Shown: positions 1 through 21,922 of the stretch, piece after piece | Layout of the letters: every line of letters begins with the position of its first letter | How positions within the stretch are numbered: position 1 is the first letter of the stretch | From: a virus | Strand: one strand, 5' to 3' | Length of the DNA stretch: 21,922 nt | Virus record (IMG/VR): IMGVR_UViG_3300033064_006333 | Coordinates: 1 to 21,922 of that record | Notes under the pieces: model-generated | What the model was told of the DNA's origin: nothing | The model's database searches: none | Seen by the model: only the letters and a program-made list of their open reading frames with translations | Position numbers and translations under genes: made by a program

Positions 1-16
1 GTATAGGGATACGTAT

Positions 17-52
17 GGGTAGGTGTATGGGTAGGTGTATGGGTAGGTGTAT
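17..52. repeat. 12-bp tandem repeat, three perfect copies
   Basis: The unit GGGTAGGTGTAT occurs three times without change, at 17-28, 29-40 and 41-52. Degenerate versions continue to about 60 and similar TAGG/TAGGG words recur at 105-150. On the minus strand one frame reads as repeated Thr-His-Thr-Pro and stays open to the window edge, but it has no convincing start or ribosome binding site. I therefore call it a DNA repeat rather than a gene. Confidence 0.85.
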
Positions 53-117
53 GTATGTGTACCCGTAGTGCTACCCGTGCGCCTTGCGAAAACGAAAGGG
101 CTAAAGGTATAGGTGTA

Positions 118-149
118 GGGCTAAGGGTAGGGCTGGCTATGGGGTGGGG
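118..149 (+). other. G-quadruplex-like run
   Basis: Five G-runs of 3-4 bases lie at 118-120, 125-127, 130-132, 141-144 and 146-149, with loops of 4, 2, 8 and 1 nt. This resembles a G-quadruplex motif, with one loop slightly longer than the usual limit of 7. It lies downstream of the small minus-strand gene at 206-397 and about 440 bp from the DnaA-box array. Confidence 0.4.
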
Positions 150-205
150 TACACCATCAGCACACACACTAGGGGGGTAGCGTGTGTGCCTACTAGTGTT
201 GGTTA

Positions 206-397
206 CTAGATGTTTAGCCCTAAGCCTGTCATCTCTAGCCACGCTTGGTGTACTTGCGATGCTTGTGCTATATCAGCACACCTAATCTCTAGGATTTGAC
301 TATCTGAACTATCGCCATCAGGACTTGAGCACCATATATGGACATAGTTACCGCTTTGGACTACTGCTAAAGGTAATCCTTTTGTTTGCGTGTTCAT
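206..397 (-). CDS. 63-aa protein of unknown function
   Basis: The start ATG (397) is preceded by AAGGGAAAC, a good ribosome binding site, and a strong promoter (TTGACA, 17-nt spacer, TACAGT) lies at 444-472. Both support a real gene. The product is soluble, slightly acidic, has no transmembrane segment, and contains a Ser/Asp-rich stretch (SSPDGDSSDS). I do not recognise a family. It is the last minus-strand gene before the G-rich repeats at the left edge and is separated from its neighbours by the origin-like region. A small regulatory or early protein is possible, but nothing in the sequence proves it. Confidence 0.75.
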   Translation of the reverse strand: MNTQTKGLPLAVVQSGNYVHIWCSSPDGDSSDSQILEIRCADIAQASQVHQAWLEMTGLGLNI

Positions 398-443
398 TTT
401 GTTTCCCTTTTGTTGTGGTTGTTGTTGTTACTTACTACTAAAT

Positions 444-472
444 ACTGTAATGGATGTGTTTAACTTTGTCAA
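444..472 (-). promoter_or_regulatory. Sigma70-like promoter of the 63-aa gene
   Basis: On the minus strand TTGACA (467-472) is followed by a 17-nt spacer and TACAGT (444-449). The expected transcript start is near 437, giving a leader of about 40 nt with a Shine-Dalgarno site before the ATG at 397. This is the best-matching -35/-10 pair in the window. It lies next to the DnaA/LexA-box array. Confidence 0.7.
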
Positions 473-480
473 GTCTTTTT

Positions 481-499
481 ATAATCTTTTTTAGATTAT
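481..499. repeat. AT-rich inverted repeat beside DnaA boxes
   Basis: The arms ATAATCT (481-487) and AGATTAT (493-499) flank five Ts. The surrounding stretch 474-505 is almost entirely A/T. It sits about 100 bp from the first DnaA box, where a DNA-unwinding element would be expected. It could instead act as a short hairpin terminator. Confidence 0.5.
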
Positions 500-585
500 T
501 TTTAGGGCGATAGTTGCGAGCGAGCGTCAGGTAGCAACTTAACATAACTAAGGTTGTTTTGAGTTATGTAAAGTTTGCGTCAGTA

Positions 586-686
586 CGAACAAGCGTTCGC
601 CCTGTGGATAACCTGTGGATAACTTGTACGAACAAGCGTTCGCTTTTGTGGATAACCTGTGGACAACCTGTACGAACAGGCGTTCG
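586..686. promoter_or_regulatory. Three SOS (LexA-type) boxes
   Basis: Palindromes CGAACAAGCGTTCG (586-599 and 629-642) and CGAACAGGCGTTCG (673-686) match the Gram-positive SOS consensus CGAACRNRYGTTCG at every position. Their centres are 43 and 44 bp apart, close to four helical turns. They are interleaved with DnaA boxes and are not placed over an evident promoter of a gene. Binding by host LexA is inference from the consensus. A phage-encoded repressor with the same specificity is an alternative. Confidence 0.7.
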
Positions 687-727
687 TTCTGTGGATAACT
701 CTCGGGGCTCCGGAGAACTTTTCCACA
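586..727. other. Putative replication origin: DnaA-box array
   Basis: The DnaA box TGTGGATAA (reverse of TTATCCACA) occurs perfectly at 603-611, 614-622, 647-655 and 690-698. A common variant, TGTGGACAA, is at 658-666, and an inverted one-mismatch copy, TTTTCCACA, is at 719-727. The boxes alternate with three CGAAC-N4-GTTCG palindromes in a 43-44 bp repeating unit. An AT-rich stretch lies at 474-505. This density of perfect boxes in a noncoding gap is typical of a DnaA-dependent origin, or of a site that titrates host DnaA. No replication initiator gene is visible beside it. Confidence 0.72.
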
Positions 728-780
728 CCTCAGAAATCGCGGTGGGGGAGCGTACGACAATAAATTGAGTTTGCCGAATC

Positions 781-969
781 TTAAATAGATTTATCCAAAC
801 CCTTGTTCCGACTTTGTGTTGATGGTGCTGGCATATCAAGCGCAGCAATCTTTTTATCTAAGTCAATGATTATCTTGTCATACTTTTCGATGGCTTGTTC
901 TAGTTGTGTGATGGACATGGTATTTATGTTTTCTTTTTTTGCATTATCTTTAGGCGGTAATTTACTCAT
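781..969 (-). CDS. 62-aa coiled-coil protein
   Basis: GAGGAG lies about 6 nt upstream of the ATG (969), a strong ribosome binding site. Residues about 18-45 (SITQLEQAIEKYDKIIIDLD onward) have heptad-like spacing of Ile/Leu and alternating charges, so a short coiled coil is likely. The C-terminus is polar. The ATG overlaps the end of a tiny membrane-peptide frame by 8 nt, suggesting translational coupling. It is the last gene of the minus-strand operon that includes the 2OG oxygenase. The function is unknown; paired with the upstream membrane peptide it could be part of a lysis or superinfection module, which is a guess. Confidence 0.72.
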   Translation of the reverse strand: MSKLPPKDNAKKENINTMSITQLEQAIEKYDKIIIDLDKKIAALDMPAPSTQSRNKGLDKSI

Positions 970-1039
970 CGTTCTCCTCTATAAGTGCTGAAAGAATAAA
1001 TGGCCCTAATAGGAAAGTTAAGCATATGATTAGGACCAC
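962..1039 (-). CDS. Tiny single-pass membrane peptide (about 25 aa)
   Basis: A GTG at 1037-1039 is preceded by AAGGG with a 6-nt spacing. It opens a frame encoding a hydrophobic helix (VLIICLTFLLGPFILSALI) followed by an acidic tail (EENDE). Its TAA overlaps the ATG of the next gene within ATGAGTAA, the same style of overlap as ATGAATAA at 13940-13947. A TTG at 1052-1054 would add five residues. A competing frame starting at an ATG (about 1060) also runs through here, but it has no ribosome binding site and no recognisable character. The peptide resembles one membrane segment only; no family is assigned. Confidence 0.5.
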   Translation of the reverse strand: MVLIICLTFLLGPFILSALIEENDE

Positions 1040-1119
1040 AATTAACCCTTGCAATTTTGTTCATGACATAGGTAATCGCCTAGTTTACTATCAACAAATT
1101 ATGTGGGTATTAGGTATTG

Positions 1120-1923
1120 TTAAAACTTAGTAGTTATTACAGAGCCCAACATCTCGTTTGGTGATGGTAGTTGTGTTCTCACCATCACTCTTCTGACCCA
1201 TCTATCGGTGCCATCGTATTTTGCAGAGAAATGTCTTCGACCATGCACTGTTCTGTTGTTTTCAATTACTAGTAGGTCCCCTGTTTTTAATGTTATTCCC
1301 CTTGTGGAATTTTCTACTGCTTTTTGGAACGTAATAAGTGAATTGCAGGCGGCGTCATTTATCCCGGTCATTAATGCTTTGTCATAAAGCATCGTCCAGT
1401 AAACACTAGGAAAAGTACGAGCCTGGGTCTCTGCTAGATTTACCTGATGTTTGGTTAAAACAGATAGCAGGATTTCTTTATCTCCTTCTCCGTTCATGCG
1501 GAAACTTAAATCAAGCGAAGTTTTAAACATCGGTTGCTTGAGTATCTCAATTGTTTCTTTATCTAGTTGGCTAATAATATTGTCGATATTTGCATAGGTC
1601 GTAACAGCAGTAGGGTCGCCCCTTAAACAAAACAGCAATACGTAATCGGGCTTGTAGGGATGGAATGCTGCTTCAGTATGTAGGTCAAGATTCACCATGG
1701 AAGAAGTGCTGATTTGTTTATCTTCAGTGCCTCTTAGTGGGATGATATTTTGAATTAACTTACCTTGTTGCTCTTGAGCGTAACCAATAGGGAAGCCGTA
1801 GGTTTTAGCAATCTCCATAAGTTGGGTCGTAGATAAATCAAGGTGCGCGGATTCATAAATAACATTATCTGGAGTCTTGGGAACAGTTCCGACTCTTAAC
1901 CCCTGATATAAACGGATAGTCAT
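1120..1923 (-). CDS. Fe(II)/2-oxoglutarate oxygenase, VioC/AsnO (clavaminate synthase-like) type
   Basis: The 267-aa product carries the facial triad of clavaminate synthase-like enzymes: His82-Thr-Glu84 (context NLDLHTEAAFHPYKPDY) and the distal His227 in NRTVHGRRHFSAKYDGTDRW. Arg241 lies 14 residues after the distal His, the position of the 2-oxoglutarate-binding Arg in VioC and AsnO. Known relatives hydroxylate the beta-carbon of arginine or asparagine, free or carrier-bound. The substrate here is unknown. At 267 aa it is about 70-90 residues shorter than VioC/AsnO and begins where their first beta-strand starts. The 73-aa gene upstream overlaps it by ATGA, so that gene may supply the missing N-terminal helices. 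There is no good ribosome binding site, so translation is probably coupled. Confidence 0.85.
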   Translation of the reverse strand: MTIRLYQGLRVGTVPKTPDNVIYESAHLDLSTTQLMEIAKTYGFPIGYAQEQQGKLIQNIIPLRGTEDKQISTSSMVNLDLHTEAAFHPYKPDYVLLFCLRGDPTAVTTYANIDNIISQLDKETIEILKQPMFKTSLDLSFRMNGEGDKEILLSVLTKHQVNLAETQARTFPSVYWTMLYDKALMTGINDAACNSLITFQKAVENSTRGITLKTGDLLVIENNRTVHGRRHFSAKYDGTDRWVRRVMVRTQLPSPNEMLGSVITTKF

Positions 1924-2141
1924 TCTTGTTTAAGTAATGATTCAATTTTTTCTAAACTTATATTTTCATATTTGACTGGCATTAAATTACCTTCGGAGTT
2001 ATTAAATAAACAAGGCTCAGATTGTTCTATAAATCTAACTAAATCGCGTGCCTGAATGTTTGCTGATGATTTTTGTTGTATATTCTTTAACAACTTTGCC
2101 ATGTTTACAGTTGACATTAGGGAATGAACATCAATAGACAT
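1920..2141 (-). CDS. 73-aa helical protein, coupled to the oxygenase
   Basis: This frame starts at an ATG overlapping the stop of the DUF6378-like gene by 1 nt (TAATG) and ends with ATGA overlapping the oxygenase start, so it is tightly coupled on both sides. The product is predicted mostly helical with an acidic C-terminal half (KYENISLEKIESLLKQE). I recognise no family. Added to the oxygenase it would give 340 aa, the usual size of AsnO/VioC enzymes, whose first 70-95 residues are helical. It could therefore be the separated N-terminal part or a partner subunit. Sequence similarity to that region is not obvious by eye. Confidence 0.7.
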   Translation of the reverse strand: MSIDVHSLMSTVNMAKLLKNIQQKSSANIQARDLVRFIEQSEPCLFNNSEGNLMPVKYENISLEKIESLLKQE

Positions 2142-2572
2142 TAGAGTAAAACCTTCTTGGCCTCAAGGCCAGCGCGTTTGTATAGTTCAACAATGTAATC
2201 ATCATGATTTTGTTCGTGTTTTTCCGATAATTCTTTCTCTACACATTCCCAACCGCAAGCCGCATAACCAATAGCATCCATCCAATGGTCTTTTTTGTCT
2301 GCAGTCCAAGTAAGGCGTGCGGTTTTAAGAAGCATCATTAGCGCGGCTACATCATGGGCTTCAAGCATTAAGCCGCCTCGCCTAAATATGGTGCGCTCGA
2401 TATATGTTTGCCAAAACTTTGCAGTTGTTGTGAAATCATCGTAGGGCTCGCCGTAATCTACGTTGCGTTCCCCGTCAATAACCGACGCGGTATCTAATAA
2501 AATTTTGCCCCTAACATTATTGATTTTCTCGGTGTTTTTTTTGGGGGTTTTGGTGTTTTGATTCTTTATCAT
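2141..2572 (-). CDS. DUF6378-like phage protein
   Basis: The 143-aa product has the pattern of a family common in tailed phages: ERNVDYGEP (about 35-43), then HDVAALMMLLKTAR (73-86), then HWMDAIGYA (96-104). Residues 1-20 are a Lys/Asn-rich tail. The all-helical pattern recalls MazG-type folds, but the function of the family is not established. The start ATG (2572) is preceded by AGGAA, and the nuclease-like gene ends 6 nt upstream. It belongs to the minus-strand operon with the nuclease-like and oxygenase genes. Confidence 0.78.
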   Translation of the reverse strand: MIKNQNTKTPKKNTEKINNVRGKILLDTASVIDGERNVDYGEPYDDFTTTAKFWQTYIERTIFRRGGLMLEAHDVAALMMLLKTARLTWTADKKDHWMDAIGYAACGWECVEKELSEKHEQNHDDYIVELYKRAGLEAKKVLL

Positions 2573-2578
2573 GGCTTC

Positions 2579-3046
2579 CTATTCTGTTGGTGTTTTAGCA
2601 TCATAGTCAGGATTTTTTAGTAAATCAATAACTTCGTTAGGCATTATTAAAAAACCTTTGGCTGGATTGTCTACGCCCCCAAAGTCTCTCTTCGTGTTCT
2701 CGTTATACCGGTATGGATGTAACCGCAAGAACCTCTTTAGTCGTGATACCGAGACCACGATAAAACCACCCTCTGGAGAGAATATGTAAACCCACCATTC
2801 GGCGGTTGTTATGTTTATACCGCTTTTGACCCAAATTTTGTTGTTATTGTCGTCAACCATGCCGCGCGGATTTTGGTCGGTTTCCACAACCATACGACCA
2901 TTTCTGTATCTGTCGCTTTTAACCTCAACTGAGCCACCAGAAAGGGATTGCAGGAATCCGTCAACAAGCATTTCCCCAGCCTGCCCATAGGCTAGGTCGG
3001 ACTTAAAGTCAAAAACCCTTCCGGGAATATCGTATTTTTGGTTCAT
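2579..3046 (-). CDS. PD-(D/E)XK nuclease-like protein
   Basis: The 155-aa product shows the layout of small phage PD-(D/E)XK nucleases: an N-terminal helix with Glu25 (AYGQAGEMLVDGFL), the catalytic-type strand VEVKSD (Glu41, Lys43, Asp45), a strand with MVVETD, and then SGINITTAEWWVYIF (about 75-89), which resembles the SGI..T.ADyW block of these nucleases. DNA cleavage or repair is the family-level inference. A TAGATT hexamer ends exactly 6 nt before the ATG at 3046, as expected for a leaderless transcript, and no Shine-Dalgarno site is visible. A second in-frame start is not evident. The specific substrate cannot be told. Confidence 0.68.
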   Translation of the reverse strand: MNQKYDIPGRVFDFKSDLAYGQAGEMLVDGFLQSLSGGSVEVKSDRYRNGRMVVETDQNPRGMVDDNNNKIWVKSGINITTAEWWVYIFSPEGGFIVVSVSRLKRFLRLHPYRYNENTKRDFGGVDNPAKGFLIMPNEVIDLLKNPDYDAKTPTE

Positions 3047-3075
3047 TCATTTAATCTATCAAACCAATTTGTACT

Positions 3076-3657
3076 TTAAGGTTTTTTATCCTTTGGGCAT
3101 TTTGTTTTATCCCACGTACAAGCGTCCCATGGGTCCCATCCAGAATCTTGATACATAAGGTACCCAACCCGGAGATTGGTTACTGGGTCAAGTAGTGGGT
3201 CCTGCGTACAAATTTTCATCACACGACAAGCAATCGCCCACTTATTTCGTTTCGGGTTGTAGTTGACTCCGTTGATTTGAAGGAGACCTGTATCCGAACG
3301 ATGGTTCCATTCAGAAACACCCGTGATATAGCAATTCTTGTTAACCATATCCCCACCCTTACGGTTAGGGCACCCACCACTTTCTCGTAAAACTATCTGA
3401 CCGAGTTTTTCGTGGGTTTCTTCTGGCCAGCCAGCCTCAAGGGCTAATTCTGGTAGCCAATCAATACTGCCATGGCTAAAAAGGATTTTCGGAACAGACT
3501 TGTGGTCATGCAAACTTGGAGTTACTAGATTCGTGATGGACGGCACCGCTTGTATGGGTGGTTTATCTATCGTGGTTGGAGCAGATGCCTGTGTTGGTAC
3601 GGAAACCCCTAGGGCTAAAAAGAATATAGAAGTAACCCATCCCGTGATGATTCTCAA
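3076..3657 (-). CDS. Secreted lytic transglycosylase/lysozyme-like endolysin
   Basis: The start is TTG (3657), chosen because AGGAG lies 7 nt upstream and the frame begins directly with a signal peptide: residues 1-26, hydrophobic core to about 20, ending QASA. After a Pro/Thr linker comes a lysozyme-like domain: Glu92 in LRESGGCP as probable catalytic acid, the motif SDTGLLQINGVNY (121-133) typical of SLT/goose-type folds, and a C-terminal helix with DPVTNLRVGYLMY. Six Cys (96, 109, 144, 150, 180, 187) suggest disulfides outside the cytoplasm. It should cleave peptidoglycan, as a lysis enzyme exported by the host Sec pathway. It opens the minus-strand operon, behind a promoter at 3739-3768. 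Confidence 0.85.
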   Translation of the reverse strand: MRIITGWVTSIFFLALGVSVPTQASAPTTIDKPPIQAVPSITNLVTPSLHDHKSVPKILFSHGSIDWLPELALEAGWPEETHEKLGQIVLRESGGCPNRKGGDMVNKNCYITGVSEWNHRSDTGLLQINGVNYNPKRNKWAIACRVMKICTQDPLLDPVTNLRVGYLMYQDSGWDPWDACTWDKTKCPKDKKP

Positions 3658-3738
3658 ATCGGACTCCTGAAGTAGGTGAATAGGGCAACAGGATTGATAG
3701 TAATTCCTGCCTATGTGTTTCAGTATCTTAGTGTATCT

Positions 3739-3768
3739 ATCTTATCAGAACCATATGGCTTTACGCAA
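3739..3768 (-). promoter_or_regulatory. Promoter of the transglycosylase operon
   Basis: On the minus strand TTGCGT (3763-3768), an 18-nt spacer and TAAGAT (3739-3744) make a sigma70-like pair. The transcript would have a leader of about 75 nt ending in the AGGAG site before the TTG start at 3657. Confidence 0.5.
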
Positions 3769-3800
3769 ATAAACATTTTAGGCCAATAACCATAAGGGTT

Positions 3801-3986
3801 TTATGATTTTTTATTAAAGTATTTAGCCAAACCGTCGCCATCAATCACTAGGTCATCAAGAGAGTCATCAATCTCAAGAAGTATACGAATAACCTTGGTT
3901 AAGGTTACTGCTTTGATATTTTTACTGATGGAATATTCAAGTAGGTCACCAACGTGTTTATCAATAAGACCTCTAGTGTTTATCAT
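3801..3986 (-). CDS. 61-aa acidic protein of unknown function
   Basis: The ATG at 3986 has no Shine-Dalgarno site, but TATGAT (3993-3998) ends exactly 6 nt upstream, the spacing seen for leaderless genes elsewhere in the window. This supports the frame. The product has a helical centre (KNIKAVTLTKVIRILLEI) and an acidic C-terminal half (DDSLDDLVIDGDG). No family is recognised. It is transcribed divergently from the DUF932 gene, with 84 bp between the two starts, so a shared regulatory region is possible. Confidence 0.6.
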   Translation of the reverse strand: MINTRGLIDKHVGDLLEYSISKNIKAVTLTKVIRILLEIDDSLDDLVIDGDGLAKYFNKKS

Positions 3987-3992
3987 GTAATT

Positions 3993-3998
3993 ATCATA
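3993..3998 (-). promoter_or_regulatory. -10 hexamer TATGAT, leaderless 61-aa gene
   Basis: TATGAT on the minus strand is followed by six bases and then the ATG, so transcription should begin at the start codon. No clear -35 is seen at 17 nt. Confidence 0.5.
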
Positions 3999-4035
3999 GT
4001 AGGGTTTAATGTGTAAATAATTTATGTGGAGAAAG

Positions 4036-4064
4036 TTGCTTCAGGTAGATTTATCCGATATGCT
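4036..4064 (+). promoter_or_regulatory. Leaderless promoter of the DUF932 gene
   Basis: TTGCTT (4036-4041), a 17-nt spacer and TATGCT (4059-4064) are followed by six bases and the ATG at 4071. The transcript is expected to start at the A of the ATG. This decides the start codon against the GTG at 4026, which lies upstream of the promoter. Confidence 0.65.
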
Positions 4065-4070
4065 TTGATT

Positions 4071-5090
4071 ATGGCACATGGCATAGAAATCAAAAAAGAC
4101 GGTTTAGCACGTATGGCTTATTCTGACCGAGAGGTGCCATGGCATCACCTTGGAACCGCTATGGCGGGTTTACAAACAGCAAGCACGATGTTGACAGCGG
4201 CTGATGCCGATTTCGATGTCGTGTTGACTCGTGTGGCAGCAATAGATAACGACGGCAAAATCATTCTCAACCCAGACGGAACCACGGTAGTTATTGAGGA
4301 TTCTAGGGCGACAATCAGAGTTAACCCAAATGGCACTTTTGATGGTTTGTCCACTGTTGGGACCCGTTTCGTAATTCAACAAAACTCCGAGGCACTTTCT
4401 CGGGCTTTAGATATTGTTGGGGCGTCAGATGGCGATGCGGTTGTTGATACTTGTGGTGTTTTGGACCATGGACGAGAATTTTTTGCTTGCTTAGATTTAG
4501 GAGAATTAGTTATTGACCCATTGGGGGTAGGAGATAAAATCCAACGTTATCTTTTGGTAAGAAATGGTCATGATGGCAAAACACCAATTACTTTTGCAAA
4601 CACTTCTGTTCGTGCCGTATGTAAAAACACCGTAATGGTGGGCATGAGTGTTGCCCAAAGTGTTTTCACCGCACGTCACACACGTAATGCTGACATAGCC
4701 ATAGAAGAGGCCAGAACTATTCTTAAGATGTCGATTAGTTGGGCGGAAAACTTTAAAAAAGCCGCAGAAAAATTGTTGGCGATTGACATGACCCCTCTCA
4801 AAATTGCAAAAGTTATAAAACACGTATTTCCAGCAAACAACACAGAGACCGATAGGCAAAAAGAAAATCGAGAAGAAATTTGGTCAATGGTTAACGGTTT
4901 GTATGTCAACAAAAACAATGCTGGTGGTTACGGCAATAATGGCTGGTCAATGTTTAATGCTGTTGGCGAGTATCTCGACCATTACAGAAAAGCAGACAGC
5001 ACGGATAGGGCCCATGCGTCAATGGATATGTATTCTTGGGTTACTAAAACCAAAGCGCAAACCGAAAGTTATATTCTGTCACTTGTTTGA
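4071..5090 (+). CDS. DUF932 / phage-plasmid-like protein (TIGR03299 type)
   Basis: The 339-aa product begins MAHGIEIKKDGLARMAYSDR and continues with EVPWHHLGT, the typical opening of the DUF932/TIGR03299 family, found in phages and plasmids with unknown biochemical role. Mid-protein, VRAVCKNTV and ARHTRNADIAIEEAR match the family pattern, and the C-terminal part is helical. I place the start at 4071, not at the in-frame GTG 4026, because a -35/-10 pair sits between them with the -10 exactly 6 nt before the ATG. The 163-aa frame next to it overlaps the stop region, so the two are probably co-transcribed. Confidence 0.85.
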   Translation: MAHGIEIKKDGLARMAYSDREVPWHHLGTAMAGLQTASTMLTAADADFDVVLTRVAAIDNDGKIILNPDGTTVVIEDSRATIRVNPNGTFDGLSTVGTRFVIQQNSEALSRALDIVGASDGDAVVDTCGVLDHGREFFACLDLGELVIDPLGVGDKIQRYLLVRNGHDGKTPITFANTSVRAVCKNTVMVGMSVAQSVFTARHTRNADIAIEEARTILKMSISWAENFKKAAEKLLAIDMTPLKIAKVIKHVFPANNTETDRQKENREEIWSMVNGLYVNKNNAGGYGNNGWSMFNAVGEYLDHYRKADSTDRAHASMDMYSWVTKTKAQTESYILSLV

Positions 5091-5146
5091 CAGGTAAAAG
5101 TGCGATAATGTTCTTAGGTCATCACAACTTAAGATTGGCAAAACAT

Positions 5147-5578
5147 ATGTCAAACGAAAACGAAGAATTTCCTAACGAAGAAAGTTCACCAGGACGAGAA
5201 GACTTTATGGCTTTCATGAGCGAGTTTTTGACATCTGCAAAAAACTCAGAAAAAAAGTACTGCGACAACTATTGCGACATTGTGGTCAATAAGGTTTTTA
5301 ATGATTTTGGTTACGAAGGTCTTTGTAATTTAATGATGGCCATAGATAAACGGGCAAATTGGATTTCTGATATTTTGATTGAAAACTCCGACTTGGATGA
5401 CATTTTGTTTAAAAAATATGGTTTATACGATGACGAGATTTGCTTAAAAGCAAGAAAAACACAAGCAATGATTGAGATGAATGGAAAAATTTGGAGCCTC
5501 AGAAGAAAGTACGCTCGGGCGATTGTTGCAGAACTTCATTCAGATATACAGAATGATGGCACGGTTAAACGAGGATGA
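5147..5578 (+). CDS. Acidic protein of about 143 aa, unknown function
   Basis: The frame is open from 5087, but I prefer the ATG at 5147, where the protein begins MSNENEEFPNEESSPGRED, an acidic disordered-looking N-terminus. TAAGAT (5130-5135) could serve as a -10 with an almost absent leader. An ATG at 5108 is the alternative. The rest is helical with several Cys (KKYCDNYCDIVV) and a basic C-terminus. No family is recognised. It follows the DUF932 gene and overlaps the next gene by ATGA, so the three form one transcription unit. Confidence 0.7.
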   Translation: MSNENEEFPNEESSPGREDFMAFMSEFLTSAKNSEKKYCDNYCDIVVNKVFNDFGYEGLCNLMMAIDKRANWISDILIENSDLDDILFKKYGLYDDEICLKARKTQAMIEMNGKIWSLRRKYARAIVAELHSDIQNDGTVKRG

Positions 5579-5796
5579 GTAGCCTGGCTAGTGCACGAGC
5601 ATCTGCATATCAGTATGAAATGTTTTGTAAAGATTGTGCACGGCGTAAATTAGGAACATGGCAAGAACGTAAGGCATATGCTCAAAAAGATAAAGTCTGG
5701 TCGCAAATTATTGAGTGGCGCCCATGGCCGGGTAAGCAACCTAGCGATGTGGACTATTCTGAACGGCCCTATTTTGGCCGTGGGAAAGACAAGTAA
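5575..5796 (+). CDS. 73-aa basic protein with a CxxC pair
   Basis: The ATG overlaps the previous stop (ATGA) and GAGG immediately precedes it, so translation is coupled. Residues 18-21 (CKDC) form a single CxxC pair in an Arg/Lys-rich context (CARRKLGTWQERKAYAQKDK). The C-terminal half is Trp/Pro-rich. One CxxC is half of a zinc site, so a dimer or another metal arrangement would be needed. No family is recognised. Confidence 0.68.
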   Translation: MSSLASARASAYQYEMFCKDCARRKLGTWQERKAYAQKDKVWSQIIEWRPWPGKQPSDVDYSERPYFGRGKDK

Positions 5797-5803
5797 ATAG
5801 AAT

Positions 5804-6028
5804 CTAAAGAAAAATTTTAGGGTCTAGTTCTACGCCGTAAATTTTCTTAAACTCAGAACACATTGGTTTGATTGACTTTGGTGTTCCGTGGGTAATATAA
5901 ACACGGGTTCCAAGATGTTTTGGGGGGTACATTTTGTATTTATTTTTTAAAACAAGCACCGTAAACCCAATTTTTTCTATTTCTTTAATAAATCTTTTTA
6001 TCTGCTTAGAGCCATGCATTCTTGACAT
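5804..6028 (-). CDS. HicA-like small protein (toxin fold), no antitoxin beside it
   Basis: The 74-aa product follows the HicA/dsRBD-like pattern: KQIKRFIKEIEKIGFTVLVL, then a short strand pair ending YPPKH, then TRVYITHGTPKS and a C-terminal helix. HicA toxins are mRNA interferases whose active His lies in the GSH stretch before the second strand. Here the matching stretch reads KNKYKMYPP with no His, so catalysis may be lost. AAGGGA precedes the ATG at 6028. No HicB-like gene lies next to it. Related single HicA-like genes are frequent in actinophages, and their role is not settled. Confidence 0.62.
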   Translation of the reverse strand: MSRMHGSKQIKRFIKEIEKIGFTVLVLKNKYKMYPPKHLGTRVYITHGTPKSIKPMCSEFKKIYGVELDPKIFL

Positions 6029-6146
6029 AGTGAATCCCTTGTTTTGTAAATAGTTATGCTAGAGGTTCAGTATGCGCTGGTTTTTACCCATTAACAACCC
6101 CTAACTAGCAACAAATTACATACCCCGTAAGGGTTTGCTGATTTAT

Positions 6147-6299
6147 TTATTCAAGGACACAGTCTTCTGATTTAAAACTGTTGGCGTTAATGTAGCGTGC
6201 TGCGTCATCTTCCGATATACGGGAAGCATTAATTCGCAAAATGCGGGCAGCGGCTTCGCGAATCTGTTCAGGGGTTCGACGTTGTTTTATTACTGACAA
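6147..6299 (-). CDS. 50-aa helical protein, or extension of the basic protein past TAG
   Basis: Directly after the TAG of the Lys/Ala-rich gene, in the same frame, 50 sense codons follow before TAA (6147-6149). The only early start-like codon is the TTG right after the TAG; there is no ATG or GTG in the frame and no Shine-Dalgarno site. The product is amphipathic and protein-like (RTPEQIREAAARILRINASR, then SEDDAARYI). It is either re-initiated at TTG or produced by TAG readthrough. No family is recognised. Confidence 0.5.
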   Translation of the reverse strand: MSVIKQRRTPEQIREAAARILRINASRISEDDAARYINANSFKSEDCVLE

Positions 6300-6500
6300 C
6301 TAAAACCAAGATTTAATTTTAGCGAAGAAACCTTTTCGCGCGACGCCTGGTTTGGTAACTTTTTCAGTTTGAACCGCAACTACGGTTTTAATAGGTTGTG
6401 AAAGTCCTGAAGTAGTTGCCGTAGCCACTTTCTTTGCAACAGCCTTTTTTGCAGGTGTTGATTTTTTGCTTGTCTTTGATGTCGTCTTTTTTGTTGTCAT
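6300..6500 (-). CDS. 66-aa Lys/Ala/Thr-rich basic protein
   Basis: The first 27 residues (MTTKKTTSKTSKKSTPAKKA and on) resemble a histone-H1-like or HU-tail sequence and should bind DNA or RNA non-specifically. The C-terminus GFFAKIKSWF could form an amphipathic helix. TAGGGT (6507-6512) ends exactly 6 nt before the ATG, consistent with a leaderless transcript, and this gene faces away from the 206-aa gene across a central palindrome. A nucleoid-associated role is inference from composition. The open frame continues in phase past its TAG. Confidence 0.7.
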   Translation of the reverse strand: MTTKKTTSKTSKKSTPAKKAVAKKVATATTSGLSQPIKTVVAVQTEKVTKPGVARKGFFAKIKSWF

Positions 6501-6506
6501 ATAAAT

Positions 6507-6552
6507 ACCCTAACCCATACTGCAATGGCTTCATTGCAACTATTGCTAGTGT
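6507..6552. promoter_or_regulatory. Symmetric divergent promoter pair with palindromic operator
   Basis: A perfect inverted repeat TGCAATG-GCTT-CATTGCA lies at 6521-6538, centred at 6529.5. The minus-strand gene starts at 6500 with TAGGGT at 6507-6512, and the plus-strand gene starts at 6559 with TAGTGT at 6547-6552 (extended by an upstream TG). Both hexamers end 6 nt before their ATG, and the palindrome centre is exactly midway between the two starts. It covers about -38 to -21 of both promoters. A dimeric regulator acting on both genes is the natural reading. Confidence 0.6.
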
Positions 6553-6558
6553 CTTTAT

Positions 6559-7179
6559 ATGGAAATATACGACAATAGTTTTGCAAAAATTGCCTTAACT
6601 CTTTCCGCTACCCAAATAGCCAAAGAGTCCGTAACTGAAGAGGATGGGATAGGTAGTGAATTGGCATTTAACTTCTTTTGTTGGAAATACGACATTCCTA
6701 TGCTTTGCGTTCAAATGACCACGCAACTAATGGCTAAATCACAGACCCAAAGATTCAAGCATTGTTCTGACCTACTTTCAATCCTACGAACACATCTAGG
6801 TATCACGGGTATTACCTTCATAGCCGAGGGATATGTAGCGCAGGAACCCCAAGAAAAAGAACTGGTCGTAGCATTTCTTGACCCAAGCCTAAATATAAAA
6901 GAATGTTTAGCCGTCATACATTGTGACGAGACAGATAATCCATCACTCCCGGACCTTTGTATGTTTTCTTTACCTTATTCTTATGGGGTTGGTAGAAAAG
7001 TTAAATGGGGAAATTTAACAGCATTTTCAGAGAACGCAATTGATGTCATTAAAAACTATTCTTACCCCAAAATGATGGTTGATGTTATGTGTGGCGTCCC
7101 AATAGCACCTCAGGAGTACCTAGACGAACATGTGCGCACAGTAATTTTGAATAATGGATTTTATATCCAGGAGTTTTAG
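6559..7179 (+). CDS. 206-aa protein of unknown function
   Basis: The ATG at 6559 is fixed by the -10 hexamer 6 nt upstream. The protein looks globular, mixed alpha/beta, with several Cys, no signal peptide and no membrane segment. The middle (KELVVAFLDPSLNIKECLAV, VIHCDETDNPSLPDLC) shows strand-turn-strand character. I recognise no domain or catalytic motif. It is transcribed away from the basic-protein gene, probably under the same regulator, and leads towards the zinc-ribbon and nrdJ genes. Confidence 0.75.
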   Translation: MEIYDNSFAKIALTLSATQIAKESVTEEDGIGSELAFNFFCWKYDIPMLCVQMTTQLMAKSQTQRFKHCSDLLSILRTHLGITGITFIAEGYVAQEPQEKELVVAFLDPSLNIKECLAVIHCDETDNPSLPDLCMFSLPYSYGVGRKVKWGNLTAFSENAIDVIKNYSYPKMMVDVMCGVPIAPQEYLDEHVRTVILNNGFYIQEF

Positions 7180-7219
7180 TGCTGGCCGACTAGTAGGTAT
7201 ATCATTGCTTATGGTTTTC

Positions 7220-7225
7220 TATAAT
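7220..7225 (+). promoter_or_regulatory. -10 hexamer TATAAT before the zinc-ribbon gene
   Basis: A perfect TATAAT lies 39 nt upstream of the ATG at 7265, giving a leader of about 33 nt with GGGAA as a weak ribosome binding site. No convincing -35 is seen at 17 nt. Confidence 0.5.
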
Positions 7226-7264
7226 CAACAAAACTCCTACGTTCTTGGGAATATTCCAGTAACC

Positions 7265-7513
7265 ATGGCGGACAGACGACCCTGTCCTGTGTGTGGACAC
7301 CCTACGGGCGACTGTTCTGGTGACTCCATAAAACCAACACACATTATCGGTTATAACCAAATTGACTCGTTAAACGAAAAACAAAATTTTTTGGTCGAAG
7401 AAGATATTTACGAAGATAAACAGTTATCGCAATTTATAACAACAAGAGTTTTATTGCACCCAAAAGGAAAACAAATTCCTTTGGAAGAAGCAAAAAAATT
7501 AGGATTAATTTAG
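7265..7513 (+). CDS. 82-aa protein with N-terminal zinc-ribbon-like motif
   Basis: The chosen start gives MADRRPCPVCGHPTGDCSGD, with Cys7, Cys10, His12 and Cys17 as likely metal ligands. Upstream in-frame codons to 7154 look unlike coding sequence, and a TATAAT lies between them and this ATG. The C-terminal part (TTRVLLHPKGKQIPLEEAKK) is basic and helical. Short proteins with this opening occur in actinophages, but I know no function. It lies just upstream of nrdJ. Confidence 0.68.
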   Translation: MADRRPCPVCGHPTGDCSGDSIKPTHIIGYNQIDSLNEKQNFLVEEDIYEDKQLSQFITTRVLLHPKGKQIPLEEAKKLGLI

Positions 7514-7560
7514 ACTCTTTCAGTAAATTACTGTAGTGTAAACTCTTCAGTACATAACAT
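7514..7560 (+). promoter_or_regulatory. Repeat-containing promoter region of nrdJ
   Basis: ACTCTT(T)CAGTA occurs twice (7514-7525 and 7542-7552), and CAGTAA-A-TTACTG (7521-7533) is a perfect palindrome. TTACTG (7528-7533), a 17-nt spacer and TACATA (7551-7556) could be the promoter, followed by GGGGAAG before the ATG at 7580. The repeats do not look like the NrdR box, and the leader is too short for a cobalamin riboswitch. Confidence 0.4.
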
Positions 7561-7579
7561 ACTTAGATGCGGGGAAGCC

Positions 7580-9499
7580 ATGCTAGAACAATCATTTGTA
7601 GATTCCTATTCTCAAAAATCGGCCCCATGGGGTTTTAACGGGCTCGGAGAAATTGTATTCATGCGTACATACAGCCGCAAAAAAGAAGATGGGCTGAATG
7701 AAACATGGTCCGAAACATTGCAACGAGTGATTAATGGTGCCTTAGAAATCGGGGTTCCATATACGGACGAAGAAGCAAAAACTCTTTTTGACCATATGTT
7801 TAATTTGCGATGTTCTTTTTCCGGACGTTCTCTCTGGCAGTTGGGTACACCTTTGGTTAAAAAATTAAATGGCACATCTTTAAATAATTGCTATTTTACA
7901 AATATTGAAAAAATTGAAGATTTTGAAATGATTTTTGAGTACCTGATGCTTGGCGGTGGGGTTGGTTTTTCGGTTGAACGCTCCAAGATTCACGAACTTC
8001 CTAAAGTTATCTCTGATGTCAGTATCACCCAAGAAAGAACAAATGATGCCGACCTGATTGTCCCAGATTCACGTCATGGTTGGAAACGACTTTTACACGC
8101 AGTCTTGAAATCATATTTTTATACTGGTAAATCATTTTCTTATTCCACAATTCTCATCAGAGAGTACGGCGCACCACTGAACACTTTCGGGGGTACTGCA
8201 TCAGGGCCCGGTGCACTCATCGATGGGATTAAAGATATTTGTGGCGTAATGGAAAACCGAGTAGGAAAGAAATTACGCTCTATCGATGTTCTAGATATTT
8301 GCAATATTATTGGTCGGATTGTGGTTTCTGGTTCATCTCGTCGCTCAGCGCAAATTGCAATGGGCGACCCCGATGATGTACTTTTTCTCCGAGCAAAAAA
8401 TTGGTCATCGGGGACAGTTCCTGCGTGGCGCGCTAATTCAAACAACAGTATTTATGCTGATTCGTTTGACGAGATACAACCAGAACTATGGAGGGGCTAT
8501 GACGGCACAGGAGAGCCGTACGGCTTACTTAACCGTAAGTTGGCTCGGAAGTATGGCAGACTAAATGAATTGAAACTAGACCCTTCTATTGAGGGCTTCA
8601 ACCCATGTGCAGAAATCGGCCTTGGGGACGGCGAGTCCTGTAACCTTGCAACAATTTTTCTCCCAAATATTGACTCAATTGAGCAACTAAAAGAAATTTC
8701 AATTTTGCTTTATAAAACACAAAAACAAATTACTCAACTTTCCTATTCTTATGAAAAAACGACCAAAATCGTTCATCAAAATGCTCGCTTGGGTCAATCG
8801 GTTACCGGCATTCTTCAAGTTAGTGAAGAAAAAATTGACTGGTTGTCTGAGTGTTATTCTTTTTTAGAAAAGTTTGATAAAGAATATTCAATAAAAAATA
8901 ATTTGCCGGTTTCGGTCCGTCTTACTACGGTTCAGCCGTCAGGGACTCTTTCACTATTGCCCGGGGTGACACCAGGCATTCACCCTGCTTTTGCTCAACA
9001 CTACGTGCGCCGAGTTCGCTTTGGTTCGTCTGACCCACTTGTTGATGTTTGCCGAAAGCGGGGACATAAGGTTCAATGGGACGTTGGTCTTGACGGTAGA
9101 GAAGACCACACTCGATTTGTTGTTGATTTTCCATGCATGTCCCCAGAAAACTCGGTCTTAGCAAAAAATATGTCGGCCGTTGACCAGTTGGAATGGGTAA
9201 AAAAGATGCAAACAATTTGGGCAGACAATGCGGTTTCGGTAACTGTTTACTACCGAAAAGAAGAACTTGAAACAATTAAAAATTGGCTAGATAGAAACTA
9301 TACAAAAAACATCAAGTCGGTTTCTTTTCTTCTTCACGCCGACCATAATTTCATTTTACCTCCTTATGAAGAAATAACGGAAGATGAATACAAAAAAATG
9401 TCTTCCAAAATTGATTCATCAATCCCTTTGGTCCAAAAATCTTTTGATGGAGACATAGAGATTGACGACTGTGCGACAGGAGCATGCCCTATCCGCTAG
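7580..9499 (+). CDS. nrdJ: Adenosylcobalamin-dependent (class II) ribonucleotide reductase
   Basis: This 639-aa enzyme reduces ribonucleotides to deoxyribonucleotides for phage DNA synthesis, using adenosylcobalamin to form a thiyl radical. All five key Cys of the Lactobacillus-type monomeric reductase are present: Cys104 (NNCYF) and Cys354 (ESCNLA) as the active-site pair, Cys343 in NPCAEIG as the radical Cys with Asn341 and Glu345, and Cys631/Cys636 in the C-terminal CATGAC for re-reduction. The 11-residue gap between Cys343 and Cys354 and the 5-residue gap at the C-terminus match that enzyme. The TTVQPSGTLSLLPGVTPGIH block is also typical. It is about 100 residues shorter than the 739-aa enzyme. 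GGGGAAG precedes the ATG. The tRNA follows 12 nt after the stop. Confidence 0.95.
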   Translation: MLEQSFVDSYSQKSAPWGFNGLGEIVFMRTYSRKKEDGLNETWSETLQRVINGALEIGVPYTDEEAKTLFDHMFNLRCSFSGRSLWQLGTPLVKKLNGTSLNNCYFTNIEKIEDFEMIFEYLMLGGGVGFSVERSKIHELPKVISDVSITQERTNDADLIVPDSRHGWKRLLHAVLKSYFYTGKSFSYSTILIREYGAPLNTFGGTASGPGALIDGIKDICGVMENRVGKKLRSIDVLDICNIIGRIVVSGSSRRSAQIAMGDPDDVLFLRAKNWSSGTVPAWRANSNNSIYADSFDEIQPELWRGYDGTGEPYGLLNRKLARKYGRLNELKLDPSIEGFNPCAEIGLGDGESCNLATIFLPNIDSIEQLKEISILLYKTQKQITQLSYSYEKTTKIVHQNARLGQSVTGILQVSEEKIDWLSECYSFLEKFDKEYSIKNNLPVSVRLTTVQPSGTLSLLPGVTPGIHPAFAQHYVRRVRFGSSDPLVDVCRKRGHKVQWDVGLDGREDHTRFVVDFPCMSPENSVLAKNMSAVDQLEWVKKMQTIWADNAVSVTVYYRKEELETIKNWLDRNYTKNIKSVSFLLHADHNFILPPYEEITEDEYKKMSSKIDSSIPLVQKSFDGDIEIDDCATGACPIR

Positions 9500-9511
9500 T
9501 GTGGGTTAATG

Positions 9512-9584
9512 GCCCTTGTGGCTCAATGGATAGAGCAACAGACTTCTAATCTGTAGGTTGCAGGTTCGAGCCCTGCCGAGGGCG
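9512..9584 (+). tRNA. tRNA-Arg (anticodon UCU)
   Basis: A full cloverleaf can be folded: acceptor GCCCTTG/CGAGGGC (one G-U pair), D stem GCTC/GAGC, anticodon stem ACAGA/TCTGT with loop CTTCTAA (anticodon TCT at 9545-9547), five-base variable loop, and T stem GCAGG/CCTGC with TTCGAGC. The discriminator is G84, and CCA is not encoded (GCA follows). It reads AGA, a codon that GC-rich hosts use rarely. It lies 12 nt after nrdJ without a terminator between, so it is probably processed from the same transcript. Confidence 0.95.
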
Positions 9585-9602
9585 CAATTTATTAACTGTG
9601 TA

Positions 9603-9608
9603 TATACT
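9603..9608 (+). promoter_or_regulatory. -10 hexamer TATACT, leaderless 87-aa gene
   Basis: TATACT ends exactly 6 nt before the ATG at 9615. A TG upstream resembles an extended -10. The position directly after the tRNA suggests a new transcript start here. Confidence 0.5.
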
Positions 9609-9614
9609 GGTCTT

Positions 9615-9878
9615 ATGGACATACACAAGTTATACCCAATCGTAATTCGTCAATCGCGCTATAGCGGTACTTACGAGGGCGGTAAGTGGCACGCGATTAG
9701 AAACTGGGACGACGAGAATATCAACAACAACTATATGGACTACATATTTGGTGATGATGATAGTGCTATTGAGTTCTGGATGGATTCCGATGAGTCAAAA
9801 CTTATTGGTATCGGGAACACTCCCAATGAGGCATACGAGAACCTACTGGAGAAAAACATGGACTTAACCAATGAATGA
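9615..9878 (+). CDS. 87-aa acidic phage protein of unknown function
   Basis: The start at 9615 is set by TATACT 6 nt upstream; an earlier in-frame ATG lies inside the tRNA and is rejected. The sequence has the pattern YSGTYEGGKWHA, then DYIFGDDDSAIEFW, then GIGNTPNEAYENLL, which recurs in phage and bacterial small proteins of unknown role. It is strongly acidic and lacks membrane segments. It overlaps the next gene by 8 nt (ATGAATGA). Confidence 0.72.
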   Translation: MDIHKLYPIVIRQSRYSGTYEGGKWHAIRNWDDENINNNYMDYIFGDDDSAIEFWMDSDESKLIGIGNTPNEAYENLLEKNMDLTNE

Positions 9879-10266
9879 TTTACAGGCTGCTGTGGAAATG
9901 TTGAAAGAAAAGATAGTTCCTGAATACTGGAAATCAATAGATGTTGACGAGGGTTGGTACCAACTAGTTATAGATTGCGATAGAGAATTAACACAAATTG
10001 ACCCTAATTACCAGATTGCTCAAATAAAACAAAAATTTGGTGGGTTGAGATATTACTTTCAGCCATCCCTGCCCAACACGCATAAGGCGATGAACGAAGT
10101 AGTAACGAAATATGAAACTATTGCTGCAGTTACGTGTGAATCTACTGGCAAGACTGGTGCGTTAATGAGGTCTAAAAGTGGGTGGTACCGAACTTTGAAC
10201 ATAGAATATGCATCAAACACGGCGCATCTCGTTGGATATTCTGTTGTTCAAAAAAATCCAACCTAG
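9871..10266 (+). CDS. 131-aa conserved phage protein of unknown function
   Basis: The ATG lies within the end of the preceding gene, so translation is coupled. The protein reads QIDPNYQIAQIKQKFGGLRYYF, then VTCESTGKTGALM and SGWYRTL. Relatives I recall have a Cys-pair knuckle and GWY-TLC at this place. Here only one Cys remains (TCESTGK) and the terminal Cys is absent, so a zinc site is unlikely. No function is established. It is the last plus-strand gene of the window and converges on the minus-strand ferredoxin fragment 5 nt away. Confidence 0.72.
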   Translation: MNDLQAAVEMLKEKIVPEYWKSIDVDEGWYQLVIDCDRELTQIDPNYQIAQIKQKFGGLRYYFQPSLPNTHKAMNEVVTKYETIAAVTCESTGKTGALMRSKSGWYRTLNIEYASNTAHLVGYSVVQKNPT

Positions 10267-10271
10267 TACTT

Positions 10272-10406
10272 CTAGGGTTCAATAAAAATACATTCCCCAG
10301 GGCACTCTTTTGCAGGTAGTTCACTCGGACTTAGAAACAAAAGTGGCTCGTGATTAGAAATCTGCACAGATTTTAACTCATGGTTCAATAATCCGTCAAT
10401 TTCTAA
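10272..10406 (-). pseudogene. Decayed, chimeric ferredoxin C-terminus
   Basis: The minus-strand frame ends KECPGECIFIEP-stop, nearly identical to the end of the intact ferredoxin at 11130 (EECPGECIFIEV). The 38-bp DNA segments match at about 32 positions. The N-terminal CTGDGLC block is missing, and a TGA (10407-10409) interrupts the frame upstream. The middle (10321-10361) resembles the tail of the 64-aa gene instead, so the fragment is a mosaic. No start codon with a ribosome binding site is present. I read it as a remnant of a duplication. Confidence 0.65.
10321..10361. repeat. 41-bp diverged direct repeat, copy 1
   Basis: It matches 10895-10935 at 36 of 41 positions. It contains two related 14-mers (CTCGGACTTAGAAA and CTCGTGATTAGAAA) with a 23-bp period. 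The right end, TGATTAGAAAT (10351-10361), is also an arm of an 11-bp perfect inverted repeat with ATTTCTAATCA at 10399-10409. Confidence 0.75.
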
Positions 10407-10409
10407 TCA

Positions 10410-10674
10410 GGGACAAATTGTCTGCTTATTAGGACATGGTTGCCGTGTCTGCTTATTCGCGCATATTCGCCACATTTAAACGTAAGTGACAATATGGCAA
10501 ATTATATTATCAGTTAGAGCCTTAACTGACAATATACTAATTGTCTCCACTCTGATACAATTAATTAAACCACCCCAAATGCTTCGGCTTCTGGGTTCAG
10601 ACCCGTCTAAGTGGCGGTCTTTGTATTAATGGACTTTGTAATAGGGAAATAATGTTTCATATGTGAAACGGCGA
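10410..10674. other. Noncoding stretch rich in palindromes and short repeats
   Basis: I find no supported gene here. It holds GACAAATTGTC (10412-10422), TGTCTGCTTATT twice (10419-10430 and 10446-10457), TGACAATAT twice (10488 and 10528 area), TCAGTTA-N6-TAACTGA (about 10510-10529), GACAAT-N6-ATTGTC (about 10529-10546) and GTTTCA-TATG-TGAAAC (10654-10669). It is A/T-rich around 10495-10570. This could be a regulatory region, a second origin, or the scar of rearrangement between converging operons. Confidence 0.55.
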
Positions 10675-10821
10675 CTAAATCCCCACCGTGTTAGCGACCA
10701 CGCCCCTGCCGAGACATACGGGGCATGACCCGAGAGTTTTGTCTTCGTTTTCAATGATGCCATACCAGCAGCCCTCGTTGGTGCATTTGGGCACCTTTGA
10801 CAGCACTGGTTCTTTAATCAT
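10675..10821 (-). CDS. 48-aa zinc-ribbon peptide
   Basis: AAGGAGA lies 7 nt upstream of the ATG (10821), one of the best ribosome binding sites in the window. The product has Cys13 and Cys18 (KCTNEGCW) and Cys33 and Cys36 (CPVCLGRG). The CxxCxGxG-like second half recalls the DnaJ zinc finger, so binding of one zinc is likely. TACAAT (10859-10864) could be its -10. The function is unknown; it may be a small adaptor or transcription-related peptide. The overlapping plus-strand open frame at this place is a shadow. Confidence 0.68.
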   Translation of the reverse strand: MIKEPVLSKVPKCTNEGCWYGIIENEDKTLGSCPVCLGRGVVANTVGI

Positions 10822-10862
10822 TGTTTGTCTCCTTGTTATAATTTTGACTTACACATCTATTG

Positions 10863-10935
10863 TACCGTTCGCCTGTTCCGTACACTACCGTTCGTCACTC
10901 GGCTTTAGAAACAAAAGTGGCTCGGCTTTAGAAAT
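10863..10935. repeat. Two sets of 23-bp-period direct repeats (copy 2 of the 41-bp repeat)
   Basis: TACCGTTCG occurs at 10863-10871 and 10886-10894, and CTCGGCTTTAGAAA at 10898-10911 and 10921-10934, both with a 23-bp period. Since 23 is not a multiple of three, the repeat is a DNA-level feature even where it overlaps the 64-aa gene. It lies between that gene and the start of the 48-aa gene. Confidence 0.7.
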
Positions 10936-11079
10936 AGATATCGGTTTTTCTATTAAATCGCCCAAATAACTGGCGGTAAATGCTTTACCTCGCAAAGCAT
11001 AATATGACGCTACCCAAATGTTGTCGCCCCACGTTCTGTTTAGGCGGTAGAACATTCGCAAATATCGTATGTTAGTCAT
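10885..11079 (-). CDS. 64-aa basic, aromatic-rich protein
   Basis: The ATG at 11079 has TATGTT (11086-11091) ending exactly 6 nt upstream, consistent with leaderless expression; a GTG at 11085 is less likely. The N-terminus is rich in Tyr, Arg and Trp (TNIRYLRMFYRLNRTWGDN), which suits nucleic-acid contact, but I recognise no family. The last 16 codons coincide with the 41-bp repeat whose second copy lies in the ferredoxin fragment at 10321-10361. Confidence 0.6.
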   Translation of the reverse strand: MTNIRYLRMFYRLNRTWGDNIWVASYYALRGKAFTASYLGDLIEKPISISKAEPLLFLKPSDER

Positions 11080-11085
11080 GTACAC

Positions 11086-11091
11086 AACATA
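11086..11091 (-). promoter_or_regulatory. -10 hexamer TATGTT, leaderless 64-aa gene
   Basis: TATGTT on the minus strand ends 6 nt before the ATG at 11079. Upstream lies the word CTAAACGCTA within a repeated CTAACGCTAAACGC, a possible operator. Confidence 0.45.
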
Positions 11092-11129
11092 GCGTTTAGC
11101 GTTAGTTTAAGTGCGTAATTGACATTTAT

Positions 11130-11375
11130 TTAAACTTCGATAAAAATACATTCACCTGGACACTCTTCGGCAGATTCAACAACGTCACCAAGGCGGTCTT
11201 CTGCGAAAAATGCTAAACCGCTTGCGCCTTCCTCGTTCCCTCGCAGTTTGGAAAACACTTTCCCATTCTCTTGGACGTACGCCAACCCATCCTCCAGCAT
11301 GATGAATACATCTGGGGCTATTTCCGCGCACAGGCCATCTCCAGTACATAAGTCTTGGTCAATCCATACTTTCAT
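11130..11375 (-). CDS. Single-cluster ferredoxin
   Basis: The 81-aa product begins VWIDQDLCTGDGLCAEIAPDVF, with Cys10 and Cys16, and ends AEECPGECIFIEV, with Cys72 as third ligand. The spacing CxxDxxC...CP puts Asp13 where the fourth ligand of a [4Fe-4S] cluster would be, as in Pyrococcus furiosus ferredoxin, which also carries Asp there. A [3Fe-4S] cluster is the alternative, as in actinobacterial ferredoxins that serve cytochromes P450. It is a small soluble electron carrier, and the partner in the phage is unknown. The class II RNR normally uses thioredoxin. It follows the 122-aa gene by 7 nt, and no Shine-Dalgarno site is visible. Confidence 0.88.
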   Translation of the reverse strand: MKVWIDQDLCTGDGLCAEIAPDVFIMLEDGLAYVQENGKVFSKLRGNEEGASGLAFFAEDRLGDVVESAEECPGECIFIEV

Positions 11376-11382
11376 ATTTTGT

Positions 11383-11751
11383 TTATTTTGGTTTTACTTT
11401 TTCTGAAGGGATAGCCGCAAAGCGACAATAGCCTCCTGGCTCGATTTCTGTCTTTACTATCATGCATACTTTTTCGGACTCATAATGAGCGCAGTTTTCA
11501 CAACGAATACCTTTTGAGTAGTTTTCATTCTTGGCTCGTGATTCGTAGCCAACCCATATTCCTTTATCGTCGTAGTCTTCTAATTTTCCATATTTGCGGA
11601 CAATACTGTCCATCGCTGATATGAATTCTTTTTCGGCTGGATGGTAATAAGGTGGCCTGACAGATGTAGGGTCATCTAACTTTGGTTCAGTAGTCTCAAA
11701 ATGAAAACCAAGAATTTTGCCCGTGAAAGAACCCCATGTTTTGTTAGACAT
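11383..11751 (-). CDS. 122-aa protein with C-terminal four-Cys module
   Basis: The C-terminal part reads GIRCENCAHYESEKVCMIVK then EPGGYCRFAAIP, with Cys84, Cys87, Cys96 and Cys109. This CxxC...C...GxC arrangement recurs in phage proteins encoded near capsid genes and probably binds zinc or an iron-sulfur cluster. The first 80 residues are not recognised. The ATG overlaps the stop of the 105-aa gene (TGATG), so expression is coupled. A structural or scaffold-associated role is inference from the neighbourhood. Confidence 0.7.
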   Translation of the reverse strand: MSNKTWGSFTGKILGFHFETTEPKLDDPTSVRPPYYHPAEKEFISAMDSIVRKYGKLEDYDDKGIWVGYESRAKNENYSKGIRCENCAHYESEKVCMIVKTEIEPGGYCRFAAIPSEKVKPK

Positions 11752-12068
11752 CAGAGGGGACTCATGGTCATTGCGAAATCTTTTACTTCACTCCACTTAT
11801 GGTCATATTTTTGTGCAAACTCATCAAATTCAAGTCCTAGTTTCTTTGTCAAACCTTTTTCACAAAGTTCTTGAATTAATTCACGGAAAGAATTAGAGCC
11901 TGTTTTAAAAAATGGGTCCAAACCGGTCAAGGGGTTTCGTACGCGCACATGTTCAGCGTCAAACATTGGTTGCATGATGTTGTATTCGGAATTTGTGGCC
12001 GACAAAAGAGCAAGTTCTTCCATGCTTTTTGTTTCTTCACGTTTTTTCTTTTTTGATGGTGCTGGCAT
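11751..12068 (-). CDS. 105-aa protein of unknown function
   Basis: GGAG lies about 8 nt upstream of the ATG. The N-terminus MPAPSKKKKREETKSMEE is basic and likely disordered; the rest is helical (SFRELIQELCEKGLTKKLGL, EFAQKYDHKWSEVKDFAM). No family is recognised. It lies between the holin-like gene and the four-Cys gene, with a 1-nt stop/start overlap downstream. Confidence 0.68.
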   Translation of the reverse strand: MPAPSKKKKREETKSMEELALLSATNSEYNIMQPMFDAEHVRVRNPLTGLDPFFKTGSNSFRELIQELCEKGLTKKLGLEFDEFAQKYDHKWSEVKDFAMTMSPL

Positions 12069-12109
12069 AATTATTCTCCGTCAGTTGATTTTTCGAGGTA
12101 ATAACGAAA

Positions 12110-12379
12110 CTAAGCCGTTTCGTTATGCTTTGCTTTTGGTGCTTTCTTGTCAACTTTGTTAAAAACATCGTTGATTTCTGAAACCGACAGTTTTCCGTCT
12201 TCTAAAAATGCCCGCGCAAGACCTTCAATAACTACTGCAACCCCTGCAATTCCAGCCATGAAGACGGCTTTATGTATTGGTACACCAGCAATTGTTCCTG
12301 CGCCGATAACCCCTAAACCAGATGCGGCAAAAGTAGCAAGAATTCTAAGAAGTACATTGACAAAAAGGTCTTTTTTCAT
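12110..12379 (-). CDS. Holin-like two-helix membrane protein
   Basis: The 89-aa product has two hydrophobic segments (about 9-32 and 36-52), rich in Gly/Ala, followed by a charged tail with EGLARAFLEDGKLSVSEIN and a Lys-rich C-terminus. Size, topology and tail agree with phage holins, which form pores that let endolysins act. The best lysin candidate here (3076-3657) has its own signal peptide, so the holin might set timing only. GATAAT ends 6 nt before the ATG, just after the terminator of the upstream gene. It could instead be a small virion membrane protein. Confidence 0.62.
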   Translation of the reverse strand: MKKDLFVNVLLRILATFAASGLGVIGAGTIAGVPIHKAVFMAGIAGVAVVIEGLARAFLEDGKLSVSEINDVFNKVDKKAPKAKHNETA

Positions 12380-12385
12380 CTAACC

Positions 12386-12391
12386 ATTATC
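12386..12391 (-). promoter_or_regulatory. -10 hexamer GATAAT before the holin-like gene
   Basis: GATAAT on the minus strand ends 6 nt before the ATG at 12379, directly downstream of a terminator, so a new leaderless transcript is expected here. Confidence 0.45.
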
Positions 12392-12399
12392 CCATAAAT

Positions 12400-12430
12400 T
12401 AAAAAGACCAGTGGATACTATCCACTGGTC
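12400..12430 (-). terminator. Rho-independent terminator of the 142-aa gene
   Basis: A perfect hairpin with arms GACCAGTGGATA and TATCCACTGGTC around a single central base (12406-12430) is followed on the minus strand by TTTTTAATTT. It lies 27 nt after the stop of the 142-aa gene. Confidence 0.85.
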
Positions 12431-12457
12431 AGTTTAAGGTTTAAGTTAGTTTAATTA

Positions 12458-12886
12458 TTAGATTGCTGAACCTGCGTGACCTCCGCGAAGGACTGAGAGG
12501 CTGTGGACATCCACACCATCTTGGTCTGCTGTCTGGTCCAGTTGAACTAATGCTGTCAGGTTTGCACCCGCAACCGTTGAACCAACTTGAGCAATAACAA
12601 GGAACAACAAGTCATCTGCTGCAATTTCGTCTGCACCGTCAACTGTTGACATAGTTGCTACTGCGGATGCTCCGCTGATTGCGATTGAAAAAGTTCCAAC
12701 AACTGTTCCTGATACTGAAGTCTTGCGAACCGTTCCCGTGAGGGGCGCACCAGTTGGTACTGTTCCGACGGCTACGGTGATTGCGCGGGCGCGGGCGTTG
12801 AATGGCATACGAGCAACGACCGAACTAGTTGTCGCTACTACTCCCCCAATGGTGAGGGCAAGAGTGCTTGGGGTTGATGCTGACAT
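12458..12886 (-). CDS. Ala/Thr/Val-rich probable virion (decoration/fibre) protein
   Basis: AAGGAG stands 7 nt before the ATG at 12886, and an extended -10 (TGTTATGCT) lies upstream. The 142-aa product is built of short, small-residue beta-strand patterns (ALTIGGVVATTSSVVARMPF, TFSIAISGASAVATM, LLFLVIAQVGSTVAGANLTA) with almost no charge until the end. Such proteins are common among head-decoration or fibre proteins and are expressed strongly. The single-gene unit, strong ribosome binding site and strong terminator fit an abundant structural protein. No family can be named. Confidence 0.65.
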   Translation of the reverse strand: MSASTPSTLALTIGGVVATTSSVVARMPFNARARAITVAVGTVPTGAPLTGTVRKTSVSGTVVGTFSIAISGASAVATMSTVDGADEIAADDLLFLVIAQVGSTVAGANLTALVQLDQTADQDGVDVHSLSVLRGGHAGSAI

Positions 12887-12926
12887 GATTTTCTCCTTAA
12901 GAGTGTTGTTTAACTAACCTTGATAA

Positions 12927-12935
12927 AGCATAACA
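12927..12935 (-). promoter_or_regulatory. Extended -10 promoter of the 142-aa gene
   Basis: TGTTATGCT on the minus strand matches the extended -10 form (TG-N-TATGCT). A -35 is not clear. The leader would be about 35 nt and carries the AAGGAG site. Confidence 0.5.
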
Positions 12936-13008
12936 TGAACTGAAAAAACTTGGCGGAAGTAGTCTTAATTAATGGATATTTTGAACAAAAAAACTGTCTA
13001 TTGTTGGG

Positions 13009-13416
13009 CTATTTTTTATCGGTTTTGAATTCGACCCATGTTTTATCACCAATACCGAAGTACTCACGTGCATATCCAGCCTGAATTATGTCGATATTTA
13101 GACAAGCGGTTGTTGGGTCGTCTACATTGTCTGAACTGAATATTCTTGCAAGAATGCGACCGTATTTATCGTTTTTGTCTGGGATTGTGTTAACAAAAAC
13201 CCATTGATGTTTAGTGAGCCAGTCTTCTGTGAATTTTTTAGCCTTTAGACCAAGTTCTTTTTCTGCAAGGTCTTTTGTGCGTGATTCTGGTGTATTTAAT
13301 CCATATAGGCGCACACGCATCTTGTGGTGAATATTGAAACCTAGGTCAACCATAAGTTCGACGGTGTCGCCATCAACCACTTTAAGGAGTTTTGCGCCAT
13401 ACCAAAATCTTTCCAT
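13009..13416 (-). CDS. Thermonuclease (staphylococcal nuclease-like)
   Basis: The 135-aa product is a complete SNase domain: KVVDGDTVEL (Asp17 of the calcium site), VRLYGLNTPE with Arg36 and Glu44, and DKYGRILARIF with Arg87. These match catalytic Arg35, Glu43 and Arg87 of the S. aureus enzyme. The calcium ligand Asp40 is replaced by Asn41, so activity may be reduced. There is no signal peptide, so it acts inside the cell or in the virion. Its ATG overlaps the restored stop of the DUF6321-like gene as TAATG, so the two are coupled. Confidence 0.9.
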   Translation of the reverse strand: MERFWYGAKLLKVVDGDTVELMVDLGFNIHHKMRVRLYGLNTPESRTKDLAEKELGLKAKKFTEDWLTKHQWVFVNTIPDKNDKYGRILARIFSSDNVDDPTTACLNIDIIQAGYAREYFGIGDKTWVEFKTDKK

Positions 13417-13947
13417 TATTTGTTCTTCTTTGTGTTCCCGTAGCGCTCAAGCATTCTTCTGCCTTTGGCTGCGAGGGCAGCAGCGTCTGTTGCGTCCTGT
13501 GGAACGGGCTCTCCCCCATGCCGAAGCAGAAAGAGCAAGTCTTGTGGGTCGTCCTTTTTCATCTTTCATGGGACCCGATGGGTTAGTAAAAAATCTTGTT
13601 AAGAAAGAACCTTTTCGTCGCATTTTGATTGGGGTATCGGCTGGACCTTTTACGCCAGGTTTCAAATTTGAACCGTCACGATTTTTAAAGAACCTTCTAC
13701 CGGCAGCCGTTAAGCCACCTTCCGGATTCTTTAGTTTTGCTGTTTTCTGCTCAATTGGAACACAATTTGGCACCAATTTGCCTTTCTTTTTCTTCATACC
13801 AACCTGTACATAGCCTTCCCAGCACGGCAATGTTTTTTGTTCTAATTCGCTACCTGCGGATAACAAGTTGTTAATTTTTAATTGTTCTTCAAGGAGTAAA
13901 AGATATTCAAAATCAATATTGTTTTTGTCTGATGGTATGTTATTCAT
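13416..13947 (-). CDS. DUF6321-like protein with an apparent +1 frameshift
   Basis: From the ATG at 13947 the product reads CWEGYVQVGMKKKKGKLVPN, GGLTAAGRRFFKNRDGSNLK and ADTPIKMRRKGSFLTRFF, a conserved phage module of unknown role. After LALSASAWG the frame becomes Arg-rich nonsense and stops at 13447. Skipping one base in the run of five G (13513-13517, minus strand) restores EPVPQDATDAAALAAKGRRM and a stop at 13416-13418 that overlaps the nuclease ATG (TAATG). The total would be 176 aa. This is a sequencing or assembly indel, a mutation, or programmed frameshifting. The frame is open back to 14034, but ATG 13947 fits better because the 48-aa gene ends there. Confidence 0.75.
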
Positions 13948-14086
13948 CTTTTTTAGGTTCTTTGAAATCTTCTTCAACAATACTGGTTTCACTCTCAGAC
14001 GCAATTCGTCGGTCGTGGGCTTTTTTGTATACACTCAATAAACGAATTTGTTCTTTAGGGCTAAGTTTCGAATTAAAAGTCACCAT
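13940..14086 (-). CDS. 48-aa charged protein
   Basis: GAGGG lies 4-5 nt before the ATG (14086). The product (MVTFNSKLSPKEQIRLLSVY, then an acidic tail ending KEPKKDE) is helical and soluble. It overlaps its upstream neighbour by 14 nt and the DUF6321-like start by 8 nt (ATGAATAA), an arrangement that supports all three frames. No family is recognised. Confidence 0.62.
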   Translation of the reverse strand: MVTFNSKLSPKEQIRLLSVYKKAHDRRIASESETSIVEEDFKEPKKDE

Positions 14087-14243
14087 TATCCCTCATTTTT
14101 TTATTCTTAGGTTTGTGTTTTTTGGGTGTTTTCCCGTTCATATCAGAAATCCATGTATCAAAATCTTCAGGTATGCCTCTTGAATTTAAAGCAAATCTAG
14201 CGTATTCTGTAGTGAAATCTTCATCTTCTTCTGGACCTAGCAT
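14073..14243 (-). CDS. 56-aa protein, acidic N-terminus and basic C-terminus
   Basis: TAAAAT ends exactly 6 nt before the ATG at 14243, matching the leaderless spacing. The product begins MLGPEEDEDFTTEYARFALN and ends with a Lys-rich tail (KKHKPKNKK). In many phages a short protein of this pattern (acidic start, then RGIP..F..W) lies near capsid genes, but I cannot name a family. It heads the unit leading through the 48-aa, DUF6321-like and nuclease genes. Confidence 0.62.
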   Translation of the reverse strand: MLGPEEDEDFTTEYARFALNSRGIPEDFDTWISDMNGKTPKKHKPKNKKMRDNGDF

Positions 14244-14249
14244 AGTTCT

Positions 14250-14255
14250 ATTTTA
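14250..14255 (-). promoter_or_regulatory. -10 hexamer TAAAAT, leaderless 56-aa gene
   Basis: TAAAAT on the minus strand ends 6 nt before the ATG at 14243. A TTGCAG lies 20 nt further upstream, a weak -35 with a long spacer. Confidence 0.5.
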
Positions 14256-14261
14256 ATCTTT

Positions 14262-14498
14262 CTAACTGTCCGAGCCTGCAAGTTTCAACATTAGTGCATC
14301 AAGTTCTTTTTTGTTTTCTTTATTGCCGTAATACGAAAGTATAGATAAATATAGGTCTTCTTTATTGTTGGAATCTTCTGAAAGCAACTGGGCAATCATG
14401 TTCGCATCCTGAAGTTGACCTTTGTCGGTATTCAAAACAATATCGTTTTTAAGTGCATTGATTTCTTCTTGTGAAAAATTATTAGACACATCGCTCAT
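14262..14498 (-). CDS. 78-aa acidic helical protein
   Basis: The product (MSDVSNNFSQEEINALKNDI and on) is predicted wholly helical, with repeated Leu/Asp patterns and about a quarter of its residues charged, ending KELDALMLKLAGSDS. No family is recognised. CATAAT ends 6 nt before the ATG at 14498, just downstream of the capsid terminator, so it probably starts its own transcript. Confidence 0.68.
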   Translation of the reverse strand: MSDVSNNFSQEEINALKNDIVLNTDKGQLQDANMIAQLLSEDSNNKEDLYLSILSYYGNKENKKELDALMLKLAGSDS

Positions 14499-14504
14499 AC
14501 ATCA

Positions 14505-14510
14505 ATTATG
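14505..14510 (-). promoter_or_regulatory. -10 hexamer CATAAT before the 78-aa gene
   Basis: CATAAT on the minus strand ends 6 nt before the ATG at 14498. It overlaps the tail end of the capsid-gene terminator region. Confidence 0.4.
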
Positions 14511-14511
14511 G

Positions 14512-14564
14512 CACAAAAACAAAACCCCCGCTTTCACCCCATATTTTGGGGTTACTCGCGGGGG
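14512..14564 (-). terminator. Rho-independent terminator of the major capsid gene
   Basis: On the minus strand CCCCCGC (14558-14564) pairs with GCGGGGG (14525-14531) around an inner CCCC/GGGG stem, and TTTTGTTTTTG follows. It lies 18 nt after the capsid stop codon. Confidence 0.85.
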
Positions 14565-14582
14565 AGTTGTTTTACTTAATTA

Positions 14583-15899
14583 TTAGGCTGGAGCGTTGTT
14601 AAAGTAAACCTTCACAAACGACTCTGGGCGCTTGACGGCAAGGGCGAGACGTTGCTCGGCCAAGATGACAATTGCGTTACGAATGAAGAAGTCTGCATGC
14701 TGTTCGCTAATGCGAATGCTTGCTTGTTCACGGTCGTAGATTTGTGCACCCGTACCAAATGCACCAACAAGTGCATATGATTCGGTCATTGCTGGTGTCT
14801 CAACGATTGGAAGACGCCATACTTTTGGCTCGCCACCCATTGCTACTGAAAGAGCAATCAAGTATTGGCCATTGCCGTCTTTTGTCAATTCGATTGATTC
14901 CCAATCGTTTGGATGGAGAACAACACCAGATGGCTCGTAGTAAGCAAGGTATGACAAGGTTGCTGCACGACGAATCGCATCAGCCTTTGTGTCTGCCTTG
15001 CCGTTTGCGGCTTCGTTTGCACCCATTGACCAACTGTAGGTCTGAACACCTGTGGTGTTCATGATGCCAGTGAGGTTTTCACCACTTCCTGAACCGTTGA
15101 GGATTTGTGCATCCTCTTGAAGGCGAAGGCCGTACATCAACTCGTTGTCGATAATTGAACGCAACTGTGGCTCATCTGCAAGAACGTTGCGATGGGCTGC
15201 TTCCCAGTGTGCAAGTGTGCGGACCGAAGTCTGTACACCTTCAAATGACATGCTTGACTGTGGCTTAGCAGCAAACGCTGTATCTCCAGCATTGCGCTCT
15301 GCAACCATGGCTGCGTTATTCGTGAAGCCAGTCATGCGGAAGTACTCAATTACTGTTGATGTTGTTGTGCGAACTGGGAACAGGTCACGAACACGCTTTG
15401 TGCGCATTGGTGGAATCACCATTGGGTCACGTGTGATTGTGCCGAACGAACCAGGAGTGCCTGATGGCATTGCTGTGTAAACATCTTTTACACTGTAATT
15501 GCCGGTTGTGAGTGTGTGGCCAACTTGGAATGCTGCTGGCATGTTTGCACCGCCACTAGCGATAAGTGACTTGTACTCATTTGAGGCAAGAAATGCTTCA
15601 CCAACTGATGAAAGTTGTTTTGCTGGGATTGCAAAACCAGCGGCTGCTGCTGCTGCAACAGACTGTCCGCTCGCTTGTGAGCCCCAATTTTCAACTTCTT
15701 CCATTGATTCAAGACCTACGATGAGGTTCTTGATTTCTTTGATGTCAACCATGTTTTTGTCGAATGAGGACTTTTGCTCCGAACCAACAACGACTGTGCC
15801 GTCAACAACTTTGAATGAATCTGCAATTGCTTTATTATCTGCCATTTTTGTACGAAGTGCTGTTTGCAGTTCGCTTAGGCGTGATGTGTCTTGTGACAT
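14583..15899 (-). CDS. HK97-fold major capsid protein
   Basis: The start at 15899 is chosen because AAAGGAAAA precedes that ATG; the frame runs open to 16007 but the extra residues look unlike coding sequence. Residues 1-70 form a charged helical region like the delta/scaffold domain of HK97 gp5. After an Ala-rich linker comes the capsid domain: GSFGTITRDPMVIPPMRTKR (about 150-169), the E-loop region, SMSFEGVQTSVRTLAHWEAA, and ILNGSGSGENLTGI (about 266-279), which is the diagnostic motif of the family. The 438-aa product builds the head shell. The usual maturation protease gene is not next to it; the two giant proteins take that place. A strong terminator follows. Confidence 0.93.
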   Translation of the reverse strand: MSQDTSRLSELQTALRTKMADNKAIADSFKVVDGTVVVGSEQKSSFDKNMVDIKEIKNLIVGLESMEEVENWGSQASGQSVAAAAAAGFAIPAKQLSSVGEAFLASNEYKSLIASGGANMPAAFQVGHTLTTGNYSVKDVYTAMPSGTPGSFGTITRDPMVIPPMRTKRVRDLFPVRTTTSTVIEYFRMTGFTNNAAMVAERNAGDTAFAAKPQSSMSFEGVQTSVRTLAHWEAAHRNVLADEPQLRSIIDNELMYGLRLQEDAQILNGSGSGENLTGIMNTTGVQTYSWSMGANEAANGKADTKADAIRRAATLSYLAYYEPSGVVLHPNDWESIELTKDGNGQYLIALSVAMGGEPKVWRLPIVETPAMTESYALVGAFGTGAQIYDREQASIRISEQHADFFIRNAIVILAEQRLALAVKRPESFVKVYFNNAPA

Positions 15900-15949
15900 T
15901 TTGTTTTCCTTTATATAGAATTTGGACTTTGATACCTGGCTAAGGTAAG

Positions 15950-15987
15950 CACCCAGCCCTATCATCAAAATTAGCAGGGTGTTTTTT
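15950..15987 (+). terminator. Plus-strand terminator-like hairpin upstream of the capsid gene
   Basis: CACCCAGC (15950-15957) pairs with GCAGGGTG (15974-15981) with one mismatch, and six Ts follow on the plus strand. No plus-strand gene precedes it. It may block antisense transcription into the giant-protein genes, or be a leader hairpin of the capsid transcript when read on the minus strand. Confidence 0.5.
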
Positions 15988-16048
15988 GATTTAGTGCAAC
16001 TAGTCAATATATTTAACTAATTATTGTGTGTAAATAACTAAAGCAATT

Positions 16049-18526
16049 TTAAGGCCACTTACGTTTGTAGTATTCAAGATTTTTAACACCCTGTGGAGTA
16101 ACTCTTCCACCAGTTGACCATGACATAAATTTTTGCTCATCATTTACCGAAAATACACCATTTTCTACTTTGGCTATCAATTTAGGAGCAGCACCAAAAG
16201 GTACGTCGTTGTCCCATAGAAAAAAACTTCCGATTTGTTTATCTTTTAGATATTGGGTCATCATGTTGTATGAGGTGTTTGCAATGTGGGGCAAAATATG
16301 ACTTGCAACTTTCCTACCATCAACTTTTTCTCTATCATCAAGTCTTTTTTGGGCAATTCCTGGGTTAACATATGCCGCGTGCGCGATTGTTTGATACCGC
16401 GGGTCATTGGTTGTTTTGTATTCCGGTAAACGTGTTCCGGTTCCTTGGGTAACTATATCCATTCCCTGTTTGCTAGCCTGCGAAACAACGTCTGTTGCCG
16501 TATGTGCCGATTCCCTATGAACACTTATTGCTCCAGTGCCAGAATCGTAACCATCAAGTGCTTGTTTGATAAAGTCTGGGTCAATATGGGCGGCTTCAGT
16601 CTCTGTGGGTATTAGCCCACGTTTGGCAAGAAAATCGGTCAATGTTGTTTTCCCCATGCCGGGAGCACCAACAATAAAATAGTGTCGTTTTTCCCCATCT
16701 GGCTTAATGCTCTCTGGGTTAACTCTTTCAAGGATGATTTCAGAAACACGTTTTGCACCAATATTTGTAATTGTGTTTATGTTGGTTCTAGAACGAACAC
16801 CCCTATTGTCTCCTGAATATCTTGTATAAAATTGCTTTAATAAACGCCAATCTTTATCCGAAAGCATTTGGTCTTTGTCAAATTTTACAACCAATGAGTA
16901 AGGGACAACAAAGTTCGGGCGCGCGCGACCCCAATCAAGGTAGTGAATTTTTGTTGATGGAGGCCAAGTATCTGGAGAGTCGGCATTTGATTGAGACAAA
17001 CGCCTACGTGGCCTCTGTGATGACTGTAAGCCAGTTGCCTTGGTTGACGATTTACCAATTAAAAGAATATCAATTTCACTATCGGTCATTCCGATATCTT
17101 TTAGTTTTTTGATTATTGCATCCATCGAATCTTTGCGAATATCACGTTGTGGTATCGGTACACCACGCTCATCTCTTTGAATCATGCCATCACCACGAGC
17201 CATTGACTGACGGGCTGAACCAGACTGAGAACGTGTCCCTCGCACTGAAGGTGTTGGTGGAACTAAAGAATTTCTTTTTACCCCACTTGAGTAAGCAGAT
17301 TGCGCTCCCTGTCTTGTGATTCCAAATTTTTTAGCAATTTCATCAAAACCCATACCTTGAGAACGTAATTTCATAATCTCTTCGGTTTGTTTACTTATTG
17401 GCCTACCTCTACCAACTTTTTCTGGTGGTACGTCAGTCTCATAAAACATCGGCCAAATATTGCTCGGGTTTATCCCAAGTACGTTTACGGCAAGTCTGTC
17501 GGCGGCATACGTATCTAAAGATGCGTCAACTTCATTCATTGCGTCAAATACTTCTGTTGAAACACCAAGTGTTGTTGCTTTTTGTTCACGGGTAAGTCCA
17601 CGAAGAAAACGCATATTAAGAATATTTTCAGCCTTGAATGGGCCACCTTTTTTAATGTCGGAAAGAGAAACCTGTGGTGAAGTAAATGGTTTTTTAACTG
17701 CATCAGAATCTAACGGACCGGGTTTCCCAGAACGCAGTCCACGTACAGGGGCTGGCATTTCTCTCCATGTGCCATCAAAAATTAAACCATCGTTGTCCAC
17801 GTCTCTTCTTTTACGTGGGTCTAATTCCCCAGCAATCTCAGACATTACTCGACTCGTTGTTCTTTTTTTACTTGGTGTTAATGCACGCCCAATGCGTGTA
17901 CCAATACCTTTTGTTTCATGCAATTCTTCAAATAAGGATTTTTTACGACGATTAAGTTCTTGTCTTACAATAGTTCTTATAGCCCTATTGCCCGTTTCTC
18001 TTTGATTCCTTCTACCTAGTGCAGTAGTCCCAGCCAATCTTGCGTAATCTGTATTGTTTGTACATGGCATCCATACCAATTTTCCACTTTGCGATGACAG
18101 TCTGCGTACGCCGATACACCCAAGTCTTACTGAGCGTTTTCGGGCAGATTCAATATCCGTATAAACATCATCGTCGTTATCACGAGGAGAAAGACCAGGA
18201 ATAATCCCCTTAACCGAAGTGATTGGGGCAGAGACAATACCTCCACCAACTAGGGTAGAGAATCCTAATGGGGTTGATTCTCTAAGGTTCTCCCACTGTT
18301 TTCTTTTACTTTTTTTATTTCGTTTTTTAATGTTTTTTTCAATATCGCTCAGCGCTGTTTTTTTTCCAGGTTCTGCCTGTCTTGATATCCGTAACAGTTC
18401 ATTATGGGTTGCGCATGGCATCCACTTACCATCTTCGCCTTTATGGGCACCACTACAACCAATCCATTGTGCAGCCCTAAGGGCAAAGACTTTTGAATTT
18501 GTATTTGTTTTTTCTGTTTCGGTCAC
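16049..18526 (-). CDS. 825-aa multidomain protein with zeta-type kinase domain
   Basis: The start is GTG (18526), 12 nt after the 133-aa gene. Domains in order: two related Cys modules (Cys24...WMPC38 and Cys137...WMPC155); a calcium-loop-like stretch DVDNDGLIFDG (Asp242, 244, 246); a helix-turn-helix-like region (GRGRPISKQTEEIMKLRSQG, FDEIAKKFGITRQG, 372-407); and a C-terminal P-loop kinase with GAPGMGKTT (620-628), HIDPDFIKQAL (648-658), HRESAH (670-675) and DIVTQGTG (690-697). The last set matches zeta toxins and related kinases that phosphorylate UDP-sugars or nucleotides. Arg/Lys-rich linkers join the parts. Its place before the capsid gene suggests a virion protein or injected effector; this is inference. 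Confidence 0.75.
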   Translation of the reverse strand: MTETEKTNTNSKVFALRAAQWIGCSGAHKGEDGKWMPCATHNELLRISRQAEPGKKTALSDIEKNIKKRNKKSKRKQWENLRESTPLGFSTLVGGGIVSAPITSVKGIIPGLSPRDNDDDVYTDIESARKRSVRLGCIGVRRLSSQSGKLVWMPCTNNTDYARLAGTTALGRRNQRETGNRAIRTIVRQELNRRKKSLFEELHETKGIGTRIGRALTPSKKRTTSRVMSEIAGELDPRKRRDVDNDGLIFDGTWREMPAPVRGLRSGKPGPLDSDAVKKPFTSPQVSLSDIKKGGPFKAENILNMRFLRGLTREQKATTLGVSTEVFDAMNEVDASLDTYAADRLAVNVLGINPSNIWPMFYETDVPPEKVGRGRPISKQTEEIMKLRSQGMGFDEIAKKFGITRQGAQSAYSSGVKRNSLVPPTPSVRGTRSQSGSARQSMARGDGMIQRDERGVPIPQRDIRKDSMDAIIKKLKDIGMTDSEIDILLIGKSSTKATGLQSSQRPRRRLSQSNADSPDTWPPSTKIHYLDWGRARPNFVVPYSLVVKFDKDQMLSDKDWRLLKQFYTRYSGDNRGVRSRTNINTITNIGAKRVSEIILERVNPESIKPDGEKRHYFIVGAPGMGKTTLTDFLAKRGLIPTETEAAHIDPDFIKQALDGYDSGTGAISVHRESAHTATDVVSQASKQGMDIVTQGTGTRLPEYKTTNDPRYQTIAHAAYVNPGIAQKRLDDREKVDGRKVASHILPHIANTSYNMMTQYLKDKQIGSFFLWDNDVPFGAAPKLIAKVENGVFSVNDEQKFMSWSTGGRVTPQGVKNLEYYKRKWP

Positions 18527-18538
18527 TTTATTTAAGCC

Positions 18539-18940
18539 CTAGCCAAGAGTAAGTTTTCTACAAGCCCCAATTGGGTCCCCCGGAAAACGTTTTTGCCAAA
18601 GACGTGCTTCCCCTAACTCATCAGAAAATTTTTTTTCTAAAATGTCGAAAGGGTTTCCAAATACGTCTGGGTCAATTAATGAAGAATTCTGTCCTTTTTC
18701 GGGGATAAGGCTGTCAATACGTTTAAGTTCTTTTTTGAATTCATCAATAAACCTACGTCCGGTATTTGTCGTTAAGTCAAAACCCCAACGAGGTTTTTCC
18801 TTGGTACCAGAATTTTCAACATCGACAAATGGTGGAAAATCCATAATAAGTTCCATTTCGCCTCTGGTTTTGTTCCAATCCATACGCGCCGTATCGACTA
18901 TTTTTTTATCGAATTTACCTTTGTCTGTATTTGTTTCCAT
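18539..18940 (-). CDS. 133-aa protein of unknown function between the two giant genes
   Basis: TAGGGG lies a few nt before the ATG at 18940. The product is highly charged and helical (FIDEFKKELKRIDSLIPEKG) with an N-terminal strand region (RGEMELIMDFPPFVDVEN). No family is recognised. The spacing of 12 nt on both sides puts it in one operon with the giant proteins, so it may be a chaperone, scaffold or immunity partner; the sequence alone does not decide. Confidence 0.7.
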   Translation of the reverse strand: METNTDKGKFDKKIVDTARMDWNKTRGEMELIMDFPPFVDVENSGTKEKPRWGFDLTTNTGRRFIDEFKKELKRIDSLIPEKGQNSSLIDPDVFGNPFDILEKKFSDELGEARLWQKRFPGDPIGACRKLTLG

Positions 18941-18952
18941 ATTAAACCCCTA

Positions 18953-21922
18953 TCAGCCGTATTTGGCCATGATGTCGTTACGTCGATTAATTAGTGTTTG
19001 TGTCAATTTTGCTGCACGCTGCGGGTCACTTACTATTGCGGAAACAGTCGCACGGATTCTGTCATCGGCAATAGTAGACAAAGCCTGTGCTTGTTTTTTT
19101 ATTTCTGCTGAATCTATTCCCGTAAAATCAATATTACCGCCATTTTTTGCCATTGACGTCATTTCTCCAACCGTATCACCAAAGGGTGTTGATGTTGTTT
19201 CTTTTTTAGCACCTTGAGCCCTGTAATCAAGTGAACCACCAACATCTAATCTGACCGGTTTATTGTTTGAGTCAAATTTAATATTGTCATTCAACGCAGC
19301 ATCCCAGTTAGCCAACCATGCATCTGCAACAAAACCTGCGCGTGCAGCGTCTTGGTCGGAACTACTATTTGGCATTCTTGCCGTAATCATTCGGGAAAGC
19401 ATTCTTGGCTCACCAGACCTGTCACCCATGGATAAATCCGCAGCCTGAACTCCAGCCAATTGATAGAGTTTCGATGCAAGAACTTCGGTTTCCATCCGTT
19501 CTATGGCTTGCGGTAATGGTTCATTTGGTTTTGGTTTTTTTGCATAATACTGAGAACCGTCTGGCGCTGTTAACAATTCTGCTGGGTTTGACCCTGTTGA
19601 GAATGTTGGCTTACTGGATTTCCATGAAGATGTATCGACTGCATTTTGTGACACCGCATTACTTGGCTGAGTCGGCGAATTACTGGTTTGTGTTTTACGC
19701 CTTACGGTGCGTGGTTTTACTCTTGACGATTTTGTAGGTTCAACATCTACGGCTGCACTTACAGTATTTTTCTTCTTCCACTTATTCCAAGTCTTAACAA
19801 CCCCGCCGCTCATTTCTTCTGCGTCTTTGCGCGTCATCGGAGTCTGGAATGCAGCAACAATACTTCGATTATGAAGCAATATAGGGTCTTTTGATGCGTC
19901 GCCTTCGTTGGTGTCAATCGCGTCAACACCGATAATCGGCGCGAAGTTGCCAACTTCTTCATTTTTGGAAAAACGTTGTAGGTAATCAAGTGATTTTATT
20001 ATTTGAACTTTTTCTACGCTATTATCACCAGGGGTGTTTTCTAATTCCTCTAGACGCGAAATAAGTTGATTTAAAATTTGGCCGCTAATGGTTTTTGATT
20101 CTGCTAGTTGAGGTGCACCTTTTCGTGCCAATTGTGCTAGTTCTCCAGGGCTCATGGCTTCTGTCATTTCCCTTCCACCAGCAGTAACAAACTGATTATG
20201 GATTAAGGTTGACAAATTTGCCATGTCTTGTCTTTCGTTGTTCAATTCACTAGATGTCATTATCTTGGCGGATGGTGGAATCAAAACCAACATTGAGTGC
20301 CTGTCTTCTGCGCCCCCAGAATAACCAGTAAAGTTACCGCCAGGAAAAACAAAATATTCACCAACCCCATACATGCGTCCACCTTGGCCTGGGACAAATC
20401 TACCAAGACTTGTTAAGAACTGTTCAACGTAACTTTCGCTCTCTACCGCTTGGTTACCAGTTCCTCTAACGACTGGCTGCCAACCAGCGTCAAGCAGACT
20501 TTGTACTTCGTCTTTGGTAACCAAAGACGGAGTTTCCGAAAATCCAAAATTTTCCCAAAGGGTTGCAAGTAGTTTATCGTACGCTTTGTCTCCCTGTGTT
20601 TTTTTCTGCTCTAGTCTTTCGTCAAGCAGCGATAATATATTGGCAAATTGTGGGGTGATGGTAACTTTTCCATCCGGAGAAATTAGAACTGGGTGTTCTT
20701 CAATTTTTCTTTGCCCAAGACTGTCTGAAAGTTCTTCTGCATTTTTGGTTTTTCTAAACTTAGACAAAACTTGTCGTTTAAATGCCGCAGTACGAAGTTT
20801 CCTTTTTTTGATTTGCTGTGCTGGGTCAAGAATGATTGGATTACGACGTCCTTCTCCTGCTGTTCTCTGACGACGAAGGTTTCTTTTTGCTGCCCTCTGT
20901 GGGTTAGTACGTAGAATTCGTGAACGCAGCGATACTTGTTTTTTATCTTTAAATTTCTTAGAACTCAAGATTGTTTCAAGCGTTTTTCGAACTTCGGGTT
21001 GAGAAGTGAATTCATCAAGGAGTGCTTCTTCTTCAACTGGTGTTAGATTTTTGCCCGCACTTAGTTTTTTTAATAGAGGTTCAGCGATATCGTTTGTTCC
21101 AGCAATGGCGTCTAGTTGTTCTTTAATAAATCTTTTATCATCACTAGTAATCGATTTTGCGGCATCTTCGGATGCTTTTCTATCTTCTTTGTTTAAGCCA
21201 GCGCCAACGCCAAAGACTGATGATTCTGTTTTATCAGTAAAATTTTTAACTTTCTTAAACGAAGGGTCGGAACTAAGTGCATTTAAGATTGCCTTTTTTT
21301 CTGGTGGATGCAGATGTTCGAGTAAGGAGAAATTATTGGTTTCCTGCATATTCATCAAAAGGGTTAAAGTATCAATTTCTTTTTGAACTTGCCGTCTACG
21401 CTGTTGTGGTATGTCTTTGTCAATATCCAGAAGTCTCTGCATTTCGGTAATGTCACCCCGATTAAAAGGGTCATCAGGGTTACGCGGAGAGAATCGACCA
21501 CCAAGTATTGATTGTTTTTCAGCACCTCTGACCTGGGCGTTCCACCATTTAGGGAAATCTTTCGTTTTAAATTTGTCAACGATTTTTTTCTGATTAGCAG
21601 CGAGAGCCGCTTCTGCTGTTTTTCTTTGTTCTGGACTCAATGATTCCCAAAATGCACCGTCAGATGGGCCTACTTTGTCAACACCTGGGCGACGTTTGCC
21701 TTTACGTCCAGGCGACGAACTAGACGCTAATCCACGTGGGGTTGCGGCTCGTTCCGTAGTAGCAATTGCTCTTCGTGAACTTGAGTTTTGTGAACTTCGA
21801 CTTCGCCGTGGTTCGGGTTTAATCCGCGAAGGGTCAACACCAGAAAGTCTTTTTATAAACTCACCCAATCTTTTATCACCCTGGAGTTCGCCATTATTAA
21901 ATTCATCGAGGATGCCCTGAAA
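18953..21922 (-). CDS. Giant protein with ADP-ribosyltransferase-like and kinase-like regions (5' partial)
   Basis: The frame is open to the window edge (at least 989 aa); positions below count from the TTG at 21868. Residues 1-380 are Arg/Ser-rich and helical. Residues about 450-675 resemble phage ADP-ribosyltransferases: Arg468-Gly, MYGVGEYF (499-506), GVDAID (647-652) and LLHNRSIVAAF (664-674). After a Pro/Ser linker, residues about 757-950 look like a HipA/PI3K-type kinase: YYAKKPK (Lys777 or 778), METEVLASKLYQLAGV with Glu795, NWDAALNDN (Asp856, Asn860/862) and RLDVGG (Asp875) as the DFG equivalent. It may be a MuF- or Alt-like virion protein that modifies host targets; this is inference. 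Confidence 0.72.
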   Translation of the reverse strand, partial: FQGILDEFNNGELQGDKRLGEFIKRLSGVDPSRIKPEPRRSRSSQNSSSRRAIATTERAATPRGLASSSSPGRKGKRRPGVDKVGPSDGAFWESLSPEQRKTAEAALAANQKKIVDKFKTKDFPKWWNAQVRGAEKQSILGGRFSPRNPDDPFNRGDITEMQRLLDIDKDIPQQRRRQVQKEIDTLTLLMNMQETNNFSLLEHLHPPEKKAILNALSSDPSFKKVKNFTDKTESSVFGVGAGLNKEDRKASEDAAKSITSDDKRFIKEQLDAIAGTNDIAEPLLKKLSAGKNLTPVEEEALLDEFTSQPEVRKTLETILSSKKFKDKKQVSLRSRILRTNPQRAAKRNLRRQRTAGEGRRNPIILDPAQQIKKRKLRTAAFKRQVLSKFRKTKNAEELSDSLGQRKIEEHPVLISPDGKVTITPQFANILSLLDERLEQKKTQGDKAYDKLLATLWENFGFSETPSLVTKDEVQSLLDAGWQPVVRGTGNQAVESESYVEQFLTSLGRFVPGQGGRMYGVGEYFVFPGGNFTGYSGGAEDRHSMLVLIPPSAKIMTSSELNNERQDMANLSTLIHNQFVTAGGREMTEAMSPGELAQLARKGAPQLAESKTISGQILNQLISRLEELENTPGDNSVEKVQIIKSLDYLQRFSKNEEVGNFAPIIGVDAIDTNEGDASKDPILLHNRSIVAAFQTPMTRKDAEEMSGGVVKTWNKWKKKNTVSAAVDVEPTKSSRVKPRTVRRKTQTSNSPTQPSNAVSQNAVDTSSWKSSKPTFSTGSNPAELLTAPDGSQYYAKKPKPNEPLPQAIERMETEVLASKLYQLAGVQAADLSMGDRSGEPRMLSRMITARMPNSSSDQDAARAGFVADAWLANWDAALNDNIKFDSNNKPVRLDVGGSLDYRAQGAKKETTSTPFGDTVGEMTSMAKNGGNIDFTGIDSAEIKKQAQALSTIADDRIRATVSAIVSDPQRAAKLTQTLINRRNDIMAKYG

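What the first reader, a model, noticed from the sequence alone, without database searches (positions are those of the whole stretch)
16049..18526. Zeta-toxin-type kinase at the end of a probable virion protein
The C-terminal third of the 825-aa protein has Walker A GAPGMGKTT plus HIDPD and QGTG motifs in the order of zeta toxins, but no epsilon antitoxin gene is near. It sits directly before the major capsid gene. The phage could deliver a UDP-sugar or nucleotide kinase with its DNA, or use it in assembly.
Basis: partly seen in the sequence, partly recalled or inferred. Interest (0 to 1): 0.7.

Follow-up and report, generated by a model that had tools for sequence, protein, structure and literature searches.

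The report
Capsid-linked zeta kinase effector polyprotein
A freshwater-type phage, probably of actinobacteria, carries a zeta-toxin-like kinase on the end of a gene beside its capsid gene; [quoted passage not shown]

Summary
In detail: window 16049-18526 (minus strand) encodes 825 aa whose last ~240 aa are a zeta-toxin-type P-loop kinase (Pfam E 6e-11; AlphaFold pLDDT 93.9; Z 16.7 to zeta toxin, 16.4 to PezT, 14.4 to AvrRxo1). Walker A and the catalytic Asp are kept in 31 diverse relatives, under purifying selection. There is no epsilon antitoxin. But an acidic ~110-130-aa gene lies directly upstream in every zeta-bearing phage with enough flank and was found in none of 23 zeta-less records. 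A probable ADP-ribosyltransferase protein co-occurs almost as strictly. The kinase rides on a two-copy DUF3721 domain that precedes the capsid gene; in other phages that domain carries other cargo. A G-[LMA]-[RA]-S linker motif (148 seen, 23 expected) sits ~20 aa before the kinase, and most of these phages encode a prohead protease. Published virion mass spectrometry of cyanophage P-SS2 already contains a MuF-zeta protein (96.5 peptides), unrecognised. Best reading: a capsid-packaged, protease-released, injected effector kinase of the polyvalent-protein kind. Packaging is inferred for this phage. The substrate is open: UDP-GlcNAc contacts are only partly conserved. New variant of a known kind.

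The parts
16049..18526 (-). 825-aa gene: two-copy DUF3721 head-linked domain, linker with HTH-like segment, C-terminal zeta-type kinase
17882..18511 (-). N-terminal ~210-aa domain with two C-x-G-[AVI]...W-x-P-C motifs (first copy is DUF3721); directly precedes the capsid gene in related phages with or without the kinase
   Evidence: DUF3721 E 5.3e-11, two stretches; invariant C, H, W, C columns in 32 sequences; loci
17276..17398 (-). HTH-like segment (aa 377-417), weak match only
   Evidence: HTH_7 E 7.5e-4, below cut-off; kept in relatives
17723..17740 (-). linker motif GLRSGK (aa 263-268), candidate protease site; my reading, not counted by the enrichment pattern because G follows the S
   Evidence: sequence
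17015..17032 (-). linker motif GLQSSQ (aa 499-504), candidate protease site
16784..16801 (-). linker motif GVRSRT (aa 576-581), 20 aa before the kinase domain, candidate protease site
   Evidence: enrichment
16052..16771 (-). zeta-type P-loop kinase domain (aa 586-825)
   Evidence: Pfam, AlphaFold model, Foldseek and VIA matches
16643..16669 (-). Walker A GAPGMGKTT (aa 620-628)
   Evidence: G, G and K invariant in 31 sequences
16574..16588 (-). HIDPD (aa 647-651); second D equals zeta Asp67, the catalytic base
   Evidence: HMM alignment to 1gvn_B; invariant; role from PMC3062530
16436..16447 (-). QGTG (aa 694-697); equals zeta EGTG 116-119, Glu116 replaced by Gln
18539..18940 (-). 133-aa acidic small gene, strict companion of the kinase: candidate immunity protein or loading chaperone
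18953..21922 (-). upstream protein, >=989 aa, cut by the window end
   Evidence: relatives 805-2435 aa
19823..20584 (-). probable ADP-ribosyltransferase domain with a helical insert; invariant RG and G-x-G-E-Y
   Evidence: alignment, model pLDDT 88.5, VIA best full-span rows are ART toxins and PARPs, Z 5-6
18956..19690 (-). conserved C-terminal domain of the upstream protein, HipA/PI3-kinase-like by eye only
   Evidence: alignment; no library match
14583..15899 (-). major capsid protein
   Evidence: Phage_capsid E 5.6e-49; start and ribosome site

Best explanation
The gene makes a head-targeted precursor of the polyvalent-protein kind. Its N-terminal two-copy DUF3721 domain docks it in the prohead. 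The prohead protease cuts the linkers at G-x-[RA]-S sites, one lying 20 aa before the kinase, and leaves a free ~27-kDa zeta-type kinase inside the capsid. The kinase is ejected with the DNA and phosphorylates a nucleotide-type small molecule of the new host early in infection, together with a co-packaged ADP-ribosyltransferase. The small acidic protein made between the two keeps one or both enzymes quiet, or loads them, in the producing cell. Shown here: the fold, the conserved active site, the purifying selection, the capsid linkage, the strict co-occurrence of three parts, the non-random linker motif, and a prohead protease in most related phages. Inferred: docking, cleavage, injection, substrate, and the role of the small protein.
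For: Kinase; active site invariant in 31 sequences; dN/dS 0.073 against L002. Chassis next to the capsid gene with exchangeable cargo. L088 joins chassis, zeta, pentapeptide repeats, ArdC-N (4e-25) and MPTase-PolyVal (8e-43), both polyvalent-protein domains (PMC5512222). Three-part linkage: every zeta locus with enough flank has the small gene and ART; 0 of 23 zeta-less records have the small gene; the divergent zeta lineage G018/G023, nested among zeta-less capsids, has all three. Zeta-ART distances correlate beyond the capsid's (partial r 0.58, p 0.0005). Motif: 148 against 23.4 +/- 4.8 in local shuffles, reversed motif 18, residue choice consistent within a phage, 6-fold rarer inside domains, p 3e-14. 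Prohead protease in 25 of 30 related records, and protease reading frames carry the motif. Published virion proteomics: P-SS2 ORF030, 1500 aa, 96.5 peptides on average (PMC2784084), is MuF plus zeta.
Against: No particle, cleavage or enzyme data exist for this phage. The protease gene lies outside the window. About a third of the 31 zeta proteins have no linker motif near the kinase (L043, L045 and L074 among them), so cleavage there is not general or uses another site. The motif was not seen at the capsid protein's own presumed cleavage point. The co-occurrence rests on few independent gains or losses (6 changes on the best tree, 2 well-supported pairs). P-SS2 peptides are not assigned to the zeta part.
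Confidence: 0.6

Rival explanations
1. The kinase is a true UDP-GlcNAc kinase: once injected it drains the cell-wall precursor pool of the new host, slowing growth or helping lysis or superinfection exclusion, as epsilon/zeta toxins do. (This is one choice of substrate within the best explanation.)
For: Closest solved fold is zeta/PezT; Walker A, Asp67 and Thr118 equivalents kept (roles of Asp67 and Thr118 from PMC3062530). Iyer 2017 proposes wall weakening for zeta domains in polyvalent proteins (PMC5512222).
Against: The uridine-ribose contact Glu100 is T here and D, T or other in relatives; Glu116 is T, Q or E; the loop with the uracil contact Thr128 is not alignable. AvrRxo1, an NAD kinase of the same fold, is nearly as similar in structure.
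Confidence: 0.3
2. The kinase works on NAD, ADP-ribose, nucleotides or RNA ends together with the ADP-ribosyltransferase, as host takeover or to defeat a nucleotide-based defence. (The other main choice of substrate within the best explanation.)
For: Strict zeta-ART pairing and correlated divergence; similarity to AvrRxo1 and to bacterial polynucleotide kinase (Z 14.4 and 14.0); P-SS2 also joins zeta with ART-like segments (by eye).
Against: No substrate data; pairing can also reflect plain co-packaging; the ART assignment itself rests on Z about 6.
Confidence: 0.3
3. The whole protein is a structural or assembly factor and the kinase is retained for head assembly (ATP-driven or phosphorylating a head protein), not for the host.
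For: Always beside the capsid gene, and the N-terminal domain is conserved in phages without kinase.
Against: The kinase is absent in about half of the phages with the same chassis and capsid, and other effector domains take its place. This fits the N-terminal domain as head part, not the kinase.
Confidence: 0.12
4. It is a toxin-antitoxin type module of the phage (zeta plus the small gene as antitoxin) acting inside the producing cell, for example in superinfection exclusion or plasmid-like maintenance.
For: Small acidic gene directly upstream in all zeta loci with enough flank, as in TA operons.
Against: The kinase is fused to a capsid-linked domain; the small protein has no match to epsilon/PezA, sits next to the ART gene even where the chassis gene is split (G023), and ART and zeta always come together.
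Confidence: 0.12

Closest known systems
Zeta toxin of pSM19035 and PezT (epsilon/zeta TA systems)
   Same: Fold (Z 16-17), Walker A, catalytic Asp67/66, Thr118; P-loop kinase core
   Different: Fused to a head-linked protein; no epsilon/PezA; Glu100 and Glu116 not kept; different small companion gene
Polyvalent proteins of phages and conjugative elements (Iyer 2017, PMC5512222)
   Same: Multi-domain, among head genes, exchangeable effector domains; relatives carry ArdC-N and MPTase-PolyVal; that paper already lists zeta-like kinases, some fused to MuF
   Different: Chassis is two-copy DUF3721, not MuF; fixed partner set (small gene and ART); candidate prohead-protease linker sites instead of a zincin in the window protein
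MuF polymorphic toxins (Jamet 2017, PMC5576092)
   Same: Phage head protein with a C-terminal toxin-type domain
   Different: No MuF domain found
Cyanophage P-SS2 ORF030 (MuF-zeta protein, detected in virions, PMC2784084)
   Same: Zeta domain in a large head protein (profile match E 2e-26); ART-like segments by eye
   Different: MuF chassis; no DUF3721 domain, small gene or linker motif found there
Phage P1 DarA/DdrB, T4 Alt and SPN3US head proteins
   Same: Head-packaged; DarA, DdrB and SPN3US proteins proteolytically matured; Alt is an injected ADP-ribosyltransferase (PMC5512222, PMC10052503)
   Different: Other domains and another cleavage motif (SPN3US: A-x-E)

Membership tests
Zeta/PezT toxin of an epsilon/zeta TA system | Zeta-type P-loop kinase fold | tested here: met
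   Z 16.7 to 1gvn_B, 204 residues; Pfam 6.4e-11
Zeta/PezT toxin of an epsilon/zeta TA system | Walker A and catalytic Asp67 | tested here: met
   Walker A G/G/K and the Asp invariant in 31 sequences
Zeta/PezT toxin of an epsilon/zeta TA system | UDP-GlcNAc contacts (Glu100, Thr118, Arg120, Thr128) | tested here: inconclusive
   Thr118 kept in the window and in 25 of 31; Arg120 only basic or shifted by one; Glu100 replaced; Thr128 not alignable
Zeta/PezT toxin of an epsilon/zeta TA system | Cognate epsilon/PezA antitoxin encoded beside it | tested here: not met
   neighbouring small gene matches no antitoxin family in Pfam, NCBIfam or PDB profiles
Zeta/PezT toxin of an epsilon/zeta TA system | UDP-GlcNAc 3'-kinase activity and toxicity | not testable with these tools
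   needs an assay
Polyvalent proteins | Multi-domain protein with effector plus nucleic-acid-binding or structural domains | tested here: met
   DUF3721 x2, weak HTH, zeta
Polyvalent proteins | Encoded among head genes of a portal/terminase phage | tested here: met
   next to HK97-type capsid gene; protease and capsid genes in related records
Polyvalent proteins | Signature domains such as ArdC-N or MPTase-PolyVal | tested here: inconclusive
   absent from the window protein, present in homologue L088
Polyvalent proteins | Packaged and injected | not testable with these tools
   only by analogy with P-SS2 virion proteomics
MuF polymorphic toxins | N-terminal MuF domain | tested here: not met
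   no Phage_Mu_F match in the window protein at E 1, while P-SS2 ORF030 has one
ADP-ribosyltransferase (upstream protein) | ART fold and R / G-x-G-[EY] motifs | tested here: inconclusive
   motifs invariant; the full-span fold rows are ARTs but Z only 5-6, and Foldseek alone found nothing significant

The most novel reading that the evidence does not exclude
A virion-delivered two-enzyme system: a zeta-type kinase and an ADP-ribosyltransferase with one dedicated small inhibitor or loader, made as head polyproteins on an exchangeable-cargo chassis and released by the capsid protease at a repeated, phage-specific G-x-x-S code, acting in sequence on one NAD- or nucleotide-based pathway of the host.
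Probability: 0.25. Interest if true: 0.85.

Novelty: new variant of a known kind. Interest (0 to 1): 0.62.

Why it matters
Zeta kinases were predicted as injected phage effectors in 2017, but I found no demonstration. Here they recur beside one capsid lineage, paired without a seen exception with an ART-like protein and a small partner gene. The linker motif gives a direct, checkable prediction of which pieces sit in the head. Published P-SS2 virion data can be re-read at once for peptides of the zeta part. If the model holds, it shows how phages of abundant aquatic bacteria load modular effectors into the capsid.

Tried and rejected
tblastn of the whole protein against 50,697 phage records: no match; the zeta domain alone reached only distant ones. 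Cultured actinophages with the nearest capsids (Cantare, Chidiebere, DalanDe, GMA6) showed no zeta, DUF3721 domain, small gene or ART of this kind within 12 kb of the capsid gene, though Chidiebere has an annotated VIP2-like ART. The small protein, the two-copy DUF3721 domain and the upstream C-terminal domain gave no convincing PDB sequence match; the ART-like domain had no Pfam or PDB-sequence match and only modest fold matches. A MuF domain was looked for and not found. Polynucleotide kinase (Z 14.0) and adenylate kinase (Z 11.7) folds rank below zeta and cover less of the domain. The capsid tree was built with the quick method only, so counts of gains and losses are approximate. Literature searches for a zeta kinase shown in virions found none. 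DUF3721 appears in no paper of the library.

Full report
What is there. The reported frame is on the minus strand, GTG at 18526 to stop at 16049, 825 aa. Pfam finds a DUF3721 pair in the first 160 residues, a weak HTH at 372-417 and Zeta_toxin at 608-744 (E 6.4e-11). The gene lies between a 133-aa gene upstream (12 nt away) and an HK97-type major capsid gene downstream. The window is an IMG/VR record of 21,922 bases.

The kinase. AlphaFold on 31 relatives gives a confident model (pLDDT 93.9, pTM 0.91). The best solved matches are zeta toxin (Z 16.7), PezT (16.4), AvrRxo1 (14.4) and a bacterial polynucleotide kinase (14.0). In the 31-sequence alignment the Walker A G/G/K, the Asp equal to zeta Asp67, the Lys three residues after it, a His and two Arg are invariant; the alignment to 1gvn_B gives the correspondence. 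Asp67 as catalytic base and Thr118, Arg120, Thr128 and Glu100 as UDP-GlcNAc contacts come from PMC3062530. Thr118 is kept here; Glu100 is T; the neighbouring position Glu116 is Q here and T, Q or E in the family. So the catalytic machinery is intact, but UDP-GlcNAc specificity cannot be claimed. dN/dS between the window and L002 is 0.073 for the kinase, 0.027 for the N-terminal domain (synonymous sites there are near saturation) and 0.15 for the middle.

The chassis. A search with the capsid protein returned 80 related loci. In them the two-copy DUF3721 domain directly precedes the capsid gene (a few loci are too short to tell). It is present both with the kinase (about half of the loci) and without it. 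Its invariant residues are C, H, W and C in G-C-x-G-x-H ... W-x-P-C, which might bind a metal; that is my inference. Without zeta the gene is either short (about 207-245 aa, e.g. L006, L013, L069) or carries other inserts: an Arr-type ADP-ribosyltransferase (L040) and, by eye, metallopeptidase HExxH motifs (L030, L042) and a ParB-like segment (L066) (sequences). With zeta, L088 has a further pentapeptide-repeat part, ArdC-N and MPTase-PolyVal, two domains typical of polyvalent proteins (PMC5512222).

The strict companions. A family of acidic proteins of about 100-135 aa lies between the upstream large gene and the zeta gene, usually within 20 nt of both. Every zeta locus with enough flank has it, and whole-record searches found it in 2 of 25 records chosen, exactly the two that have a zeta domain. 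The upstream protein, with an ART-like domain, shows the same pattern (one short weak match in the zeta-less G007). In G023 the order is ART, small gene, first half of the chassis, second half with zeta, capsid gene; so the small gene stays beside ART there. On the capsid tree the kinase changes state at least 6 times, but only 2 independent pairs rest on well-supported branches, so the co-occurrence is strong in number and modest in independence. Distances of zeta-ART, zeta-small and ART-small correlate after removing the capsid's (partial r 0.58, 0.34, 0.49; p 0.0005 each), as a block inherited together would.

The upstream protein. The domain at 19823-20584 has invariant RG and GxGEY motifs. 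Its model (pLDDT 88.5) gives no significant Foldseek hit. The rows that span the whole domain in the second look are ART toxins (exotoxin A type) and PARPs, Z 5-6, with a helical insert matching only helix bundles. I call it a probable ART.

The linker motif. G-[LFAVMI]-[RASQ]-S-[SRTEAQK] occurs 148 times in 88 family proteins, against 23.4 +/- 4.8 in shuffles within 20-residue blocks and 18 for the reversed motif; the choice of second and third residue is consistent within a phage (0.27 against 0.11 +/- 0.02). I picked the pattern after reading these proteins, so the size of the enrichment is somewhat flattering; the reversed control and the within-phage consistency are less open to that. It is six times rarer inside recognised domains (p 3e-14), and no other frame of these loci has three or more. 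In the window and its nearest relatives one copy lies 19-22 residues before the kinase; where the kinase is internal, copies often flank it on both sides. A Peptidase_S78 prohead protease is present in 25 of 30 related records, and several protease frames themselves carry the motif. One lineage without it (L107) instead repeats [IV][AG]G[RK]M[AG] or close forms, 6 times against 0.01 expected by shuffling. Cleavage by the prohead protease is therefore a reasoned inference with precedents in P1 (PMC5512222) and SPN3US (PMC10052503). About a third of the 31 zeta proteins lack a copy near the kinase.

Delivery. The zeta profile finds large head-region proteins in unrelated cultured viruses: Phrappuccino gp57 near the capsid gene, HCTV-5 gp114 a few genes from a Mu gpF-like gene, and P-SS2 ORF030. 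P-SS2 ORF030 has MuF and Zeta_toxin domains. In the published virion proteome this ORF (17648-22147) averaged 96.5 peptides and was labelled 'major capsid protein' (PMC2784084). The peptides are not mapped to domains in the paper's table, so this supports, but does not prove, that zeta domains sit in virions.

Host. The nearest cultured capsids are from actinobacterial phages and a related phage contig sits in an Actinomycetota MAG. Actinobacterial hosts are likely, not shown.

Verdict. It belongs with polyvalent proteins and zeta-type kinases, in a variant with its own chassis, companions and linker code. It is not an epsilon/zeta toxin-antitoxin member, since the antitoxin was tested and not met, and not a MuF toxin, since MuF was tested and not met.

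Noticed in passing
window 15938-15958 (minus strand): Conserved 21-nt hairpin GGCU-GGGU-GCUU-ACCU-n-AGCC about 55-72 nt upstream of the capsid start codon; 18 distinct versions across related capsid loci, also in phages without zeta, with two-sided changes in the outer stem. No Rfam match in the window there. Possibly a leader RNA controlling capsid expression.
   Followed up: partly
L105 4624-9123 (cyanophage P-SS2 ORF030): 1500-aa protein named 'major capsid protein' or 'minor head protein' is MuF plus zeta kinase, with ART-like segments by eye; among the most abundant virion proteins in published proteomics.
   Followed up: partly
L107 30-9677: 3215-aa capsid-adjacent protein in an Actinomycetota MAG contig with a divergent zeta domain, J-domain-, NUDIX- and GNAT-like parts (by eye) and a different repeated linker motif [IV][AG]G[RK]M[AG].
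   Followed up: partly
L010 5496-11465 and L011 5334-11306: 1990-aa protein that joins a prohead protease and a DUF6321-like segment (by eye) to a long tail with repeated G-[LF]-S-S motifs: the protease itself looks like part of a polyprotein.
   Followed up: partly
window 7580-9499, 11130-11375, 13012-13416, 9512-9585: Ribonucleotide-reductase-like and small ferredoxin-like genes (by eye, no search run), an SNase-like nuclease (Pfam) and a tRNA-Arg(tct) gene in the same phage fragment.
   Followed up: no
L018 3309-5931: The zeta gene is split into two overlapping frames (411 and 466 aa) where the close relative L017 has one of 865 aa: a frameshift in the record or in the phage.
   Followed up: no

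What the first reader, a model, noticed from the sequence alone, without database searches (positions are those of the whole stretch)
18953..21922. Capsid-operon giant protein joining ADP-ribosyltransferase-like and kinase-like domains
One reading frame of at least 989 aa carries the Arg-Gly / YGxGxYF / DAI / NR pattern of an ADP-ribosyltransferase and, after a flexible linker, a Lys / Glu / D-x4-N / DVG pattern of a HipA/PI3K-type kinase. Two different protein-modifying activities in one probable virion protein, with long basic linkers, would be a new version of the injected-effector principle known from T4 Alt.
Basis: partly seen in the sequence, partly recalled or inferred. Interest (0 to 1): 0.75.

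Follow-up and report, generated by a model that had tools for sequence, protein, structure and literature searches.

The report
Giant phage protein with two enzymes
This is the back half of a huge protein made by an uncultured bacterial virus next to its shell gene, carrying a confidently predicted HipA/CtkA-type kinase and a probable ADP-ribosyltransferase, so it looks like a multi-enzyme package carried in the virus particle to take over the host cell; the idea is known, but this kinase family and this enzyme pairing had not been named in any record or library searched here.

Summary
Minus strand 18953-21922 is one open frame of 989 aa, cut at its N-terminus by the contig end. Full-length relatives are 1.2-2.6 kaa, and near relatives share the operon giant > 133 aa > HTH/zeta protein > major capsid protein.

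The C-terminal domain (residues ~761-989) is a kinase fold. AlphaFold2 pLDDT is 93; the best solved match is Helicobacter CtkA (Z 16.5), then CotH and HipT/HipA. K795, E813, D874, N880 and D893 are invariant in 65 viral sequences. No phage record found names it a kinase.

The ART call (residues ~455-710) is probable, not proven. No curated family matches, but the best structural alignment is a PE-like toxin (Z 6.7), and a motif-enriched profile ranks PARPs first in the whole PDB (E 0.016). R486, Y523, D667 and N685-R686 are invariant in 18 sequences.

The same kinase is fused, in reverse order, to a different ART (PF03496) in named phages. One, Yersinia phage fHe-Yen8-01, is annotated 'phage particle associated'.

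So it is a new variant of the published polyvalent proteins, not a new principle.

The parts
18953..21922 (-). open frame of 989 aa (P0001), C-terminal part of a giant protein; N-terminus lost at the contig end
   Evidence: full-length relatives 1212-2586 aa
21713..21736 (-). residues 63-70 RGLASSSS: copy of a recurrent linker motif, candidate processing site
   Evidence: up to 7 overlapping regex hits per relative against about 0.1 in shuffled sequence
21188..21670 (-). residues ~85-245: conserved mostly helical N-terminal domain, function unknown
   Evidence: alignment A4, model
20633..20950 (-). residues ~325-430: strongly basic, conserved helical linker (R/K-rich)
19793..20560 (-). residues ~455-710: probable ADP-ribosyltransferase domain with a helical insertion (~557-664)
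20465..20467 (-). R486, candidate first catalytic residue (position of His in PARP/PE-like ARTs)
   Evidence: invariant 18/18; aligned with the HGT motif of PARP15
20354..20356 (-). Y523 of GxGEYF, candidate second catalytic residue (Tyr of H-Y-E ARTs)
   Evidence: invariant 18/18; aligned with YGKGTYF of PARP15
19922..19924 (-). D667 of GVDAI, candidate third catalytic residue
   Evidence: invariant 18/18
19865..19870 (-). N685-R686 of LLHNRSIV; by eye the place of the Asn-Glu of PARP1
   Evidence: invariant 18/18; the PARP1 equivalence is from memory, and the C-half profile found no PARP
19643..19765 (-). residues ~720-760: flexible, basic and Ser/Pro-rich linker between the two domains
   Evidence: sequence; pLDDT 33-39 over residues ~715-735
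18956..19642 (-). residues ~761-989: kinase domain of HipA/CtkA fold
19538..19540 (-). K795, ATP-binding lysine
   Evidence: invariant in 65 sequences
19484..19486 (-). E813, helix-C glutamate
   Evidence: invariant in 65 sequences
19301..19303 (-). D874, candidate catalytic aspartate (ANWD)
   Evidence: invariant in 65 sequences
19283..19285 (-). N880, metal-binding asparagine
   Evidence: invariant in 65 sequences
19244..19246 (-). D893 of DVGGSL, metal-binding aspartate
   Evidence: invariant in 65 sequences
18539..18940 (-). 133-aa conserved operon neighbour of unknown function
   Evidence: found directly downstream of the giant gene in the near relatives
16049..18526 (-). 825-aa operon neighbour: DUF3721, sigma-70/resolvase-like HTH, zeta-toxin-type P-loop kinase; shares a DxDxDG module with the giant protein of relatives
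14583..16007 (-). HK97-type major capsid protein
   Evidence: PF05065 E 7e-49, phrog_10 5e-67

Best explanation
The frame is the C-terminal half of a giant polyvalent cargo protein of a tailed phage. It is made late with the capsid genes, packaged in the head, perhaps cut at its basic RGLxSxT linkers, and released into the host with the DNA. Inside, the ART-like domain (R486/Y523/D667) would transfer ADP-ribose from NAD to a host target, and the HipA/CtkA-type kinase would phosphorylate a host Ser/Thr target, by analogy with HipA and HipT perhaps an aminoacyl-tRNA synthetase, so that host metabolism or early defence is disabled before phage genes are expressed. Shown: the frame, the kinase fold (by confident prediction) and its intact catalytic residues, the conserved operon with the capsid gene, the recurring fusion of this kinase to ARTs. 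Probable: the ART fold. Inferred: packaging, processing, injection, both activities and all targets.
For: Kinase: AF2 pLDDT 93.2, pTM 0.87; CtkA Z 16.5 over 209 residues, CotH 13.9, HipT 11.2, HipA 10-11; Foldseek E 2e-6; 22 of 65 members touch HipA_C, best E 2.7e-4; catalytic residues invariant in 65. ART: best VIA match is the PE-like toxin Jlx, Z 6.7 over 132 residues, with PARP3 and PARP1 also listed; profile of the N-half ranks PARP15/12/13/14 as the top 17 of 19 PDB hits, best E 0.016; invariant R, Y, D, NR. Pairing: of 162 kinase frames in held loci 39 also hold a PF03496-type ART and 30 the window-type ART; at 70% clustering 20 and 9 of 86 lineages. Virion: giant > 133 aa > HTH/zeta > MCP conserved; portal-family gene found in 32 other loci, mostly just upstream of the kinase giant; homologue in phage fHe-Yen8-01 annotated 'phage particle associated protein', with kinase E 1.8e-75 and ART E 7e-8. 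Concept published (PMC5512222, PMC9503650).
Against: Foldseek finds no significant PDB match for the ART model, and Z 6.7 is within the range of unspecific matches. No Pfam, NCBIfam or PHROG ART family matches it, PF18760 and PF00644 included. His of H-Y-E is Arg here and the usual catalytic Glu is not evident, so activity is unsure. The C-half profile finds no PARP. No proteomics of this phage exists; the particle annotation is of a homologue with another ART, and the paper behind it was not found.
Confidence: 0.66

Rival explanations
1. The 455-710 domain has the ART fold but is a pseudo-enzyme that binds NAD, RNA or a protein; only the kinase is active.
For: The His of PARP/PE-like ARTs is replaced by Arg (R486) and the expected Glu position carries R686 or D667; PARP13, known as an inactive ART-fold protein (own knowledge), is among the profile hits.
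Against: R, Y, D and NR are invariant in 18 sequences as far as 23% identity, which suits catalysis; Arg at the first position is normal in the R-S-E clade (PMC3482391).
Confidence: 0.2
2. The protein acts in the infected cell late (assembly, or immunity against other phages) and is not injected; the kinase phosphorylates virion or host envelope proteins.
For: Late-operon position; for the HipA-family kinase between portal and MCP of 'Gratiaviridae' the authors proposed superinfection immunity (PMC8008677).
Against: A homologue is annotated as particle-associated; ARTs next to head genes are taken to be packaged (PMC9503650); basic linkers and huge size fit packaged cargo better (inference).
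Confidence: 0.2
3. The 455-710 region is a structural or scaffold-like head protein domain and the ART resemblance is accidental.
For: No significant ART family or Foldseek PDB match; large helical insertion.
Against: Across the whole PDB the top hits of the profile are PARPs only, the top structural alignment is an ART, and the invariant residues fall on ART motif positions.
Confidence: 0.12

Closest known systems
Polyvalent proteins of phages and conjugative elements (Iyer et al. 2017, PMC5512222)
   Same: Giant polypeptide, disparate enzyme domains joined by linkers, encoded with phage head genes, ART and kinase among the known domain types, predicted to be injected.
   Different: Kinase is not Kinase-PolyVal and ART is not ART-PolyVal by HMM; no metallopeptidase family matched in the scanned relatives.
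CtkA of Helicobacter pylori (PDB 3akk)
   Same: Closest solved fold of the kinase domain, Z 16.5 over 209 residues.
   Different: About 14% identity; CtkA is a separate bacterial protein, not a domain of a phage giant protein.
HipA/HipT toxin kinases
   Same: Fold (Z 10-11) and active-site layout; weak HipA_C matches in 22 of 65 members.
   Different: Below the HipA_C cut-off; a domain of a giant phage protein instead of a toxin-antitoxin gene pair.
'Gratiaviridae' HipA-family kinase (PMC8008677)
   Same: HipA-type kinase encoded between portal and major capsid genes of phages.
   Different: No ART fusion is mentioned there; homology to the present family was not tested.
Pseudomonas phages Jeremy, Dolphis, Touem01, Aeromonas phage ST4, Yersinia phage fHe-Yen8-01 'ADP-ribosyltransferase' or hypothetical proteins
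   Same: Same kinase family; in Jeremy, Touem01, ST4 and fHe-Yen8-01 shown here to be in one polypeptide with an ART.
   Different: ART is of the PF03496 type and lies after the kinase; the window ART is of another family and lies before it. The kinase is unannotated in all of them.
T4 Alt
   Same: Would work alike in principle: head-packaged ART delivered with the DNA.
   Different: Alt is an R-S-E ART (PMC5512222); here the signature is R-Y-D/NR and a kinase is joined to it.

Membership tests
HipA/CtkA-fold kinases | kinase fold of the HipA/CtkA/PI4K group | tested here: met
   pLDDT 93, CtkA Z 16.5, CotH 13.9, HipT 11.2, HipA 10-11
HipA/CtkA-fold kinases | ATP Lys, helix-C Glu, catalytic Asp, metal-binding Asn and Asp | tested here: met
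   K795, E813, D874, N880, D893 invariant in 65 sequences
HipA toxins proper (PF07804) | HipA_C model over its cut-off | tested here: not met
   0 of 10 records over the cut-off, none in the window; E-values of 2.7e-4 at best, in 22 of 65 members
HipA toxins proper (PF07804) | HipB- or HipS-type antitoxin neighbour | tested here: inconclusive
   neighbours are a 133-aa unknown and an HTH/zeta protein; the antitoxin was not sought by its own model
Kinase-PolyVal (PF18762) | PF18762 model | tested here: not met
   no match at E 10 in 10 records
ADP-ribosyltransferase superfamily | ART fold | tested here: inconclusive
   favourable but weak: Jlx Z 6.7, PARP3/PARP1 about 4.2, no Foldseek significance, PARP15 profile E 0.016
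ADP-ribosyltransferase superfamily | three-residue active site of a known type (H-Y-E, H-Y-D or R-S-E) | tested here: not met
   R486-Y523-D667 with N685-R686: a mixed signature; this lowers the claim to a standard type, not to the superfamily, whose active sites vary
ADP-ribosyltransferase superfamily | NAD-dependent transfer | not testable with these tools
   needs biochemistry
ART-PolyVal (PF18760, H-Y-D) | PF18760 model | tested here: not met
   no match at E 10 in 9 records
Alt/VIP2 (R-S-E) ARTs | Arg, then Ser and Glu at the second and third motifs; PF03496-type model | tested here: not met
   Arg present, but GxGEYF and HNR stand at the second and third motifs; no PF03496 match
Polyvalent proteins | two or more disparate enzymatic domains in one long polypeptide | tested here: inconclusive
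   kinase well supported, ART probable
Polyvalent proteins | encoded with phage head genes | tested here: met
Polyvalent proteins | packaged in the virion and injected | not testable with these tools
   indirect only: homologue annotated as phage particle associated

The most novel reading that the evidence does not exclude
An undescribed, widespread phage kinase family of the HipA/CtkA fold is a recurrent effector of giant virion-operon proteins, joined in separate lineages to at least two different ARTs, so that phosphorylation and ADP-ribosylation are delivered together; the window's partner is a new ART clade that works with an R-Y-D/NR active site in place of H-Y-E.
Probability: 0.35. Interest if true: 0.72.

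Novelty: new variant of a known kind. Interest (0 to 1): 0.52.

Why it matters
If true, a kinase that occurs in some 250 viral stretches of one search and in 19 deposited phage records, none of which names it, is part of the first-strike kit of many phages. Its pairing with ARTs in isolated phages, for example of Pseudomonas putida, makes the question of what injected phage enzymes modify directly testable. An ART with Arg in place of the catalytic His would also be a useful test of which residues ART chemistry needs.

Tried and rejected
Pfam, PHROGs and NCBIfam scans of the protein and of the domain alignments: no significant family for the ART; PF18760, PF00644 and PF18762 sought directly: nothing. 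PDB sequence search with the kinase profile and with the full ART profile: nothing meaningful. ART region against 50,697 phage records at E 10: no match, so it is known here only from IMG/VR contigs. C-half ART profile against the PDB: only SepF at E 1.2. The viral fold library gave uncharacterised proteins only; the one followed, phage SP-15 gp271, touches DUF3626 and ends in a similar GxGxY...GYDAI...N pattern, but this was not decisive. I took the profile ranking of PARPs as support, not proof: five of its 19 rows were chosen by motif or structure, and without them PARP15 stood at E 1.1. The paper behind the particle annotation of fHe-Yen8-01 was not found.

Full report
What is there. The window is a 21,922-base virus record of IMG/VR, a linear fragment. 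The finding is the minus-strand frame 18953-21922: 989 codons, stop at 18953-18955, and it runs off the contig end. Near relatives encode 1212-2586 aa, so the window probably holds the C-terminal 40-60%. It is a real gene: relatives align at 39-50% identity along most of its length.

Surroundings. Downstream follow a 133-aa protein, an 825-aa protein with DUF3721, an HTH and a zeta-toxin-type P-loop kinase, and an HK97-type major capsid protein. This order is kept in the near relatives. The capsid protein is closest to those of actinobacterial phages with contractile-tail genes, such as Brevibacterium phage Cantare and Gordonia phage Chidiebere, 46-47% identity; in Chidiebere a gene annotated as a VIP2-like ART and an HTH protein lie upstream of the capsid gene. 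In more distant relatives a portal-family gene was found in 32 loci, mostly just ahead of the kinase-bearing giant gene, and head proteases follow in many; GodonK and DSL-LC01 are annotated examples.

Kinase domain, residues about 761-989. An alignment of 65 viral sequences has invariant K795, E813, D874, N880 and D893. AlphaFold2 gives pLDDT 93.2 and pTM 0.87. Foldseek puts CtkA first (E 2e-6); VIA-align gives CtkA Z 16.5 over 209 residues, CotH 13.9, PI4K-IIalpha 13.0, HipT 11.2, HipA 10-11. Sequence alone reaches HipA_C only weakly (22 of 65 members, best E 2.7e-4) and never over its cut-off in the ten records tested. The Kinase-PolyVal model does not match. The fold is therefore well supported; activity is likely from the intact residues but untested; the substrate is unknown.

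ART-like domain, residues about 455-710. Curated families fail. The 661-residue model of residues 75-735 has pLDDT 76, with the ART part mostly 85-95. Foldseek finds nothing significant in the PDB; the best VIA alignment is the PE-like toxin Jlx, Z 6.7 over 132 residues, with PARP3 and PARP1 at about 4. The profile of the N-half alone has PARP15 among its sub-threshold hits (E 1.1); with five more divergent phage domains, picked by motif or structure, PARP15, 12, 13 and 14 become the top 17 of 19 PDB hits (best E 0.016). In that alignment RGT stands on HGT and YGVGEYF on YGKGTYF of PARP15, so R486 replaces the His and Y523 keeps the Tyr. R486, Y523, D667, N685 and R686 are invariant in 18 sequences; L107, aligned later, departs at the D and N positions. 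By eye, LLHNRSIV resembles the strand that bears the catalytic Glu of PARP1 (from memory), but the C-half profile does not confirm it. I put the ART fold at about 0.8 and activity lower.

The pairing recurs. Reference phages Jeremy, Touem01, ST4 and fHe-Yen8-01 have the same kinase (HMM E 1.8e-75 or better) followed by a PF03496-type ART (ST4 only at E 0.013 by Pfam, but its C-terminus was one of the four used to build the local profile). In the held loci 162 frames have the kinase, 39 also the PF03496-type ART, 30 the window-type ART; at 70% clustering of the kinase these are 20 and 9 of 86 lineages. The sample was drawn mainly by the kinase, so these are frequencies among kinase proteins, not evidence that the kinase is needed. 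Three different queries find the same 19 deposited phage records, none naming a kinase. Bacterial genome contigs, some probably prophages, also hold the family.

Virion. This is the only direct hint of packaging, and it is a homologue with a different ART.

Mechanism. The best reading is a packaged, injected, multi-enzyme effector. Packaging, injection, activities and targets are inferred from the operon, the homologue and the published polyvalent-protein concept (PMC5512222, PMC9503650). A recurrent RGLxSxT-type linker motif, up to seven overlapping hits per protein against about 0.1 in shuffles, may mark cleavage by the head protease; this is a guess.

Known or new. The principle is published. 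ART-PolyVal and Kinase-PolyVal are defined, and neither matches. HipA-type kinases between portal and capsid genes were reported in 'Gratiaviridae' (PMC8008677). The bacterial Hip-kinase phylogeny consulted (PMC8262856) treats toxin-antitoxin families; a word search of it found no mention of virions. New here are this kinase family, its recurring ART partners and the mixed ART signature. Hence new variant of a known kind, interest 0.52.

Noticed in passing
window 16049-18526 (-); L003:13378-16008: Operon neighbour joins DUF3721, a sigma-70/resolvase-like HTH and a zeta-toxin-type P-loop kinase; the L003 orthologue matches a phage sigma-factor family at 1e-10. It may be a second packaged effector or transcription factor.
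   Followed up: partly
L003, L004, L006, L007 giant proteins; window 16049-18526; L104:334; L099:7611: A module with a calcium-loop-like DxDGDGxxx[DE]GT is shared by three or four proteins of the same late operon; possibly a packaging or docking module.
   Followed up: partly
window 21713-21736 and linkers of L003, L004, L006, L007, L105: Recurrent linker motif RGL[RAS]S[ST] or RGMRS[REQ], strongly enriched over shuffled sequence; candidate head-protease cleavage sites.
   Followed up: partly
L111, L113, L132, L144, L158: Pseudomonas syringae-group genomes hold the same kinase family, mostly in frames of 560-773 aa; prophage or other role not examined.
   Followed up: no
L030, L031, L142: Frames with two copies of the kinase domain.
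   Followed up: no
window 7580-9499 (+): B12-type ribonucleotide reductase with a tRNA-Arg (TCT) just after it, on the strand opposite to the head operon.
   Followed up: no
window 1120-1923 (-) and 11130-11375 (-): TauD-type dioxygenase and ferredoxin-like genes, likely auxiliary metabolic genes.
   Followed up: no
L161:27328-29616 (Bacillus phage SP-15 gp271): Touches DUF3626 (E 9e-5) and ends in a GxGxY...GYDAI...N pattern like the window ART; perhaps a further ART-like phage protein.
   Followed up: partly
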